In this document: positions 1-64,000 of the stretch, one piece after another | How the letters are laid out: the number at the start of each line of letters is the position of its first letter | How positions within the stretch are numbered: the stretch's first letter is position 1 | Assembly: GCF_040530035.1 (NCBI RefSeq) | Contig: NZ_JBEWCD010000001.1 | Span: 1,984,001 to 2,048,000 of the forward strand | Source of the DNA: Roseibium sp. HPY-6 | GTDB taxonomy: Bacteria > Pseudomonadota > Alphaproteobacteria > Rhizobiales > Stappiaceae | Reading direction: 5' to 3' | DNA: 64,000 nt | Translations under genes and position numbers: made by a program | The notes under the pieces: model-generated | Seen by the model: the letters and a program-made list of their open reading frames with translations, nothing else | Told to the model about the DNA's origin: nothing | Database searches by the model: none

Positions 1-751
1 CCTTATCCAGTTCCTTGAACTCCGGAACGGTATCCGTGACGATATAATGGTGGGTCATGGAGGTCATGGGCAGTTGCAACCCGCTCCACTCCCCCATTTG
101 CCGGGCGTAGGTTCCGCCCGCGTTGACCACGTGTTCGCAGGTGATGTCGCCGAGTTCCGTGGAGACCTTCCACTCACCATTGGCCTGCTGCTTGATATCG
201 GTTGCGCGGCAGCGGCGAATGATCTTCACACCGAGCTTGCGCGCACCGATGGCCAACGCCTGCGTGACCCCGGAAGGATCCGCGTGACCGTCGTCAGGTG
301 TGTGCAGCGCGCCGAGGACACCATCAAGATTGTAGAACGGATGAAGCTCGCGAATACGGTCCGGCCCGACCATTTCCATTGGAAACTTCAGCGCCCTGCC
401 GACACTCATCGTGTGCCGGAGCCAGTCCATTTCGTCTTCGGTGTAAGCCAGCCGGAACGAGCCGCACCCGTGCCAGGTCACTGACTGACCCGTTTCCTCC
501 TCAAGCTTCCCGGCATAGAGATCGATGTTGTAGCCGACGCACTTTCCAAGGCCGAAACTTGATGTCGAATGCGTGATCTGCCCGGCTGCATGCCAGGTCG
601 AGCCGGAGGTCAGCTCCGCCTTTTCCAGAAGAACGACATCCGTGCAGCCTTCATGAGCCAGATGGTAGGCAAGGCCGCAGCCCATGATGCCGCCGCCAAC
701 GATGACGACGCGGGCCGAAGACGGCAGTTTGGAGGTTCCGGTTTCCGACAC
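1..751 (-). CDS. FAD-dependent oxidoreductase, dimethylglycine/sarcosine dehydrogenase-like (N-terminal part)
   Basis: The gene continues beyond the left edge; about 250 N-terminal residues are visible. A Rossmann FAD-binding motif (VVIVGGGIMG, residues 15-24) is followed by a DAO-type fold with the LLEKAELTSGSTWHAAG segment typical of dimethylglycine and sarcosine dehydrogenases, where histidine next to the SGSTWHA stretch carries or contacts the flavin. I chose the GTG start at 751 because GGAG lies 8 nt upstream and the reading enters directly into the Rossmann strand. Family members oxidise N-methyl amines and usually have a C-terminal folate-binding GcvT domain, which would lie outside the window. 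It is divergent from the RpiR gene and the Rieske oxygenase operon, which suggests a shared quaternary or methylated amine substrate (inference). Confidence 0.85.
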   Translation of the reverse strand, partial: MSETGTSKLPSSARVVIVGGGIMGCGLAYHLAHEGCTDVVLLEKAELTSGSTWHAAGQITHSTSSFGLGKCVGYNIDLYAGKLEEETGQSVTWHGCGSFRLAYTEDEMDWLRHTMSVGRALKFPMEMVGPDRIRELHPFYNLDGVLGALHTPDDGHADPSGVTQALAIGARKLGVKIIRRCRATDIKQQANGEWKVSTELGDITCEHVVNAGGTYARQMGEWSGLQLPMTSMTHHYIVTDTVPEFKELDK

Positions 752-795
752 GTGTGATCTCCCAGGCCGGTGATTTTTCGATGGACATCGTAATT

Positions 796-807
796 GTACA
801 AATGTAC
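796..807. promoter_or_regulatory. Inverted repeat, candidate RpiR operator
   Basis: GTACA-AA-TGTAC is a perfect 5-bp inverted repeat in the 67-bp gap between the divergent oxidoreductase and RpiR genes. It ends 11 nt before the RpiR start codon. It is a plausible autoregulatory operator, but it is short and no second copy was seen. Confidence 0.4.
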
Positions 808-818
808 TCTCGTCAATC

Positions 819-1736
819 ATGAATGATATGATCGTACCAAAAACGGATTTGAAAGCCCCTCAAGAGGTTCTCACCGAGCTTGCCTCGGAGCTTGAGGACC
901 TGACGCCGGAGCTGCGCAAGGCTGCGAGCTATGTGCTTGAAAATCCTAACGATGTCGGCGTGAGCTCAATCCGCGAAATTGCGGATGCAGCAGGCGTGAA
1001 ACCGAACACGTTCGTGCGTATGGCGCGCTCGGTCGGCTTCGATGGGTACGAAGACTTTCGCCATCCGTTCCGCGAAGCGATCCGCAGTCGTGGTACGGAT
1101 TTCCCGGACCGGGCACGTTGGCTTCAGTCGCTCGCCAAGGGCGGTCAGCTGGGCGCACTCTTCGCGGAAATGGCAGCCTGCGCGATCTCCAATATCGAGA
1201 ACACCTTCGCCGCAACAGACGCCAACGCGATGAAGGCGGCCGCCGATGCAATCGTGAATGCGCGCCATACCTACGTTCTCGGCGTTGGCGTGAACAATTC
1301 CAACGCGCGCAACTTCTCCTACCTCGCTGACATGGCAGTCGATACGATCTGGACCATTCCGAGGATGGGGTCTGTTGCTACCGATGATCTTGCCCGTGCG
1401 GATGAGCGCGATGTGCTCGTCGCCATGACCTGCAAACCCTACCGCACGGATGTCATCGCCGCCGTGGAAACGGCACGCGAACAGGGACTGACCATCGTCG
1501 CCATTTCCGACAGTCCGGCCTCGCCCATTGTCGTCTGCAGCGATCATGCGTTCGTCGTCGACGCGGAAACGCCTCAGTTTTTCCCTTCGTCCGTTTCGAC
1601 AATTGCGCTGCTTGAAACGCTGCTCGCCTTCGTCATCGCCGATGCGCCCGAAGACGTGATTTCAAGCATCGACCGCTTTCACACACGCCGCCACAAGATG
1701 GGGCTCTACCAGGAAGAGTGGAAGGACCGCTCATGA
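819..1736 (+). CDS. MurR/RpiR family transcriptional regulator
   Basis: A 305-residue protein with an N-terminal HTH_6 domain (about residues 15-90, helix-turn-helix around SSIREIADAAGVKPNTFVRM) and a C-terminal SIS sugar-phosphate-binding fold (about 130-265, with the VLGVGVNNSNARN and VAMTCKPYRTDVI segments). This order and length are normal for the family, which usually represses or activates an adjacent catabolic operon in response to a phosphorylated or other small ligand. There is no clear ribosome site at the ATG used. Its stop codon overlaps the next start (ATGA), so it is probably cotranscribed with the Rieske oxygenase operon and controls it. Confidence 0.9.
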   Translation: MNDMIVPKTDLKAPQEVLTELASELEDLTPELRKAASYVLENPNDVGVSSIREIADAAGVKPNTFVRMARSVGFDGYEDFRHPFREAIRSRGTDFPDRARWLQSLAKGGQLGALFAEMAACAISNIENTFAATDANAMKAAADAIVNARHTYVLGVGVNNSNARNFSYLADMAVDTIWTIPRMGSVATDDLARADERDVLVAMTCKPYRTDVIAAVETAREQGLTIVAISDSPASPIVVCSDHAFVVDAETPQFFPSSVSTIALLETLLAFVIADAPEDVISSIDRFHTRRHKMGLYQEEWKDRS

Positions 1737-2815
1737 ACGTTCACAACCAGCTCGTCCATTCGCTTGAAGCCCACTATTACACGGATCCGGAGCACTTCGA
1801 ACGCGAAAAGGCAGGGCTGCTTGCGCGAACGTGGCAATTTGCCGGGCATGTTTCGCTGCTCGAAAAGCCCGGAGACTATTTCACCATCGACATTGCTGAC
1901 GAAAGCATCATCTGCCTGCGCGACCGGGAAGGCGAGCTCAGGGCTTACTACAATGTCTGTCAGCACCGCGCGCACCAGCTGGTGCAGGGCGAAGGCAACA
2001 CCAAGCTCCTGGTCTGCCCCTATCACAGCTGGACCTACGAGCTGACCGGCGGATTGCGCTCAGGCCCGAATGTCCGGGCCGTGCCCGGTTTCGACCGCAG
2101 CAAGATCTGCCTGACTTCGGTGCGCATCGAGGACTTTTGCGGGTTCCTCTTCGTGAACCTTGATCCGGACGCAAAGCCCATGGACGACTGGTTCCCAAAT
2201 GTCCGCGAGGAGCTGCGCGCCTTTGTTCCGCATATTGACAGGCTAAAGCCACTCGAATGGGTGGAAATATCCGAGAACTGCAATTGGAAGGTCTCGGTGG
2301 AAAATTATTCCGAATGCTATCATTGCCCCATCAACCACCCCACCTTCGCCACAGGCGTGGTCAAACCAGAGACCTATGACATCCAGCCACAAGGATACTG
2401 TCTCCGGCACACGACCGAATGCCAGAACCTCGACCGCATGACCTATGACGTCGACCTCACGTCGAACGAACATGCCGGCGATTATTCCTCCTGGTACCTT
2501 TGGCCCTTGTTCTCGTTCCAGGTCTATCCCGGAAATGTTCTGAACACCTATCACTGGCGCGCAATCGACGCCGGTCACGTGATTGTCTGGCGCGGCTGGT
2601 ACACGGTTGATGGTGTCGATAGCGAAACCATCCGGCGCCTCGCGGTTCAGGACCGGTCCACGACGGTTGAAGAAGACATCTATCTGGTGGAATCCGTCCA
2701 GCGCGGATTGCGAAGCCGTGGATACAAGCCTGGTCCACTCGTCCTTGATCCGGCCTGTGGCGTCAATTCCGAACACTCCGTCAAGACGCTGCAGAGCTGG
2801 ATGCGGGAAGTCTGA
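1733..2815 (+). CDS. Rieske [2Fe-2S] oxygenase alpha subunit, choline/betaine/carnitine monooxygenase-like
   Basis: A 360-residue Rieske non-haem iron oxygenase. The Rieske cluster motif CQH...CPYH is at about residues 76-99, and the mononuclear iron site is the ExxHx4H in YSECYHCPINH at about residue 200. A C-terminal ED...VESVQRGL segment is typical of the subgroup acting on trimethylammonium compounds (glycine betaine, choline, carnitine). A reductase partner is not present in the window. The ATG at 1733 overlaps the RpiR stop, with AGGA upstream; a GTG 15 nt earlier is less likely. With the divergent dimethylglycine-dehydrogenase-like gene, this suggests stepwise demethylation of a quaternary amine. 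The substrate itself is not determined. Confidence 0.88.
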   Translation: MNVHNQLVHSLEAHYYTDPEHFEREKAGLLARTWQFAGHVSLLEKPGDYFTIDIADESIICLRDREGELRAYYNVCQHRAHQLVQGEGNTKLLVCPYHSWTYELTGGLRSGPNVRAVPGFDRSKICLTSVRIEDFCGFLFVNLDPDAKPMDDWFPNVREELRAFVPHIDRLKPLEWVEISENCNWKVSVENYSECYHCPINHPTFATGVVKPETYDIQPQGYCLRHTTECQNLDRMTYDVDLTSNEHAGDYSSWYLWPLFSFQVYPGNVLNTYHWRAIDAGHVIVWRGWYTVDGVDSETIRRLAVQDRSTTVEEDIYLVESVQRGLRSRGYKPGPLVLDPACGVNSEHSVKTLQSWMREV

Positions 2816-3663
2816 TGATCGCGCCCGGGTCCGAAGCGCAGGGTATGCCGCTGGAATGGACCGAAGACCAGAAACTGTTTCCGCATCAGGTCGGCTTCAC
2901 CTGCCCGCCTCACGACTGGGATGCCGCCCCAAGTGATTTCCTGCGTATTGCACCGGCGAGTGTCGGTGTGCATGGCTGGATGCTTCACGTTCCGGACTAC
3001 CGGCATCGCCTCGACCAGCGTTCGCAGAACTTCGATATGCTCGAGGATTTCGCGGCCGTGATGGCCAACAATGGTGCCGATGTGTGCGCGCAGGTCGGGT
3101 CCAACTGGGTACACGCCTCTGGCCTGGGCGTTCAAGGAATAGCTGATTTCTGCCAACGGCTCTCCGACACGCATGGCCTTGCCTTTCACATGGCCGGCTA
3201 TGCGATGGTTGAAGCCCTGAAAGCCATGAATGTCGAAAAGGTCGCCCTCAATGCCGTCTATCATTGGCCGGAATGGTGGCAGGGAACCGTCGGTTTCCTC
3301 AAGGAAGCCGGTTTCGACGTTTTATGGGCCGGAAATTTTGTCGATCAAGGCTGGTTCAAAAGCCAGGACGACGTGAACCGCAAGAGATGGATCTTTGATG
3401 GTGATCTTGCACGGCGCAGCTTCGAATATGTTGCCGATATGGCCCCAAACGCCGATGCCTATCTTGCCAACGGCATGGTCAATTTCCGCACAGGAGAGAA
3501 CGGCCAGCCGCAGCGCATGCTGCACCTGACCCCAAAGCTGGAAGAGCAGCTCGGCAAACCGGTTATCGCGCACGACACCGCTCTCTATTGGCGCATTTTC
3601 CGCTCGCTCAATCTGGCGCCGGACGGCATGCACGGACGACTGTTGGAGACACTCGATGCATAA
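2815..3663 (+). CDS. Maleate isomerase/Asp-Glu racemase superfamily protein lacking both expected cysteines
   Basis: A 282-residue protein resembling the maleate cis-trans isomerase and arylmalonate decarboxylase branch of the Asp/Glu racemase superfamily. The signature fragments are GADVCAQVGSNWVHASG (88-104), PNADAYLANGMVNFRT (211-226) and KLEEQLGKPVIAHDTALYW (241-259). In family members, catalytic cysteines follow the first strand (usually gCts) and precede the RT motif (usually sCtxlRT). By eye these positions are G95/S96 and M221 here, so both nucleophiles appear missing; C91 is nearby but out of register. The protein may be a lyase, hydratase or non-catalytic binder. Its start overlaps the previous stop by 1 nt, so the two genes are translationally coupled. 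Confidence 0.7.
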   Translation: MIAPGSEAQGMPLEWTEDQKLFPHQVGFTCPPHDWDAAPSDFLRIAPASVGVHGWMLHVPDYRHRLDQRSQNFDMLEDFAAVMANNGADVCAQVGSNWVHASGLGVQGIADFCQRLSDTHGLAFHMAGYAMVEALKAMNVEKVALNAVYHWPEWWQGTVGFLKEAGFDVLWAGNFVDQGWFKSQDDVNRKRWIFDGDLARRSFEYVADMAPNADAYLANGMVNFRTGENGQPQRMLHLTPKLEEQLGKPVIAHDTALYWRIFRSLNLAPDGMHGRLLETLDA

Positions 3664-4399
3664 GATCGTTGCTCTCTGGGCCGTTCCCCGGTCGACGTCC
3701 ACCGCCTTTGAATGGATGATGCGCCAGCGCGGTGATCTGGATTGCCTTCATGAACCCTTTGGCGAGGCATGGTACCAGGGTGCGGAGCCCTTCTGGCCGC
3801 GTTGGCAGCCGGGTGACGAGACAACCCCAGGGCTGACCCTGGAAAGCGTCTGGGACGATATCCGGGCACGGGCCGAAGCAGGCCCGGTCTTCATCAAGGA
3901 CTTCCCGCACTACATCAGCCACATGTGGGACGCAGAGTTCCTCTCCCATTTCATCCATGCGTTCCTGATCCGAGATCCGGCACTCACGATCACCTCCATG
4001 TATGACAAATGGCCCGATTTCGACAGCGCCGAAGTCGGCTTTCCCGAACAGCGGGCTCTGTTTGATCTGATCCATGCCCTGGACGGCAAGGCCCCGCCGG
4101 TGATCGACAGCGACGACCTTCTGGAAAACCCGGAAGGCACGGTGAAAGCGTTTTGTGATGCGGTCGGCATTCCCTTCATTGCAGAGGCTCTCACCTGGGA
4201 ACCGGGGGCAGACACAGCCCAATACAGCTGGTGGGATGGCGGCTCCTTCCACGCCAACCTGAAAAACTCGACCGGGCTTCGGCCGCAAAAACGCCGCTAC
4301 GTCGAATTAGCCGATGCGCCCGCGCGCGTGCAGCACGTCCACCGGCGCATGAAACCGCATTACGACAGACTTCATTCTCACAGGATCAGAGCCCAGTGA
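3656..4399 (+). CDS. Sulfotransferase family protein
   Basis: A 247-residue protein with the 5'-phosphosulfate-binding P-loop-like motif VPRSTSTAFEWMM at residues 10-22 and the downstream HAFLIRDPALTITSMY segment, which matches the 3'-phosphate-binding RdPr...S region of sulfotransferases. Proteins of this branch are often annotated only as sulfotransferase family; some act on small alcohols or amines. It overlaps the previous gene by 8 nt and the next by 4 nt, so it belongs to the operon. A sulfotransferase in a catabolic operon is unusual. Sulfonation of an intermediate, or a non-sulfonating P-loop role, cannot be told apart from sequence. Confidence 0.75.
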   Translation: MHKIVALWAVPRSTSTAFEWMMRQRGDLDCLHEPFGEAWYQGAEPFWPRWQPGDETTPGLTLESVWDDIRARAEAGPVFIKDFPHYISHMWDAEFLSHFIHAFLIRDPALTITSMYDKWPDFDSAEVGFPEQRALFDLIHALDGKAPPVIDSDDLLENPEGTVKAFCDAVGIPFIAEALTWEPGADTAQYSWWDGGSFHANLKNSTGLRPQKRRYVELADAPARVQHVHRRMKPHYDRLHSHRIRAQ

Positions 4400-5847
4400 C
4401 GGACATTCCGGCCTATTGGCACAATTTTATCGACGGCGACTACTGCGAGGGTGGCGCCGGACATATCGAGATTCTCGATCCATCGACCGGCGAGCGGGTC
4501 GCGGATCAGGCGATCGCGGACGAAAGCGATGTTGATCGTGCAGTGTCGGCGGCTAAGGCCTTGAGTGCCAGCGGTGCCTGGTCGGATCTTCGCCCCGTTG
4601 AGCGCGGCCGCATTGTCCGAAAGATGGGAGAGTACATTCTCGACCGGATCGACGAAATTGCTCCGATCCTGACGCGCGAAGCCGGCAAGCCGCTCTGGGA
4701 AGCCAGGCTCGAGCTTGAAGGTGCGGCACGCTACTTTGAATATTACGGCAACCAGGCCGAAACCATGGAAGGCCGCTCCATCCCGCTTGGCGGCGGCTAT
4801 TTCGATTTCACCACCCATGAGCCGTTCGGCGTGTCGGCCCAGATCATTCCGTGGAACTACCCCATGGAAATGACGGCACGTTCGCTGTCGGCCGCGCTCG
4901 CTGTCGGCTGTTCCGTGGTCGTCAAGACACCAGAACTTGACCCGCTCACCAACCGGTTTTTTGCTGATGCCGCGCTCGCTTGCGGCCTGCCCAATGGCGC
5001 GCTCAACATCATCTGCGGGCTCGGGAGGGATACGGGCGCCGCACTGACCGCACATCCCGGCGTCAACCAGATCGTCTTCACCGGCTCGGTACAAACCGGA
5101 ACGGCCATCGCAACCGCTGCTGCCCGGAACGTGGTGCCCTGCGTCCTCGAACTCGGCGGCAAATCGGCCGCCATCGTCCATGACGATGCCGAACTGGATG
5201 CGTTTCTCTCCGATGTCCGCTGGGGCATTTATTTCAATGCCGGCCAGGTCTGCTCCGCGATGTCCCGCGTCGTCGCCCACGAAAAGGTACACGACAAGCT
5301 GGTCGACGGCATTGTCGCCATGGCGGAAGACCTCGACGTCGGCGACGGCCTCGGGTTTCCGGACTTCGGCGCCAACATGGGCCCGATGATCTCCGAAGGT
5401 CAGTGCCAGCGCGCGGCAGAAATGGTCTCAAGGGCCGAGCGCGATGGCGCAAGGGTCGCCACGGGCGGACGGCGGATGAACCGCCCGGGATACTTTCTCG
5501 AACCGACGGTGCTGACGGGCGTGTCGCCTGACATGACGGTCGCCAATGACGAGGTCTTTGGCCCGGTCCTGTCCGTCTTGAAATTCAGCACCGAGGAAGA
5601 AGCCATCCGTATCGCCAATGGAACGCCTTACGGATTGGTTGCCGGCGTTTTCACATCCGATATCGACCGCGCCATGCGGGCAACCAGGGGTCTGCGGGCC
5701 GGGCAGGTGTTTGTCAACGAATGGTACGCGGGCGGCGTCGAAACCCCCTTTGGCGGTTTCGGCAAATCCGGCTACGGTCGCGAAAAGGGCCGCGAAGCGC
5801 TGCTCAACTATGTTCAAACGAAAAATGTCGCGATCAAACTGAGGTAA
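4396..5847 (+). CDS. Aldehyde dehydrogenase family protein (betaine-aldehyde-dehydrogenase-like)
   Basis: A 483-residue NAD(P)-dependent aldehyde dehydrogenase with the IPWNYP motif, a VFTGSVQTG cofactor loop, ELGGKSA around the general-base glutamate, and the catalytic cysteine in NAGQVCSAMSR. I chose the GTG at 4396, which overlaps the sulfotransferase stop (GTGA) and begins with the normal N-terminus of the family. A longer reading from 4231 would run 55 codons back inside the sulfotransferase gene in another frame. In this operon it probably oxidises an aldehyde released from the Rieske or isomerase-like step. Specificity within the betaine/aminoaldehyde group is inferred only from context. 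Confidence 0.92.
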   Translation: MTDIPAYWHNFIDGDYCEGGAGHIEILDPSTGERVADQAIADESDVDRAVSAAKALSASGAWSDLRPVERGRIVRKMGEYILDRIDEIAPILTREAGKPLWEARLELEGAARYFEYYGNQAETMEGRSIPLGGGYFDFTTHEPFGVSAQIIPWNYPMEMTARSLSAALAVGCSVVVKTPELDPLTNRFFADAALACGLPNGALNIICGLGRDTGAALTAHPGVNQIVFTGSVQTGTAIATAAARNVVPCVLELGGKSAAIVHDDAELDAFLSDVRWGIYFNAGQVCSAMSRVVAHEKVHDKLVDGIVAMAEDLDVGDGLGFPDFGANMGPMISEGQCQRAAEMVSRAERDGARVATGGRRMNRPGYFLEPTVLTGVSPDMTVANDEVFGPVLSVLKFSTEEEAIRIANGTPYGLVAGVFTSDIDRAMRATRGLRAGQVFVNEWYAGGVETPFGGFGKSGYGREKGREALLNYVQTKNVAIKLR

Positions 5848-5850
5848 GAA

Positions 5851-6237
5851 ATGGATCAGGATCTGTTCGAAAAGGGACTGGAACAACGCAAGGCAACGCT
5901 CGGCGCAGAATATGTTGAGAACAACCTGGCGAAGGCAGACGACTTTACCCGCCCCTTTCAGGAGGCGATGACTGCCTGGTGCTGGGGGTTCGGTTGGGGT
6001 GACGATGTCATCGACCCAAAAACGAGATCCATGATGAACCTTGCGATGATCGGCGCGCTTGGCAAGATGACCGAGTGGGAGATTCATTGCAGAGGTGCGA
6101 TCAACAACGGGGTCACCAAGGACGAAATCCGCGCGATCATTCACGTGGTCGGAATTTATTGCGGCGTTCCACAGTCGCTTGAGTGCTTCCGGGTCGCCAG
6201 AAAGGTGCTTGAGGAGCATCCCCAGACCCAGGGCTAG
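5851..6237 (+). CDS. Carboxymuconolactone decarboxylase (CMD) family protein
   Basis: A 128-residue single-domain CMD protein resembling PcaC, with the RSMMNLAMIGALGKMTEWEIH segment and a C-terminal IIHVVGIYCGVPQSLECF helix. AhpD-like peroxidase members have a CxxC pair; here only YCG is present, so a decarboxylase or lyase role is more likely. It follows the aldehyde dehydrogenase after 3 nt and is the last gene of the operon. The reaction is unknown; genuine protocatechuate-pathway partners (pcaB, pcaD) are absent nearby. Confidence 0.85.
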   Translation: MDQDLFEKGLEQRKATLGAEYVENNLAKADDFTRPFQEAMTAWCWGFGWGDDVIDPKTRSMMNLAMIGALGKMTEWEIHCRGAINNGVTKDEIRAIIHVVGIYCGVPQSLECFRVARKVLEEHPQTQG

Positions 6238-6571
6238 CCAAGGTTGCGACCCCGCGGAGGCCGGTGTCTCGCGAAGAACCTCAATCTGCGAGAGACTGGC
6301 AAAGACGCCGCCAAACATTGAAAAACGACTTGGCTTTGAAATGGGCGGCTTGCGGTCCTGGACCTGATCCGGGACCCATTTCTTTACCTTACCTGCAGCG
6401 TTAAGACAGAGCGGGCGCTACGCGGTGACCCGCACTACACCTGCGACTCGGCAGATCTTTTTGATCGCGTCAATCAGAACACTCATTTTTCTCCCACAGC
6501 ATACGTTCTTTAGTTGGTTTTTTATGCATTTTACGTTATTTTTTCCGAAAGTGCCGGGAGGAATGACAGGA
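6238..6571. other. Intergenic region upstream of the tungstate importer
   Basis: No gene is supported here. An open frame runs into TupB from 6425, but its composition (T-rich, around 6476-6550) and the ribosome site at 6557 argue that translation starts at 6572. Two similar blocks, ACGTTCTTT near 6504 and ACGTTATTT near 6535, lie in the AT-rich part and could be regulator half-sites. They are not a clear ModE or TunR box. Confidence 0.4.
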
Positions 6572-7279
6572 ATGGACAGTTTCTGGGGCGTGCTGGGTGG
6601 AGCGTTCGCGCTCGTCTTTGCACTGGATCCGGATCTCATGGAAATCATCGGGCTGTCCATGAAGGTAACCCTGACGGCGGTGTTTTTCGCTTGCATGATA
6701 GGATTGCCGCTCGGAGCTGCTGTGGGCACATTCCGCTTCCCGGGGCGCTCTCTGATTGCCGTCATACTGAACGCGCTCATGGGTCTGCCGCCGGTTGTGG
6801 TTGGCCTCGTCGTTTATCTCATGCTGTCCGCCTCCGGCCCGCTGGGTCCGCTCCGCCTGCTGTATACGCCAACAGCCATGATCATTGCCCAGATGATTAT
6901 CGTTACGCCCATCGTCGCGGCCCTGACACGTCAGGTCGTTGAAGATCTCGACCGCGAATATGCCGAACAGTTCGCGTCGCTCGGGGTTGGGGCTTTCGAC
7001 CGCCTGTTCTCCCTTCTTTGGGATGCCCGCTACAGCCTGTTGACGGTCGCGCTCGCAGGCTTCGGCCGTGCGGTCGCTGAAGTCGGTGCTGTCCTGATCG
7101 TGGGCGGGAACATCAATCATGTAACACGGGTCATGACGACGACCATTGCGCTTGAGACCTCCAAGGGAAATCTTCAGCTCGCGCTTGCTCTCGGGGTCAT
7201 CCTTTTGCTGATTGCGTTTGCCGTCAACGCCTGCGTCATGGCCATCAGAGCCTCTGCCGTGAGGGCCGCCTATGCGTGA
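6572..7279 (+). CDS. tupB: Tungstate ABC transporter permease
   Basis: A 235-residue inner-membrane permease with about five transmembrane helices and the ABC-permease EAA-like loop at EYAEQFASLGVGAFDRLFSLLW. The conserved AGFGRAVAEVGAVLIVGGNI segment is characteristic of TupB/WtpB-type permeases. I chose the ATG at 6572 (MDSFWGVLGG) because GGAGG lies about 10 nt upstream; the ATG at 6563 sits directly on that ribosome site. It overlaps tupC by 8 nt. The importer brings tungstate into the cytoplasm for the bis-pyranopterin cofactor, which fits the formate dehydrogenase operon nearby. Confidence 0.92.
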   Translation: MDSFWGVLGGAFALVFALDPDLMEIIGLSMKVTLTAVFFACMIGLPLGAAVGTFRFPGRSLIAVILNALMGLPPVVVGLVVYLMLSASGPLGPLRLLYTPTAMIIAQMIIVTPIVAALTRQVVEDLDREYAEQFASLGVGAFDRLFSLLWDARYSLLTVALAGFGRAVAEVGAVLIVGGNINHVTRVMTTTIALETSKGNLQLALALGVILLLIAFAVNACVMAIRASAVRAAYA

Positions 7280-8084
7280 TGCTGCCTTCGACATGCCGTC
7301 AGCGCCATCGGTCCGCTTTCAGCCGCAGGACGGAAACCCGATCCTTGAAGCAAAGGGGATCGCATTCAGGGCGGGCGGCCAACAGCTGATTGACGGGATC
7401 GACATCACCATTCGGCGCGGCGCGCGCACTCTCATCATGGGACCCAATGGGGCTGGCAAGAGCCTGTTGTTGCGCCTGATGCACGGTTTGATCCGGCCCG
7501 ACAGGGGAGAAGTCCTCTGGGAAGGACAACCTCTGACGAAGCAGGCAATGAAATCCCAGGCGATGGTGTTTCAGCGTCCTGTCCTGTTGCGCCGCTCCGT
7601 TCTAGCCAATCTCAAGTTCGCGCTTTCGGTTCGCGGTCTTCGCGGACCCAAGCGCGCGCAGAAGATCAAAACGGCTCTGGCTTCTGCCGGACTGGGTCAT
7701 CTTGCCCGGCGCCCGGCACGCGTGCTCTCTGGCGGCGAACAACAGCGCCTCGCTGTGGTTCGTGCGCTCGCCTGTGAGCCGGACCTTCTCTTCCTCGACG
7801 AACCGACCGCAAACCTTGATCCGGCTTCTACTGCGGCGATCGAAAGGCTCGTGATGGAAGCAAACGAAAAGGGCATCACGATCGTGCTCGTGACGCACGA
7901 TGTCGGCCAGGCGAAACGGCTTGGAGAAGACGTCATTTTTCTTCAGGACGGCCGCGTTGCGGAAGCAGGACCCGTCAGTCAGGTTCTCAATGCACCGCGC
8001 AGTGAACCGGCACGCGCCTGGCGCGATGGCCGCCTTTATCTCAGACCGCAAATTCGGCCCCTTACAGATTCTGACTGGAGTTAA
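7272..8084 (+). CDS. tupC: Tungstate ABC transporter ATP-binding protein
   Basis: A 270-residue ABC ATPase with Walker A GPNGAGKS (about residues 57-64), Q-loop VFQRPV, signature LSGGEQQRLAVVRAL and Walker B LLFLDEP. The D-loop and H-loop (VTHD) are intact. Short family length and placement between tupB and tupA identify it as the energising subunit of the tungstate importer; it lacks the C-terminal TOBE/Mop domain seen in ModC. The ATG at 7272 lies inside the last codons of tupB, so the genes are translationally coupled. Confidence 0.92.
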   Translation: MRDAAFDMPSAPSVRFQPQDGNPILEAKGIAFRAGGQQLIDGIDITIRRGARTLIMGPNGAGKSLLLRLMHGLIRPDRGEVLWEGQPLTKQAMKSQAMVFQRPVLLRRSVLANLKFALSVRGLRGPKRAQKIKTALASAGLGHLARRPARVLSGGEQQRLAVVRALACEPDLLFLDEPTANLDPASTAAIERLVMEANEKGITIVLVTHDVGQAKRLGEDVIFLQDGRVAEAGPVSQVLNAPRSEPARAWRDGRLYLRPQIRPLTDSDWS

Positions 8085-8086
8085 TC

Positions 8087-8923
8087 GTGATCAGGAAAAT
8101 GCGCTTTACGCTGGTTGCCGCTGCGATGATCGGACTTTTGTCGTCAGTCGCGGCAAGTGCGGAAGACAGCTTCATCATTGTCCAGTCAACAACATCGACG
8201 CAGAACTCGGGTCTGTTCGAGCATCTCCTGCCGGCGTTTCAGGAAAAGACCGGCATAGAAGTCCGAGTCGTCGCCGTCGGCACCGGACAGGCGATCCGCA
8301 ACGCGACCAATGGCGACGGCGATGTTCTTCTCGTGCATTCCAGACCATCGGAGGAAAAATTCGTCGCCGACGGCCTGGGTGTCGCGCGCGCAGACTTGAT
8401 GTACAACGACTTCGTCATTGTCGGACCGGCAGCAGACCCAGCCGGAGTTTCCGGATCGAACAACGTTGTCGACGCATTGCAGAAAATAGCTGCTTCTGAA
8501 ACCCCGTTTGCGTCCCGCGGCGATGACAGTGGCACCCACAAGGCCGAGCTCAGATTGTGGAACGCAGCCGGCATCGATGCCGCAGCCGCATCAGGTGGCT
8601 GGTACCGGGAAACCGGGTCCGGGATGGGCGCGACCCTGAACACCGGCACCGGTATGGACGCTTACATTTTGACCGACCGCGCGACCTGGATCGCCTTCGG
8701 CAACAAGGGCAACCACGAGATCGTTGTGGAAGGTGACCCGCGACTGTTCAATCAATACGGGGTGATCCTTGTGAACCCTCAAGTCCATCCGCACGTCAAA
8801 GCCGAGATGGGCCAGACCTTTATCGATTGGCTCTTGTCGAAAGAGGGACAGCGGTCGATCTCAAACTTCACGGTCGACGGTCAGCAGCTGTTCTTCCCCA
8901 ACGCGAATGACGGATCCAGCTGA
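8087..8923 (+). CDS. tupA: Tungstate-binding periplasmic protein
   Basis: A 278-residue periplasmic binding protein with a signal peptide (residues 1-25, ending ASA-ED). The oxyanion-binding segment STTSTQNSGL at about 33-42 is the TupA signature, in which threonine and serine hydroxyls hold tungstate. The C-terminal half contains the MGATLN and DRATWIAF regions of the family. GTG at 8087 is used, with GGAG 6 nt upstream. It lies 2 nt after tupC. TupA proteins are known for high selectivity for tungstate over molybdate, so the adjacent formate dehydrogenase may be tungsten-dependent (inference). A shrunken relative is fused to cytochrome c at 21.7-22.5 kb. Confidence 0.93.
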   Translation: MIRKMRFTLVAAAMIGLLSSVAASAEDSFIIVQSTTSTQNSGLFEHLLPAFQEKTGIEVRVVAVGTGQAIRNATNGDGDVLLVHSRPSEEKFVADGLGVARADLMYNDFVIVGPAADPAGVSGSNNVVDALQKIAASETPFASRGDDSGTHKAELRLWNAAGIDAAAASGGWYRETGSGMGATLNTGTGMDAYILTDRATWIAFGNKGNHEIVVEGDPRLFNQYGVILVNPQVHPHVKAEMGQTFIDWLLSKEGQRSISNFTVDGQQLFFPNANDGSS

Positions 8924-9052
8924 CCCTTTCTTGCAGCCGCGCCGTTTCGTCTGCATATGAAAGAGCTTCAAACACGCGACTGTTATGAGCGTGTGATTTT
9001 GAGCTGACGATGAAATACGCCATCGTGTTTTCCGATTGACGGGGGACACGAA

Positions 9053-9613
9053 ATGCTGAAGCGGTTGGTACTCCTTTTGGGTCTGGCAACAGGACTGACG
9101 TCTCCATCCTGGGCTGTTGTTCTCGGTGGTGAAATAATCGATCAGCGCGGCAACGGAAAATTCGTTCTACTGGACACAAGCACTCCGTTCAGTGTCGGGG
9201 CCGATAACTTCAACACCGACAACCTTTATGCGTTTGATGAAGATCAGAACATTCTGTTGAGTGAGCCGATCCGTGTCGATTTCGGTGGCGACAACGGCGT
9301 CATTCGGCAAGGCGAAACAATCGCGAGCCACTACGTTTTTTTCGACAGTTTTGCCGGGGTGCACTACGGCTACGTCGACTTCGACGCCCCCATCCTGGGG
9401 ATCGCCGCTTTCCAGGACACAATGGCGGCCACCGATTTTCTCGCGAACAATGACGTGAACTACATCAGCACCGAACTGCGTGGTCTGGAACCGGGCGACA
9501 GGGTCTGGGTCGACAGCCAGAGCCCAAATCGACTGTGGGTCTTCTGGGCAGGCTCGTCGCCGGGGGACTACATACGAGTATTCACCGAGAAGTCTCTCGG
9601 CGCCATGATGTGA
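9053..9613 (+). CDS. Secreted protein of unknown function
   Basis: A 186-residue protein with a clear signal peptide (residues 1-21, ending SWA). The mature part is acidic and beta-rich, with repeated aspartate, asparagine and phenylalanine and no cysteine; I do not recognise a domain. A ribosome site (GGGGGA) precedes the ATG by about 6 nt. It lies 129 bp after tupA and is followed by a convergent phosphotransferase gene, so it is probably monocistronic. It resembles adhesin-like or PEP-CTERM-type extracellular proteins in composition, but there is no sorting tail. Confidence 0.65.
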   Translation: MLKRLVLLLGLATGLTSPSWAVVLGGEIIDQRGNGKFVLLDTSTPFSVGADNFNTDNLYAFDEDQNILLSEPIRVDFGGDNGVIRQGETIASHYVFFDSFAGVHYGYVDFDAPILGIAAFQDTMAATDFLANNDVNYISTELRGLEPGDRVWVDSQSPNRLWVFWAGSSPGDYIRVFTEKSLGAMM

Positions 9614-9688
9614 CACATCTTTGATTTTCCGTTGTCGCGAACACGCGCGATTGCGCTTTGGAGTTCAATCGACAAGCGCCTGCACCGA

Positions 9689-10726
9689 TTACTCGAGCAA
9701 TTCGCGGCAATTCAGGTCCTCAAAAGCGAGAAACCACCGTTCCAGATGCGACCACCAGCTGGCGTGTGTTTTGTCAGCACTGTGCTGAAACACCGGAACG
9801 ACAGCATTGCACACATGGCCAAGCCGATAATCATGCCAAAAATCTTCCCATGACATGGCCACTGTTGCATGCGCGTTATAGGCTTCCAGGTAGCTCTTCA
9901 GCAGATTGACTTCATGAAGGGCGCGCCGGTGCGGATACCAGTGCATGGCCATCATCAGGGCGAGATCCATACCGGCAAAATCAATCCGCCAGTCTTCCCA
10001 GTCGATCAGGATGGCATCGCCCCGTTTCCCGTCCCTTGGGTACAAAACGTTCCAGAAGTGTGCGTCGCCATGAATCCGGGTGACCGGGCCAATACCTCTA
10101 TAGCGATCTGCCTTTAGCGCCGGAATGCGCTCACAAACCCGTTCCAAAAGCGCGGCGCGATCCACCGGCAGCCGATCGCCGAGCTTCTCTAAAAACCCCG
10201 GCAGCATTTCAGAAACATGTTGGTCCAGGATGCGCTCACGTTTGTTGAGATCGTCGGTGGCAGACTGAACCCAATGTGCATGCAACGCGGCGAGCGAGCG
10301 CACCGCCATATGACAGTGGGGAAGTGTTGGCGGCATGGGCCACGGTGTTGCAACAAATGTCGTCGAAAGATCTTCCAGAATGATGCAGGTGGCACCGCTG
10401 GCCGGATCGACGAGCGAAACAAAACAGTCCGCCAACGGCAGACCCGTTGCGCCCACGCTGACATAAAACGCCTGTTCGCCCGGAAAAATGTCAGCAAGCG
10501 GATCAGGATCTTGCCTGATCTTCAGGAAGAACCTGGCAGGCAAACCAATCCGCTGGTCAACGAATTCAACTTCCAGGAAAGCGGTATCCGCGACATTCCA
10601 TTTTGTAGAGTTGGTGACCGAAAGCTCTTTGACCTGCACCGGACCCCGGCGACCATGCTCTGAAAGCACCTCAGACAGCCAACTGGCGTCAATGTCGAGA
10701 AGAGAGCTTGGAATGGAAACGGACAC
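9689..10726 (-). CDS. Aminoglycoside phosphotransferase/ecdysteroid-kinase-like protein
   Basis: A 345-residue small-molecule kinase. The catalytic loop IHGDAHFWNVLYP and the metal-binding ILIDWEDWRIDFAGMDLA (the DxD-like position) are intact, and the N-terminal region has a FFLKI lysine strand and ILEDLS hinge. This arrangement matches the APH/choline-kinase superfamily, nearer to the EcKinase/DUF1679 group than to true antibiotic kinases. Substrate unknown. It lies downstream of the FDH operon on the same strand after a 111-bp gap but has no obvious functional tie to it. Confidence 0.82.
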   Translation of the reverse strand: MSVSIPSSLLDIDASWLSEVLSEHGRRGPVQVKELSVTNSTKWNVADTAFLEVEFVDQRIGLPARFFLKIRQDPDPLADIFPGEQAFYVSVGATGLPLADCFVSLVDPASGATCIILEDLSTTFVATPWPMPPTLPHCHMAVRSLAALHAHWVQSATDDLNKRERILDQHVSEMLPGFLEKLGDRLPVDRAALLERVCERIPALKADRYRGIGPVTRIHGDAHFWNVLYPRDGKRGDAILIDWEDWRIDFAGMDLALMMAMHWYPHRRALHEVNLLKSYLEAYNAHATVAMSWEDFWHDYRLGHVCNAVVPVFQHSADKTHASWWSHLERWFLAFEDLNCRELLE

Positions 10727-10837
10727 GGGACCAATCCAGAAAGATATTGAAAATCTTCAGCGAGCCAGGCCAGGCAAGGGTCTGACAGGCTTCTCGACGA
10801 TCGTGCCGGCAGTCAACGTTCCGCAGAACCCGGCACT

Positions 10838-10966
10838 CTATTCACCGAGCCTCACCGACGAACTGCTGGCTTGTTCCGCGCTCGAAAAACCGGCGCGCTG
10901 CAGCATTTCACTGGCTCCGATCGCGATAACCACAATGGCTGCAAAGGCCGCCAACATCGCTCTCAT
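10838..10966 (-). CDS. 42-residue single-helix membrane peptide at the end of the FDH operon
   Basis: A short gene whose ATG at 10966 overlaps the stop of the WD40-cytochrome c gene as ATGA, with GGAGAG about 6 nt upstream. The product begins MRAMLAAFAAIVVIAIGAS, a single hydrophobic helix, followed by a serine-rich tail ending VRLGE. Translational coupling and the clean ribosome site support it as a real gene. It could be a small subunit or assembly factor of the membrane formate dehydrogenase complex (inference). It is too small for homology judgement by eye. Confidence 0.6.
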   Translation of the reverse strand: MRAMLAAFAAIVVIAIGASEMLQRAGFSSAEQASSSSVRLGE

Positions 10967-12348
10967 TGCGTCTCTCCATCCTTGTTGTTTCCGGCGGTTG
11001 CCGACTTGAGATAATCAACCAGATCGCTCCGGTCTTCAGGCTTTGCGATCACCTGCATCGGCATCTTTGATCCTGGAATAAAGTGGTCCGGGCCATCAAG
11101 AAAGAGCTGATTGATCGTCTCTTCGGTCCAGATGATATCAGATCCGGTCAGGGTTTCCGAATAGGGATAGTCCGGCAGCGTTCCCGCGCGGCGGCCAAAC
11201 ACCGCATGAAGCGTCGGTCCCGCCTTGCGGGCACTGCCTTCGCTCAGAGCGTGGCAAATGGAGCATTTGCGCGCAAACTGCCGCTCGCCGTTCGACATGT
11301 CTTCCGGCCGGCGCAGGAATTGAGGCGTCTCCTTTGCCATCGGGTCGAACGCGCCGAGCTCGGCCACGGGCCAGGAATAAACGATGTTCTCGATCCCCCC
11401 GGCATGCAGCACTTCACCGTCTTGAGAAAAAGCCAACGCCCAGATAGGCCCCTTCAGTGCAGCCTTGAAATCGGATTCAATCGACCACGACTGCGTGTCG
11501 AAAACTGTTATGTATCCATGGCCATCGCCGGTCGCCAAACGCTTGCCATCCGAGCTCAAGGCCATGGCCAGGATCGGACGCCGCTCCAGCGTAAAGTCAT
11601 GCAGCCGGTCGCCGGTTTCGATATCGACGATGCGTGTAACCCCGTCCTGCGACCCATAGGCCACCCAGGTTTCGTTGCTGTTGGCACCGCCGAGCACCAT
11701 GACGTTGATCCCGAATCCGTTGCGCTCGATGACCCGTTTTTCCGCCTGTTGCGCCAGATCCCAAAGCTTGATGGAACCATCGACCGACGCGGAGTAAAGC
11801 CACGCGCCGTCTGCGGAAAAAGCAACCTGGTTCACACCGGCATTGTGGCCGCTCAGGAACACCGGTTCACCGCCATCAACCGGCCAGAGCCCGATCCGCG
11901 CGTCCCAGCTCGCGCTCGCAATCGTTTTTCCGTCCGGTGAGACGGCCAGTCCCATGACCTTTGCAGTGTGACCTTCAAGCTTCGTGTTGGAGCCCTCAAC
12001 CAGGTTCCAGACGATAAGATCGTTGTCATCACCGGCAGAAACGACATGATTTTCATCGACGAACCGGACCACCTTGACGGCTGCCTCGTGACCATCCAGC
12101 CAGCTTGGTTTTCGCGCCGACCAGATGCCGACAGCATTGTCGAAACTCGCCGTTGCGACTTGCCCGCTTTCCGGCGAAACGGTGATATCCATAACAGGCC
12201 CGCCATGGCCCTTCAGGGTTTGGAACTCGGCCGCGTAGGACGATGTGCTTGCGAGAACGACAGCGCAGAACAAAGAGGCATGTGCGGCGGCACGCACAAC
12301 GCCACGCAGCCGTCCAAATGCACTATCTCGAACGCACGCCGCTGTCAT
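10963..12348 (-). CDS. WD40 repeat protein with C-terminal cytochrome c domain
   Basis: A 461-residue periplasmic protein: signal sequence (about 18-40, ending SYAA), then about seven WD40-type blades (45-330) with recurring GH...V...SPDG...D..I.LW units, then a class I cytochrome c domain with haem motif CSICH at 362-366 and a likely methionine ligand in GSKMPM near 435. It follows the gamma subunit by 11 nt in the FDH operon. It may carry electrons between formate dehydrogenase and periplasmic acceptors or dock the enzyme to a partner (inference). The beta-propeller plus cytochrome architecture is known in a few periplasmic redox proteins but is not part of the classical FdnGHI complex. Confidence 0.85.
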   Translation of the reverse strand: MTAACVRDSAFGRLRGVVRAAAHASLFCAVVLASTSSYAAEFQTLKGHGGPVMDITVSPESGQVATASFDNAVGIWSARKPSWLDGHEAAVKVVRFVDENHVVSAGDDNDLIVWNLVEGSNTKLEGHTAKVMGLAVSPDGKTIASASWDARIGLWPVDGGEPVFLSGHNAGVNQVAFSADGAWLYSASVDGSIKLWDLAQQAEKRVIERNGFGINVMVLGGANSNETWVAYGSQDGVTRIVDIETGDRLHDFTLERRPILAMALSSDGKRLATGDGHGYITVFDTQSWSIESDFKAALKGPIWALAFSQDGEVLHAGGIENIVYSWPVAELGAFDPMAKETPQFLRRPEDMSNGERQFARKCSICHALSEGSARKAGPTLHAVFGRRAGTLPDYPYSETLTGSDIIWTEETINQLFLDGPDHFIPGSKMPMQVIAKPEDRSDLVDYLKSATAGNNKDGETQ

Positions 12349-12359
12349 CGGAAGCAGGC

Positions 12360-13580
12360 CTATTCGGCCGGAACCGTGTTCTTGTCCGGCGCTTCAGACT
12401 TGCGCTCAGCTTCCTCGACTTCCTTCACCCACAGACCATGGTGTTCGCGAGCCCATTGCAGCTCAACTTCGCCGGATCCCATAGCATCATAGGCCCCCTC
12501 CATACCGACCGAGCCGATGTAGATGTGCGCCAGGATCATCGCGATCATCACAAAGGCGACAATGGTGTGCCAGAGCTGCGCGTACTGCATTTCCTCATGC
12601 GGTGCGAGTTCTGTCGGCAACGTGCCAAGCCCGACCAATTGAGGCAGACCGAGCGCGTTCAGCTTCTCGAAGGTGACCGCGAACATCGGGAACTCGAACG
12701 GGAACAGCAGGGAAATACCAGACGCTGAGATCGAAGCCCCGAGGACGATCACCCCCCAGAAAATCATCTTCTGACCGAAGTTGAATTTCTTCGCCGGCGG
12801 ATGCACGCCTTTCTTGAGCAGCCCGCCGCCAACGGCAATCCACTTCAGGTCCGTCTTGTTCGGAATGTTGTGCACGACCCACATGACGAAAATCATCACA
12901 AGGGCCAGCATGAAGGCCCAGGAGACATTGTTGTGCACCCACTTTGATGCCAGCGCAATCGGCGCATAGGCGTCCTTTCCGAGCAGCGGGATGATCGCTA
13001 TGCGGCCGAAAAGGACGACAAGCCCTGTTACCGCAAGCAGGATGAAACTCCCTGCAAGCAGCCAGTGCCCGAACCTTTCGATCATCTTGAAGCGCGTGAT
13101 GGTGCGTCCTGTTTTCTCGCCATCAATGCGGATCCGTCCGCGAAGCAGATAGAACAGGACCAGGAAGACAAGCGTTCCGGCAAGAAGGTAAGCGCCGTAA
13201 ATCTTCAATGGACCGTTGCGGAGCTCCAGCCAGCGCATCCCGCCATCCTGCATGAGAACAGTCGCTTCCTTGCCGCCGGAGGAAACCGTTATGTCCGCTG
13301 AGCCGAACCGGAGCGCGCGCCAGAGTTCGGGGTCCGACACGCCGCCAAGGGTCCCGAGCTGCGACGACATTCCGGCCGCAGAATTCGGATCGCCGGTTGC
13401 GCTGCTGCGAAAGTCGTTGTCGACCTTCTCGCCGCGCTGGCGCTTCATGATGTCTTCCAGCGTCTGCGCACCGCCAGTGGCTGCGCGATCTGCCTGTTGC
13501 GGCCCCGGTGTCTGGTCTTGCGCCAGTCCCTGAGACAAAAATGCCAGAAGGACAACAACAGCCAAAGCCAAGCGTTTCAT
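12360..13580 (-). CDS. fdhC: Formate dehydrogenase gamma subunit (cytochrome b556)
   Basis: A 406-residue membrane subunit. A signal peptide (1-20) and a periplasmic low-complexity region (to about 120) precede four or five transmembrane helices (from about 128). Histidines in RFGHWLL, KWVHNN, WVVHN and the C-terminal QLWHTIV and LAHIYIG helices are positioned to ligate two b haems, as in FdnI/FdoI. It transfers electrons from the beta subunit to quinone. The extended N-terminus (over 100 residues before the first core helix) is longer than in the enterobacterial enzyme. It is followed by the WD40-cytochrome c gene. Confidence 0.92.
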   Translation of the reverse strand: MKRLALAVVVLLAFLSQGLAQDQTPGPQQADRAATGGAQTLEDIMKRQRGEKVDNDFRSSATGDPNSAAGMSSQLGTLGGVSDPELWRALRFGSADITVSSGGKEATVLMQDGGMRWLELRNGPLKIYGAYLLAGTLVFLVLFYLLRGRIRIDGEKTGRTITRFKMIERFGHWLLAGSFILLAVTGLVVLFGRIAIIPLLGKDAYAPIALASKWVHNNVSWAFMLALVMIFVMWVVHNIPNKTDLKWIAVGGGLLKKGVHPPAKKFNFGQKMIFWGVIVLGASISASGISLLFPFEFPMFAVTFEKLNALGLPQLVGLGTLPTELAPHEEMQYAQLWHTIVAFVMIAMILAHIYIGSVGMEGAYDAMGSGEVELQWAREHHGLWVKEVEEAERKSEAPDKNTVPAE

Positions 13581-13630
13581 TGCCGGATCCTCATTTATTC
13601 AACACGGTCTCGATATGCGGAGACGAACAG

Positions 13631-13715
13631 GGCGGCATGTTTGCCGCCCCGCTTAATTTGTAAAGGGTTGCGACCGGTCGGTCCGGCGGCGGAGCCCCTC
13701 CAACACCGCCGGACC
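13631..13715. repeat. Two hairpins between the FDH beta and gamma genes
   Basis: The 144-bp gap holds GGCGGC-N6-GCCGCC (13631-13648 region) and the perfect 10-bp inverted repeat GGTCCGGCGG/CCGCCGGACC (13680-13689 and 13706-13715). Neither is followed by a T tract, so they look like mRNA stability or attenuation elements that tune subunit ratios rather than terminators. Confidence 0.55.
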
Positions 13716-13724
13716 TGGTCCGGT

Positions 13725-14321
13725 TTAACCGCCCCGTTGGCCGTATGCGGAGCCCCAGCCCCAGGCGCCGGAGCCGAAGCCGCGGGCAACCACGCGCTCA
13801 CGGTAGATAGCCGACACGACGTCGCCATCACCCGCAAGCAGGGCCTTGGTTGAACACATCTCCGCGCACAGGGGCAGCTTGCCCTCTGCGATACGGTTGG
13901 CTCCATACTTCGCACGTTCGGCCGTGGAATTGTTTTCTTCCGGGCCACCCGCACAGAAGGTGCACTTGTCCATCTTTCCGCGTGACCCGAAGTTCCCGGC
14001 CTGCGGGAACTGAGGTGCGCCGAACGGACAGGCATAGAAGCAGTAGCCGCAGCCAATGCACAGGTCCTTCGAGTGAAGAACCACACCTTCTTCGTTCTGG
14101 TAGAAGCAATCGACCGGGCACACCGCCATGCAGGGTGCGTCCGAACAATGCATGCAGGCCACGGAGATCGACCGTTCGCCCGGCCGGCCATCATTGATGG
14201 TCACGACGCGGCGTCGATTGATCCCCCACGGCACTTCGTTTTCGTTTTTGCAAGCCGTCACGCAGGCATTGCACTCAATGCATCGCTCAGCGTCACAAAG
14301 GAATTTTGCTCTTGCAGCCAT
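13725..14321 (-). CDS. fdhB: Formate dehydrogenase beta (iron-sulfur) subunit
   Basis: A 198-residue ferredoxin-like subunit with four [4Fe-4S] motifs: CIECNACVTACKNE near the N-terminus, CMHCSDAPCMAVCP, CIGCGYCFYACP, and a CTFC...LCAEMC pair. It passes electrons from the molybdo/tungsto-pterin alpha subunit to the membrane gamma subunit. No signal peptide is present, so it is presumably exported together with the Tat-tagged alpha subunit. A strong GGAGG precedes the ATG. The C-terminus is glycine-rich (GFGSGAWGWGSAYGQRGG) and lacks the membrane anchor of FdnH. Confidence 0.95.
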   Translation of the reverse strand: MAARAKFLCDAERCIECNACVTACKNENEVPWGINRRRVVTINDGRPGERSISVACMHCSDAPCMAVCPVDCFYQNEEGVVLHSKDLCIGCGYCFYACPFGAPQFPQAGNFGSRGKMDKCTFCAGGPEENNSTAERAKYGANRIAEGKLPLCAEMCSTKALLAGDGDVVSAIYRERVVARGFGSGAWGWGSAYGQRGG

Positions 14322-14333
14322 TGCGTGTCCTCC

Positions 14334-17225
14334 TTACGCGGCCGAGATCTTGCAGAGAGTCGCTTTGGTCTCCTGCATCTGGGTCACTGAGTCGTAGCCG
14401 TAGGTCTGAGCGGTATTACAGCTCTCGCCGAGGACATAGGGATCAGCACCTTTTGGATACTTGGATCTGAGATCCTCTCCCTGATAGTGACCACCGAAGT
14501 GGAACGGCATGAAGGCAACGCCTTCGCCGACACGTTCGGTCACCATTGCCATGACCTTGACTTTGCCACCTTCAGGACCTTCGACCCAGACCTGCGCTCC
14601 ATCACGCACGCCAAGGTTGTTGGCATCCCTCGGATTGATCTCGACGAACATGTCCTGCTGAAGTTCGGCAAGCCAGGGGTTGGAACGGGTCTCGTCACCA
14701 CCACCTTCATATTCCACCAGTCGGCCGGACGTCAGGATGATTGGATAATCCTTCGAGAAGTCCTGCTTCTGGATAGACGCATAAAGGGTGGGCAGGCGAT
14801 AGAACTTCCGATCCTCATAGGTCGGATAGTCTGCCACCAGATCCCGGCGGTTGGTGTAGAGCGGCTCGCGGTGAAGCGGAACCGGATCCGGGAACGTCCA
14901 GACGACAGCCCGTGCCTTCGCGTTACCGAACGGAGCGCAACCATGTTTGATCGCAACCCTCTGGATACCGCCGGAAAGGTCGGTCTTCCAGTTGGTCTTC
15001 GGTCCGGCAACGGCTTCAATAGAGGCACGTTCTTCGTCCGTGAGATCACCATCCCAGCCGAGATCCATCAGCATCTGCATGGTGAATTCAGGATAGCCGT
15101 CCTGAATCTCTGATCCCGGATTCGACACACCGTCGGCGAGAAGGTTGTCCCCGTCGCGTTCGACACCGAACCGAGCCCGGAAGCAAAGACCGCCTTCGGC
15201 GACTGGCTTGGACATATCGTAAAGGTTGGGTGTACCCGGGTGCTTCATGTCAGCAGTGCCCCAGCATGGCCAGGGCATACCGTAGTATTCCCCGTCGTTC
15301 GGTCCGCCGATCGCCTGCAGCGTCGTTCGGTCGAACGTATGCTGGTTCGCCATGTGCGACTTGATCCGCTCCGGAGACTGTCCGGTGTAGCCGATCGTCC
15401 AGAGACCGCTGTTGAATTCGCGCGTGATGCTTTCAACATTCGGGGTTTCCGGATCGTCCATGTCGATGTTGCGGAACAGCCTGTCGCCCCAGCCGAACTT
15501 GTTGGCGAATTTCGCCATGATCACTTCGTCCGGAAGGCTTTCAAACAGCGGTTCGACAACCTTGTCGCGCCACTGCAGCGAGCGGTTCGATGCGGTCACG
15601 GAACCACGGGTCTCGAACTGCGTACAGGCCGGCAGGAGGTAGACACCGTCAGTGCGGTCATGAAGCACGGCGGAAACCGTCGGATAGGGGTCGATCACGA
15701 CCAGCGTATCCAGTTTTTCCATCGCGGTTTTCATTTCCGTCATACGGGTCTGCGAGTTGGGCGCGTGGCCCCACAGAACCATTGCGCGAACTGAGTTCGG
15801 CTGGTCTGTGTTCGCCGGATCTTCAAGAACGCCGTCGATCCAGCGGCTGACCGGGATGCCGGTCAGGTTCATCAGGTTCTTGTCCTTGCCGTCAGAACCT
15901 TTCTCCGTCGCGAACTGCCCCTTGAGCCAGTCGAGGTCTTCACCCCACACGCGTGACCAATGGCCCCATGCGCCTGCGCTCAGGCCGTAGTAACCCGGCA
16001 GGGTGTGGCTGAGAACACCAAGGTCCGTTGCGCCCTGAACGTTGTCATGGCCACGGAAGATGTTGGTGCCGCCACCTGACGTACCCATGTTTCCAAGGGC
16101 AAGCTGCAGCACGCAGTATGCGCGGGTGTTGTTGTTGCCGTTCGTGTGCTGGGTTCCGCCCATGCACCAAATCACGGTTCCAGGTCGGTTGTTGGCAAGC
16201 GTCCGCGCTACCCGCTTCAGCTGGCTTTCAGGCGTACCTGTCACGCGTTCGACTTCGTCCGGCGTCCATTTGGCAACTTCTTCGCGGATCTGGTCCATAC
16301 CCCAGACACGGGTGCGGATGAACTCCTTGTCCTCCCAGCCGTTGTCGAAGATGTGCCAGAGAATGCCCCAGACGAGCGCTACGTCCGTCCCCGGACGGAA
16401 ACGCACAAATTCGTCGGCATGGGCCGCCGTGCGGGTAAACCGCGGGTCACAGACGATCACCGGCGCATTGTTCTGCTCTTTCGCACGCAGCAAATGCAGC
16501 AGCGAAACCGGGTGCGCTTCGGCAGGGTTGCCGCCGATGATAAAGATCGCCTTGGAGTTATGGATGTCGTTGTAGCTGTTGGTCATGGCGCCGTAGCCCC
16601 ATGTATTCGCAACACCTGCGACAGTCGTTGAGTGGCAAATACGCGCCTGGTGGTCGACGTTGTTCGTTCCCCAATAGGCTGCGAATTTCCGGAACAGATA
16701 GGCCTGCTCGTTGTTGTGCTTGGCCGAACCGAGCCAGTACACGCTGTCGGGTCCGCTTTCTTCGCGGATCTGCATCATCTGGTCGCCGATCTCGTTGATC
16801 GCCTCGTCCCAGCTGATCCGTTTCCACTCGCCACCCTCTTTTTTCATAGGGTATTTCAGTCGGCGCTCACCATGTGCGTGTTCGCGGACCGCAGCGCCCT
16901 TGGCGCAATGAGCACCCAGGTTGAAGGGGCTGTCCCATCCCGGCTCCTGGCCGGTCCAAACGCCGTTCTTCACTTCGGCGACAACGGTACAGCCGACTGA
17001 ACAGTGCGTGCAGACCGATTTCACCAGATTAACGGCGTCATCCGCCGATTGCGCCTGTGCTTTGGTCACGGTACCGCCCGTCGCGGTAATTGCAGCCAGG
17101 CCGCCAGCAGCGACACCGGATCCCTTCAGGAATGTCCGGCGGTCTACCGATTTGTGTGCAGCGTCTCTAAGGATACTTGCACCCTGGGGGCGTCGCGCAA
17201 CCCCATTGGTCTTTTTCCTAAGCAT
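14334..17225 (-). CDS. fdhA: Formate dehydrogenase alpha subunit (W/Mo-bis-pyranopterin, Tat-exported)
   Basis: A 963-residue catalytic subunit. It carries a Tat signal (RRTFLKG, 29-35), the N-terminal [4Fe-4S] motif with C72, C75, C79 and C107, and the active-site segment ARICHSTTVAG with C197 ligating the metal and the adjacent catalytic histidine. C197 is encoded by an ordinary cysteine codon (TGC), so this is not a selenoenzyme. The C-terminal molybdopterin-dinucleotide-binding domain is present (VEINPRDANNLGVRDGAQVWV). It oxidises formate in the periplasm. The tupBCA importer nearby suggests tungsten as the metal (inference). Close spacing to fdhB (12 nt) shows one operon. Confidence 0.96.
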   Translation of the reverse strand: MLRKKTNGVARRPQGASILRDAAHKSVDRRTFLKGSGVAAGGLAAITATGGTVTKAQAQSADDAVNLVKSVCTHCSVGCTVVAEVKNGVWTGQEPGWDSPFNLGAHCAKGAAVREHAHGERRLKYPMKKEGGEWKRISWDEAINEIGDQMMQIREESGPDSVYWLGSAKHNNEQAYLFRKFAAYWGTNNVDHQARICHSTTVAGVANTWGYGAMTNSYNDIHNSKAIFIIGGNPAEAHPVSLLHLLRAKEQNNAPVIVCDPRFTRTAAHADEFVRFRPGTDVALVWGILWHIFDNGWEDKEFIRTRVWGMDQIREEVAKWTPDEVERVTGTPESQLKRVARTLANNRPGTVIWCMGGTQHTNGNNNTRAYCVLQLALGNMGTSGGGTNIFRGHDNVQGATDLGVLSHTLPGYYGLSAGAWGHWSRVWGEDLDWLKGQFATEKGSDGKDKNLMNLTGIPVSRWIDGVLEDPANTDQPNSVRAMVLWGHAPNSQTRMTEMKTAMEKLDTLVVIDPYPTVSAVLHDRTDGVYLLPACTQFETRGSVTASNRSLQWRDKVVEPLFESLPDEVIMAKFANKFGWGDRLFRNIDMDDPETPNVESITREFNSGLWTIGYTGQSPERIKSHMANQHTFDRTTLQAIGGPNDGEYYGMPWPCWGTADMKHPGTPNLYDMSKPVAEGGLCFRARFGVERDGDNLLADGVSNPGSEIQDGYPEFTMQMLMDLGWDGDLTDEERASIEAVAGPKTNWKTDLSGGIQRVAIKHGCAPFGNAKARAVVWTFPDPVPLHREPLYTNRRDLVADYPTYEDRKFYRLPTLYASIQKQDFSKDYPIILTSGRLVEYEGGGDETRSNPWLAELQQDMFVEINPRDANNLGVRDGAQVWVEGPEGGKVKVMAMVTERVGEGVAFMPFHFGGHYQGEDLRSKYPKGADPYVLGESCNTAQTYGYDSVTQMQETKATLCKISAA

Positions 17226-17333
17226 ATTGCCCTACCTTGCTTGTATCTTCATCGATACGGCTGGGTTGGATTTCAGCGAACCGGCCATCGGGCGTCACGC
17301 AACCATCGGCCGGGTGTGAAACAGGGTCCGGGG

Positions 17334-17534
17334 TTAGAACCGGGCGCTGTCGAAGTAGGCGCGCGTGTGCGCGGTGTCCTGCATCTTGTCGGATGCCGGA
17401 TCGACTTCCGCAGCCTGCACTGTTCCGGATACCGCAGTAGCAGCCACGGCGACCGGGGCTGATAGAGCAGCCAGCTTCAGGAAATCCCGTCGGCCGGACC
17501 CTCTCTCGGGCACCGTTTGATCGGGTTTTTTCAT
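17334..17534 (-). CDS. Formate dehydrogenase region TAT-target peptide
   Basis: A 66-residue peptide with a twin-arginine motif (GRRDFLKLAAL) and a hydrophobic signal region ending VQAAEVD. Such tiny Tat-targeted proteins regularly precede the FDH alpha gene and have their own family name (formate dehydrogenase region TAT target). The mature part is only about 25 residues. A strong AGGAGG precedes the ATG. Its function is unknown; export or maturation help for FdhA is a common guess. Confidence 0.88.
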   Translation of the reverse strand: MKKPDQTVPERGSGRRDFLKLAALSAPVAVAATAVSGTVQAAEVDPASDKMQDTAHTRAYFDSARF

Positions 17535-17592
17535 CGTTGCAATCCTCCTCTCCTTGCAGCGGCTGGCAGCCGCCTAAATTGCCAACGTGAAC

Positions 17593-18201
17593 CTAGTTGG
17601 GCAGCATGCCGAAAGCTTCGGCCTCGATCTCCATGAATTGCCGCCCTAATGCGCCAACAGCCCCGTAAAACACGGAGCTCTTGGAAGCTTCGAGATCAGA
17701 GAAAAAGTGTATCGCCCACGGCTCGATGTGAGCCTGGAAGAACTGTTTTTGTTCGGCAACCGATGTCACGGTGCCGAACCGGCCAACGATTAGGCCGGCC
17801 ATCATTTCCATGAGCGACGCGATATTATCTTCCGGCTCTTTCTGGCCGTCCGCGCGGCCAATGCCCCGCTTCGCCATTTCGCTGCGCAGGTTTGCGAGCG
17901 GCTTTTCATTAAGAAACCCGGTAAGATAGTGACTTGCGTAGGGAAGAAGCTCGCCGCGCCCGAGACCGACGAACAGCGCGTTGAACTCACGCTCCGCTGT
18001 TTCTGAAGATGTTACGGAAGCGACTTTGGAGATTAGGCCGAGCGCACGACCGAGCGACGTCTCGTCTCCCTTGAGATCCGAAACCTGCTTGAGTAGCGCG
18101 GCATCGGCTGGCTTTACCAGCAGAAGACCTAGAAAATCATAGAGTTCCGATCGAGCCCGATCCTCCGGGTCGATCACATATTCCGTCACCACAGCGGACA
18201 T
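17593..18201 (-). CDS. TorD/DmsD-family FDH maturation chaperone
   Basis: A 202-residue all-helical chaperone. The segments EREFNALFVGLGRGELLPYAS and FFQAHIEPWAIHFFSDLEA are typical of TorD-family proteins that bind the Tat signal of molybdo/tungsto-enzymes until cofactor insertion is finished. I chose ATG 18201 because GGAGG lies about 10 nt upstream; an in-frame ATG at 18252 has no ribosome site and would add 17 residues. It sits immediately upstream of the Tat peptide and fdhA, its presumed client. Confidence 0.85.
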   Translation of the reverse strand: MSAVVTEYVIDPEDRARSELYDFLGLLLVKPADAALLKQVSDLKGDETSLGRALGLISKVASVTSSETAEREFNALFVGLGRGELLPYASHYLTGFLNEKPLANLRSEMAKRGIGRADGQKEPEDNIASLMEMMAGLIVGRFGTVTSVAEQKQFFQAHIEPWAIHFFSDLEASKSSVFYGAVGALGRQFMEIEAEAFGMLPN

Positions 18202-18273
18202 CCGCGATGTTCCTCCCTCAAGCGCGGTTCCAGTCTCGTTATTTTTCTTCATCTTACATAGACGACTTTAGTA

Positions 18274-18954
18274 CTACGAATAATCAAAACGCAAGCGTCG
18301 TCTTGTAACCTGAAGATTAGGGTCAACTTTGTCAGGGTTGGCTTCTTGTGATTCCGATGGGTTTTCGTGCTTTTCATTAGATTGCACGACTTCATCAGCT
18401 TGCGTCAATTGAACAGATGCCGATTCACTTTCAACATATTCATTGTGCGGCGCAATATATTCTTCCGAATTCTCGACTATTGTTTCTTCGACAACAGATC
18501 CGCGAACAATTTCTTCGCTCAATTCAGCCTTTTCGACGACTTCCGCCTCTTCGTCAGCAAACTGCTCAAGCATGCCTTTGCCGATTTTGTAGACCGTTTG
18601 CAGATTATCGATGACCATCGCGGCATCGGTGTAATCCTCACCGTAGTCGACCAACCCGTCGACATTCGCGAGAACCGGATTCATGCCCCAGAGCCGGCGC
18701 AGCGCTCGTCGCCTGATTCGTTCGGGCACGGTCGCCGACAAAAACCCGGAAAAGTCATCATCCTTTGTCAGTGTATCGGGATCGGGCAATTCAAGTTCTT
18801 CGAGGATTTCCTGATCGGTTTTCTCCTCCAGCCCCGCGCGCTCTTCAGCCGCAGCAACAGCTTCCTTTTCTGCCTGCTCTGCTTCTTCTGCCTTGCGAAC
18901 GGCGGCCTTGCGCCTCGACCAGAAATCTGTGCCTTCGCCGTCTGCCCCGCTCAT
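18274..18954 (-). CDS. DUF3306 domain protein
   Basis: A 226-residue protein. An N-terminal lysine/glutamate/alanine-rich probable coiled coil (FWSRRKAAVRKAEEAEQAEK) is followed by the DUF3306 core: FSGFLSATVPERIRRRALRR, LWGMNPVLANVDGLVDY and GEDYTDAAM. The C-terminal 80 residues are acidic and low-complexity. DUF3306 genes are found almost only beside formate dehydrogenase operons and are presumed maturation factors. The start overlaps the DUF3305 stop (ATGA). Confidence 0.88.
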   Translation of the reverse strand: MSGADGEGTDFWSRRKAAVRKAEEAEQAEKEAVAAAEERAGLEEKTDQEILEELELPDPDTLTKDDDFSGFLSATVPERIRRRALRRLWGMNPVLANVDGLVDYGEDYTDAAMVIDNLQTVYKIGKGMLEQFADEEAEVVEKAELSEEIVRGSVVEETIVENSEEYIAPHNEYVESESASVQLTQADEVVQSNEKHENPSESQEANPDKVDPNLQVTRRRLRFDYS

Positions 18955-19520
18955 TGCAGCGTATCCTTGGGTTTTCGTCCCGGCGCCCGATAGACGTCGC
19001 TGACCTGCCGGATGCGGGCATCGCCAATGCCATCTTCCTTGAGGTCGATCCGCTTCTTGTCCCTCTTGCGCTTGATGAAGATTTCATCCTCGTGATGCTG
19101 CTCTACAAACTCCCGTATCCAGGCGATGAGGCCCGGCGGCATGGGAACCTTTTCAACCATAACGTCGCTCGTATCGGCATAGTCCTGCCCCTCATAGGCA
19201 GACGCCGTCAATAGAAGCACATCCATCGGCACATCCCGTCCGACCTCTTCAGAAGGACGCATGACGACATAAATGGACGGCACCTTGTCGGAGAGCGCTG
19301 TCAGGTAGGCTTCGGTATCGGTGCGATGAAGTTCAAGGTTCAAGGTCGCTGCATGATATTCAACGGCCTCGCCTTCTTCACGCAGCACGGTCCAATCGGC
19401 GTCCTTTGCTCCTGGGAGAAGAGAGACCGGCCGCCAGCTCCATTTTTGCCAGCGCGTAACACCAGGCAATCTTCTCACCACGACACCGACGGGGATCGCC
19501 CGCATTCTTTCGCTTGCCAC
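18951..19520 (-). CDS. DUF3305 domain protein
   Basis: A 189-residue protein (VASERMRAIPVGVVVRRLPG...) with the WQKWSWRPVSLLPGA and LELHRTDTEAYLTAL segments that mark DUF3305. It is the first gene of the minus-strand FDH operon and is always paired with DUF3306. The GTG at 19520 has a GGGAGGA site 9 nt upstream and is preferred; ATG 19505 is the alternative. An upstream extension to 19595 would run through the inverted repeat at 19561-19586 and is unlikely. Role in FDH assembly is inferred from gene association. Confidence 0.82.
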   Translation of the reverse strand: MASERMRAIPVGVVVRRLPGVTRWQKWSWRPVSLLPGAKDADWTVLREEGEAVEYHAATLNLELHRTDTEAYLTALSDKVPSIYVVMRPSEEVGRDVPMDVLLLTASAYEGQDYADTSDVMVEKVPMPPGLIAWIREFVEQHHEDEIFIKRKRDKKRIDLKEDGIGDARIRQVSDVYRAPGRKPKDTLQ

Positions 19521-19560
19521 TGCGGACCATCCTCCCACCCGCGCCTTATGAAGTATTCTT

Positions 19561-19586
19561 TTGCTACAGCCTACATGCTGTAGCAA
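19561..19586. promoter_or_regulatory. Perfect palindromic operator between the divergent FDH transcription units
   Basis: TTGCTACAGC-CTACAT-GCTGTAGCAA is a perfect 10-bp inverted repeat with a 6-nt spacer. It sits 41 bp before the DUF3305 start and 134 bp before the polyferredoxin start, where one regulator could control both arms of the formate dehydrogenase region. It is not followed by a T tract, so it is not a terminator. No regulator gene lies beside it. Confidence 0.7.
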
Positions 19587-19719
19587 CGCGGACAAAATTC
19601 AAGCCCCGCGGAAGTCGAACTTGACCTTGTGCGTCATACGCCCTTGTTATGTGATCTTGGAACGCGCGAATCTGGAGCGAATACTGGAGCGCGTTGTTCA
19701 GGGAGAGGACGCGCTTAGA

Positions 19720-21687
19720 ATGACAGACACCAAGCTTCTGCTTTGCGATTGCCGCAAAAGCCAGGCAATCGATTCGCAGCAACTGCAAGATGTGACGGGT
19801 ATTTCCTGCTCGAGGGTCCACACCGAACTCTGCAGAGCGGAAGCGACAATTGCAGAAGAAGCGCTTCAGGCGGGCAATGTCCTGATCGCCTGTACGCAGG
19901 AACGAAGCTTCTTTCAGGAAATAGCGGCAGACCTGGATGCCGAAGATCCGGCCTTCATAGACCTTCGTGATCGTGCCGGCTGGACAGAGGGATCGGGATC
20001 AACCTCGCCCAAAATGGCCGCTCTCATCGCGGAAGCGCTCCTTCCGGCACCGGGCGAAAAGGTTGTCGATGTGGTCTCGGAGGGCACCTGCATAATCATT
20101 GGTGAAACAGGAGACGCGATCGCGGCCGCAGAGCATCTGTGCGACATGCTGAGCGTAACCGTCCTCTTGGCGCCTGAAGCGGAATTGCCGGTTTCGGACT
20201 ATCGCCGCTATGACATCGTGCGTGGACGCATGAAGTCGGCGACGGGTTCGCTTGGCCAGTTCAAGGTAGCGTTCGATGCCCTCCAGGAGCGTATTCCAGG
20301 TGGCCGGGGCGCGTTCAATTGGACTGAACCGCGCAACGGCGGCCGGACCGAATGCGACATCCTCATCGATTTCCGGCGCGCATCCCAACCGCTCTTTCCG
20401 GCTCCCGAAAAGAGGGAGGGTTATTTGCGTGCCGATCCGGGAAACATGGAGGCCCGCACGAAAACCCTGCTGGAGGCGTCACAGCTTACCGGCACGTTCG
20501 AAAAGCCGATCTACGTTAAACAGAACGAAGGGCTGTGCGCTCATTCAAGGGCGCAGAAAACCGGCTGCACGCGCTGCCTGGACCTGTGCCCGACCGGCGC
20601 GATTACCCCGGCCGGTGACCATGTTGCTGTTGACGCGATGATCTGTGCCGGATGCGGTAGCTGCGCATCCGTCTGTCCCTCTGGCGCGATCACCTATGAC
20701 GCGCCGCCACCGGAACACGTCTTCAAAAGGCTTCAGACCCTCGGCGCAACCTGGCGCAAACTCAGTGCCGCTCCGCCGCATTTGCTGGTTCATGACGCAA
20801 AGCACGGGCTTGACCTCATCCGCCTGAGCGCCCGCTACGGCAAGGGCCTTCCTTTGGATGTCATACCCATGGAAGTAACTGCGCTTGCAGGTTTCGGGCA
20901 CGCGGAAATGCTCGCGGCGCTGGCGAGCGGGTTCCAGTCCGTAACGGTTCTTCTTGCACCTGAGACAGAACGGGACGGCCTCCCTTTTCAGACAGACCTT
21001 GCAAACGCAATTGCTGGCGATGACCTCGTCAGGCTGATCGAGCCTGTCGATCCCGATCAGCTCGACGAGCTTCTTGCGGTTGAAACCCAGACAGGCCTCA
21101 CCGTGCAACCCATCCTTCCGCTTGGTTCCCGCAGACAGATCACGCGCCTGGCCGCAAAGGCGCTGAACGATGCTGCCGAGCCGGTCCCGTTGCCTGCAGG
21201 TGCCCCCTATGGTGCCGTCAGTCTAAACCTGGACAGCTGCACCCTCTGCCTCTCTTGTGTCTCCCTTTGCCCGTCAGGTGCCTTGAAAGAAAACCCTGAT
21301 ATGCCGCAATTGCGGTTCCAGGAAGACGCCTGTCTCCAATGCGGTATCTGCACGACCATCTGCCCTGAAAGTGCGCTCACGCTCGAACCACGCCTAAACC
21401 TGTCGGACGATGCGCTCACGCCGAAGGTTCTGAAAGAAGAAGAACCGTTCAAATGCATTGAATGTGGCAAACCGTTCGGCGTGCGCTCGATGGTCGAACG
21501 GATGACCGAAAAGCTGGCCGGAAAGCACGGCATGTTCCAGGACAACAAGGCGGCCAAGCTTATCCAGATGTGTGACGATTGCCGCGTCAACGCGGTCTAC
21601 CACTCTGAGAACAATCCTTTCGCCATGGGCGAGCGGCCCGCCGTACGCACCACCGACGACTACATCAGCAAGCGGCGCGACCATTGA
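19720..21687 (+). CDS. Multi-[4Fe-4S] polyferredoxin of the FDH region
   Basis: A 655-residue cytoplasmic iron-sulfur protein. The N-terminal half includes a nucleotide-binding-like region (GTCIIIGETGDAIAAAEHL). Ferredoxin motifs follow at CTRCLDLCPTG and CAGCGSCASVCPSG (about 288-325), then CTLCLSCVSLCPSG and CLQCGICTTICPES (about 510-560), and the C-terminus has CIECGKPFG and CDDCR. Homologues stand next to DUF3305/3306-type FDH operons. It could supply electrons or sulfur for cofactor maturation, or link FDH to other cytoplasmic carriers (inference). The ATG at 19720 follows a GGGAGAGG site; an upstream start in the operator is rejected. Confidence 0.85.
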   Translation: MTDTKLLLCDCRKSQAIDSQQLQDVTGISCSRVHTELCRAEATIAEEALQAGNVLIACTQERSFFQEIAADLDAEDPAFIDLRDRAGWTEGSGSTSPKMAALIAEALLPAPGEKVVDVVSEGTCIIIGETGDAIAAAEHLCDMLSVTVLLAPEAELPVSDYRRYDIVRGRMKSATGSLGQFKVAFDALQERIPGGRGAFNWTEPRNGGRTECDILIDFRRASQPLFPAPEKREGYLRADPGNMEARTKTLLEASQLTGTFEKPIYVKQNEGLCAHSRAQKTGCTRCLDLCPTGAITPAGDHVAVDAMICAGCGSCASVCPSGAITYDAPPPEHVFKRLQTLGATWRKLSAAPPHLLVHDAKHGLDLIRLSARYGKGLPLDVIPMEVTALAGFGHAEMLAALASGFQSVTVLLAPETERDGLPFQTDLANAIAGDDLVRLIEPVDPDQLDELLAVETQTGLTVQPILPLGSRRQITRLAAKALNDAAEPVPLPAGAPYGAVSLNLDSCTLCLSCVSLCPSGALKENPDMPQLRFQEDACLQCGICTTICPESALTLEPRLNLSDDALTPKVLKEEEPFKCIECGKPFGVRSMVERMTEKLAGKHGMFQDNKAAKLIQMCDDCRVNAVYHSENNPFAMGERPAVRTTDDYISKRRDH

Positions 21688-21703
21688 ACATCGCGCCACA
21701 TCA

Positions 21704-22468
21704 TCACTGGTACTGGATCGGTGCGCCGAGATCAGCCGGCGGAATGCGCGAGACGAACGCCAGAATGGCATCAAGCTCGTCCAGCGTGATTTCCAACGGG
21801 GTGATCGGTGACGGCCGACTGATATGGAACGGCTCTGTCACGCCTTCGACCTGTGTGAAGGACGGGTGCGGATTGAGCGCGAAGAACGCTTCGAAACGTG
21901 CCCGCCAGTCGGAAAAACTGCGCATTACGGCAAAGGACGGTGAAGAGCCGATCGTTGTCAGCCGGGTGGCCTCATTGACCATGTGGCAGCGTCCGCAGTG
22001 GACAACGGCCAACTTCTCGCCCGAGACAACGTCTCCGGAAATCGCCTCAGAAACCACTTCTTTCGGTTTTGCGGTAGCTGCAACGAAAACTTCGCCGTTG
22101 TCCGGCTTGAACGAGGCGATTGTCTTTCTGCCGACATCGCCTGTCAGCCAGTCCTCAAAACGTGCAACATGCTCGTTTCCTGCATCCGACACTGCAAAGA
22201 ACCAGTCCTTGCCGGCGCCCGAAAACACGGGGGTTTTGGTCTGCAACGCCGAAAAAGCAGCCTCAGCCGCAGCGGTTTCCGGAACGATTTCAATCCGGAT
22301 GCCGGTCTTCAGCGAAAACCGTGGCAACAGATGTTTCAAGAACCCGGACGCAACAAGATCGTCCGGCGCGCTCAAACGAAACGTCTTGGCAAGTGCCTCG
22401 CCCGTCGCGCCCGGCCCTGCGACAAGAAACAGTCCAAACAGGACTGCAAACATAATACGGCAGCACAC
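21704..22468 (-). CDS. Shrunken TupA-like domain fused to cytochrome c
   Basis: A 254-residue exported protein. After a signal sequence (about 1-27), residues 30-62 (FRLSAPDDLVASGFLKHLLP onward) match the N-terminus of the nearby TupA (SGLFEHLLPAFQEKTGI). Residues 103-130 (FEDWLTGDVGRKTIASF) match the TupA C-terminus (FIDWLLSKEGQRSISNF). Most of the middle of a binding protein is missing, as is the STTST anion motif. A class I cytochrome c follows, with CGRCH at 158-162. GTG 22468 is preferred (GGGAGG 5 nt upstream). It lies convergent to the polyferredoxin and within the FDH region, so it may be a periplasmic electron acceptor or sensor. Confidence 0.75.
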   Translation of the reverse strand: MCCRIMFAVLFGLFLVAGPGATGEALAKTFRLSAPDDLVASGFLKHLLPRFSLKTGIRIEIVPETAAAEAAFSALQTKTPVFSGAGKDWFFAVSDAGNEHVARFEDWLTGDVGRKTIASFKPDNGEVFVAATAKPKEVVSEAISGDVVSGEKLAVVHCGRCHMVNEATRLTTIGSSPSFAVMRSFSDWRARFEAFFALNPHPSFTQVEGVTEPFHISRPSPITPLEITLDELDAILAFVSRIPPADLGAPIQYQ

Positions 22469-22560
22469 GCGCTCCTCCCTCACGATGCTGACAAAACACG
22501 TTAGGTTAGGGGCGAAATCCTCGTGCCGTCAATTCACACAATGCTCAGAGGGAGGTTAAG

Positions 22561-22749
22561 ATGAGTGACGAATTCAATATGTCCATGCGAAAATTTCTGA
22601 AACAGGTTGGTGTCACGTCCCAGCAGGCGATTGAGGAAGCGGTCCGAAACGCAGGGCCTTCGGAGGGCAAAAAATATAAGGTCAAGGCTGTGGTCACGAT
22701 TGAAGAAATCGGCCTGGAGCATGAAGTGAACGGCGAGATCGAGGGGTAA
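22561..22749 (+). CDS. DUF6494 family small protein
   Basis: A 62-residue protein (MSDEFNMSMRKFLKQVGVTS...) matching the small DUF6494 family as I remember it. It has a helical N-terminal half (FLKQVGVTSQQAIEEAVRNA) and a beta C-terminal half (KVKAVVTIEEIGLEHEVNGE). GGGAGG precedes the ATG. It starts the plus-strand gene group with the Mrp ATPase and is regularly found in FDH neighbourhoods. Its function is unknown. Confidence 0.8.
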   Translation: MSDEFNMSMRKFLKQVGVTSQQAIEEAVRNAGPSEGKKYKVKAVVTIEEIGLEHEVNGEIEG

Positions 22750-22756
22750 TCCGGAC

Positions 22757-23848
22757 GTGTCCGTGACGCGCGAAACTGTTCTCAACAAACTGAAATCCGT
22801 CAAGGATCCAACGACCGGCGAGGATATTGTTTCCTCAGGCATGGTCCGCGCTCTCCAGATTGGCGACGGAAACATTCGCTTCGTGATGGAGATCGACGCA
22901 AGCCGCATGAGCGACATGGAAGCTCTTAAAGATGAGGCCGAATCGTCCCTGTCACAGCTCGATGGTGCCGGGACAGTGCAGATCATCCTGACGGCGCATT
23001 CCGAAAAAGCCGCTGAACCGGTAAAGCCGAGCGAACCGACCCCGATCAGGCCCCGCCCGGCACCTCCTGGCAGTTCCGGCCCGCAGAAGGTCCCCGGTAT
23101 TGACCGGATCATCGCTGTTGCCTCCGGAAAGGGCGGTGTTGGCAAGTCGACGGTTGCCGCCAACCTGGCATGTGCCCTTGCCGCTGAAGGCCGAAGGGTC
23201 GGATTGCTGGATGCGGACGTTTATGGCCCCTCGCAGCCGAAAATGCTTGGCATCTCCGGCCGGCCGACCTCCCCCGACGGGCAGATGATTCTGCCGCTGC
23301 GCAACCATGGCGTCACCATGATTTCCATCGGGTTGATGACCACCGGCGACAAGGCTGTTGTCTGGCGCGGACCGATGCTGATGGGCGCTCTGCAGCAGAT
23401 GATGGGTCAGGTGCAATGGGGGGCGCTCGATGTTCTGATTGTCGACCTGCCGCCCGGCACCGGCGACGTTCAGATGACCCTTTCACAGAAATTCATCGTC
23501 GACGGTGCAATTATCGTCTCAACGCCCCAGGACGTTGCGCTGCTCGACGCGCGCAAGGGCATCGACATGTTCCAGCAGATGCAGGTCCCCATCATCGGCA
23601 TGATCGAGAACATGTCGACGCATATCTGCTCCAAGTGCGGTCACGAGGAACATGTTTTCGGCCATGGCGGCGTCGGTGCTGAAGCCGAAAAACTCGGTGT
23701 CCCGCTGCTTGCGGAAGTGCCGCTGCACCTGAACATCCGCCTTGCCGGAGATGGCGGCACGCCGATTGCCGTGGAAACACCGGACGCACCTGAAGCAAAG
23801 GTTTTCGGAAAACTGGCGAAAACACTCGTTGCGGAGGGACATGCGTGA
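22757..23848 (+). CDS. mrp: Mrp/ApbC-type iron-sulfur cluster carrier ATPase
   Basis: A 363-residue P-loop NTPase. An N-terminal MIP18/DUF59 domain (about 1-80) is followed by a deviant Walker A GKGGVGKST, the switch motif VDLPPGTGD, and a C-terminal CSKCG pair (MSTHICSKCGHEEHVFG) that holds a bridging [4Fe-4S] cluster in Mrp/NBP35 dimers. It carries or inserts iron-sulfur clusters. The GTG start lies 7 nt after the DUF6494 stop. Placement in this cluster suggests service to the many Fe-S clusters of the FDH proteins. Confidence 0.93.
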   Translation: MSVTRETVLNKLKSVKDPTTGEDIVSSGMVRALQIGDGNIRFVMEIDASRMSDMEALKDEAESSLSQLDGAGTVQIILTAHSEKAAEPVKPSEPTPIRPRPAPPGSSGPQKVPGIDRIIAVASGKGGVGKSTVAANLACALAAEGRRVGLLDADVYGPSQPKMLGISGRPTSPDGQMILPLRNHGVTMISIGLMTTGDKAVVWRGPMLMGALQQMMGQVQWGALDVLIVDLPPGTGDVQMTLSQKFIVDGAIIVSTPQDVALLDARKGIDMFQQMQVPIIGMIENMSTHICSKCGHEEHVFGHGGVGAEAEKLGVPLLAEVPLHLNIRLAGDGGTPIAVETPDAPEAKVFGKLAKTLVAEGHA

Positions 23849-24546
23849 GCGATTTGCAGTTCCCGCCGATGTTTCAGGGAGAGGCGCTTTCCGGCGCTGC
23901 CGATCCGTTCGAGCGCGCTCTAGCGCTTGCTCTTGCCGGCACTGACGCGGGAACGGTGGTCTACAATTCAAAAGGCGACACTTTGAAGGCCAGCCTCATC
24001 TTCGCTCCTGAGGTCCGTCTCGAAGAGGCTGTCGCAACGCTGCCGGTCTGCGCGCTTGGTTTTCAGGCAGCCCTTGGAGCGCTCGCCCCACCCGAGGTTG
24101 CGGTTCATCTGGAATGGGACGGGACGATCCTGGTCAACGGCGCGGTGTGCGGGCGGATGCGCATGAAGGCATCCACTTCCAACCCGGACGAAATCCCGGA
24201 CTGGCTCGTGCTTGGCCTTGAACTCAACATGACGAGTTCACAGGAAAATCCGGGCGTCGACGCCAATATCACCTATCTTTCCGAAGAAGGCTGTGCGGAA
24301 ATCACGTCCGAGAACTTTCTGGAGGCCTGGGTGCGTCACAGTCTTTACTGGATCAACAGGTGGCTGGATGAAGGCCTGCGCCCTGTCCATGCCGACTGGC
24401 GCGGTCTTGTGCCCAAACTCGGCGAACCGGTTGAAATCGACGGACGGTCTGGAACATTTGTCGGTGTGGATGAGAATTTCGGGATGCTGCTCAGAACCGG
24501 GGAAGAGACGAACCTGATCCCGCTGTCGAGCCGATTGGAGACTTGA
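23845..24546 (+). CDS. Biotin/lipoate protein ligase-like protein (DUF4444-type), probably non-catalytic
   Basis: A 233-residue protein overlapping the Mrp stop by 4 nt. The central strand pattern VHLEWDGTILVNGAVCGRM resembles the KWPND...K.(G) region of biotin protein ligases. The N-terminal GRGR-type ATP-binding motif and the catalytic lysine are not visible, and a C-terminal SH3-like segment (GLVPKLGEPVEIDGRSGTFV) is present. I recall family annotation as biotin/lipoate A/B ligase with a DUF4444 domain in FDH clusters. Protein modification in the FDH pathway is conceivable, but catalysis is doubtful. Confidence 0.7.
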   Translation: MSDLQFPPMFQGEALSGAADPFERALALALAGTDAGTVVYNSKGDTLKASLIFAPEVRLEEAVATLPVCALGFQAALGALAPPEVAVHLEWDGTILVNGAVCGRMRMKASTSNPDEIPDWLVLGLELNMTSSQENPGVDANITYLSEEGCAEITSENFLEAWVRHSLYWINRWLDEGLRPVHADWRGLVPKLGEPVEIDGRSGTFVGVDENFGMLLRTGEETNLIPLSSRLET

Positions 24547-24550
24547 ACTC

Positions 24551-25027
24551 ATGAAACTTGCCCGTGCGATCCACATGGATGACAGCGATCGCAATGTCTA
24601 TTTTTCTCCCGCGCGCACAGGCGAATGGTGCCTGTCAGGCGGATTTGAATTCTCCGATTGGACGGAGGCCGACCTTGTCGGCAAAGCGCGCCAGGCCTTT
24701 GCAAATGGTTGGCTGGGTCTGGAAACCTTTGGCCGGGTGACCTTCGTTGCCATCACACCGATCGAGGAATCCGAATTCTCCAGCCTTGTCGACCGGCTTG
24801 CGCAGCATTTCGTGGATGTTTACGGCGCTCCCTCCGTGGACGCGGCGCGCGGCGTCGCCGAAGACGAACTCCGCTATATGGCTGACCTTTGTTCCGAGCA
24901 CGATGAGAACATGCTGCTCGCCGTCCACCGGGAACTCTCTGAAGAAGGCGTCAAGGAGAGCTACAGCGCCATCGAATCTCCCGCGGCGGAATTGGATCTG
25001 GTGGCAATGCATGGGGACATGCAGTGA
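24551..25027 (+). CDS. DUF6505 family protein
   Basis: A 158-residue acidic protein (MKLARAIHMDDSDRNVYF...) that I assign to DUF6505 from memory. Conserved-looking parts are ARTGEWCLSGGFEF and GLETFGRVTFVAI. No catalytic motif is visible. It follows the ligase-like gene by 4 nt and ends the FDH accessory group on this strand. Function unknown; association with FDH genes is the only clue. Confidence 0.72.
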   Translation: MKLARAIHMDDSDRNVYFSPARTGEWCLSGGFEFSDWTEADLVGKARQAFANGWLGLETFGRVTFVAITPIEESEFSSLVDRLAQHFVDVYGAPSVDAARGVAEDELRYMADLCSEHDENMLLAVHRELSEEGVKESYSAIESPAAELDLVAMHGDMQ

Positions 25028-25209
25028 ATGGCAACACGTCCATTGCGCCAAAACACCCGATAACATGAGCGCAAGTTACCCGCGCTTGCGTTGCCCTGCG
25101 CACCTGAATAGTGTCTTGGGCAGGATTAGAAACATGACTATGAAATTCGACATCGTGGTGAGAAACAGGCGCGTGGAACGATAGCGGCGACCCCTGCCGT
25201 TTTCCATGT

Positions 25210-25239
25210 GCCCCCGGCTTCTTACCGGGGGCTTTTTTT
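25210..25239 (+). terminator. Rho-independent terminator
   Basis: GCCCCCGG-CTTCTTA-CCGGGGGC (8-bp GC stem, 25210-25217 and 25225-25232) is followed by seven T residues. It lies 180 bp downstream of the DUF6505 gene. A 16-codon open frame (ATG at 25135) lies just before it. Confidence 0.9.
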
Positions 25240-25263
25240 GACCCATGGCATTTCGAGAAACCC

Positions 25264-26451
25264 TTGGCCCGCACACCGCCTCATCTCATCACGATCATCC
25301 TGCTGACTGCGTTTTCACCGCTGTCGCTGAACATGTTCCTGCCGTCGCTCGGAAACATCGCCGAAGACCTGGAAACGAATTACGCGCTCGTGAGCGTTGC
25401 CATTGCGGGCTATCTGGCTGTGACGGCGGTGATCCAACTGATCGCGGGGCCGCTTGCGGATCGCTACGGCCGACGCCCGGTTCTCCTCGCAACTCTTGCA
25501 ATTTTCAGCGTGTCCTCGCTCGTGTGTGCGCAGGCAGAAGATGTCTGGGTCTTTCTCTTTTTCCGGATGCTGCAGGGCGGCATTACAGCAGGTTACACGT
25601 TGTCGCTGGCAATCGTTCGGGACACCCACGAACCTCAAAAGGCAGCGGGGCTTATCGGGTATATCAGCATGTGCATGGCCATCGCTCCGATGCTTGGCCC
25701 CGTTTTCGGCGGGCTCCTGGACACGGCCTTCGGCTGGCGTGCCAATTTCTATCTTTACGCGACTTGCGGGGTCCTGCTCCTGGCACTCTGCTGGGTTGAT
25801 CTGGGAGAAACGAAGCCTGACCGTCAAGAGCATCAGCAGTCCATGGCGGCTGCCACCCTGGCCCTCGTCAGCGACTTGCGTTTCTGGGCCTATGCCCTTT
25901 GCTCCACGTTCACCGTGGGCGCCTTCTACATTTTTCTGGCCGGTGCGCCACTGGTCGCCACAACCTCCTTTGGCGTGACGACGGCCGAACTCGGGTTTCT
26001 GATCGGAAGCATCACTGTCGGCTTCTCTGCCGGCGGTTTTCTGGCCGGCAGGTATTCATCCAGACTGTCCCTGCCCGCGATGATGCTGGTCGGACGGATC
26101 ACGGCCTGTACCGGCCTCACCATTGGTTTGGTCGCCTTCCTCTTCGGTACGGCGTCTCCGATGGTCTTTTTCGCAAGCACGGTCTTCGTCGGCATTGGAA
26201 ACGGTCTGACGATCCCGGGAAGCAATTCCGGCGCGATGTCCATTCGCCCCGATCTTGCCGGAAGCGCTGCGGGCCTCGTTGGAGCTCTTACGCTAGCGGG
26301 TGGTTCAGCACTCACGAGCCTGGCGGGGCTCGCCGTGGGTTCGGGAGAACAGCCAATCACGGTCCTCGCGCTCATGTTGGCGAGTTCCGTGCTCGGTCTG
26401 GTCTTTGCCCTTGGGGCTTTGGTATTGGAACGGAGTGGAGCGGACAGGTAG
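25264..26451 (+). CDS. Bcr/CflA-type MFS drug exporter
   Basis: A 395-residue major facilitator with 12 predicted helices and the motif A loop GPLADRYGRRPVL between helices 2 and 3. The AIVRD segment after helix 4 and the APMLGPVFGGLL motif C mark a drug:H+ antiporter of the Bcr/CflA group. The start is a TTG at 25264, just after the terminator; the ATG at 25245 is in another frame, and the ribosome site is weak. A monocistronic gene whose substrate cannot be told. Confidence 0.88.
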   Translation: MARTPPHLITIILLTAFSPLSLNMFLPSLGNIAEDLETNYALVSVAIAGYLAVTAVIQLIAGPLADRYGRRPVLLATLAIFSVSSLVCAQAEDVWVFLFFRMLQGGITAGYTLSLAIVRDTHEPQKAAGLIGYISMCMAIAPMLGPVFGGLLDTAFGWRANFYLYATCGVLLLALCWVDLGETKPDRQEHQQSMAAATLALVSDLRFWAYALCSTFTVGAFYIFLAGAPLVATTSFGVTTAELGFLIGSITVGFSAGGFLAGRYSSRLSLPAMMLVGRITACTGLTIGLVAFLFGTASPMVFFASTVFVGIGNGLTIPGSNSGAMSIRPDLAGSAAGLVGALTLAGGSALTSLAGLAVGSGEQPITVLALMLASSVLGLVFALGALVLERSGADR

Positions 26452-26552
26452 GATCTTCCGGCTCTGCCACTAGCTTTGAAAACCTCGCCCGCTGACTGTC
26501 GATAATGTCCCGACCATTCAACTGCGACTCGGGAAATCAGTGCCTGAATGAA

Positions 26553-26590
26553 GCAAGGCGGATTACCGCCTTGCTCCTTTTCTCTTCTTC
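26553..26590 (+). terminator. Terminator between the convergent exporter and rtcB genes
   Basis: GCAAGGCGG-ATTA-CCGCCTTGC is a perfect 9-bp hairpin followed on the plus strand by a pyrimidine-rich run (TCCTTTTCTCTTCTTCC). It overlaps the last codons and the stop of rtcB. On the minus strand the sequence after the hairpin is U-poor, so it probably serves mainly the exporter transcript. Confidence 0.7.
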
Positions 26591-27969
26591 CAGAACGGCT
26601 CGATATCACCGGCCATGATGCAGCCGAAGGGATCGATATAGTCCTCGATTTCGGCCAGATCGTATTTCTTGATCTGGGCAACAACCGCATCGGCCTTCTT
26701 GTAGCCGGACGGCAGTTCGGAGACGTCGATCTTCTCTTCGAAGAAACGGATGTCGAGACCTTCCGTTTCTTCCTTAAGCATCTCTTCCGGCGTCTTGCCG
26801 AGCGAGCGGCGCTTGTGCTCGGAGCGCGAGAAGTTGCGCCCCGCGCCATGCGGCGAGAACCCGAGCGCATGACCGGCATCCTTGCCGCGTACGACCAGAA
26901 CCGGTTCAGCCATGTTCAGCGGGATCAGTGTCAGCCCCGTTGCATCGGATGCGTATCCGTCCCAGGCCGGGGTCGCCCCCTTGCCGTGGTAGAACAGACC
27001 GTCACGCTCGAACACGAAGTTATGCTCGTTCCAGAAACGGTCCGAGTGGGTGGTCCCGCTCGCCTCGACCGTCGCCTGATGCAACGCGTTGTGGTTGGCC
27101 TTGGTCCACTTGCGGATCAGCTGCAAGGCTTCCCAATAGGCTTTTCCTTCCTTGCTCTCAGACGGGATCCAGGCGTTCTGCTTCAAGGTTTTCGGCGACA
27201 GTTTCCTGCGGTATTTTTCCGCAACGCTCATGCCGATCTTGTAAAGAACAGCCCCCGGCCCGCGGGATCCATGGTGGGTCACCATCGCCGTTTTCCCGGT
27301 ATTCCTGGAAACGCCGACAAATAGGAAATGGTTGCCGTCGCCCTGGGTTCCCAGATGCTCCTGCGCCATGCGCAGGATCTTCGGGTCGTTCAGGAACCGG
27401 TTCTCGCGGAACTGGTCGTAAAGGCCCATGGACATCGTGAAGCGCTTGCCGTTGGCACGGCCACCCGAGCCGAAATGCGTCACCGAATGCGCGGCATCCA
27501 GAACGGTTTTCGGATCAGCGTCCTCAAACTCTGTCATCATCACAGAGCAGCAGATATCGGCGCTGTGCATTCCCGGATGGATGGCGTTGCGGGCCGCAAC
27601 GACACCGCCGACCGGGATGGTCCCGAGCGGACCTGCCGGACAGGCATCCGGCATGATCGCGCCGGCTTCGACCGTCGGCGTACGCATCAGCTCGGTCATG
27701 TGATGCTTGACCGCCTTCAGGTTCGCCTCTTCGTCCTCACCTTCCGCGTCCAGGTTGACGTGAAACGGCTTTTCTCCGGACGCAGCCAGCGGCAGAACCG
27801 GGGCCGGCTTGTAGCCTTCCAGCATCTGACGCACATCCTCAAGCGGCGTACCCTGATCGAGCGCGGCCTGACCGTCCCTGAGGGCGGCACCAAAGGCCTT
27901 GCCTTCTTCGTGGCCCCACGCGGTCAGCATCGCGCTGGTCAGCTGTGTCATTTCCCTCTCAATCGTCAT
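26563..27969 (-). CDS. rtcB: RNA-splicing/repair ligase RtcB
   Basis: A 468-residue GTP- and Mn-dependent RNA 3'-phosphate/5'-OH ligase. Metal and nucleotide motifs are all present: HPGMHSADICCSV (131-143), GDGNH (210-214), HHGSRGPG (232-239) and SPHGAGRNFSRS (372-383), where H374 corresponds to the guanylylated histidine. It seals RNAs cleaved to leave 2',3'-cyclic phosphate. The ribosome site GAAGGAAG precedes the ATG. It lies only 20 nt downstream of the last Y-RNA-like module and follows rsr, so it is the distal gene of an RNA-repair operon. No rtcA cyclase gene is adjacent. Confidence 0.95.
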   Translation of the reverse strand: MTIEREMTQLTSAMLTAWGHEEGKAFGAALRDGQAALDQGTPLEDVRQMLEGYKPAPVLPLAASGEKPFHVNLDAEGEDEEANLKAVKHHMTELMRTPTVEAGAIMPDACPAGPLGTIPVGGVVAARNAIHPGMHSADICCSVMMTEFEDADPKTVLDAAHSVTHFGSGGRANGKRFTMSMGLYDQFRENRFLNDPKILRMAQEHLGTQGDGNHFLFVGVSRNTGKTAMVTHHGSRGPGAVLYKIGMSVAEKYRRKLSPKTLKQNAWIPSESKEGKAYWEALQLIRKWTKANHNALHQATVEASGTTHSDRFWNEHNFVFERDGLFYHGKGATPAWDGYASDATGLTLIPLNMAEPVLVVRGKDAGHALGFSPHGAGRNFSRSEHKRRSLGKTPEEMLKEETEGLDIRFFEEKIDVSELPSGYKKADAVVAQIKKYDLAEIEDYIDPFGCIMAGDIEPFWKKRKGARR

Positions 27970-27989
27970 TGTCTTCTTCCTTCATACCC

Positions 27990-28052
27990 GCCTGGCGGCA
28001 AACGTGTCGCGGAAAATCGTCAGAAACGAACGCCCGCCAGCATCCGCCAGGC
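27990..28052 (-). ncRNA. Y-RNA-like module G (mini type)
   Basis: A 63-nt element closed by a 9-bp perfect stem (GCCTGGCGG with its complement). The 5' strand continues ATGCTGGCGGGCG and the 3' strand ends CGTTTG before the stem, matching the shared pattern of the array (stem, ATGCCGGC-like block, loop, yyTTG, stem). There is no tRNA-like domain. It lies 4 nt after module F and 20 nt before rtcB. Confidence 0.6.
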
Positions 28053-28056
28053 TATG

Positions 28057-28195
28057 CGGGGCAAGGTTTGGCAAGATCTTCTTTCCGCCACCGGATTGCT
28101 CCGGGCCAGGCTTGAACTGGCACGGGAAGCACTGTCGCGCCTCCCCTCTCGACCGCGCCGGGAGGCGTCTACCTGTAATCCTGCCGGCATCCCCG
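28057..28195 (-). ncRNA. Y-RNA-like module F with T-arm mimic
   Basis: A 139-nt element with a short closing stem (CGGGG/CCCCG), then ATGCCGGCAGGATTACAGG on the 5' side and ACCTTG on the 3' side. Inside, in transcript order, are an 8-bp hairpin (28160-28167 with 28138-28145), a perfect T-arm mimic (GCCAG-TTCAAGC-CTGGC, 28105-28121) and a 5-bp hairpin capped by a GCAA tetraloop (28091-28104). The layout parallels modules C and E, but the acceptor-like hairpin is much shorter. Confidence 0.6.
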
Positions 28196-28244
28196 ATTTC
28201 GCGGCAAAGCCGCATTCAAAGTTACCGTTCGAAAATTCCAAAAT

Positions 28245-28389
28245 CCGGTCAGAGCGACGAGGTGGGTGCGAAACGTTCCTGCTCTACCGCTTGAGCTACG
28301 CTGCATCAGATGGTTGCAGCGACGGGACTCGAACCCGCAACCTGGCGATTAAAGATCGATGTAGTTCCGCAGGCATTCGCCCTGACCGG
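28245..28389 (-). ncRNA. YrlA-like Y RNA, module E, with circularly permuted tRNA mimic
   Basis: A 145-nt element closed by a 13-bp stem (CCGGTCAGGGCGA with TCGCTCTGACCGG). Next comes AATGCCTGCGGAACTACATC, the shared Ro-stem block. The effector part reads in tRNA order but permuted: T arm (28322-28338, loop TTCGAGT), acceptor 3' strand CGCTGCA, the loop ACCATCTGA, acceptor 5' strand TGCAGCG (7 perfect base pairs), then D arm (28281-28296). Bacterial YrlA RNAs bind Rsr through the outer stem and expose such a tRNA-like domain. No anticodon arm exists. It is nearly identical to module C and of the same length. Confidence 0.85.
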
Positions 28390-28396
28390 TTTTCCG

Positions 28397-28461
28397 CGCG
28401 GCGGCAAGGTGATGACAAGACACTCATGGTCAAGAATGTAGTCCTGCCGGCATCCGCCGCG
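28397..28461 (-). ncRNA. Y-RNA-like module D (mini type)
   Basis: A 65-nt element with a perfect 8-bp closing stem (CGCGGCGG/CCGCCGCG), 5' block ATGCCGGCAGGACTACATT and 3' block ACCTTG before the stem. It has the Ro-stem features of the larger modules but no tRNA-like arms, like module G. It sits 7 nt upstream (transcript sense) of module E, so D and E could be one bipartite transcript. Confidence 0.65.
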
Positions 28462-28524
28462 TTCAAAATATCTTTCCTTTAAATCTCCTTCATGCGCCAG
28501 ATACTGGTTGCTATTGGTGTCAGT

Positions 28525-28669
28525 CCGGTCAGGACGACAAGATCGGTGCAAAACACTCCTGCTCTATCCGTTGAGCTACGCTGCATCAGATGGTTGCAGC
28601 GGCGGGATTCGAACCCGCAACCTGGCGATCCTGAGTCGATGTAGTTCTGCAGGCATTCGCCCTGACCGG
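28525..28669 (-). ncRNA. YrlA-like Y RNA, module C, with circularly permuted tRNA mimic
   Basis: A 145-nt element closed by a 13-bp stem (CCGGTCAGGGCGA with TCGTCCTGACCGG). Compared with module E, the wobble pair has moved by one position, which is a compensatory change supporting the fold. T arm at 28602-28618 (GCGGG-TTCGAAT-CCCGC), acceptor hairpin at 28579-28601 with ACCA in its loop, D arm at 28561-28576. A 63-nt linker separates it from module D. Confidence 0.85.
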
Positions 28670-28677
28670 TTAATCTC

Positions 28678-28811
28678 TGCGGCGGCAAGTCGATGATGAA
28701 ATCAGCTCCGTTGCCTTTCCTCGTTAGACGACATCGCAATCCCGCGAAGGCGTGGCCCGACCCACGCATTTCCGGAGGTAACAATGTAATTCCATCGGCA
28801 TCCGCCTCGCA
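28678..28811 (-). ncRNA. Y-RNA-like module B
   Basis: A 134-nt element whose closing stem is TGC-(GA bulge)-GGCGG with CCGCCGCA. The 5' block is ATGCCGATGGAATTACATTG and the 3' block ends GACTTG. Inside are a 6-bp hairpin GCGTGG-GTCGGG-CCACGC in the T-arm position, a small TCGC/GCGA hairpin, and a D-arm-like TCGT-CTA-ACGA. The tRNA resemblance is weaker than in C and E. It ends 8 nt before module C. Confidence 0.6.
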
Positions 28812-28822
28812 TCAAAAACTCT

Positions 28823-29066
28823 GGAAAGACCAGGCGACAAAAGTAAAGAAACACGGGAGTCCCGCTCGAGCCTAAGAGCGCATGCTGCGATCAACCTGCG
28901 CTCGGAAAGCGCAGACAAGTTGATCGACCCGTTAAGGCCGGTCAGCCTATGGACATTCCATCGGTTCCGATTGAATGTCCGCTGATCTGGAGGGGAGTCG
29001 AACCCGCTCGGACTTTGTCCCATAGTTGGAGCAATGTAGTTCCTTCGGCATTCGCCGGATCTTCCC
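28823..29066 (-). ncRNA. Y-RNA-like module A (long, first of the array)
   Basis: A 244-nt element starting 40 nt after the rsr stop. The 5' strand GGGAAGATCCGGCGA pairs with TCGCCTGGTCTTTCC (one mismatch, some wobbles). The 5' block is ATGCCGAAGGAACTACATTG and the 3' block ends CTTTTG. It holds a T-arm mimic (28992-29007, loop TTCGACT), an extended hairpin where C and E have the acceptor hairpin (TCAGC/GCTGA plus GGACATTC/GAATGTCC, 28942-28985), and a second strong hairpin (GATCAAC/GTTGATC enclosing CTGCGCT/AGCGCAG, 28889-28925). The long pairing between its ends makes a single unit likely. Confidence 0.6.
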
Positions 29067-29106
29067 GGAACCGCGGCAGGCGGATTGCCCGCCGCGGTCG
29101 TAAACG

Positions 29107-30681
29107 TCAGGTCAGTTCGATCGCTTCGATCTCTCCGACCCACTGGTCCGCAGTCATCGCCCCCTTGGCAAAGGCCGCAATCTGGTCGAACACCGCATCG
29201 GAGAAGCCCCCGATGTTGAGGATATCCGGCCGCGACTTGGCCTGGCTTGTGCCATAAGGCGCGATATCGATGCACACCAGCTTGGCATCCGGGTTACGCC
29301 TTTTCAGCGCTTCCCATTCACGCATCACGCCGGTTCCATGCCGATCCTGGACTCCCGCCCAGGACTGGTTATCGGATACCAGGATCACCAGATCCGGTGC
29401 CCGGCGTTTTGCGTTCAGCCACGCCAGCGGCGCTGCACAGTTCGTTCCGCCGCCCCACTGCTCGGTGAGCTTTTTGGCGTTGGTCATGACGGTATCTCGC
29501 CCCGTCAGCTTGACCTGCCGAACCTTGACTTCAAACGGCAGGACCGTGGCCCCGCGGTTTCGCCGCAGAACGGCTGCGGACACAAGAGCTGCAACATCGA
29601 CGCAGCGCGTCTCGGTTGTCGCCCCCTTTCTGTACCCCGTCACCGGAGAGATCATGGACCCGGAAACGTCCGGGCACACAACGACCTGACCCTTGAAGGC
29701 CGGTACGTTGGCGACCGAGATTTCCAGCGCTTCATGCATCGCCTCGCGGATTTCGGACGGCATATCCTCAGACAATGCCTGGAAACCCGTGAGCAGCTGA
29801 TACGGAAAGGCGCGAGCCTTCCTGATACGCTTCGGATCCTTCAATATATCGGCAACGATGCCGACCACCGGTGTCTTTTTGAACCGTTCATCCTCAAAGA
29901 TGCCATGGCGCAGGAAAGTGTTCAGGTTCATGCGCACCATGTTCCAGCTTCCACGTTCTGCCAGCTTCGCCCAGTCTTTCCTGGAAAGCGGCAGATGCGT
30001 CAGCATCTGGAACGGAACGTCCGGTACTTCACGGCCCTTCGGGTTTTCCAGGAAGGCCACATAGTCTCGGACCTGCTCCGGCAGCTTTTCAACGTCGCAC
30101 GGCTTGCCGATCAACCAGGCGAAGAGAGCCTCACGCTCGGCATCGCGCGGTTTCGGGTGCACTATCTTGATGACATCGGCAAGCGACGGATCTTTCCCGA
30201 TATTTGCCTGAAGCAACTGGTAATCCGTTGCAGCGTTCAGCCAACCGCGCACCAAGGCCTTCGGCCTGGTTCCGAGCGACTTGCGCCCCGTCTGACCGGA
30301 TCGCAGGATCTGCACGAAGTTGCGCAGCATTTTTCCGTCGGTCACGACATGCGGGAAGGCTTTCGCCAACAGCTGCGGGTCACGCGATGCCAGCACCGCC
30401 AGCAACAGGGCCGGCAGGTCTTTCATCTTGCCCTTCTGGCGGGCGTAAACAGCCGTCTTCGCCAGAAACCCATCCGGAACCGAAGCCGCCGTTTCAAGAA
30501 CGGCCTTCAGCTCGAGCTCGGCGGACTGGTAGAACGTGTTGCCGATGGAGCCCGTTGCAGCCAGCTGCGCCAGCTTGTGACGGTCTTCATATGTGTAGGC
30601 CTTGCCACCCGCCAGGTTCCTGGCGTCGGCTTTGCCGGAAAAACGTCCACGCTGGGATGCAAACAGAGATTTGTTCGCCAT
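29107..30681 (-). CDS. rsr: Rsr, Ro60-type TROVE domain RNA-binding protein
   Basis: A 524-residue orthologue of Ro60: a HEAT-repeat TROVE ring (about 1-330) followed by a von Willebrand A domain with an intact MIDAS motif DVSGSM at 338-343 and a TNCAAPLAWL second loop. Rsr binds Y RNAs on the outer surface of the ring and misfolded or 3'-ended RNAs in its hole; with Y RNA and polynucleotide phosphorylase it forms a degradosome in Deinococcus. ATG 30681 has GAGGAG 7 nt upstream. It is directly followed by the Y-RNA-like array and rtcB, and is divergent from rtcR. Confidence 0.96.
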   Translation of the reverse strand: MANKSLFASQRGRFSGKADARNLAGGKAYTYEDRHKLAQLAATGSIGNTFYQSAELELKAVLETAASVPDGFLAKTAVYARQKGKMKDLPALLLAVLASRDPQLLAKAFPHVVTDGKMLRNFVQILRSGQTGRKSLGTRPKALVRGWLNAATDYQLLQANIGKDPSLADVIKIVHPKPRDAEREALFAWLIGKPCDVEKLPEQVRDYVAFLENPKGREVPDVPFQMLTHLPLSRKDWAKLAERGSWNMVRMNLNTFLRHGIFEDERFKKTPVVGIVADILKDPKRIRKARAFPYQLLTGFQALSEDMPSEIREAMHEALEISVANVPAFKGQVVVCPDVSGSMISPVTGYRKGATTETRCVDVAALVSAAVLRRNRGATVLPFEVKVRQVKLTGRDTVMTNAKKLTEQWGGGTNCAAPLAWLNAKRRAPDLVILVSDNQSWAGVQDRHGTGVMREWEALKRRNPDAKLVCIDIAPYGTSQAKSRPDILNIGGFSDAVFDQIAAFAKGAMTADQWVGEIEAIELT

Positions 30682-30888
30682 TGTCTCGCTCCTCAAACCC
30701 GTGCCTGGAAAGGCGTTGGTGTTCGTGTCTGTGTTGAGAAGGAGATTGCATCAGCGAACCGCGCAGAAAAACAAAAAAGCAAATTAGATGTAAGTCACTG
30801 TATTTAATAGGTTATCTTGAATATTGACATTTGCAGCAAGAAATATTCTTATACTTTTGGATACGAATTTATAAAACTGGATATCTCG
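30682..30888. promoter_or_regulatory. Divergent rsr-rtcR promoter region without a canonical sigma-54 box
   Basis: A 207-bp, AT-rich spacer (T and A runs around 30767-30795). RtcR regulators normally activate sigma-54 promoters (TGGCAC-N5-TTGC). The nearest matches are AGGCAC followed by TTGAG only about 10 nt before the rsr ribosome site, and a GG/GC pair with 9 rather than 10 nt spacing near 30751-30763. Neither is convincing. Confidence 0.45.
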
Positions 30889-32472
30889 TTGAAAAAGAAC
30901 GTCGTCATCGGCTTTCTCGGCACGCAACTGGACGCCGGCAAAAAGCGTCGCTGGCGTCCGTCTATCGCCGTGACCCAGCATGGCAGTTTTCCGGTACACA
31001 GGATTGAACTCCTGTACGACAGGGCGTTTCATCGCCTCGCGCAAAACGTCAAGGCAGACATCGAGGATGCAAGCCCGGCGACGGAGGTCTTGCTGCAACT
31101 CGTCGACCTTCGCGATCCGTGGGACTTTCAGGAAGTTTACGGAGCCCTCTTTGACTTCGCGCGCGAGTATGGTTTCGACGAGGATAGAGAGGACTACTTC
31201 GTCCATCTGACAACGGGGACACACGTTGCCCAGATCTGCTGGTTCTTGCTGACGGAATCCCGTCACGTCCCAGCCAAGCTGGTGCAGACATCACCGCCGC
31301 GCGGCGAGGACAGCGAGGTCAACGGCCGCTACAACATTGTCGACCTTGACCTCTCGCGCTACGACGCCCTGCAGCAGCGCTTCGATCTCATTGCAGAAGA
31401 ATACAACGCGCTCCTGAAAGCCGGCATCGAAACCCGCAACCCGGCCTTCAACAGCCTGATAGAACGCATAGAGCTTGTCGCCACGAACTCGGATGCGCCA
31501 CTGCTCTTGCTCGGAGACACCGGCACCGGCAAGAGCGAGCTGGCAGAACGCATTTACGAACTCAAGCTGCAGCGCCGCCGGGTAAAGGGCAGGCTGGTCC
31601 ATGTGAACTGTGCCACCCTGAAGGGCGAGCGCGCCATGTCGAGCCTCTTTGGCCACCGGCGCGGAACCATGGGAACCGGCAGCCCGGACAGGCGAGGCCT
31701 GCTGCGCGAGGCCGATGGCGGCGTCCTGTTTCTCGATGAGATCAACGAACTCGGCCTTGATGAGCAGGCGATGATCCTCCACGCCGTCGAGACCGGCCGC
31801 TTCCTGCCCGTCGGATCCGATCATGAAATCACCAGCCGTTTCCAGCTCATTGCCGGGACCAATCGCGACCTCGGGCAACTTGTCTCTGAAGGAAAGTTCC
31901 GGCCGGATCTTTACGCGCGCCTGAACCTCTGGACATTCCGCCTGCCCTCGCTGACCGAGCGCCGCGAGGATGTCGAACCCAATATCGAGTTTGAACTCAA
32001 CCGGTCCGAAAAACTGCTTGGTAGCCGGGTCGGCTTCAACGCTGATGCGCGCGCGCGTTATCTCGATTTCGCCATGTCTCCTGCGACGCCCTGGCCGGGA
32101 AACTTTCGCGATCTGGGCGCTTCGGTTCAAAGACTGTGTACCCTTGCCCCGCGCGGACGCATCACGCAAGCGCTCGTGGATCAGGAGATTGAAGCCCTCG
32201 AACGTCAGTGGATGAGCGCTGAAACCAATCCGGATGACGCCCTTCTGGAAGACTTGCTCGGAGATCGAACCGGGGACATTGACGCCTTCGACAGGGTGCA
32301 GCTTGCCTATGTCATTCGTGTTTGCCGCAAGAGCCCCTCGCTGAGTGCGGCGGGCAGAGTGCTTTTCGCAGCCTCCCGCGCGACACGAACCAGCCGCAAC
32401 GATGCCGACCGCCTCAAGAAGTATCTGGACCGGTTTGACCTGAGTTGGCAGTCGATTGTGGCCGATCGCTGA
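30889..32472 (+). CDS. rtcR: RNA-repair regulator RtcR (CARF-AAA+ protein) with degenerate GAFTGA loop
   Basis: A 527-residue protein: N-terminal CARF-type RtcR sensor domain (1-180, NVVIGFLGTQLD, DYFVHLTTGTHVAQICWF), AAA+ domain (185-420) with Walker A GDTGTGKS (209-216) and Walker B VLFLDE (279-284), and a C-terminal HTH region. In sigma-54 activators the L1 loop reads GAFTGA; here residues 259-264 read GTMGTG in the same register (LFGHRRGTMGTGSPDRRG). The sensor is thought to bind RNA-derived ligands such as cyclic-phosphate ends. TTG 30889 is chosen because family members start at the K-K-NVVIGFLG segment; a TTG at 30817 is the alternative. Confidence 0.9.
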   Translation: MKKNVVIGFLGTQLDAGKKRRWRPSIAVTQHGSFPVHRIELLYDRAFHRLAQNVKADIEDASPATEVLLQLVDLRDPWDFQEVYGALFDFAREYGFDEDREDYFVHLTTGTHVAQICWFLLTESRHVPAKLVQTSPPRGEDSEVNGRYNIVDLDLSRYDALQQRFDLIAEEYNALLKAGIETRNPAFNSLIERIELVATNSDAPLLLLGDTGTGKSELAERIYELKLQRRRVKGRLVHVNCATLKGERAMSSLFGHRRGTMGTGSPDRRGLLREADGGVLFLDEINELGLDEQAMILHAVETGRFLPVGSDHEITSRFQLIAGTNRDLGQLVSEGKFRPDLYARLNLWTFRLPSLTERREDVEPNIEFELNRSEKLLGSRVGFNADARARYLDFAMSPATPWPGNFRDLGASVQRLCTLAPRGRITQALVDQEIEALERQWMSAETNPDDALLEDLLGDRTGDIDAFDRVQLAYVIRVCRKSPSLSAAGRVLFAASRATRTSRNDADRLKKYLDRFDLSWQSIVADR

Positions 32473-32628
32473 GCGCGGCACAGCGGGCTCACGCGCCAAT
32501 GGCGTTTCCGTGATCCGGACACGCTTGAACTTGAAGTAAACGTCAACACGAAGAACATCGAGTTGAATGCACGTTACCAAATGCCTTCCCAAATAAAGGG
32601 CGCAACAAGATTGTAACCTGGAAGGCTA

Positions 32629-33147
32629 ATGAACATGATGACACTTACTTCTGAAAACCGGCTGGTCGGCGCGCTGCCCTCCATAAACTTCGCAACGCTC
32701 GGACTGATGTTTGTTTCGGGCTTTTTCGCAACGGTCGCGTTTGACCTATGGGGGCAGGTGATCAGCCCGGCGCTCGGATATGCAAAACTCTCCCCGCATG
32801 GCCTGGCTCAAAGCCTGCTCGGCTCCCTTGGACTGCCGAACAATGCCTTTGCCGGCTATTTCGTACACTTCTATGTGGTCGGTCTCATCGGATACCCGAT
32901 CGGCTGGATGTTCATCTTCGCACCGATCTGGCAACGCGTTGTCGGCAACACCCACTGGTTCCTCCCCTCCGCAATCTATGGCTTCGGTCTCTGGGTCTTC
33001 GCCATCGGCGGCATCACTTCTCTCGCAGGCCTGCCGTTCTTCCTGAACTTCTCCGGTATTGTCTGGGTCGCTCTGATCGGTCATGTGCTCTACGGCATCG
33101 TTATGGTCGCCATGCTGAAACTCATCGAAAAGCAGCAGAACGCCTGA
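32629..33147 (+). CDS. Four-to-five-helix membrane protein of unknown function
   Basis: A 172-residue inner-membrane protein with hydrophobic helices at about 22-42, 78-98, 110-130 and 138-165. The segments FVHFYVVGLIGYPIGWMFIF and GHVLYGIVMVAML suggest a DUF6789-like family, but I am not sure. It is monocistronic, has a weak AAGG ribosome site, and is closed by a strong terminator. ATG codons at 32635 and 32638 are alternative starts. Confidence 0.7.
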   Translation: MNMMTLTSENRLVGALPSINFATLGLMFVSGFFATVAFDLWGQVISPALGYAKLSPHGLAQSLLGSLGLPNNAFAGYFVHFYVVGLIGYPIGWMFIFAPIWQRVVGNTHWFLPSAIYGFGLWVFAIGGITSLAGLPFFLNFSGIVWVALIGHVLYGIVMVAMLKLIEKQQNA

Positions 33148-33195
33148 CTCTCTGCAAAAACCATGCGGGCGAACCACGCCCACATCCAAAAAAAT

Positions 33196-33222
33196 CGCGC
33201 CACACTGTGGCGCGTTTTTTTT
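33196..33222 (+). terminator. Rho-independent terminator
   Basis: CGCGCCAC-ACT-GTGGCGCG, an 8-bp perfect stem followed by eight T residues and preceded by an A run, so it could work in both directions. It closes the membrane-protein gene at 32.6 kb. Confidence 0.9.
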
Positions 33223-33344
33223 GCATGACCTGACTGCGCCGACGCGTGTTGAAATGGGCCTTCAAAGAATGAAATAAGATAGTGGTATTTTGAATTGCAT
33301 TTCAGATGGGCTTCGCTTTGAAAAGCCCAAACGGAGGCTGGCAT

Positions 33345-34031
33345 TTGAGTATTTTTTTGCGTGTGCTGGCTGACCAGGTCCGGCTCTTGTCCTTCAGAGC
33401 CTTCAAGCCATCGCTTGCAGAGCATTGGCACATTTATCTCGGCTGGGGCCTCTTCACCACCTGGCTGGTCGGGATTGGCCGGTATTGGGATCACCCGAGT
33501 GCAGATTGGTGGCAATATGCGGGCCTTGGCTCTCTAGGATATGTTTTTGTCCTGGCAGCCATTGTCTGGGCCATTTCCGCCCCGCTCAAACCGCAGCATC
33601 TCAGCTACCGCAACATTCTGATCTTCATCACCCTCACGTCTTTGCCCGCGCTTCTCTATGCCATTCCCGTCGAGAGATTCATGTCGCTCTCGTCTGCCCA
33701 AACCGTAAATGTCTGGTTTCTCCTGATCGTTGCCGCCTGGCGGGTAGCCCTGTTCGCAGTCTTTTTGCACCGTGTGGGGAAACTCTCCGCGGTCGCTGTT
33801 GTCGTCGCAACGCTACTGCCACTCGTTCTCATTGTGACCACCTTGACAATCCTCAATCTTGAACAGGCAGTCTTCGCCGTCATGGGTGGAATCCGGGAGC
33901 CAACATCCAATGATGCAGCGTTCGACATCTTGGCGTCGATCACACTCTTCTCCATTCTCGCAGCGCCGGTTCTCCTGATCATGTATTTGTTTCTGGTCGC
34001 CCGTATTCACTTGCGGAAATCGTCCGTATGA
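33345..34031 (+). CDS. Polytopic membrane protein coupled to a radical SAM gene
   Basis: A 228-residue membrane protein with about six helices and a conserved-looking N-terminus (LADQVRLLSFRAFKPSLAEHW, then YLGWGLFTTWLVGIGRYWDHP). I chose TTG 33345 because GGAGG lies 8 nt upstream; an ATG at 33306 would add 13 residues without a ribosome site. It overlaps the radical SAM gene by 4 nt (ATGA). The pairing implies that the membrane protein and the SAM enzyme act in one modification pathway, perhaps on a lipid or membrane metabolite (inference). Confidence 0.72.
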   Translation: MSIFLRVLADQVRLLSFRAFKPSLAEHWHIYLGWGLFTTWLVGIGRYWDHPSADWWQYAGLGSLGYVFVLAAIVWAISAPLKPQHLSYRNILIFITLTSLPALLYAIPVERFMSLSSAQTVNVWFLLIVAAWRVALFAVFLHRVGKLSAVAVVVATLLPLVLIVTTLTILNLEQAVFAVMGGIREPTSNDAAFDILASITLFSILAAPVLLIMYLFLVARIHLRKSSV

Positions 34032-35344
34032 GGCTCGGCCTTATCGCCATGAGCGGTGTCCGGGCCCAGAACCAGGACCTGATGCGACTGGGCCTGACGC
34101 TGCCGGGATTTGTGGAACGCAGCAAGGTGATCGCGTCGCTGCCCAGCCTCGCCCTGTTGACCATTGCCGGTCTGACAACGTCCGATATCGATATCCGCTA
34201 CCTTGAGGTCGCGGACTTTGCCGGACTGGACCGTCTTCCAGGTGATTTTGATGCCGTCGCGATCTCAAGTTATTCCGCCCAGATCAAGGACGCCTATGCA
34301 CTTGCAGATCGGTATCGCCGCGAAGGAACCAAGGTCATCCTGGGCGGATTACATGTCACGGCCTGTCCGCAGGAAGCTGCACTGCACGCCGACGCGATTG
34401 TCCTCGGCGAAGCTGAGCCAGTCTGGCCGCAAGTCATCAAAAACCTTAAAGACGCCGCACTGAAGCCGGTTTACGATGCCCGTTCAAGTTCCTTCGACCT
34501 GCAGCACGCCCCAATGCCGGCGTTCGAACTGCTCGATATCGACCGCTACAACAGGCTCACGGTTCAGACCCAGCGCGGCTGTCCACTCTCCTGCGACTTC
34601 TGCGCCTCTTCGATCCGTATCTCACCCAGATTCAAGACCAAACCGGTCGAGAAAGTCATTGCTGAAATCCGCCGGATCAAGACCATCTGGCCAAAGCCGT
34701 TTATCGAGTTCGCGGACGATAACACCTTCGCCAACAAGGCCCATGCAAAACGGCTTGCAAAAGCGCTCGCAGGCGAGAACATCCGCTGGTTCACCGAGAC
34801 GGATGTGTCGGTCGCAGATGAGCCGGATCTCCTTGCCATGCTGCGCGATGCCGGGTGCAGCCAGCTCTTGATCGGACTTGAGGCGACAGACAAAACGGTT
34901 TTGAACGGGATAGAGCAGAAAGCCAACTGGAAGGCCAAGCGCGCCGACACCTATCTCGAAGCGGTTCACAGGATTCAGCAACACGGAATCACCGTGAACG
35001 GATGCTTCGTTCTCGGGCTCGACGGGCAAACCGAGGATAGCTTCGACGATGTAACCCGCTTTGTCAGGGACAGCGGTCTTTATGATGTGCAGGTAACGGT
35101 GCAGACCCCGTTTCCCGGAACCCCGCTCTATGACCGGTTTAAGTCGCAAGGACGCCTCATTCGAGAAGATGCCTGGGAAACCTGCACGCTTTTTGACGTC
35201 AATATCCGGCCCGACGGCATGACCGTCGATGAGCTTGAAGACCGGTTCAAGGATCTGGTGGCAACGCTCTATACGGACGACTTCACGCAGTGGCGCCGGG
35301 GTGCTTTTCGCCGGCAAATGCGGACGGCAAACAAGCCGGCTTAG
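34028..35344 (+). CDS. B12-binding domain radical SAM protein
   Basis: A 438-residue enzyme. An N-terminal Rossmann-like B12-binding domain (1-140, KVILGGLHVTACPQEAALHAD) precedes a radical SAM TIM barrel with the cluster motif CPLSCDFC at about 182-189 and the downstream IEFADDNTF and GLEATDKTVLNGI segments. The N-terminal domain lacks a clear DxHxxG motif, as in many BchE/HpnP-type proteins, so cobalamin dependence is uncertain. Relatives include hopanoid methylases and HpnR/BchE enzymes. Coupling to the preceding membrane protein points to a membrane-associated substrate. Confidence 0.88.
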   Translation: MRLGLIAMSGVRAQNQDLMRLGLTLPGFVERSKVIASLPSLALLTIAGLTTSDIDIRYLEVADFAGLDRLPGDFDAVAISSYSAQIKDAYALADRYRREGTKVILGGLHVTACPQEAALHADAIVLGEAEPVWPQVIKNLKDAALKPVYDARSSSFDLQHAPMPAFELLDIDRYNRLTVQTQRGCPLSCDFCASSIRISPRFKTKPVEKVIAEIRRIKTIWPKPFIEFADDNTFANKAHAKRLAKALAGENIRWFTETDVSVADEPDLLAMLRDAGCSQLLIGLEATDKTVLNGIEQKANWKAKRADTYLEAVHRIQQHGITVNGCFVLGLDGQTEDSFDDVTRFVRDSGLYDVQVTVQTPFPGTPLYDRFKSQGRLIREDAWETCTLFDVNIRPDGMTVDELEDRFKDLVATLYTDDFTQWRRGAFRRQMRTANKPA

Positions 35345-35591
35345 TTTCCCGAGATTTTGCGCCGACGCGGTCATTTGCACCTGTTCGGATTTTTGAAAAA
35401 GAATGTCCGGCTTCAGCCGGAAGGCAAGATGGCGTCCTGCGACGGGAAAACTTTTTGGCGCTGCTGACCCCGTCGGGATGCAACAATGGGAAATCGGGAC
35501 GACTGCTCAAATTCCGTCATTAATTCATTGAAACTCATCACCTGACCAGAGGCCAAAGCTCCCCGCGAAGGGTGTTAGACGAAAAGAATTC

Positions 35592-35728
35592 ATGGCCCAT
35601 CCTTCAAGACGGACATCCGTGTCCTCCTCAGGATGAGGCTGTTGGAAACAAGCTTGGCCGAGTAGTCGCACAATCGCAGAACCTCATCCTGAGGAAGCGC
35701 GTAAGCGCTGTCTCGAAGGATCGGGCGC
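35592..35728. repeat. Palindromic intergenic repeat, copy 1
   Basis: Two arms, CCCATCCTTCAAGACGG...TCCTCAGGATGAGG (35597-35638) and CCTCATCCTGAGGAAGCGC...TCTCGAAGGATCGGG (35682-35725), are approximate reverse complements, separated by a 43-nt spacer. The same arms occur in opposite order at 38898-39006. This is a typical alphaproteobacterial non-coding repeat, and an extended hairpin could form in RNA. Confidence 0.75.
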
Positions 35729-35849
35729 CAAAGCAGAGAACAACAGTTTGCGCCATATCGAGTCGGGATCAGGAACGTGCCACCGAATCGTGCGGGTAAC
35801 GGCGAACGTGTTCGAATGAGGCTGGTCGATTTCCAATAGCTTCATCTTC

Positions 35850-35967
35850 GTCATCCCGGACGCAGCGAAGCGGAGATCCGGGACCGGAGTGCCTCGGAGT
35901 CTCTTCCATGATCTTTGTACGCACGGGCTCCCCGATCCCGGCTCGCGTTGCGCACGGCCGGGATGAC
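35850..35967. repeat. Palindromic intergenic repeat, second family
   Basis: The termini GTCATCCCGG and CCGGGATGAC are perfect inverted repeats. The inner parts (GCGAAGCGGAGATCCGGG and CCCCGATCCCGGCTCGCGTTGCGC) are related complements. This matches the common CGTCATCCCGG-type mobile or structural repeat of alphaproteobacteria. One copy only in this window. Confidence 0.7.
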
Positions 35968-36004
35968 GATGGCTTGCGAGTGAAACGGCGCACTATCCGC
36001 CGGT

Positions 36005-37168
36005 TCAGACCGTACCGCTCTGCGCCATGTCGAAAATCTCCAGAGCACCGGCCTTTGTCAGTTCAACCGGATTGCCGCCGGCGGTCGGATCGACAATGGC
36101 CATTTCCGCGATCAGGTCGCGTTTGCTGTCATCGACATTCAGGCCCGCAAGTGTATGCGGCACGTCTAGGTCGCTGCGCAGCTTCAGCACCGTGTCGAGA
36201 ACGCCCTGATAGCCGCCTGAAATTCCAAGGAAGCCGGCGAGCCGTTCGAATTTCTGTTCGATTGCCGCTCTGTTGTACTGCATCACGTAGGGCATGAAGA
36301 CGGCATTTGTCATGCCGTGATGGGTGTCATAAAGCGCACCGACGGGATGGGAAAGCGAGTGGATGGCGCCGAGCCCCTTCTGGAAGGCGACCGCCCCCAT
36401 CGCAGCGGCGCTCATAAGGTGCCCGCGCGCTTCAAGATCCGAGCCGTCGGCCGCGACCTTCGGCAGGTTCTCCAGTACGAGCCGCATGCCTTCCAGTGCA
36501 ATACCTTCCGACATCGGATGATACATCGGCGCCGAATACGCCTCCAGGCAGTGCGCCAGTGCATCCATGCCGGTGCCGATCGTGATGAACCGCGGCATGC
36601 CCACTGTGAGCTCCGGGTCGCAGATCACGATTTCAGGCAGCATTTTCGGGTGAAAGATCACCTTCTTGGTATGCGTTGCCTCATTGGTGACGACACCCGC
36701 ACGCCCGACTTCGGACCCGGTTCCGGCTGTCGTGGGAACAGCGACGATTGGCGCAATGCCATCTGCATCGGCGCGTTTCCACCAGTCACCGATGTCCTCG
36801 AAGTCCCAGATCGGCCGCGTCTGCCCGGCCATGAAGGCGATCAGCTTGCCGGCATCAAGACCGGACCCGCCGCCGAAGGCGATCACGCCGTCATGACCGC
36901 CTTCCTTGAACGCCGCAACGCCGGCCTCAATGTTGCTGTCGACCGGGTTCGGCTTCACGTCCGAAAAAACGGCAGCCGAGAGACCGGACGCCTTTAGGCT
37001 CGCGATCGCGTCCGCGACCATCGGAAGACTGGCAAGGCCCGGATCGGTCACGAGAAGCGGATTGGTCATGCCGACGGCCTTGACAGCTTTCGGCAGCTCC
37101 TTGATACGGCCGGTCCCGAAACGGACGGACGTCGGATAGGACCAGTTGACGGAAGGAAGTGAGCTCAT
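36005..37168 (-). CDS. Iron-containing alcohol dehydrogenase
   Basis: A 387-residue group III alcohol dehydrogenase. It has the NAD-binding GGGSGLDAGKLIAFM segment (about 99-113) and metal-binding histidines in the DALAHCLEAY (about 204-213) and LSHPVGALYDTHHGMTNA regions. It reduces or oxidises primary alcohols with NAD(P). It is the last gene of the minus-strand operon from the N-formylglutamate-amidohydrolase-like gene, after a 260-bp gap that holds a REP-like inverted repeat. In the context of the ligase and aldehyde dehydrogenase it probably oxidises a gamma-glutamylated amino alcohol (inference). Confidence 0.92.
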   Translation of the reverse strand: MSSLPSVNWSYPTSVRFGTGRIKELPKAVKAVGMTNPLLVTDPGLASLPMVADAIASLKASGLSAAVFSDVKPNPVDSNIEAGVAAFKEGGHDGVIAFGGGSGLDAGKLIAFMAGQTRPIWDFEDIGDWWKRADADGIAPIVAVPTTAGTGSEVGRAGVVTNEATHTKKVIFHPKMLPEIVICDPELTVGMPRFITIGTGMDALAHCLEAYSAPMYHPMSEGIALEGMRLVLENLPKVAADGSDLEARGHLMSAAAMGAVAFQKGLGAIHSLSHPVGALYDTHHGMTNAVFMPYVMQYNRAAIEQKFERLAGFLGISGGYQGVLDTVLKLRSDLDVPHTLAGLNVDDSKRDLIAEMAIVDPTAGGNPVELTKAGALEIFDMAQSGTV

Positions 37169-37428
37169 GGGTGTCTCGTTGGTTTTGAGTTCTTCAAAGT
37201 CTTAAGTTTGCGGGTGACCGTATCCTGAATTCGGGGTCGAACACTCGACCGTTTGACCCCTACACCCTCTTTTCGAGGGGCACATACTCCGGCAGGGGTC
37301 CCGTATCCATCGGCCTACGCAATCTTGGTCTGGATGGCTGGGCCGGTCACCGGGTCCCGGCCCTCCACTTCGTTTCAGCCAGGATGACAATTGCAGCGGA
37401 TCTGCACGGTGTTCGTTCTTTCTCCCGT

Positions 37429-38817
37429 TCAGTGCTCCACCCGGAAGTGGAAGGATTTCGGCCGGGTCAGATTGTGAAAGCCGATTTCGGAAAGCGCCGC
37501 GCCCTTGCCGGTGTCCTTGACGCCGGTCCACACCAGCGCCGGATCGAGATAGTCGCAGCGGTTCATGAAGACCGTTCCGGTCTCGATCCTGTCGCCGATC
37601 TCGGCAGCAGCCTCGACATCTTCCGACCAGATCGACGCGGTCAGGCCGTACGGGCTGTCGTTCATGAACTGCAGGGCTTCCTCGTCGTCCTTGACTTTCA
37701 TGATGCCGACAACCGGACCAAAGCTCTCTTCGCGCATCACCGACATCTGGTGGTTAACATCGGTCAAAACCTGCGGCGCGAGATAAGGCGTGCCGTCCTT
37801 GTTTTCTGAAAACGCTGTCACGTCGATATGAGCTTTCGCGCCCTTGCGCAGAGCCTCACCGGTCTGCTCGCGGACCCAGGCCGCGAACCGGGTTTGCGCC
37901 ATCGGGCCAAGCGTTGTTGCTTCGTCCAGCGGGTTGCCGAGCTGATACTGTTTGGTCAGGTCGACAAAACCGTCGACAAACCTGTCGAACTGGCTCTCAT
38001 GCACATAAACGCGCTCGATGCCGCAACAGCATTGTCCGGCATTGTAGAACGCGCCGTCCACCAGATTGCCGATGGCATAGTCGAGATCGGCATCTGCCCG
38101 CACATAGGCAGGGTCCTTGCCGCCAAGTTCAAGGCCAAGCGTCGCGAATGTTCCCGCAGCCGCCTTTTCAATCGCACGGCCTCCGGCCACCGAGCCGGTG
38201 AAGTTGACATGATCGATCAGGCCGGAGCCAAGCAGTTTTTCGGTGCCTGCATGGGTCAGAACGATGTTCTGGAAGACACCTTTGGGCAAGCCCGCCATCT
38301 CGAACGCCTTGGCAAGACGTTCGCCGACAAGAAGCGTCTGCGCCGCATGTTTCAAAAGGATCACGTTGCCAGCCATCAGCGCCGGCATAATCGTGTTGAT
38401 GGCCGTCATGAAGGGATAGTTCCACGGCGCTATGACCATCACGATGCCGAGCGGCACGCGCTTAAGATACCGCTTGAAACCGGGTTTGTCGCTCCGCTCG
38501 ATATCGGCCAGCGCATCTTCGGCGATCGACGCGCAATACTCCGTGCGCTCGATCGTGCCGCCGAGTTCCCCGCCGAAGCGCACCGGACGACCCATTTGCC
38601 AGGCAAGCTCCGGCACGACCTCGTCATTCATCGCCTTCAGCGCTTCCAGCGCCTTTTCGCAATAGGCAACACGTTCGCCGATTGGTGTCGCCGCCCAGGA
38701 AGCCTGTGCATTTCTCGCCGCCGACACAGCCCTTTCGACGGCTGCTTCGTCGAGCGCGGGGCGTTCGGCATAGACCGACCCGTCGACGGGGGAGATCAGC
38801 TTGATCACATCTGACAT
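37429..38817 (-). CDS. Aldehyde dehydrogenase family protein
   Basis: A 462-residue NAD-dependent aldehyde dehydrogenase with IAPWNYPF, NFTGSVAGG, LELGGKDPAYV and the catalytic cysteine in NAGQCCCGIERV (three consecutive cysteines). The ATG at 38817 (MSDVIKLISP) has GAGAGG 6 nt upstream; an ATG 21 nt earlier lacks a site. Lies between the alcohol dehydrogenase and the glutamine-synthetase-like ligase, so the two oxidoreductases probably act one after the other. Confidence 0.93.
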   Translation of the reverse strand: MSDVIKLISPVDGSVYAERPALDEAAVERAVSAARNAQASWAATPIGERVAYCEKALEALKAMNDEVVPELAWQMGRPVRFGGELGGTIERTEYCASIAEDALADIERSDKPGFKRYLKRVPLGIVMVIAPWNYPFMTAINTIMPALMAGNVILLKHAAQTLLVGERLAKAFEMAGLPKGVFQNIVLTHAGTEKLLGSGLIDHVNFTGSVAGGRAIEKAAAGTFATLGLELGGKDPAYVRADADLDYAIGNLVDGAFYNAGQCCCGIERVYVHESQFDRFVDGFVDLTKQYQLGNPLDEATTLGPMAQTRFAAWVREQTGEALRKGAKAHIDVTAFSENKDGTPYLAPQVLTDVNHQMSVMREESFGPVVGIMKVKDDEEALQFMNDSPYGLTASIWSEDVEAAAEIGDRIETGTVFMNRCDYLDPALVWTGVKDTGKGAALSEIGFHNLTRPKSFHFRVEH

Positions 38818-38897
38818 TTGAAACCTCTCATGCCGCATCTTTGCGCGCGGTGTGTTGAAAGTGGTTGGCTCTCATTTCTCGTCCTGACCACCCCGAA

Positions 38898-39006
38898 CCC
38901 TCATCCTGAGGAAGCGCGCAAGCGCTGTCTCGAAGGATGGGCTTCAAAGGCAGAGCATGTCGCCCATCCTTCGAGACGGGCACTTCGGCCCTCCTCAGGA
39001 TGAGGT
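38898..39006. repeat. Palindromic intergenic repeat, copy 2
   Basis: Arms CCTCATCCTGAGGAAGCGCG...TCTCGAAGGATGGG (about 38900-38942) and CCCATCCTTCGAGACGGGC...CCTCAGGATGAGG (38963-39005) form a long imperfect palindrome with a spacer of about 20 nt. It is the same family as 35592-35728, with arm order reversed. It separates the ligase gene from the aldehyde dehydrogenase gene and could affect mRNA processing. Confidence 0.75.
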
Positions 39007-39041
39007 TTGGACAAAGACATCTCTACGTGTTTGTCATATTC

Positions 39042-40409
39042 CTATGCCCGCTCAAATCCGCGAGCGATCTCGTAGTCCGTCACGGCCCGGTCAAATTCCT
39101 CGATCTCCCATTCCGCCGCGCGGGCGTAGTGGTCAATGACGGCATCGGAGAACGCTTCGCGCAGGAACTTCGATTTGTGCAAAGTCTCGCGTGCGTCGCG
39201 GAGCGTGTGCGGGATTTCCTTCGCCTTTCGGTTCTCATAAACATCGCCGGTTGTTGGCGGGTCGAGTGGCAGTTTTTCTTCCAGCCCCTTGATGCCCGCG
39301 GCGATCAGTGCAGCCAACGCAAGATAGGGATTGAGATCGGACCCGCCGATGCGGCATTCGATACGAAGCGCCTTGGTCCCCTCGCCGCACAGCCGGAAGC
39401 CCGCAGTCCTGTTGTCGACGGACCAGACTGTTTTCGTCGGTGCGAAGGTTCCTTTCTGGAACCGCTTGTAGCTGTTGATGTAGGGCGCCAGGAAATAGGT
39501 GTATTCGGGCGCGTACTTGATCATGCCGGCAAGGTAGTGGCGCATCGTTTCCGACATGCCGAGCTCAGCCTTGTCATCGCAGAAGACATTGTTGCCCTTC
39601 TTGTCGAACAGCGAGTGGTGAACATGCGAAGACGAGCCGACCTTGTCGCTGCGCCATTTGGCAAGGAAAGAGACCGAGCGTCCCTGTGCCCAGGCGATCT
39701 CCTTGACGGCGTGTTTGGCGATCGTGTGATACTCAGCAGTGTCCAGGGCAGGAGCGTATTTGATGTTCAGCTCCTCCTGTCCGGTTTCGGCCTCGCCCTT
39801 GGTGTTTTCAACGGGAATACCTGCACCGTAAAGGCCGTTGCGGACCGGCCGCATCACATCCTCTTCCTTGGTGGTTTGCAGGATGTGATAGTCCTCGTTG
39901 TAGCCGGAGATCGGCGCAAGGTCGCGGAAGCCTTCCTTGCGGACCTCGTCGAAACTCTTTTCGAACAGGAAGAATTCCAGCTCGGTCGCCATGATCGGTG
40001 CCAGACCCATGTCGGCAAGCCGGGCAACCTGTGCCTTCAGCATGGCTCGGGGCGAGTGCGGCACGTCTTTATGGGTATGGTGATCCTGGACGTCGCACAT
40101 GACGAGTGCCGTCGCTTCCAGCCAGGGCACCTTCCGCAAACTCGACAAGTCAGGCTTCATCACGTAATCGCCGTACCCGCCTGACCAGCTCGTCGCGGCG
40201 TAACCCTCCACAGTGTACATCTCAAGATCCGTTGCCAGCAGGTAGTTGCAGCAATGGGTCTCGTCATAGGCCGTATCGACGAAATGCTGGGCATGAAACC
40301 GCTTGCCCATAAGCCGTCCCTGCATATCGACGATACACGCGAGCACCGTATCGATCTCGCCGGAAGCGACGAGCGTTTTCAGCGCGTCAAAGGTCAGGTT
40401 GCCAGGCAT
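39042..40409 (-). CDS. Glutamine-synthetase-family gamma-glutamyl ligase (PuuA/IpuC-like)
   Basis: A 455-residue GS-fold ligase with the ATELEFFLF metal-binding strand, the GSSSHVHHSLFDKKG nucleotide loop, KTVWSVDNRTAGFR and the C-terminal RIECRIGGSDLNPYLALAA segment. It lacks the adenylylation tyrosine region of GlnA. Non-GlnA members glutamylate amines such as putrescine (PuuA), isopropanolamine (IpuC) or ethanolamine. Neighbouring alcohol and aldehyde dehydrogenases plus a putative amidohydrolase fit a gamma-glutamylation route for an amino alcohol or amine. Confidence 0.88.
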   Translation of the reverse strand: MPGNLTFDALKTLVASGEIDTVLACIVDMQGRLMGKRFHAQHFVDTAYDETHCCNYLLATDLEMYTVEGYAATSWSGGYGDYVMKPDLSSLRKVPWLEATALVMCDVQDHHTHKDVPHSPRAMLKAQVARLADMGLAPIMATELEFFLFEKSFDEVRKEGFRDLAPISGYNEDYHILQTTKEEDVMRPVRNGLYGAGIPVENTKGEAETGQEELNIKYAPALDTAEYHTIAKHAVKEIAWAQGRSVSFLAKWRSDKVGSSSHVHHSLFDKKGNNVFCDDKAELGMSETMRHYLAGMIKYAPEYTYFLAPYINSYKRFQKGTFAPTKTVWSVDNRTAGFRLCGEGTKALRIECRIGGSDLNPYLALAALIAAGIKGLEEKLPLDPPTTGDVYENRKAKEIPHTLRDARETLHKSKFLREAFSDAVIDHYARAAEWEIEEFDRAVTDYEIARGFERA

Positions 40410-40523
40410 TTTGTCTCAATCCCGTGTTGGGCAGTGTCTTTGGTCAAGGGCCCGGCCCGGCAGATGCCTGACGGGCCGGTAAATCATGATTATGCCGACC
40501 AGTGGTCGGCATAACCGGTGCCG

Positions 40524-41573
40524 TTAGCTGTAACGGTAAGGCCGTCCGGCTTTCTGCATGTCGGCGTTATACTTCTTGAAGATGTCGACGACTTTCGCCT
40601 TCACCGGGGACTCCGAAGCAATCTCGTCCCAGAAAGCAAGGGCTGCTTCTTCAACGGTTGCCCACTGATCATCCGGGATGGATGTCAATTCCATCTTGGT
40701 GCCATTGACGCGCAGCGCTGCTTCGCCGCCCCAGTACCACCACTGGCGATAGTAGTGAGATGCGTCCATTGCAAGCTGCAGCATGGTCTTCAGATGATCG
40801 GGCAGCTCGTTCCAGCGTTCCATGTTGGCAAAGAACGATCCGGCCCAGGCACCAGAGATGTTGTTTGTCAGGAAGTAGTTGGTCACGTCCGCCCAGCCGA
40901 CCGTGTAGTCTTCGGTGATGCCCGACCAGGCAATGCCGTCGAGTTCGCCGGTCTGAACTGCAACCTCAATGTCTTCCCATGGCAGCGTCACCGGCACGAC
41001 ACCAAACTGACTCATGAACCGGCCGGCTGTCGGGAAGGTGAAGACGCGTTTGCCCTGAAGATCCTCCAGCGAGCGGATCGGGTCCTTGGTTGCGAAGTGG
41101 CACGGATCCCAGGCACCGGCGGAAATGTGCTTGACGCCAACCTTGGAATATTCCTCTTCCCAGATTTCCTTCAAACCGTACTGGTTGAACAGCACCGGCA
41201 CGTCGAGCGAATAGCGCGACGCAAACGGGAAGTATCCGCCGAACACGGTGACTTCGGTCGGTGACGCCATGGAATCGTCGTCTGACTGAACGGCATCAAT
41301 GGTGCCCTGCTGCATGGCGCGGAAAAGCTCACCGGTCGGCACAAGCTGGTCGGCAGTGAAGAGTTCAATTTCCATTTCGCCATTCGCAGCCTGGTTGAAG
41401 GCGTCGATATGCGGCTTGATCACATGCTCGGCGAGAGCCGGACCGGCATAGGTCTGCAAGCGCCATTTTATCGGCGACTGGCCGTGCACGGCGGGTGCTG
41501 CAAGCGTCGTGGCTCCGGCGGCGGCAACTGTGCCGACACCGGCTTTTTTCAGAAAGTCACGTCTGTTGGTCAT
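40524..41573 (-). CDS. TRAP transporter substrate-binding protein (DctP family)
   Basis: A 349-residue periplasmic binding protein with a Tat-like signal (NRRDFLKKAG, then cleavage near AVHGQ). The conserved LQGKRVFTFPTAGRFM strand contains the family arginine-like contact region, and the long helix and WAGITEDY-type segment (AWSGITEDYTVGWADV) are typical. It delivers substrate to the DctQM permease encoded just downstream. The Tat signal suggests export in folded form. The substrate is probably an amine or its carboxylate, given the operon. Confidence 0.92.
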   Translation of the reverse strand: MTNRRDFLKKAGVGTVAAAGATTLAAPAVHGQSPIKWRLQTYAGPALAEHVIKPHIDAFNQAANGEMEIELFTADQLVPTGELFRAMQQGTIDAVQSDDDSMASPTEVTVFGGYFPFASRYSLDVPVLFNQYGLKEIWEEEYSKVGVKHISAGAWDPCHFATKDPIRSLEDLQGKRVFTFPTAGRFMSQFGVVPVTLPWEDIEVAVQTGELDGIAWSGITEDYTVGWADVTNYFLTNNISGAWAGSFFANMERWNELPDHLKTMLQLAMDASHYYRQWWYWGGEAALRVNGTKMELTSIPDDQWATVEEAALAFWDEIASESPVKAKVVDIFKKYNADMQKAGRPYRYS

Positions 41574-41695
41574 CTCAGGTTCCCCTAGTTACAAGTACAA
41601 AATCCATGCGGCGCGACCGTTTTTCCGGTTCTGTCTTGCCGCTGCCAAAAGTCCGTTTCCTCCGGACAGTCTTCTTATTGTCCCGCATGGCTCCG

Positions 41696-43036
41696 CTACC
41701 TGCCATAGACCAGATCGGGTAGCCAAAGCGCAATCTGCGGGAAAGCCATCACGAGCGCCAGCGCCAGAACCATCACCAGGACGAATGGCGTGATCGAACC
41801 ATAGATGTCCCGCATTGTGATGTCCTTGGGCGCCATTGCCCGCATCAGGAAAAGGTTGTAGCCGAACGGCGGCGTCATGTAGGCAATCTGCGTGGTGATC
41901 GTATAGAGCACGCCGTACCAGATCAGGATGTCCGTGCGCGGCATGCCGAGGTCAAGTGTCGCGACCAGCGGCACGTAGAGCGGTGCCACGATCACCAGCA
42001 TCGCCGTGTCATCGAGAAACGTGCCCATGACCAGGAAAGACAGCTGCATCAGGATGAGGATCATCCAGGGCGACAGGCCAAGCTGGTCGGTAAAGAGGTT
42101 CTCGATCGCCTTGACAGCGCCAAGCCCATCGAAGACAGCGCCGAAGCCGAGAGCCGCCAGGATGATCCACATGAACATGCAGGAAATGCCGAGCGTGTTC
42201 TTCAAGCACAGAATGAGAATGTCCCAGGTCATCCGGCGGCGGACAATAGCGGCCAGCAAGGCCGTCAGTGCACCGATCGCGGAGCTTTCAACCAGACTTG
42301 TCCAGCCGTTCACGAAAGGCACCATCATCGTTGCGAAGATGACGATAGGCAGGATGCCGGCCAGCAGCAGCGTGTATTTCTGATCCTTGGAGGCTTCGCG
42401 TTCGTCTTCGGTTAGGGCCGGTCCGAGCTCGGGCTGAACGCGGCACCTGATCGCAATGTAGATGACGAACATGGCCGCCATCATCAGCCCCGGAACCGCG
42501 CCTGCCAGCCAGAGCTGGCCAACCGGAGCCCTGGCAATCATTGCGTAGAGAACCAGCACGACCGATGGCGGCACCAGGATCCCGAGCGACGACCCGGCCT
42601 GGATCACCCCCGTGACCATCCGCTTGTCGTATTTTCGTTTGAGCAGTTCCGGCAGCGCGATTGTTGCGCCAATCGCCATTCCAGCGACGGACAGGCCGTT
42701 CATGGCCGAGATCAGCACCATCAGGAGGATGGTGCCGATGGCCAATCCACCGTTCACCGGCCCCATCCAGACATGGAACATCTTGTAGAGGTCGTCGGCG
42801 ATCTTGGTCTCTGACAGGACATACCCCATGAAGATGAACATCGGCAGCGTCAGCAGCGGATACCACTTCATCAGCTTCATCGCCGCCGAGAAAGGAATGT
42901 CACCGCCGCCGGTTCCCCAAAGCAACAGCGCGGCAATGGAGGCGATACCACCGATGGCACCGAAGACCCGTTGCCCCGTCAGGAGCATCAGCATCATCGA
43001 CGAAAACATCAGAAGAGCGATCATCTCATACGACAT
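41696..43036 (-). CDS. dctM: TRAP transporter large permease (DctM)
   Basis: A 446-residue membrane protein with 12 or so helices, the MTPPFGYNLFLMRAMAP segment near the C-terminus and the GVIQAGSSLGILVPPSVVLVLY motif characteristic of DctM. It couples sodium gradient to uptake. It overlaps the DctQ gene by 1 nt, and a Tat-dependent binding protein gene follows 122 bp downstream. Confidence 0.95.
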   Translation of the reverse strand: MSYEMIALLMFSSMMLMLLTGQRVFGAIGGIASIAALLLWGTGGGDIPFSAAMKLMKWYPLLTLPMFIFMGYVLSETKIADDLYKMFHVWMGPVNGGLAIGTILLMVLISAMNGLSVAGMAIGATIALPELLKRKYDKRMVTGVIQAGSSLGILVPPSVVLVLYAMIARAPVGQLWLAGAVPGLMMAAMFVIYIAIRCRVQPELGPALTEDEREASKDQKYTLLLAGILPIVIFATMMVPFVNGWTSLVESSAIGALTALLAAIVRRRMTWDILILCLKNTLGISCMFMWIILAALGFGAVFDGLGAVKAIENLFTDQLGLSPWMILILMQLSFLVMGTFLDDTAMLVIVAPLYVPLVATLDLGMPRTDILIWYGVLYTITTQIAYMTPPFGYNLFLMRAMAPKDITMRDIYGSITPFVLVMVLALALVMAFPQIALWLPDLVYGR

Positions 43037-43632
43037 CAGATCGTCTCTCCCTTGATCCGGGCAATGTCTTTCAAAAGCTCAGCAAGGACCTGCAAAAGCA
43101 TCAGGAAAAATCCAAGGATCATGATCAGCTTCACGGGCCAGAGATAGGGGCGCCAGGCCGTCGGACTGCGCTCGATAAACCCGAGTTTTTCCTGCGCGGC
43201 CGCCGGGCCACCGGTCAAGAAGGCTCCGATCAGCTCCAGGTAGAACTGGAAGGGTTCCTTGCCGAAATAGCCAAGTGAATAGGCAAAGGAATTCAGCGCC
43301 CCATAGATGAGAACGCAAAGGTAGAACACCAGCAGGAGTACGGTGAAAGCATCAAACCAGGCTTTCTTTTTCACGCTCCACTCGGCGTAGAAGAGATCCA
43401 TGCGCACGTTGGATCCCAATTGGATCGAATAGGGTCCACCGAGGACATAATAGGCGACCATCGCGAACTGAGCGACTTCAAGTGTCCAGAGCGAAGGATT
43501 GAAGAAGGTTTTGGATATCGACGACCAAAGCAGGATGCCTGCCATGACGAAGACGCCCCACATGATGACCTTTCCAAGGCCGCGGTTGAAACTGTCAACG
43601 ATGCGCACATAAATCCGCGCGGCCTTAAGCAT
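43036..43632 (-). CDS. dctQ: TRAP transporter small permease (DctQ)
   Basis: A 198-residue four-helix membrane protein with the FNPSLWTLEVAQFAMVAYYVLGGPYS motif region and GSNVRMDLFY that mark DctQ. ATG 43632 has GGGAGG about 6 nt upstream; an in-frame ATG at 43659 would add nine residues. The start lies within the last codons of the upstream amidohydrolase-like gene, so translation is coupled. Confidence 0.93.
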   Translation of the reverse strand: MLKAARIYVRIVDSFNRGLGKVIMWGVFVMAGILLWSSISKTFFNPSLWTLEVAQFAMVAYYVLGGPYSIQLGSNVRMDLFYAEWSVKKKAWFDAFTVLLLVFYLCVLIYGALNSFAYSLGYFGKEPFQFYLELIGAFLTGGPAAAQEKLGFIERSPTAWRPYLWPVKLIMILGFFLMLLQVLAELLKDIARIKGETI

Positions 43633-44434
43633 CAGCGCCTCCCGCCGCGGCTTCGCCACGTGCCGAATTGCCGGCCTGCATGGCCTTTTGCAGGAGCGGC
43701 GCCAGCAGACCTGCCCATCGTTCTTCTTCTTCCGGTGTGGTTATCTCGTCATTGCGGATTTCGACCATGAGGCACGGCAGCTTTCGGTTTTCACCGTGCC
43801 GGCTGAGTGTGTAGTAAACGCCGTCAGAGGGGGAATAGGGTTCGTTGTCTCCCACTGTCAGGCTTCCGAGCTCCTTGAGATCTACAAGAACCTGTTCGGC
43901 AAGCCGTCTGTCCCTGTCCGAAATCAGGCCGATCTCCCAAGGCCGGTTTTGTCCCTTGTAAACGGGTGTATAGGAGTGAATGGAGACAACCGCGGTTGGC
44001 AACCCGCGGCCTTCCCGCTCGCTGATCACCTGGTCGATCGCATCATGAAAAGGGCGATGCACCAGATTGAGACGATAAGATCTCTCGTCATCAGAGAGGT
44101 TCTTGTTTCCTGAAATCTCGGTGGTTTCGCTCAAGGAGGGGATCAGGTCTCCTCTGTCCTCTTCGCGGTTGCAGTCGATGATCAACCGCGAAATCGTGGT
44201 GTGAACCAACGGGGAATCGAGACGCTCGGACAGGCCCTTGGCAACACCGAGCGCGCCTGGATCCCACGAGATATGCGCGCGTTTCTCAGCATCTGTAATG
44301 CCCAGACACTGATCGTAGGGCGGTGGAAAAAAATTGGAAGCGTGGTCGCAGACGAAGACGAAAGGTCCCGTCCCCCGTGAATTTGCAATCGCGACAGCCC
44401 CGGCGAATTCGCCGTTTTGAGGGCTTGCTCCCAT
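43625..44434 (-). CDS. N-formylglutamate amidohydrolase-like protein
   Basis: A 269-residue zinc-amidohydrolase-like protein of the HutG/FGase family. Key segments are FVFVCDHASNFFP (metal-binding D/H), IDCNREEDRGDLIPSLSETT, HRPFHDAID, VSIHSYTPVYKG and VEIRNDEIT. Start ATG 44434 has AAGGGG 6 nt upstream; a longer frame to 44656 would run through the operator at 44468-44483. No other histidine-degradation genes are near, so it may hydrolyse a gamma-glutamyl or N-acyl amide made by the ligase in the same operon (inference). First gene of the operon. Confidence 0.85.
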   Translation of the reverse strand: MGASPQNGEFAGAVAIANSRGTGPFVFVCDHASNFFPPPYDQCLGITDAEKRAHISWDPGALGVAKGLSERLDSPLVHTTISRLIIDCNREEDRGDLIPSLSETTEISGNKNLSDDERSYRLNLVHRPFHDAIDQVISEREGRGLPTAVVSIHSYTPVYKGQNRPWEIGLISDRDRRLAEQVLVDLKELGSLTVGDNEPYSPSDGVYYTLSRHGENRKLPCLMVEIRNDEITTPEEEERWAGLLAPLLQKAMQAGNSARGEAAAGGADA

Positions 44435-44467
44435 GCTTGTTCCCCTTGAAGTGCCAACACAGCACTT

Positions 44468-44521
44468 TGTAATGTTTATTACAGGATTGCTGATTGAGTT
44501 GAGTTCTGTAATATTTGATAC
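44468..44521. promoter_or_regulatory. Pair of TGTAAT-N4-ATTACA-type operators for the RpiR regulator
   Basis: A perfect repeat TGTAAT-GTTT-ATTACA at 44468-44483 and a second half-conserved copy, TGTAAT-ATTT-GATAC, at 44507-44521 lie in the divergent gap between the amidohydrolase operon and the RpiR gene. HexR, an RpiR-family protein, recognises TGTAAT-N3-ATTACA-like sites, so this is a convincing family-type operator. Confidence 0.65.
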
Positions 44522-44542
44522 GCAGATCGATGCCGCTGTCAA

Positions 44543-45451
44543 ATGAAAATAAGACGACAGGGACACAAGCAGGCAAAACCAATGGAACGCCCACTTCTGG
44601 AAGATATTCGCGACCGCCTCGACGAATTCACAAGCACGGAAAAAAAAGCAGCGCATGCCCTGATGGCGAATTATCCGGTTCAGGGTCTGGGCACGGTGGC
44701 GCAGTTTGCCGAAGCCGCCGGGGTGAGTTCTCCGACGATCCTTCGATTTGTCGGACGGCTCGGGTTTCCGGGCTTTTCAGAGTTTCAGAAAAAACTGAGA
44801 AATGAACTGGAAAGCCAGCTGAACTCGCCACTGGCTCGAAGCACGACGCTTGGCGAACAGACCAGTGGCGATCCGCATGTCAGCCAGTTGCTGGAAAACG
44901 TCCGGGAGACTTTTGAGCATCTTCCCAAGGGCGAACTTGACGGATTGATCCGCCTCTTGTCGGACGAGAAGAAGACCGTTCACCTGATCGGTGGACGCTT
45001 TACCGACGGGCTTGCGAGGTACATGGCAGCGCATCTGCGTATTGTACGTTCCGGTGTGAATCACATCGCCGGGCAACAGGGCAACTGGCTGGATCAGCTG
45101 TTGGCCATCGGCCCCAAGGACGTTGTTCTTGTGTTCGATATTCGCCGCTACCAGACGGAAATCATCCAGTTTGCCGAAGCTGCCGGAAAACAGGGAGCAA
45201 CGGTGGCCCTGGTTACCGACAGCTGGATGTCGCCTGTCGGCCGCATCGCAAGCTTTGTTCTTCCGGCAAGAGTAGCGGTTCCCTCGCCCTGGGATTCGTC
45301 CCTTGCGCTGATGGCCATTGCCGAAGTCCTGATCGCTGGAGTGACCCGCCAGAACCAGAAACATGCGCAGGAACGGATGCGTGCGTTGGAAGCGCTGCGG
45401 AATGAGATCGACCCCACCACGGAAGGGCGCACGAACGGGCCGGATATCTGA
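44543..45451 (+). CDS. MurR/RpiR family transcriptional regulator
   Basis: A 302-residue regulator with an HTH_6 domain (LGTVAQFAEAAGVSSPTILRFVGRLGF, about 48-74) and a SIS domain (about 125-265, with VHLIGGRFTDGLARYMAAHL and VFDIRRYQTEII). An ATG at 44582 with a nearer GCAGG site could be the true start, which would give 289 residues. It is divergent from the amidohydrolase/TRAP/ligase operon and its probable regulator, with palindromic operators between them. Confidence 0.88.
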   Translation: MKIRRQGHKQAKPMERPLLEDIRDRLDEFTSTEKKAAHALMANYPVQGLGTVAQFAEAAGVSSPTILRFVGRLGFPGFSEFQKKLRNELESQLNSPLARSTTLGEQTSGDPHVSQLLENVRETFEHLPKGELDGLIRLLSDEKKTVHLIGGRFTDGLARYMAAHLRIVRSGVNHIAGQQGNWLDQLLAIGPKDVVLVFDIRRYQTEIIQFAEAAGKQGATVALVTDSWMSPVGRIASFVLPARVAVPSPWDSSLALMAIAEVLIAGVTRQNQKHAQERMRALEALRNEIDPTTEGRTNGPDI

Positions 45452-45468
45452 TCATTGCGCGCGATTTG

Positions 45469-46407
45469 TCATACGTGACGTAAATCGCCCGGAGAATTAC
45501 CGTAAACGGTTCGGTAGTTGGAATAAAACTGGCTCGTCGACGAAAACCCCGCTTGAAAGGCCGCTTCCGACACGGAGACGTCTGACGACAGCAAAAGCTC
45601 CCGGGCCCTGATGAGGCGCATGCGGACTGTGAACTGTTTGAGCGTGATGCCGAGATATCTTCTGAATAGGTTTGACGCGTAATTCGCGTTGAGGCCTGTC
45701 GCCTCGGCAATGTCACGAGTCGTCAGTTGGCCGGAGATATTCTGGATCACAGTCTCGATCATGCTCACGACATGTTCTGTCGGTCCGGCACGCACTTCCT
45801 TATTTGCCAAGGGCGTTTGAGGGGATCTGAGATCCTCCAGTGCGTCTCTCAATGCGAGGCGGCGCATCAATGCCTGCAGTTCGATTGTAAGACATTCAAA
45901 TCGCAGCAGATTGCGGGACTCGTAATCGCCGAACCATCGGCTGATCATGCGCATATCGACAAGGTCTTCAGGCACTGTCAGAAAAGCCCCGGCAAGCAAT
46001 GCGCGCTGGACGTGACCAACACCACGCAATGACAGAAAGACATCCAGCGGAAAATACATGTTCGTGAGCTCGTAGGTGTCCTTGTCGTCGGGGCTGAGCT
46101 CGAGCGTCTGATGGGGGATCCCGGCCCAGAAGAAACAAAGACGCCCCTTGGGAAGCACCACCTTGTCCGCTTCGAACTGATAGGTCATCGATCCGCCGAC
46201 GAGCCAGTTGAATTCGATGTGGCCATGCCAGTCGATCGGATGGGTAACCGGTACGAATCGGCGCATGGCGAATTGCCCGAACACCACGGGCTTGCCATCA
46301 ACATATGTTGCGCGGTCGCTGTCATCAGGACCGAAAACCGACTGTCCGTCCAAATCGGGCATTTCTGTAAAATCCGGACTATTTTCTTTGATTTCAGGAT
46401 ATCTCAA
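45469..46407 (-). CDS. AraC family transcriptional regulator
   Basis: A 312-residue regulator: N-terminal cupin sensor domain (about 40-150, HGHIEFNWLVGGSMTY and PHQTLELSPDD) and C-terminal double helix-turn-helix (about 220-310, TTRDIAEATGLNANYASNLFRRYLG and SVSEAAFQAGFSSTSQFYSNYRTVYG). It resembles MelR/YesN-like activators of sugar utilisation and is divergent from the GH4 alpha-galactosidase gene with a 47-bp gap, so it is likely its regulator. Confidence 0.88.
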   Translation of the reverse strand: MRYPEIKENSPDFTEMPDLDGQSVFGPDDSDRATYVDGKPVVFGQFAMRRFVPVTHPIDWHGHIEFNWLVGGSMTYQFEADKVVLPKGRLCFFWAGIPHQTLELSPDDKDTYELTNMYFPLDVFLSLRGVGHVQRALLAGAFLTVPEDLVDMRMISRWFGDYESRNLLRFECLTIELQALMRRLALRDALEDLRSPQTPLANKEVRAGPTEHVVSMIETVIQNISGQLTTRDIAEATGLNANYASNLFRRYLGITLKQFTVRMRLIRARELLLSSDVSVSEAAFQAGFSSTSQFYSNYRTVYGNSPGDLRHV

Positions 46408-46454
46408 TCAATCGCGAAAGTGCAGTCTGATTTCAGCAACCGAAGGAAGATGCC

Positions 46455-47822
46455 ATGCCTCATACAACCAAGATTACGTTTATCGGCGCCGGTTCCACAG
46501 TCTTCGCCAAGAACATTATTGGTGACTGCCTTTTGCGCCCGGCACTTGCAAACGCGCACTTTGCCCTCATGGACATCAATGCGGAGCGGCTGCGCGAATC
46601 CGAACAGGTTGTTTCCAAGATGATCACTTCTCTTGGAACAAAAGCGACCGTATCCTGTCACGCCAATCAGAGAGAAGCGCTCGAAAATTCGGATTTTGTC
46701 GTCGTTGCCTTCCAGATCGGCGGTTACAAGCCGTGCACGGTCACAGATTTCGAAATCCCGAAAAAGTTCGGTTTGCGCCAGACGATTGCAGATACGCTCG
46801 GCATTGGCGGCATCATGCGCGGTCTGCGCACCGTCCCGCATTTGTGGAGCATCTGTGAGGACATGCTGGCGGTTTGTCCAGATGCGCTCATGCTGCAGCA
46901 TGTGAATCCGATGGCGATCAACACGTGGGCGATAAGCGAAAAATACCCGGCGATCAAACAGGTGGGCCTGTGTCATTCCGTTCCACTCACTGCAGTGGAG
47001 CTGGCAGAGGACCTCGGCATCGACCCGAGCAGATTGAGCTACAAGGTCGGCGGCATCAATCACATGGCCTTCTACCTGCACCTGCATGAAAAACAGGATG
47101 ACGGCACGCTTCGCGATCTTTATCCGGTTCTGAAGCAGCGTGATCTCGAAGGGAAAATCTCAAAGGCCTCGAACTGGAACCCGCGCTGTCCAAATCTTGT
47201 CCGATACGAAGTCATGCACAAACTCGGCTATTTCGTCACCGAAAGCTCCGAGCACTTCGCAGAATATGTACCCTGGTTCATCAAGTCGGGACGCGACGAT
47301 CTCATCAAGCGCTTTTCCATTCCGCTGGATGAATATCCAAAACGCTGCGAAGAGCAATTAATCGACTGGAAAGAGCAGGCCAGGGTCTTTCTCGGTCCTG
47401 AAGCCATCGACGTCAAACTGTCCCTCGAATACGCATCTCAGATCATGAATGCGATCGCCACGGGAGTGCCGGCGACCATCTATGGAAACACACCGAACCA
47501 CGGACTGATCGACGCGCTTCCGCGGGGCTGTGCCGTTGAGGTTCCGTGTCTTGTTGACGGGAACGGCGTGCAGCCGACCCGCGTCGAAAACATTCCGCCA
47601 CAGCTGACTGCATTGATGAGAACCAATGTGTCCGTTCAGGAGTTGACGGTGCGCGCCTTGATCGATGAAGCGCCCGAACACGTCTACCATGCCGCGATGC
47701 TGGATCCGCATACCGCCGCTGAGCTTGATCTGGACCAGATCTGCGCGCTGGTTGACGAATTGATAGCGGAGCACGCGGACTGGCTTCCCTCCTGGCTCCA
47801 GGGCCAGAGAAAAGCGGCCTGA
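46455..47822 (+). CDS. melA: GH4 alpha-galactosidase (MelA-like)
   Basis: A 455-residue NAD- and Mn-dependent GH4 glycosidase. Features: the dinucleotide-binding FIGAGSTVFAKNIIGD strand at 9-24, the substrate loop HVNPMAINTW, the metal-ligand GLCHSVPLTAVE (cysteine and histidine) and GGINHMAFYL. Family enzymes cleave alpha-galactosides such as melibiose by a redox mechanism. No sugar transporter gene is adjacent, which is unusual for a catabolic locus. It is controlled probably by the divergent AraC gene. 6-phospho-glycosidases are close relatives, so substrate is not certain. Confidence 0.88.
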   Translation: MPHTTKITFIGAGSTVFAKNIIGDCLLRPALANAHFALMDINAERLRESEQVVSKMITSLGTKATVSCHANQREALENSDFVVVAFQIGGYKPCTVTDFEIPKKFGLRQTIADTLGIGGIMRGLRTVPHLWSICEDMLAVCPDALMLQHVNPMAINTWAISEKYPAIKQVGLCHSVPLTAVELAEDLGIDPSRLSYKVGGINHMAFYLHLHEKQDDGTLRDLYPVLKQRDLEGKISKASNWNPRCPNLVRYEVMHKLGYFVTESSEHFAEYVPWFIKSGRDDLIKRFSIPLDEYPKRCEEQLIDWKEQARVFLGPEAIDVKLSLEYASQIMNAIATGVPATIYGNTPNHGLIDALPRGCAVEVPCLVDGNGVQPTRVENIPPQLTALMRTNVSVQELTVRALIDEAPEHVYHAAMLDPHTAAELDLDQICALVDELIAEHADWLPSWLQGQRKAA

Positions 47823-48201
47823 ACCGTTGCGCTTCAGGAGACCAAAATAAGCGGCTGCCACGCGACATCGGGTGGTGGCCGCTGACTGCCGCATAACTTG
47901 AACGCAAATCGCACGACCCAAGGCTCGCACATTGCGCCTGTGCTCCCGGCTACGAGCCGTCAGGCTAGCCAGTTTTGACGAATCTATTTACTGTTAAAGC
48001 ACGGACACAGACCGGTCAAAATGCTGGGTCTGCCCCTGTTTGGGCGAGTGAAACAAAGGAAACTGTAGTGCGTATCCGAAGATCAGCAGAACGGTCGTAG
48101 ACAGACGCGCTAACACGGGACGGCCTGACATCTCCGCCGAAAGCAATCTTGAAGCTCCCGCATTCCGCCCGGTCATACGGTCGACACCCCGCGCCTTCAT
48201 T
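47823..48201. other. Intergenic region before the phosphatase/kinase cluster
   Basis: 379 bp. An imperfect hairpin (GCGGCTGCCAC with GTGGTGGCCGC) lies at about 47850-47883. From about 48052 to 48201 a frame in phase with the NUDIX gene stays open and looks coding near its end (RSTPRAFIL) but has no ATG, GTG or TTG. Nothing else is supported. Confidence 0.4.
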
Positions 48202-48618
48202 TTGAAAGAACAGCGGCTGCTTGTTCAGGAAAAACATCATCCGCTGAAAGGTCATTATTTCACTCTTCCGGGCGGCAAACAGGACCCAGGCGAATCGCTG
48301 GTAGAGACGCTTCTCCGCGAGTGCCACGAAGAAATCGGCGCCGAGGTATCCGTCGGCCAATTGCTTCATATTGCCGAAGTCTACAGGCACAAAACCGATC
48401 CGCCCGAGCGGCAGCATCAGCTCGATTTCGTTTTCGAATGCTCCGTTCCTGAAGACTACGAACCTGTTCTCGGCGCCAAGCCCGATCCCCATCAGACGGC
48501 AACTTGCTGGATCACGCTGGAAAACGCTCAACAGCTTCGTCCGGCCTATGTCACAAAACTGTTTTCACTTGGATGTAGGGCGAACCGCGAAGTCTATCTC
48601 GGACCCTTTGATGACTAA
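48202..48618 (+). CDS. NUDIX hydrolase
   Basis: A 138-residue NUDIX protein with the full box GGKQDPGESLVETLLRECHEEIGAE (25-49), where the REC-HEE-G residues bind metal. It hydrolyses a nucleoside-diphosphate-linked compound. The listed TTG start cuts off the first beta strand: in-frame codons before it (RSTPRAFIL) look like family sequence, yet no conventional start exists upstream, so the true start is unsure. It opens the seven-gene overlapping cluster; the next gene starts inside its last codons. Confidence 0.8.
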   Translation: MKEQRLLVQEKHHPLKGHYFTLPGGKQDPGESLVETLLRECHEEIGAEVSVGQLLHIAEVYRHKTDPPERQHQLDFVFECSVPEDYEPVLGAKPDPHQTATCWITLENAQQLRPAYVTKLFSLGCRANREVYLGPFDD

Positions 48619-50245
48619 CCTGCCGAAGACACTACGGGAAAATCTCCATTTTCTGTGCGCGGAGATTGACGGTCAATTGCTGCAGCTCGAAGCCTTCTTC
48701 AAGGACCCCACGACTGCGCGCGCAAGACGGATCCTGGACCGGGCGGGTTACGCGCATAATCTGAAGACACGCATTCATTCCGCCTGTGTCCGGCAATTGG
48801 CAAATACGCGCCAAAGCAACAGGAAGCATCTGACGCTGCGCAGTCTGGAGTTCATTGCAACCGATCTGCAGCGCCTTGCCAATCTCGCGCGTCAATCGCT
48901 GCGTCATGTGGAGCGGATCGATACATTCGAAACGCTTCTTCCGGCTCGTTATCCGCCCCTTGTCAGATATGTCCGCAAGGGTGTCGGCAGGATCGAAGAG
49001 GCCTTTTTCGGCAACGTCAGCGAACAGGCCATAGAGATCGGCGAATTGCAGAAAAAGATCGAGGCCGACTACCGGAAGCTTTTCAAGAGCTACACCAAAG
49101 ACATGAGCAACCCGAAGCTGCGACCGGCAGATATCGCCAACAGTCTGCTGGTCGCCAGCGAGTTCCAGAGAATGGGAGATTCCCTGAATGCGATCAGCGA
49201 GGCAGTGATCTCGGCAAACATCGGTCAGGCGGTCAATCTGGAGCGTTATTTCGCCCTTCAAAGCCTGATGGCGGATCTTGAGGGAACTGGTGGCAATCTG
49301 AAAATCGAAACGATTGCCGAAACACGCTCGGGCAGCTCTATTTCAGCAATCAAGAACAAGCAAACAGAAGAAGTCGCCGCTGTTTTCAAAGATGGTGAAA
49401 AGAGCAAGGTCAAGGAAGAGCGCGAAGGCGTCAAAAGCTGGCACGAAATCTACCCCGGCCTCGCTCCGAAAATCCTTTCCTACGAGAAAAGAAATCAATC
49501 CGCTGCATTGTTGATTGAACACCTTCCCGGCCAGACTTTCGAGCAGGTCGTGCTTAACGAAGCAGAGGCCAGGTGCGACAAGGCTCTCGCATGCCTTTCG
49601 AAAACTCTGAAAGATGTCTGGAAACAGACAAAGACACGCAAACCGGCGGAATTGGGAAGCATGCAGCAGCTGATCAGCCGACTGGATGAAGTCCGCCGCG
49701 TGCACCCTGAATTCAAGGACGGCTCAATCAGGTTTTCCGGTGTCAAACTGCCGTCTCTTCAGAGTCTGATTGACGAGGCATCCGCGCGCGAAACAGCCGC
49801 ACCTGCCCCGTTCTCCGTATACATCCATGGCGATTTCAACGTGGACAACATCATTTACGACCCGGACGAAAATCGCGTGCACTTCATCGATCTGCACCGT
49901 TCCCGCTACATGGACTATGTTCAGGATGTGTCTGTTTTCATGGTGTCGAACTACCGCCTCCAGGTTCTCGACCGTGAAACACGCCAGAGGATCATGCGGG
50001 TCTCGCTGGCCTTTTGTAAATCCGCGAAATCCTTCGCCGGCAAGCAGGGGGACGATACGTTCGAGTATCGGCTGGCATTCGGCCTTGCGCGGTCATTTGC
50101 AAGTTCCACACGCTTCATATTCGACAAGCAACTTGCCCGTCGCATGTGGCTCAGAGCGCGGTATCTCCTCGAACAAGCCCTCGCCTGCCCACCCGGCGAG
50201 GAAGCAAGGTTCCGGCTGCCATTAAAGGAGATCTTCGTTGACTGA
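48611..50245 (+). CDS. PhoU-like domain fused to an APH-family kinase
   Basis: A 544-residue fusion. The N-terminal 230 residues are helical and PhoU-like, with FQRMGDSLNAISEA matching the E-R-x-x-D motif that binds metal clusters. After an acidic/lysine-rich linker comes a phosphotransferase domain with catalytic loop YIHGDFNVDNIIYD and metal-binding FIDLHRS. ATG 48611 overlaps the NUDIX stop by 8 nt. Such kinase-PhoU proteins occur with HprK-like kinases and ATP-grasp enzymes. The substrate may be a small molecule or a peptide modified by its partners. Confidence 0.82.
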   Translation: MTNLPKTLRENLHFLCAEIDGQLLQLEAFFKDPTTARARRILDRAGYAHNLKTRIHSACVRQLANTRQSNRKHLTLRSLEFIATDLQRLANLARQSLRHVERIDTFETLLPARYPPLVRYVRKGVGRIEEAFFGNVSEQAIEIGELQKKIEADYRKLFKSYTKDMSNPKLRPADIANSLLVASEFQRMGDSLNAISEAVISANIGQAVNLERYFALQSLMADLEGTGGNLKIETIAETRSGSSISAIKNKQTEEVAAVFKDGEKSKVKEEREGVKSWHEIYPGLAPKILSYEKRNQSAALLIEHLPGQTFEQVVLNEAEARCDKALACLSKTLKDVWKQTKTRKPAELGSMQQLISRLDEVRRVHPEFKDGSIRFSGVKLPSLQSLIDEASARETAAPAPFSVYIHGDFNVDNIIYDPDENRVHFIDLHRSRYMDYVQDVSVFMVSNYRLQVLDRETRQRIMRVSLAFCKSAKSFAGKQGDDTFEYRLAFGLARSFASSTRFIFDKQLARRMWLRARYLLEQALACPPGEEARFRLPLKEIFVD

Positions 50246-51128
50246 GCTGAAGATCGGCGTGATCGGAATTCCGGGAAAATGGTCGACCGAAGTGCTGGCC
50301 GATGCGCTGGAAAACCGTACGGGTTTCAGATGCGTTGTCGACATGGCCGACGTCGCGCTGGATCTGGAATCCCGGAGGCTGATGGCCGGCGAACAGGATC
50401 TGTGCCGGCTTGACGGACTGGTGATCAAGAAAATCAGCCAGGAATACAGCCCGGCAACACTCGACCGTCTGGAGATGCTGCGTGTCGCAGAAAGTGCTGG
50501 GGTTCGGGTTTTCTCCAAAACCGCTTCGATTCTCGGATTGGTCAATCGCCTGAGCTGCACGGTGACCCTGTCCAATGCGGGGATACCAATGCCGGCGACC
50601 TGTGTGACCGAGAGTGAGACAGAGGCGTTGGACGCCGTCAAACGCTTTGGCGGTGCGGTTTTCAAACCGCTCTTTTCAACCAAGGCCCGCGGCATGACCC
50701 TTATGGACGCGAGCACCGGCGAAGATGTGCTGCGCGAGAAGATAGTGGCGTTCAAATCTGAAAACCCGGTCATGTATCTGCAGGAGAAGGTCAATCTTTC
50801 AGGCCGTGATCTCGGCATGGTGTTTCTCGGCGGATCTTATCTGGGCACATATGCGAGAGTTGCACAGACAGACAGCTGGAACACAACGATCCTCCATGGC
50901 GGAAAATATGAGCCCTATGAGCCGGGACAGGATCTGATCGATCTGGCGCACAAGGCGCAGGCTCCCTTCGAGCTCGATTTCACAACGGTTGACGTTGGGC
51001 TTACAGACGATGGTCCTATCGTTTTCGAAGTGTCGGCATTTGGCGGTTTCAAGGGAGCACTTGAAGGCGCATCGATCGACGCCGCGAGCCTTTATGCAGA
51101 CCACGTGATCGCGAGGCTGATCCGATGA
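50238..51128 (+). CDS. ATP-grasp ligase (GAK-system-like)
   Basis: A 296-residue RimK/GshB-type ATP-grasp enzyme. The ATP-binding lysines are in VFKPLFSTKARG, the hinge in YLQEKVNLSGRDLG, and the metal-binding acid cluster in IVFEVSAFGGF. Family enzymes form amide or ester bonds with acyl-phosphate intermediates. TTG 50238 has AAAGGAGA 5 nt upstream and overlaps the kinase stop by 8 nt. It overlaps the HprK-like gene by 4 nt. From memory it fits the GAK system ATP-grasp model; the acceptor substrate is unknown. Confidence 0.82.
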   Translation: MTELKIGVIGIPGKWSTEVLADALENRTGFRCVVDMADVALDLESRRLMAGEQDLCRLDGLVIKKISQEYSPATLDRLEMLRVAESAGVRVFSKTASILGLVNRLSCTVTLSNAGIPMPATCVTESETEALDAVKRFGGAVFKPLFSTKARGMTLMDASTGEDVLREKIVAFKSENPVMYLQEKVNLSGRDLGMVFLGGSYLGTYARVAQTDSWNTTILHGGKYEPYEPGQDLIDLAHKAQAPFELDFTTVDVGLTDDGPIVFEVSAFGGFKGALEGASIDAASLYADHVIARLIR

Positions 51129-52222
51129 GCGGTGTAACCGTGCAAGACATCGTGGATTGTCTGGCGCCGGTCAAAGCGACAAGGAATGCTGATCCGTTTT
51201 GCCTTTCCGTTGGCGGTTATGTTCTTGAAATCCGTTGCACCTCAAACGAGCTCCTCGCAGAGTTGCTCAGATATTTTCAGCATGTGATCACTGCACCCGC
51301 GGAACCCGACAGGATCGTTCATGTCCTCGGGCCGGTAGAACTGCCCTTTGCGGTCAGTTTTGCGGACTGGGCAAGAGAGCCCGGGAAAACCGGGCGCAAG
51401 GACGCGATTGCCGATCTGGAAAACGGCCGCCTGATCAGGAAAGTTCGAACAGGCGTTCAGTTTCTCCAGACCCCCGATTGGTCAATCGCCTTTGGTCCGA
51501 CCGAGAACAATCCCAACCAGGTGATCAATTTCATAAACACGCAGATCCTGAACCACTTTCAGCGGCAGGGCTGGGTCGCCTGCCACGCTGCGGCTGTCAG
51601 AACCGGTGGCAAGGGACTTGCCATTTCCGGCCTTTCCGGCGGCGGCAAGTCGACCACGATGCTACGCCTCATGGAAGTTGCCGGCACCCAATATGTGACC
51701 AATGACCGCTTGCTTGTGCGCCAAGACAACACGGTCACGAACGCCCTTGGTATTCCGAAGCTTCCGCGCATCAACCCGGGCACGATCGTCACAAATGAGC
51801 GCCTGTCTGGTTTGATCGACGAAGAGCGCGAAGAAGAGCTCAAAAACTTGGAGCCGGACGAGCTCTGGCACCTGGAAGAAAAATACGATCTCTTCATCGA
51901 TGACATTTACGGCCCCGGACGCATTTCCCACGATGCGCATCTCACGGACTTCTGGGTTCTGAACTGGTCACGTGATAGCGATGCGCCAACCGTAGTTTCG
52001 AAGATCAGTCTCAACGATAGGCCGGACCTGCTCGCGGCAATCATGAAAAGTCCCGGACCGTTCTACCAGACCAGCGAAGGTCCTTTCTGGACTGATCGGT
52101 CACCTCTGGAGACCAGTGCCTACCTATCGGCATTAAAAGACATCCAGGTCTGGGAAGTAACGGGGCAGATCGACTTCGACGCCCTGTTCGATGCCGGCAC
52201 AGAACTGCTGGGGCAGCCATGA
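51125..52222 (+). CDS. HprK-related kinase B
   Basis: A 365-residue protein with the P-loop GLSGGGKSTT at about 162-171 and the VTNDRLLVR and LPRINPGT segments that correspond to the HPr kinase/phosphorylase core. The N-terminal 150 residues are specific to this type. True HprK phosphorylates HPr on serine; here no HPr gene is nearby, so the target is another protein or a small molecule. It overlaps the ATP-grasp gene by 4 nt and the phosphatase gene by 4 nt. Confidence 0.85.
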   Translation: MSGVTVQDIVDCLAPVKATRNADPFCLSVGGYVLEIRCTSNELLAELLRYFQHVITAPAEPDRIVHVLGPVELPFAVSFADWAREPGKTGRKDAIADLENGRLIRKVRTGVQFLQTPDWSIAFGPTENNPNQVINFINTQILNHFQRQGWVACHAAAVRTGGKGLAISGLSGGGKSTTMLRLMEVAGTQYVTNDRLLVRQDNTVTNALGIPKLPRINPGTIVTNERLSGLIDEEREEELKNLEPDELWHLEEKYDLFIDDIYGPGRISHDAHLTDFWVLNWSRDSDAPTVVSKISLNDRPDLLAAIMKSPGPFYQTSEGPFWTDRSPLETSAYLSALKDIQVWEVTGQIDFDALFDAGTELLGQP

Positions 52223-52923
52223 TGGCAGAACGGTTCGCAATTCTGCTCCGGCACGGCGACTACCATCAGAAACCGGAAACGCCGAGTGCGCTGCAGCCCT
52301 TCGGATTGTCGGAGACAGGCAGAACCCAGGCAATGAATGCAGGCCGGGACCTTGCAGCAATGGCGCGAGCCAATGGTTGGACGATCTCATCAAAAGTCAT
52401 GTCGTCCCAGTTGCTGCGCGCATGGGAAACCGCGTCGCTTTTGTGCCGGACGCTGGGGGAAGAGACCGGAGAGCTATTCGAAGTCGATGAGGAAGCAGAC
52501 CTGGCCGAGCGCAGTGTCGGCGCTTTCGCAAACCTCACACTGGCGCAGATTGAAGAGGTTCTTGCCGAAGACCCGCGATATTCAACGCCTCCGGCCGACT
52601 GGAAATCCGACAGTACCTACAAGCTCCCGGCTCTCGGTGCTGAAAGCCTTATGGAAGCGGGCGAACGGGTCGCGAGAATCCTATCCGCGGGCATCGGGGA
52701 TCTGAAGGCATTCCCCGGATCAAACGCAAGGGTGTTTGTCGGCCATGGCGCATCCCTGCGCCACGCCGCCTATCACCTGAAGGTCCTGAATTACGACGAC
52801 ATTCGGGGTCTCAGCATGCATCACGCCAGGCCCGTCGTTCTGAAATGCTCCGAAGATGGCCGCTGGTCGCACTGCGCCGGCGGCTGGAAAGAGCGGACAC
52901 CCAAAGACGTTTCGACAGATTGA
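52219..52923 (+). CDS. Histidine phosphatase (SixA/phosphoglycerate-mutase fold)
   Basis: A 234-residue histidine phosphatase with the N-terminal LLRHGDYHQ (catalytic histidine in RHG) and the second histidine in VGHGASLRHAAY. The SSQLLRAWETA segment carries the usual phosphate-binding arginine. It overlaps the HprK-like kinase gene by 4 nt (ATGATG start), so it may reverse that kinase's phosphorylation. Protein phospho-histidine or small-molecule phosphatase activity are both possible. Confidence 0.85.
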   Translation: MMAERFAILLRHGDYHQKPETPSALQPFGLSETGRTQAMNAGRDLAAMARANGWTISSKVMSSQLLRAWETASLLCRTLGEETGELFEVDEEADLAERSVGAFANLTLAQIEEVLAEDPRYSTPPADWKSDSTYKLPALGAESLMEAGERVARILSAGIGDLKAFPGSNARVFVGHGASLRHAAYHLKVLNYDDIRGLSMHHARPVVLKCSEDGRWSHCAGGWKERTPKDVSTD

Positions 52924-52944
52924 CGTGGACGAAAAGAGAAATTC

Positions 52945-54294
52945 ATGACGAACAGTCCCTTGGCCCCGTTTCTCCCTCCGATTGCACCGGGTTCCGCCAT
53001 CGATCTCGGAATTCCCGAGAGTGTCGTTCCGTGGCCGATTGAAACATCCCCCGAAGGCAAAACCGCCAACGAAAAGTCGCCAGATCTCGTGACAAGTCTC
53101 GCCAAGGCAAATGCGCTTGGTCCCTGGGACTGGCCCGACAAACCGATTGTCTTCATCTCGGATCTGCATGCGGATGCTGAGAGCCTGTTCAGGTCACTTG
53201 TCGCTGCCCGTGCGATCGTCCGCAACGGACCGGTTCAATCGGATTTCAGCCTGACGACCTTCGGCAAAAGCTGCCAGATCATCATTGGCGGCGACTGTCT
53301 GGACAAGGGACCGAGCAATCTCGATTTGCTTGACAGTCTCGCCAGGCTGAAGAAATCGGGTGCCGATGTGGTGCTCCTGGCCGGAAACCACGACCTGCGG
53401 CTTTTTCTCGGACTGGAAGCCTTGACCGTCAAGCGGGGCTCGCTCAATGCGCATATGTTCGTGCGCATGGGCAAGAAGGTCATGCCCCTGATGCGCGAGG
53501 TTTTCGACCGGTACGTCGATGAAGACCGGGCCTTGGCCGAATTGCCGGATGAGAAAGCGTGCCTTGCACTTATGATCCCTGGCAAGAAGTGGACAAAACA
53601 GTTTCCAAAGGCTGCGGCGGATTACCTGAACGAAGCGGCGGTGCGCAAGGAGATGCGGCGCCTGAAAAAGAAGTCGGCAAAGTTCGCCGAACATGCCGAA
53701 GACGTTGGCCTGTCGGTTCGGCAACTTTATGCCGCGGCCCTGACATGCCGCCGCCTGTTCGTTGAGCCGGAAGGCCGATATGCCTGGTTTTTCCAAAGCA
53801 TGAAGGCCCTGCACCAAAGCGGCTCTCTTCTCTTCGTTCATGCAGGCATTGACGACAGCATGGCATCCCTGATCTCCGCCAAGGGCATTGCGCATGTGAA
53901 CCGGCGCTTCAGGAAGGAGAGCCGGAAAGATCCCTTTGTGTTCTATTCCGGGACCGTCGCCAATCTGATGCGCACGAAGTACCGGGACATTGATCACCCG
54001 CTGACAGGAAAAGGCGTGGAGGATCTCCACCTCGCCGGCATCAAGATGCTCATCCAGGGACATATCAACCGCCACCAGGGCCAGGAGCTCAAATCAAAAC
54101 ACGGATTGCTTCATCTGGAAGCGGATATCACCCTTGACCGCCATTCCAGAAGTTCCGAAGGTCTTGAAGGGATTGGAACGGGAGCAACGATCATTCAGCC
54201 GGACGGCAACATAATAGGGATAAGCCGTGACTACCCGCACGCCAAGCTGTTCGACCCGGCGCAGATCCTTGAACAGCACGGGTTGATCCGATGA
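52945..54294 (+). CDS. Calcineurin-like metallophosphoesterase
   Basis: A 449-residue metallophosphatase of the PPP type. The metal-binding motifs are ISDLHADAE (D/H), GGDCLDKGPS (GDxxDxG) and LAGNHDLR (GNHD), followed by the histidines in FVHAGID and IQGHINRHQG. An insertion of about 100 residues between GNHD and FVHAG is larger than in PPP phosphatases. It lies 21 nt after the histidine phosphatase and overlaps the amphi-Trp gene by 4 nt. Two phosphatases in one cluster suggest two different phosphorylated states. Confidence 0.85.
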   Translation: MTNSPLAPFLPPIAPGSAIDLGIPESVVPWPIETSPEGKTANEKSPDLVTSLAKANALGPWDWPDKPIVFISDLHADAESLFRSLVAARAIVRNGPVQSDFSLTTFGKSCQIIIGGDCLDKGPSNLDLLDSLARLKKSGADVVLLAGNHDLRLFLGLEALTVKRGSLNAHMFVRMGKKVMPLMREVFDRYVDEDRALAELPDEKACLALMIPGKKWTKQFPKAAADYLNEAAVRKEMRRLKKKSAKFAEHAEDVGLSVRQLYAAALTCRRLFVEPEGRYAWFFQSMKALHQSGSLLFVHAGIDDSMASLISAKGIAHVNRRFRKESRKDPFVFYSGTVANLMRTKYRDIDHPLTGKGVEDLHLAGIKMLIQGHINRHQGQELKSKHGLLHLEADITLDRHSRSSEGLEGIGTGATIIQPDGNIIGISRDYPHAKLFDPAQILEQHGLIR

Positions 54295-54566
54295 TGGAGC
54301 GCAAGGGCCGTTTCCGGCACCAGTCCCTGCAGGACAGGAAATCCATCCAGAAGATGCTGGATGCCGTCAAGCGCGGCATTGCCAAGGGCGAACTTCAGTT
54401 CGGTGATGATACCGGCGACATTACGCTGGAACCCAACGGTTTGATGAATCTGCGGGTGACGGCCACTGTCGAGGACGGCCAATCCAGGCTCGATCTGCGC
54501 ATCACCTGGTCCAATGACAGTCACGACAGGAAGGACAGCGGCAAGCTGAAGGTCAAAGGCGGCTGA
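54291..54566 (+). CDS. amphi-Trp domain protein
   Basis: A 91-residue protein. The middle part (LEPNGLMNLRVTATVEDGQSR then LDLRITW) shows the alternating-strand pattern ending in tryptophan that defines the amphi-Trp domain. The N-terminal half is helical and basic. I recall this domain as a marker of the GAK system. It could be the small protein that the kinases and ligase act on (inference). Last gene of the cluster; it overlaps the metallophosphatase stop. Confidence 0.75.
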   Translation: MMERKGRFRHQSLQDRKSIQKMLDAVKRGIAKGELQFGDDTGDITLEPNGLMNLRVTATVEDGQSRLDLRITWSNDSHDRKDSGKLKVKGG

Positions 54567-54611
54567 CCTGACCCTCGTTTGCCGCTCCGCTCCATCAAAG
54601 ATACCGGCCAA

Positions 54612-56051
54612 TTAGCCGGCAAGATAATTCAGTGTCTTGAGACTCGGAACAAAGAAGACGGCCAATCCCTTGTAACGGATGAAGTCCTTGAGAGGCAGCT
54701 TCAGAGCAGGTGTGCCGGCTGCTTCAACGGGGATATGGGTTGTCGTCTCTGCATTCCGCTTTCCGCGGAAGCCGAACATCATGTCCTGCCGCTTCCGGCC
54801 ACGTCTGATGGCGTCGAACTGATCGCTGAATGACGTCTTCTGTATCCAACGCACCACGGAATAGAACTGCTCATTGATACGCGCGCAGGCGAAAAGCCCG
54901 ATCAGGCCACGATCGAGGCCGTCATCCTGGGTGCCCTCAAGCGGGGGGCCGTAGGAGAAACCGCGGCGGATCAGTCTGGGGGGGCCATTTGGAAAGCGGA
55001 CACTGTTTGCATGGGTCAGTCCCTGGTCCCGGGGATTGCACACCCGAATATGCGAAAACAGGGGTGTTTTCAGGCCCTCATCGTCGTCAGCATACCCGAA
55101 CCTGTCGGACGGGTCCCAGGGCTGTGGCATCGTGTTGGGATGAAGTGCCATCGCCGAACCGTTACGCCAACGCCCCATCATCTTGGCAGCCAGCCACTCC
55201 TCGGGATCCGCCGCACCACTATGAGGCTCAGCAGCAGCGCGCTGTTCGTGCAAATAGGCGTTGAAGGCGGCAACGTCCTGATAGAGCCACGACAGGTTCA
55301 GGTATGTCCCGTCCCGGACAAAATCCTGCCACGGCCCCGGATTGGTGGGGCTTATCTTATAGCTGTCGGATGGATAGCCGAGCAGCAACTCGCGGAAGTT
55401 CGTCTTGCCGGCTGCACCGGTATCTTCCCAGTCGATGTCTATCTTGCTGACACCGTCCCGGAAACCGAAGTGCAAGATACCCTGATCGGGAACATGACCT
55501 GAGAGCGCGTTATCTTCGAACGACTGGAACTGCCATTCCACGAGGCCGGCCGTTGCGGCCGCGGCACGAATGCGGGCGAGTTCATCTGTCTTTTGCGTGT
55601 CGTCTGCAAAATAACAAATCATGGCAATGTGAAACGCGGACGGGTCTGCATTGCCTTCCCACCAGTGCTCCGGGGCATTCGCGTCCAGCATGTCGAGGCT
55701 GACGGTCACGGATCTCGAATGCGGGGCATTTTCCGGTTTTGTAAAGAAGGACTCCAGATTGGTGCCGACCTCCTCGGGATCAAGGCCGTCTCCAGCTCCG
55801 TTCCTTGTAGCCAGGAGCAGTGCGGTTCCCGGCCAGTTGAACGCAAAATGATAGACCGGCTCCAGTGACCCGCCGCCGGTGTCCGTGTAGGAACCCGGCG
55901 GCGCGAGGCCGCCATTTACGGATCCGGCCCAGTCTCGCAGGAACCCCCGGGCAGCGGCGGGGTCGATAATGCGGAACAAAAGAACCGCGCGAAGCGGGTG
56001 CCTGTACCGCGTAATGAACAGGCTTTGAATATTGTCCGTATTGGGTGTCAT
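54612..56051 (-). CDS. DyP-type haem peroxidase
   Basis: A 479-residue dye-decolourising peroxidase of the longer class (P/I subfamilies are shorter). The distal motif GFRDG (in FGFRDGVSK, about 197-205) carries the catalytic aspartate, and the proximal haem histidine is in FSHIRVCNPR (about 343-352). It has no signal peptide, so it is cytoplasmic unless carried by another route. The C-terminal region has RRGFSYG and SFSDQFDAIR segments typical of class C/D enzymes. A small partner gene precedes it by 26 nt. Physiological substrate unknown. Confidence 0.9.
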   Translation of the reverse strand: MTPNTDNIQSLFITRYRHPLRAVLLFRIIDPAAARGFLRDWAGSVNGGLAPPGSYTDTGGGSLEPVYHFAFNWPGTALLLATRNGAGDGLDPEEVGTNLESFFTKPENAPHSRSVTVSLDMLDANAPEHWWEGNADPSAFHIAMICYFADDTQKTDELARIRAAAATAGLVEWQFQSFEDNALSGHVPDQGILHFGFRDGVSKIDIDWEDTGAAGKTNFRELLLGYPSDSYKISPTNPGPWQDFVRDGTYLNLSWLYQDVAAFNAYLHEQRAAAEPHSGAADPEEWLAAKMMGRWRNGSAMALHPNTMPQPWDPSDRFGYADDDEGLKTPLFSHIRVCNPRDQGLTHANSVRFPNGPPRLIRRGFSYGPPLEGTQDDGLDRGLIGLFACARINEQFYSVVRWIQKTSFSDQFDAIRRGRKRQDMMFGFRGKRNAETTTHIPVEAAGTPALKLPLKDFIRYKGLAVFFVPSLKTLNYLAG

Positions 56052-56077
56052 GCCAGCCCCCGCCGCTGTCGGTTGGT

Positions 56078-56548
56078 TTACTCGGCCGCTTCGGCCTGCA
56101 AAGCGCTGAGGATGTCCCGAACCTCGGCATGGTCATATGCTGAAAACAGCCAGCCCGACTGGTTACCGTTCATATCGGTCGCACCGTCGGTGGATTTACC
56201 AAGCGTGCGGTAGTTGGCGTTTTTCGAAAACTCAAAGAATGCAGCCGGGTCGTTCACATCCGGCACGCCGTCGGCAAGCGAGAATATGGTTGCGAAGACC
56301 GGCGTGAGTGCATCACGGAAGAATTCCGTATATTCGAAATGATCGCCATCATACTCGGTGATCACCTGGATATACTCATTGTCTCCGATCACCACGACCC
56401 GAGCGAAATGCACGATCTTCGATTTTCTGAGAGCTTCTTCGATCTTTGGCTGGATCTGATCGGCGAAGTTCGCCTTGAGTTCTTCGAGCTGAGCAAGCGT
56501 TGCCGGGTCTTGCTTGATTTTCAAAGTCAAAGTCAGTGGATGCGTCAT
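56078..56548 (-). CDS. Small protein coupled to the DyP peroxidase
   Basis: A 156-residue protein beginning MTHPLTLTLKIKQDPATLAQ, with an alternating alpha/beta pattern (VVVIGDNEYIQVITEYDGD) resembling a ferredoxin-like dimeric alpha/beta barrel fold, the same type of fold as each half of DyP peroxidases. ATG 56548 has GGGAGAA 5 nt upstream. It lies 26 nt before the peroxidase gene on the same strand, so it is probably an accessory subunit. No haem motif is seen. Confidence 0.68.
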   Translation of the reverse strand: MTHPLTLTLKIKQDPATLAQLEELKANFADQIQPKIEEALRKSKIVHFARVVVIGDNEYIQVITEYDGDHFEYTEFFRDALTPVFATIFSLADGVPDVNDPAAFFEFSKNANYRTLGKSTDGATDMNGNQSGWLFSAYDHAEVRDILSALQAEAAE

Positions 56549-57265
56549 GGTCTTCTCCCTGTTTGTCCGTCGCACGCCAATGCAATGTCCAAATCTTTCG
56601 AAGGCGGCCGTGCGGCGGCATTCCCGATGAAAATTTCTAAGTCGAATAAGGTCACCGCCCGGTATGCAGCGAGTAGCTAGTGTCTTTAAAAATGCGCTTC
56701 TAAAGGGTCCGGCATAGCGTCCTGACCCGTTTCTATTCAGACTGTTACTTTCGCACGGGCTTCTGCTCGCACGATTAAATCAAGCTGAGCGCAGACCGCG
56801 CGCACCTTGAGTCATGAGGCTGGCATCGCGGCCGCTCCAGGCGAGACTGTTGAACAGCGTGGTTCTTATCCAAAGCGGGGAAGAAGCCGTCTACCTCACG
56901 GACACGTTGTGGGATTGGCGAAAAAATGCCGAAACTGGTTTTGTACATAGCGATGTCGCTCCACTAAAAATCACATGGAGAAAATTTGTTTAAAGAAATA
57001 AAAAACTACTTATTCGAGCGCTACGCAGCGTAATGCAATCCATTCACTTAGACAAGTAAATTCAGCACAGTAATCGCAAGAATTTGGAATGAGCGGAAAA
57101 CGTCGACGGAATGCTGCGCCAATGAAGGGATCAAAGGTGGCGCGCCAAAGTGCCCGGTTTATGCAGTGCCCTGAACAGTCGATCGATGACGGCCGACAAG
57201 GCAAACGGGCCCAGTCCCATCGCATTCTCATAGGGACTGGGCTAAATCAAGGATTGTTTGCCGCT
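56549..57265. other. Gene-free region between the peroxidase unit and the M56 gene
   Basis: 717 bp with an AT-rich stretch around 56960-57070. Two overlapping opposite-strand frames (57010-57231 and 57089-57331) are short, unlike known families and without good ribosome sites, so I do not call them. No terminator or RNA gene is clear. Confidence 0.45.
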
Positions 57266-58423
57266 TTATCGCAACGGGCGCTGTCCAAAGGTGTTGATCG
57301 TCTCGAGGCGCTCAAGATTTATGATCGTTGAAAGCATAAGCCGGTCCTGCGTCCAGTCGGCCGGTTTCTGGATCGACAGAGCGGACAGAAAGACAATCGC
57401 AATCATCGGCAGGACGGCGAGAAACACGAAGCTCCAATGCGGTCGCATGCGGTCTTTCTCCAGAAGCGCTTCAACACGCCGACGGAGTTTTTGCGCAGGC
57501 GAGCGACGCATCAAACGGTCTTGCACCTCGATGAGCGCCACAGCGGCAACGTTTCCAACACGGTCCTTGCCGGCAATCCGATGCCGCCGTCTTATGCCTG
57601 CTTGCGCAGCGCGCAAAAGACACATGCAATAGGACCGAAGATCAACATTGGTCGCGTCGGTCACCTTCTGGTCGCAGGCCAGCTCCCGGAGCCGCTCGAC
57701 CTCCGATTTCCACACGTAAAAGAACGGGTTCCAGAAAAAGAACGGCCGCAGTGCCTCCAGCCCGATCTCCCAGGTCACATCACCCTGGCGCAAATGCTGA
57801 AACTCGTGCTTGAGAACCAGTTTCAGGTCATCCGGTTTTGCCAGTAGCTCAGATGGGATCACAACGTAATGCCGGAAAAATCCCCGTGCTGAAAACGGCA
57901 CCAGCGCGCGATCGGACAAGAGCAATTGAAGCCGCCCAGCCGCGCGCCACTCGTGACACGCCGACAGCATGCGTGCAAGACGCACCATGCTGACGATTAG
58001 CTTGATGCCGAAATAAGAAAACCCGGCAAGGAGAAACAGGACGACGCCCATTCCGAGGCCCGGAGCAAAACTCAGCACGCTTTCCGTCAATCGACTTCGC
58101 AGACCCAACAGCGCCTGAAAGTCTTCGGCGGGTATGGCGATGCCGCCTCGCAGATACTGTGAGACAGCATAGTCGGCAAGGTTCACCGATCCGGCCGCCG
58201 GAACAACCTGTGCCACCTGCATCTGCTGATAAACAGCTACGGCAACAGGGGACAAGATCATCACGGCAAACAAACCGTTCAGGATGCTCAGCTGATAATT
58301 GAAGGCAAGTCTTCTCCCGAGACGCGCCAGTACCAATTTTGCAGCAAGCCAGATGATGGCCGTGAGGGCCAGTGTAATGTTCCAATCGACGTAAATGTCG
58401 AAAGTCTGGTTAAGTAGCGTCAT
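57266..58423 (-). CDS. M56 family (BlaR1-like) membrane metallopeptidase
   Basis: A 385-residue membrane protein with helices at about 13-33, 45-66 and 120-142, then the zinc-peptidase motif LKHEFQHLRQGD (HExxH, about 215-226), and a further helix near 345-365. It lacks the extracellular penicillin-binding sensor domain of BlaR1. It overlaps the BlaI gene by 14 nt. Together they form a sensor-protease/repressor pair; what they sense and which gene they control is unknown, as no beta-lactamase lies near. Confidence 0.88.
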   Translation of the reverse strand: MTLLNQTFDIYVDWNITLALTAIIWLAAKLVLARLGRRLAFNYQLSILNGLFAVMILSPVAVAVYQQMQVAQVVPAAGSVNLADYAVSQYLRGGIAIPAEDFQALLGLRSRLTESVLSFAPGLGMGVVLFLLAGFSYFGIKLIVSMVRLARMLSACHEWRAAGRLQLLLSDRALVPFSARGFFRHYVVIPSELLAKPDDLKLVLKHEFQHLRQGDVTWEIGLEALRPFFFWNPFFYVWKSEVERLRELACDQKVTDATNVDLRSYCMCLLRAAQAGIRRRHRIAGKDRVGNVAAVALIEVQDRLMRRSPAQKLRRRVEALLEKDRMRPHWSFVFLAVLPMIAIVFLSALSIQKPADWTQDRLMLSTIINLERLETINTFGQRPLR

Positions 58424-58805
58424 CTGTCCTCCTCCTGTCCAGTAACGCTCTCATTTCCTCCAGGTCGTCATCTGAGAGTTCATACTCATCGACAAGCCGC
58501 GCAACGAGTGACGCGGGTGTACCGTCGAACAGTTTTTCAGAAAGGTTTCTCAGGGAACGGGACTGGTAGGTGTCCTTGGTCAGCCGGGGGGTATAGATGA
58601 ATGTTTTGCCTTCTTTCCGGCTGTCCACGAAGCCTTTTTCATCCAGGATCCGCATGATGGTCGCACAGGACGTGTAAGCAAGTTTTCTGTCTGTCGGCAG
58701 CGACGCGAGAATATCCCGCACCGAGCCCTCGCCGAGTTTCCAGAGTTCGCTCATGAACTCCAGTTCGACTTCAGTCAGAAACTCGTTGCTTTTACGCTTT
58801 CTCAT
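58410..58805 (-). CDS. BlaI/MecI/CopY family repressor
   Basis: A 131-residue winged-helix repressor with ELEFMSELWKLGEGSVRDILASL near the N-terminus, the wing-helix LAYTSCATIMRILDEKGFV and a dimerisation tail ending DDDLEEMRALLDRR. In BlaI/MecI the M56 partner cleaves the repressor in the region between DNA-binding and dimer domains. The gene precedes the M56 gene and overlaps it. No clear TACA-TGTA type operator was found upstream. Confidence 0.9.
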   Translation of the reverse strand: MRKRKSNEFLTEVELEFMSELWKLGEGSVRDILASLPTDRKLAYTSCATIMRILDEKGFVDSRKEGKTFIYTPRLTKDTYQSRSLRNLSEKLFDGTPASLVARLVDEYELSDDDLEEMRALLDRRRTDDAT

Positions 58806-58998
58806 TACAGCCCTGTGCCAATTGCAGTTTGGATGCGGCTCAGGTCATGCCCAAAACTTCTTTTCGATAATTTTATGCATGCCCCTGACACCTATTCATG
58901 CACGATTAGATGCCGAAATACTATAGCCTCAACCGATCCCTTCAATTTCATTGCTTATCGCGGGTTGAGTCTTACTCTCAACGCAGCGATCTACCGGA

Positions 58999-59277
58999 TT
59001 ATACTTTCCAGAAGCAGAAGACGCCCCAACCGATGCTCAGAGCCAGCGGCCACCATAACGGATTACCCATCAGCCCTAGCCAGGCCAGGAAGATATAGGC
59101 CGTTCCGAGCAACGTGATGAAAAGACGGTCGCCCCGTGTCGTTGTCAGTCCGAGGACACCGCGGCGGGCGTCGCCGCCGGGGTATCTGATTTCAAGCACG
59201 GTCAGGAGACCGATTGCCGAAAATATGCCGACGAACAGCAGTGCCGTCGGCCAGGTCCACGCCATCCAGCCGAGCAT
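58999..59277 (-). CDS. DUF2160 small membrane protein of the glycerol transporter
   Basis: A 92-residue membrane protein (MLGWMAWTWPTALLFVGIFS...) with three hydrophobic helices and the conserved TTTRGDRLFITLLGTAYIFLAW segment. DUF2160 proteins are a regular extra gene after glpQ in GlpSTPQV-type glycerol uptake operons. It overlaps the glpQ stop by 1 nt (TGATG). Its role is unknown; assembly or stabilisation of the permease is a guess. Confidence 0.88.
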   Translation of the reverse strand: MLGWMAWTWPTALLFVGIFSAIGLLTVLEIRYPGGDARRGVLGLTTTRGDRLFITLLGTAYIFLAWLGLMGNPLWWPLALSIGWGVFCFWKV

Positions 59278-60074
59278 CAAACCCTCCCCAGGGCAAAGCC
59301 CTTGGCTATGTAGTTGCGTACGAAATAGATGACGATGGCGCCGGGAATGATAGTCAGGGTCCCGGCGGCCGCCAGCAGCCCGAGTTCGTAGCCCGCGGAG
59401 GAGGCGGTCCGGGTCATAACGGCGGCAATGGGTTTGGCCTCGACAGCGGTCAGCGTCTTGGACAGCAACATCTCCACCCATGAGAACATGAAGCAGAAGA
59501 AGGCAGCCACGCCAACGCCCGACTTGATGGCAGGCAGGAAGATGGTCACGAAGAAACGCGGGAACGAATAGCCGTCCACATAGGCGGTCTCGTCCAGTTC
59601 CTTCGGAACGCCGCTCATGAAACCTTCAAGGATCCACACGGCCAGCGGGATGTTGAAGAGGCAATGTGCGAGCGCAACGGCAAGGTGCGTGTCGAACAGT
59701 CCGACCGCCGAGTAAAGCTGGAAGAACGGCAGGGCGAACACGGCGGCAGGCGCCATTCTGTTGGTCAAGAGCCAGAAGAAAAGCTGCTTGTCGCCGACGA
59801 ATGAATACCTTGAAAAGGCATAGGCCGCCGGCAACGCAACCATGACCGAGATGACGGTGTTCAGCGTCACGTAGATGATGGAGTTGATGTATCCCCAGTA
59901 CCAGGTCGGGTCGGTCAGGATCTCGATGTAGTTGGCAAACGTCCAGGTTTGCGGGAACAGCGAGAACCCGGCCAGGATTTCGTTCGTGGTCTTGAAACTC
60001 ATCGCGACGAGCCAATAGATCGGCAGCATCAGGAAGAGAATGTAGAGCGCGGGAACCAGGCTTTTCAGACGCAT
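59277..60074 (-). CDS. glpQ: Glycerol ABC transporter permease
   Basis: A 265-residue MalG-like permease with six helices and the EAA loop DETAYVDGYSFPRFFVTIFLPAIKSG. It pairs with GlpP to form the membrane channel. It follows glpP by 11 nt. Identification as the glycerol type rests on the two preceding ATPase genes and the DUF2160 gene. Confidence 0.9.
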   Translation of the reverse strand: MRLKSLVPALYILFLMLPIYWLVAMSFKTTNEILAGFSLFPQTWTFANYIEILTDPTWYWGYINSIIYVTLNTVISVMVALPAAYAFSRYSFVGDKQLFFWLLTNRMAPAAVFALPFFQLYSAVGLFDTHLAVALAHCLFNIPLAVWILEGFMSGVPKELDETAYVDGYSFPRFFVTIFLPAIKSGVGVAAFFCFMFSWVEMLLSKTLTAVEAKPIAAVMTRTASSAGYELGLLAAAGTLTIIPGAIVIYFVRNYIAKGFALGRV

Positions 60075-60085
60075 GATGGGTCTCC

Positions 60086-60952
60086 TCAGTTCTTGTTATC
60101 GTTCAGTGTCATCAGCGTGTAGAACAGCCAGGAGACAAACAGCGTGATGGCAAAGTAGATGAGCGACATGGCGGCTGCAGGACCGAGGTCGAACTGACCG
60201 AGTGCAATTTTTACCAGGTCGATGGAGAGCAACGTGGTTGAATTGCCCGGCCCGCCGCCGGTCAGCACGAACGGCTCGGTGTAGATGTTGAAGCTGTCCA
60301 TGAACCGCAGCAGGATCGCGATAGTCAGAACGGTCTTCATCTTCGGTAGCTGAATGAACCGGAAGACCGCCCAGTTGGAGGCGCCGTCGATTTCCGCGGC
60401 CTGGTAATAGGCGTTGGGGATAGACACCAACCCCGCATATGCAAGCAGCACCACGAGTGACGTCCAGTGCCAGACGTCCATGACAATAATGGTGACCCAG
60501 GCCGCAAACGGATCCTGCGTCATGTCATAGGACAGTCCCAACGTGTGGTTCATGAAGTAGCCGAGCAGGCCGATATCGGGCAGCGTGAAGATGTTCCACA
60601 TGGCACCGACAACATTCCAAGGGATCAACATGGGCAACGCCATCGTCACGAGGCAGAACGGAACCCATGGGCCCTTTTTCGGCATGGCAAGCGCAATCGC
60701 GATGCCAAGCGGAACCTCAATGATCAGGATCAGGAACGTGAACAGGAACTGCCGTCCGAGCGCATTGTGAAAACGCTCCGAAGTCAGGACCTGCTCGAAC
60801 CAGTCCAGCCCCTGCCAGAAGAACAGGTTGTCGCCGAAGGTTTCCTGAACCGAGTAGTTCACCACGGTCATCATCGGGATGAGCGCGTTGAACGCCACCA
60901 GTATCAGGACCGGCGTGACAAACAGCCAGGCACGTTGATTTTGCGTCTTCAT
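60086..60952 (-). CDS. glpP: Glycerol ABC transporter permease
   Basis: A 288-residue MalF-like permease with six helices and the EAA loop YQAAEIDGASNWAVFRFIQLPKMK. It overlaps the glpT stop by 4 nt (ATGA). It forms the heteromeric channel with GlpQ. The N-terminus has the AWLFVTPVLILVAFNALIP first helix typical of sugar-type permeases. Confidence 0.9.
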   Translation of the reverse strand: MKTQNQRAWLFVTPVLILVAFNALIPMMTVVNYSVQETFGDNLFFWQGLDWFEQVLTSERFHNALGRQFLFTFLILIIEVPLGIAIALAMPKKGPWVPFCLVTMALPMLIPWNVVGAMWNIFTLPDIGLLGYFMNHTLGLSYDMTQDPFAAWVTIIVMDVWHWTSLVVLLAYAGLVSIPNAYYQAAEIDGASNWAVFRFIQLPKMKTVLTIAILLRFMDSFNIYTEPFVLTGGGPGNSTTLLSIDLVKIALGQFDLGPAAAMSLIYFAITLFVSWLFYTLMTLNDNKN

Positions 60953-62040
60953 TGGACACCCTCCGAAGGCGTGCTTGCCAGCCAGCCGTCTTTGTAAAGC
61001 CGTGTCTGGGATTGCTTGAATTCAAGGTTCACCTGATCTCCGGCTCCGGGCGCCTCGCCCTCCAGAATTGCGTGAACACGCCTGTCGTTGGCAATTGCTT
61101 CAACAACCTTGTGGCGGCCGACATCGGCAACCTTGCGCACCGTTGCCGGCAAACCGGTTCCGTTGGCAGATATTGAGACGAATTCGGGCCGGATACCGAT
61201 CTCCGCTTCACCGGCAACGGCGCTCTCGAGCGGACCCTCCAGGCGGATTTGCTCACCTGCGAAAAACGCTCCGCCGTCCCTGACGTCGCACGGCAGGACA
61301 TTCATGCCCGGAGAGCCGATGAAGTGGCCGACGAAGGTGTGCGCGGGACGCTCGAACAGTTCGATCGGTGTTCCGATCTGAACGATCTCGCCATCCTGCA
61401 TGACGACCACCTGATCAGCGAATGTCAGGGCTTCGGTCTGGTCGTGGGTTACGTATATCATCGTCGCCTTGACCCGCTGGTGGAGTTCCTTGAGCTTTGA
61501 ACGAAGCTTCCACTTCAGATGCGGATCGATCACCGTCAGCGGCTCGTCGAACATGACCACATTCACGTCCTGGCGCACGAGACCGCGGCCCATGGAAATC
61601 TTCTGCTTGTTGTCCGGGGACAGGTTCGCCGCGCGCGTGGTCAGCATATCGGTGACCTCGAGCATTTCCGCGATCGCGGTCACACGCTCCTTGACGGTTC
61701 CCTCATCGCGCCCGCGATTGCGTAGCGGAAAGGCAAGATTGTCGTAAACCGTCATGGTGTCGTAGATGACGGGAAACTGAAACACCTGCGCAATATTGCG
61801 CTTTGCAGGTGGCAAATCGGTCACGTCCTGATCGTCAAACAGTATTTTGCCTTCAGAGGGCACTAACAGTCCGGAAATGATGTTGAGGAGCGTCGACTTT
61901 CCGCAGCCGGACGGCCCCAACAACGCATAGGCCCCGCCGTCTTCCCACGTCAGGTCGATTTTTTTCAACGCGTAATCGGCATCATCCGTGGGATTTGGAT
62001 GATAACTGTGACGCAGGTTGGAGAGTGTGATTTGTGCCAT
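60949..62040 (-). CDS. glpT: Glycerol ABC transporter ATP-binding protein
   Basis: A 363-residue ABC ATPase: Walker A LLGPSGCGKST (about 39-49), Q-loop QVFQFPVIYD, a degenerate signature ANLSPDNKQKISMGRGLV instead of LSGGQ, Walker B VNVVMFDEPL, and a C-terminal TOBE regulatory domain. The degenerate signature is expected in one of the two ATPases of GlpST-type transporters. ATG 62040 (MAQITLSNLR) follows GGAGAG; it lies 11 nt after the glpS stop. Confidence 0.9.
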   Translation of the reverse strand: MAQITLSNLRHSYHPNPTDDADYALKKIDLTWEDGGAYALLGPSGCGKSTLLNIISGLLVPSEGKILFDDQDVTDLPPAKRNIAQVFQFPVIYDTMTVYDNLAFPLRNRGRDEGTVKERVTAIAEMLEVTDMLTTRAANLSPDNKQKISMGRGLVRQDVNVVMFDEPLTVIDPHLKWKLRSKLKELHQRVKATMIYVTHDQTEALTFADQVVVMQDGEIVQIGTPIELFERPAHTFVGHFIGSPGMNVLPCDVRDGGAFFAGEQIRLEGPLESAVAGEAEIGIRPEFVSISANGTGLPATVRKVADVGRHKVVEAIANDRRVHAILEGEAPGAGDQVNLEFKQSQTRLYKDGWLASTPSEGVQ

Positions 62041-62051
62041 GAACTCTCTCC

Positions 62052-63116
62052 TCAAGCCACCAGTTCGCCGTCAGGCGCGAAGAAGAAACAATGGCTCGGG
62101 TCCAGATAGAAGCTATGGACTTCGCCGACGAAGTAAGGATGGACGCCCGGGGAAAGAGACACCCAGGAATGGCCGTGCAGGTCAAAGTGAGCGCTGCTCT
62201 CCGAGCCGCTCAACTCGGTCACCTGGACATGGCCGTCCAAGCGTACGGAATGTGCAGGCGTTTCGACAGGCATGACGTGGTTCGGCCGGATCGCCAAAGT
62301 ATAAGAACCGTCCTTGAGAGCCGCGACCGCGTCAGAGGCCTGCCACCGGATGTCTTCGGTCAGTATGACCGTATCACCCCGTTTGGTGACCGGTGCGACA
62401 TTGATCGGTGGGTTTGAGAAAACCTTCGCCGCATCCAGGTCCTTCGGCTTGCGGTAGATTTCCGAAGTCGGCCCGAACTGCACGACATTGCCGTCGGTCA
62501 TCAGCGCGGTTTGCCCACCCAGAAGAAGTGCCTCTTCAGGCTCGGATGTGGCATAGACGACTACAGCGCCACGGCCGGCGAAAAGATCCGGCAACTGATC
62601 GCGCAATTCCTCGCGCAGCTTGTAGTCGAGGTTTGCAAGCGGCTCATCCAGAAAGACGGCATCGCTCGTCTTGACGATCGCGCGCGCCAGTGCGGTGCGC
62701 TGCTGCTGACCGCCGGAAAGTTCGTGCGGCTTCCTGCCGAGGTAGGGCTTGAGTTTGAGAAGATCCGCGGCCTCCTCAACCCTGCCTTCGATTTCGGATT
62801 TCGCGACACCGGCGACTTTCAGCGGTGAGGCGATATTGTCAAACACCGACATATGCGGATAGTTGACGAAAAACTGGTGGACCAGACTGATGTTGCGCTT
62901 CTGTGCCGACAGTTTGGAAACGTCCTTGCCGTTCAGAATGATCTGTCCGGAAGCAAGGCTGTCGAGACCGGCCATGAGCTTGATCAGCGAGGTTTTGCCC
63001 GAACCTGTTTCTCCCAGGAGAACATTGAAGTGGCCGGCATGGAGCGTCAGGCTTGTGTCCTTGACATGGGTAATACCCTGGACCTGCTTGCTGACGTTTT
63101 TGAGTTCAAGAGACAT
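62052..63116 (-). CDS. glpS: Glycerol ABC transporter ATP-binding protein
   Basis: A 354-residue ABC ATPase with Walker A LLGETGSGKTS (about 34-44), Q-loop LVHQFFVNYPH, an intact signature ELSGGQQQRTALARAIV and Walker B AVFLDEPLANLD, plus a TOBE domain. ATG 63116 (MSLELKNVSKQV) is chosen; a longer frame to 63170 adds 18 unconserved residues. Two different ATPase genes in a row are the hallmark of GlpST glycerol systems. Confidence 0.9.
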   Translation of the reverse strand: MSLELKNVSKQVQGITHVKDTSLTLHAGHFNVLLGETGSGKTSLIKLMAGLDSLASGQIILNGKDVSKLSAQKRNISLVHQFFVNYPHMSVFDNIASPLKVAGVAKSEIEGRVEEAADLLKLKPYLGRKPHELSGGQQQRTALARAIVKTSDAVFLDEPLANLDYKLREELRDQLPDLFAGRGAVVVYATSEPEEALLLGGQTALMTDGNVVQFGPTSEIYRKPKDLDAAKVFSNPPINVAPVTKRGDTVILTEDIRWQASDAVAALKDGSYTLAIRPNHVMPVETPAHSVRLDGHVQVTELSGSESSAHFDLHGHSWVSLSPGVHPYFVGEVHSFYLDPSHCFFFAPDGELVA

Positions 63117-63192
63117 GTAATATAGCCCGCGTCCGGACCGGGCATCCAGGCGAGGCATTCGCATCGCCACCCGTCACCTTCGGATCGGTAAT

Positions 63193-63215
63193 GGACCGGG
63201 GACAAGCCCCGGTCC
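63193..63215. repeat. Intercistronic hairpin between binding-protein and glpS genes
   Basis: GGACCGGGG-ACAAG-CCCCGGTCC is a perfect 9-bp stem with a 5-nt loop and no T tract. In many ABC operons such a hairpin after the binding-protein gene protects the upstream mRNA and lowers downstream expression. Confidence 0.65.
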
Positions 63216-63242
63216 GGCTTCAGATTTGGGACGCACCCAACC

Positions 63243-64000
63243 TTAGTTTTGAGACCAGCGAGCGACGAGGTCGTCGTAGTTCACTGTCTGGCCTTGCGGC
63301 TTCTCGTTTTCGAGTTTCGCCTTCGGCGCACCCGGCTTCTCGAGCCAGAAGGCTGCGTCTTGCGGTTCGTTCAGACGCGGTCCGCAGCCGCCGTAGACAT
63401 TAGCGCGTTCGTCAGCCTGCTGCATGCGGGCCATCACGATGTCCATCTCTTCGGCAAGTCGGTCCATGGCTTCCTGCGGCGTGAACGCACCTGAGTTCAC
63501 GTCACCGATCTGCTGCCACCAGATCTGGGCCAGCTTCGGATAGTCCGGAACGTTGACGCCTGTCGGAGACCAGGCCACACGGTCAGGCGAACGGTAGAAT
63601 TCGACCAGACCACCGAGTTTCGGAGCACGCTCGGTAAAGGACTCGTGGTTCACCGTGCTGTCGCGGATGAACGTCAGACCTACGTGGCTTTTCTTGGTGT
63701 CGACGGTCTTTGAGACAACGAACTGTGCATAGAGCCATGCAGCTTTGGCGCGATCTTCCGGGGTCGACTTGAGGATCGTCCAGGAACCCACGTCCTGGTA
63801 GCCGACCTTCTGGCCTTCTTCCCAGTAAGGACCATGCGGGCTCGGAGCCATCCGCCAAAGTGGTGTGCCTTCGTCATCCACCGTGTTGTTACCTTCCGAC
63901 TTCGGCTTCACCATGTCGGCAGTAAACGCAGTGTACCAGAAGATCTGCTGGGCAACGTTACCCTGGCTGAGCGCCGGAAGGGACTGGTAGAAGTCGAAGC
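63243..64000 (-). CDS. glpV: Glycerol ABC transporter substrate-binding protein (C-terminal part)
   Basis: Only the C-terminal 251 or so residues are in the window; the gene starts beyond the right edge. The visible part (QGNVAQQIFWYTAFTADMVKP, then GPYWEEGQKVGYQDVGSWTI and NVPDYPKLAQIWWQQIGDV) matches the large, family-1-type binding proteins of the GlpSTPQV system, which include MDRLAEEMDIVMARM near the C-terminus. It is the first gene of the transporter operon here; in Rhizobium glpV comes last, as I recall. Substrate glycerol is inferred from the operon. Confidence 0.85.
   Translation of the reverse strand, partial: FDFYQSLPALSQGNVAQQIFWYTAFTADMVKPKSEGNNTVDDEGTPLWRMAPSPHGPYWEEGQKVGYQDVGSWTILKSTPEDRAKAAWLYAQFVVSKTVDTKKSHVGLTFIRDSTVNHESFTERAPKLGGLVEFYRSPDRVAWSPTGVNVPDYPKLAQIWWQQIGDVNSGAFTPQEAMDRLAEEMDIVMARMQQADERANVYGGCGPRLNEPQDAAFWLEKPGAPKAKLENEKPQGQTVNYDDLVARWSQN

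Follow-up and report, generated by a model that had tools for sequence, protein, structure and literature searches.

The window, by which we mean the whole 64-kb stretch of DNA analysed, comes from a member of the genus Roseibium (Stappiaceae, Hyphomicrobiales) and contains a locus with the layout rtcR<>rsr-Y7-rtcB. On the minus strand, rsr (29107..30696, with a probable ATG at 30681) encodes a Ro60 orthologue with TROVE and vWA_Ro60 domains; its best named relative is a Roseibium Rsr (96%), and its closest solved structure by sequence is PDB 2nvo (E 8e-24). Downstream on the same strand lies rtcB, which encodes an RNA ligase (26563..27969), and divergent from rsr lies rtcR (30817..32472, plus strand), which encodes a sigma54 enhancer-binding regulator with its own sensor and sigma54 domains. 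A strict scan for sigma54 promoters upstream of rsr gave no match in the window; among nine sources scanned, -24/-12 matches (9/10 letters) precede rsr in three (L014, L015 and L016). The gap between rsr and rtcB, directly beside the Ro60 orthologue, holds seven Y RNA-like elements, which we number el1 to el7 from low to high coordinate. In the portions available of PMC8394870, PMC7790460 and PMC4726728, Rsr is described as binding the stem of a Y RNA, with PNPase linked to the tRNA-like domain of that RNA (RYPER), and tRNA fragments as switching on the RNA-repair operon via RtcR; Salmonella has an rsr-yrlBA-rtcBA locus, as given in the available part of PMC7790460.

We recovered all seven elements, every one on the minus strand, with a structural scan whose template consisted of an outer stem, an AUGC bulge, an inner stem and a YTNG strand. 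When 500 dinucleotide shuffles of the gap were passed to the same caller, 451 gave no element, 45 gave one and four gave two; with a core score of at least 11, 498 shuffles gave none and two gave one. These results uphold the preliminary description in its placement of seven elements on the minus strand between rsr and rtcB. Its further claim, that each element has a closing stem and carries a shared core, holds for the stem in all seven and for the full core in six: these six match all 12 scored core positions, while el1 matches 8/12 and has no TACA. Perfect 12/12 cores are found nowhere else on either strand of the 64 kb, which contains one additional 11/12 match, at 13541 (+). At core scores of 8-9, twelve candidates occur outside the array in the window, six per strand, and el1 is therefore insecure if taken by itself; its call rests on its position, a stem of 9 bp and counterparts in relatives at that position (L010_6, L011_6 and L012_5), which have cores of 11-12. 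At a core score of at least 10, which 183 of the 185 elements called over all loci reach, every call in the window falls within the array, so the caller seems to give few false positives. It also misses some elements, such as one at L097:784-858 that only one of our tRNA models (R1, below) shows, so the per-locus counts are lower bounds. Folding energies lay well below those of shuffled sequences for el7, el5, el4, el3 and el1 (z -4.6 to -2.8) and weakly below for el2 (z -1.7); that of el6 was no better than shuffled (z -0.4).

ARAGORN found no tRNA gene in the 64-kb window. In plain alignments with the 47 host tRNAs, only el5 was clear (38 vs a maximum of 30 in 100 shuffles); el3 scored barely above shuffles (39 vs 37), and el2 (25 vs 30) and el7 (27 vs 28) did not exceed them. 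Because plain alignment was clear for el5 alone, covariance models were needed. We built three from the host's own tRNAs, all of them blind to the Y stem: R1 from 24 tRNAs opened before G18G19 in the D loop, R2 from that same set with the opening in the anticodon loop, and R3 from six tRNA-Leu opened in the D loop.

R2 identified tRNA-like bodies in el3 (28245..28389, minus strand, 145 nt) and el5 (28525..28669, minus strand, 145 nt; folding z -3.3), which are 86% identical to each other. The bodies, at 28277..28355 (minus; 55.8 bits, E 4.7e-16) and 28555..28635 (minus; 60.7 bits, E 1e-17), are both opened at the anticodon and have a 7-bp acceptor followed by A73-CCA. We refer to such elements as class 1: in predicted structure, the Y stem takes the place of the anticodon arm, and the acceptor, often with CCA, is kept. 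This is the plan of YrlA, and under R2 el3 and el5 show the same Y stem, T arm, acceptor and D arm in the same permuted order, beside rsr.

Across 44 sources, R2 gave 62 matches at E<=1e-8; one of them, L083:3559-3640, overlies an ordinary tRNA-Pro gene and was rejected as a class-1 element. An ARAGORN tRNA call over the class-1 element of L080 was taken as an artefact of the permuted body. We assembled a set of 52 non-redundant class-1 elements from 38 loci, each with a T arm, a GCTC/GAGC D arm, TA at positions 8-9 and at least six of the seven acceptor pairs. All 52 have G46, Y48, A14 and the D-loop GG, and the tertiary R15-Y48 pair covaries, being present in 51 of them (38 G-C, 13 A-U); 2000 shuffles, which ignore kinship, reached at most 41. 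CCA stands at 74-76 in 31 of the 52 (37/62 R2 matches, or 36/61 without the L083 tRNA), and information over 48 distinct matches is 0.73-0.91 bits at CCA and at most 0.16 at 77-80: the exactly placed CCA is followed by a linker without conserved sequence. Between Y stem and T arm lies a segment with T33 in 34/52 and R37 in 46/52 and with positions 34-36 nearly free (at most 0.28 bits), a pattern resembling the 3' side of an anticodon loop. The anticodon stem itself is often broken past its first two pairs, three of the five pairs being unpaired in 23-26 of up to 60 sequences.

The preliminary description had suggested an Rfam search. The YrlA model (RF02553) matched el3 (63.6 bits, E 5e-13) and el5 (61.7 bits, E 2e-12) just under its gathering score of 69, matched el6 at 24.7 bits, and gave no match to el2; a copy in the relative L011 reached 69.5 bits, above the gathering score. 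The YrlB model (RF02565) met el4 at 22.2 bits (E 1, gathering score 97), which confers no membership by sequence, although el4 and YrlB are alike in location, each in an rsr-Y-rtcB locus, and in consisting of a short Y stem that bears no tRNA-like top. Other weak Rfam matches (IS128, STnc540 and others) fell under their cut-offs and were discarded. Over 12 loci, RF02553 gave 22 matches at E<=1e-3, six of them above the gathering score.

A second class, to which el2 belongs (28057..28195, minus strand, 139 nt), is predicted to send its Y stem out of the D loop, to keep the anticodon stem and to be without CCA. The permuted tRNA-Leu-like body of el2 (28081..28173, minus; R3 38.4 bits, E 1.1e-8 in 64 kb) runs from D3' through an anticodon arm with a short loop, a long variable arm and a T arm to a 5-bp acceptor closed by GCAA, and ends with D5'. 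R2 met only a T-arm/acceptor fragment of el2 (8.1 bits), and the element does not have the YrlA topology: it is opened at the D loop and has an anticodon stem and variable arm. Besides el2, R3 found in the window only T-arm/acceptor fragments of el3 and el5. It matched 18 of 44 sources at E<1e-6, the window included and one match being cut at the end of its stretch, and it reached beyond the class in L109 (37.0 bits). ARAGORN calls of tRNA-Arg in L009 and tRNA-Pro in L010 lie over such Leu-type elements and were taken as artefacts of permuted bodies.

With R1, 16 elements in 14 loci scored 38.3-57.5 bits, compared with at most 31.2 under R2 (for example, 57.5 vs 23.3 for L096:3753-3826 and 55.4 vs 20.8 for L091:868-945); they were chosen at E<=1e-8, with R1 far above R2, in a search of 16 of the 44 sources picked after a first R1 search. 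In all 16, as read from the match listing, the 5' half of the D arm comes after the acceptor, and ARAGORN found no tRNA gene in the 14 loci. The full R1 list (106 matches at E<=1) mixes class 2 with class-1 cross-matches and ordinary tRNA genes. We rejected L094:1350-1429 (54.8 bits) as a class-1 cross-match, R2 giving 63.8 bits at 1337-1415, and L025:1530-1587, L082:944-1012, L083:3545-3626 and L108:3231-3303 as ordinary tRNA genes; since the latter score 36-43 bits, an R1 score is insufficient and the order of the halves is needed. Together, the two D-loop models place el2 and 32 elements elsewhere in class 2.

In predicted folds, the anticodon loop of the R1 elements has 4 nt in 10/16 and 7 nt in 1/16, and that of the Leu type has 4 nt in 7/17, 3 nt in 6/17 and 7 nt in none of the 17. 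The acceptor of class 2 is capped by short loops. CCA at 74-76 was found in none of the 32 parsed class-2 elements (0/16 R1, 0/16 Leu type), against 36/61 in class 1; of the Leu type, L016 went unparsed and L096 was taken at a wrong hairpin, both being without CCA by eye. With its short loops, capped acceptor and absent CCA, class 2 can hardly decode and has no encoded CCA end. Class 1, unlike class 2, might present a CCA end. Circularly permuted tRNA genes of red algae and other organisms also have their halves reversed, and mature into decoding tRNAs. In the array RNAs the halves are likewise reversed, but a docking stem occupies the gap between them, and both functional ends are gone from class 2; neither class combines the whole anticodon arm, 7-nt loop and CCA of a functional permuted tRNA gene.

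The remaining elements appear as minimal or diverged members. The structural scan gave el4 (28397..28461, minus strand, 65 nt; folding z -3.2) as a minimal Y RNA-like hairpin without top domain, and el1 (27990..28052, minus strand, 63 nt) as a minimal hairpin with a diverged core, with the rtcB start 20 nt on. As the counterparts of el1 in L010, L011 and L012 have good cores and bear a T-arm minihairpin, el1 is probably a reduced member. El6 (28681-28806 under the strict stem rule, 28679-28808 with one mismatch; minus strand) looks like a diverged class-1 element, its tRNA match being weak in the window (R2 10.2 bits) and that of its L012 counterpart reaching 32.3 bits (E 5e-8). The largest, el7 (28833-29056 strict, 28824-29065 with one mismatch; minus strand), has T-arm-like and D-arm-like hairpins and a weak tRNA-model score (8.1 bits); its relatives show, by eye, a 2-3-bp acceptor remnant, at which the window's clade has about 90 nt inserted. 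So far as sequence can support it, the family of Y RNA-like elements of different lengths, with a top domain in some and none in others, is as the preliminary description proposed. An extra tRNA-like Y element with another D arm (GTAGCTGAGTGGTTTAGCA) and an added hairpin occurs at L007:723-779 and L008:725-781 (minus strand; R2 25.7 bits).

Flanks that form a Y stem were found on 54/62 R2 matches (54/61 without the L083 tRNA), 13/16 R1 matches and 14/17 R3 matches; shuffled flanks passed the same test in 6/1240, 1/320 and 0/340 cases, respectively. Under the strict rule, 14 of 95 tRNA-model matches were without a Y stem. The Y stem is real, and it is found independently of the tRNA part. Flanks swapped between loci still passed in 1671/3738 (R2), 179/236 (R1) and 66/272 (R3) cases; they do so often because the outer stems are similar in sequence, and covariation of the docking stem is for this reason only moderately shown. 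The preliminary description had taken the closing stems to differ in sequence and keep their pairing; such covariation is strong in the tRNA bodies. In the alignments, each fitted to its own model, 19/24 pairs of the R3 Leu-type set had double changes with 97.6% of cells paired (at most 57% when partners were slid), and 15/21 pairs of the R2 set, which includes the L083 tRNA as a row, had double changes with 92.4% of cells paired.

Similar arrays occur in other genomes. Samples of 61 relatives and of 385 class, 397 order and 398 phylum genomes, which overlap and all include the window's own genome in their counts, gave Rsr matches in 13 (two of them weak), 7, 29 and 10 genomes, respectively. 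The caller's total for 44 loci, that of the window among them, was 185 elements: one element in two loci, two in five, three in six, four in 13, five in eight, six in seven and seven in three. Where the preliminary description held that such loci usually contain one or two Y RNAs, we found at least three in 37 of 44, still 37 when only cores of at least 10 are counted outside the window. The seven elements are the high end of a common pattern, and that description overrated the rarity of the multi-copy array as well as missing the permuted tRNA tops of two topologies. Three further loci, beyond these 44, lie outside the class: L109 and L110 with five elements each and L111 with two, by the caller. 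Of the 46 loci besides the window, 37 have a same-strand rtcB match downstream, two of these matches being only 25-26% identical; several of the nine loci without one end before the region, and L007 and L025 are incomplete (stretch or contig end). By hand counts, class 2 (R1 or R3) is present in 28/44 loci and an R2 match at E<=1e-8 in 42/44, with class 1 also present in 27 of the 28 class-2 loci. The make-up of the array turns over among close relatives, L009, L010 and L011 differing from one another.

Several side observations concern these genomes. The genus holds two rsr lineages, the Rsr of L015 and L016 being about 51-53% identical to that of the window and those of L007-L013 76-91%; Rsr matches, one of them weak, turned up in no more than 11 of the 37 genomes of the genus, a patchy, transfer-like distribution. 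In R. album (L019:6360-6960) an unrelated open frame splits the array, and Y elements resume beyond it. In Hoeflea poritis the contig end falls within the array (L025:6065-6217), and the class-1 copy stops just past CCA, running into what appears to be an insertion-element end. Two arrays contain an ordinary tRNA-Pro(tgg) gene (at L083:3526-3603 and at L082:954-1031, minus strand), and a third is followed closely by one (L108:3215-3289). A small cluster of odd tRNA genes stands at G000:C2:830400-830845 (L071); in L071 and its neighbour L051, ARAGORN called a tRNA-Leu(cag) of 78 nt that has no long variable arm, perhaps borne by a mobile element.

How much of this is already on record differs between the parts. 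In the 12 loci searched with RF02553, the model overlaps one of 17 class-2 elements (1/11 R1, namely L092:1142-1219 at 36.1 bits, and 0/6 Leu type), and class-2 RNAs are probably largely unannotated because the Rfam model meets almost none of them there. Neither a Y RNA array of this size nor the D-loop topology appears in the available portions of the literature searched (including PMC8394870, PMC7790460, PMC4726728 and PMC8058203), a scope outside which the primary Y RNA papers lie. Multi-Y RNA rsr loci may already stand in the primary survey (Chen 2014). Class 2 is absent from the literature searched, and Rfam's two Y RNA-like families miss el2; the D-loop-tethered, end-sealed class is possibly undescribed, and its novelty is provisional.

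We think it probable (roughly 0.75) that the array encodes seven bacterial Y RNAs that would present a single Rsr-docking stem with interchangeable tRNA-shaped adaptors on top. The analysis establishes that the elements are present and conserved, which topology they have, that the tRNA bodies covary and which genes surround them; like the preliminary description, we infer from the sequence that each is made as a stable transcript of a single operon and bound by Rsr. The seven would be made, and where necessary processed, together with Rsr and RtcB, and would have in common a likely Rsr-docking stem of outer helix, AUGC/YTNG internal loop and inner helix. Their tops vary: el4 and el1 have none, and others carry a tRNA mimic, circularly permuted in one of two ways. 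In el3, el5 and the diverged el6 (class 1) the predicted docking stem stands at the site of the anticodon arm, and the 7-bp acceptor, discriminator and often CCA are kept; in el2 (class 2) it leaves from the D loop, with anticodon stem and long variable arm kept and both working ends capped. El7 is read as an elbow made of T arm and D arm, its acceptor vestigial or replaced. Rsr loaded with one of several such adaptors would most likely have its ring brought to enzymes that hold tRNAs by the elbow, or closed off from them; PNPase is a candidate, by analogy with RYPER, and RtcB or the nucleases and modifying enzymes of tRNAs may be others. The setting would be tRNA-damage stress sensed by RtcR. 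An adaptor role for the array RNAs is drawn by analogy with one studied species. The Deinococcus DrY RNA of RYPER, as described in the available parts of PMC4726728 and PMC8394870, shares with our locus an Rsr orthologue and the plan of docking stem plus effector; it differs in that the Roseibium array has several different effector modules, for which the PNPase tether is an analogy only. YrlA (RF02553) differs in turn from the array taken as a whole, which sets seven elements side by side.

Alternatively, tandem duplication may simply enlarge such arrays, their members sharing one job as redundant dosage. The close identity of el3 and el5 and the differing composition of L009, L010 and L011 fit this idea, which we consider possible but unlikely: distinct classes recur across the order, the Leu type occurs in another class of the phylum (L109, R3 37.0 bits), and nearly every class-2 locus (27/28) also carries class 1.

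It is rather less probable that the RNAs are decoys, tRNA mimics that titrate an anticodon nuclease or a toxin that binds tRNA, giving RtcB time to catch up with repair. The tRNA-repair context suits such a role, the available part of PMC7790460 proposes that YrlA competitively inhibits an anticodon nuclease, and class 1 keeps T33 (34/52) and R37 (46/52) around a variable triplet. Against this, the class-1 anticodon stem is often broken past its first two pairs, and YrlA fragments were not detected according to that same part of PMC7790460. A 7-nt anticodon loop, moreover, occurs in only one of the 16 R1 elements and in no Leu-type element, most loops being of 3-4 nt; that class 2 is sealed argues against a pure decoy for anticodon nucleases.

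We also doubt that the elements are cis-acting structures of an rsr-rtcB mRNA that control rtcB processing or translation and never become separate RNAs. All of them do lie within one intergenic stretch, el1 ends 20 nt ahead of the rtcB start, and the array stretch has no promoter-like site (chance mean 0.4) and one terminator-like site (chance mean 1.2). Yet seven elaborate tRNA-like modules would be needless for such control, and in other species YrlA is described as a discrete Rsr-bound RNA (available part of PMC8394870). Finally, it is highly improbable that the elements are tRNA genes in decay or structures that arose by chance in GC-rich DNA. The plain alignment (25 vs shuffles up to 30) and weak folding (z -1.7) of el2 and the ordinary tRNA genes in or beside the L082, L083 and L108 arrays might point that way, but this reading is contradicted by the covariance models, covariation and orthologues (el2 at 38.4 bits under R3; 19/24 pairs), by a Y stem found independently of the tRNA part and by the lack of any ARAGORN tRNA gene in the window.

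Within the reading of interchangeable adaptors on one docking stem, the two classes might even be functional opposites, open and locked tRNA handles on Ro60 that test damaged tRNA or route it to decay (PNPase) or repair (RtcB), a speculation that we rate as distinctly unlikely. RNase P and a 3' nuclease would then cut the class-1 linker to give a nicked tRNA-like RNA with a real CCA end, which CCA-adding, charging or repair enzymes could engage while it is docked on Rsr. Class 2, sealed at both ends, would not be so processed and would serve as an inert tRNA body holding the same partners.

With up to seven top modules on one predicted Ro-docking stem, these arrays would offer natural variants with which to match each partner to the part that recruits it. 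The existence of a class tethered at the D loop shows that tRNA mimicry on a Y scaffold takes at least two topologies, and the sealed ends of class 2, set against the often-kept CCA of class 1, would provide a direct test of the importance of the acceptor end.
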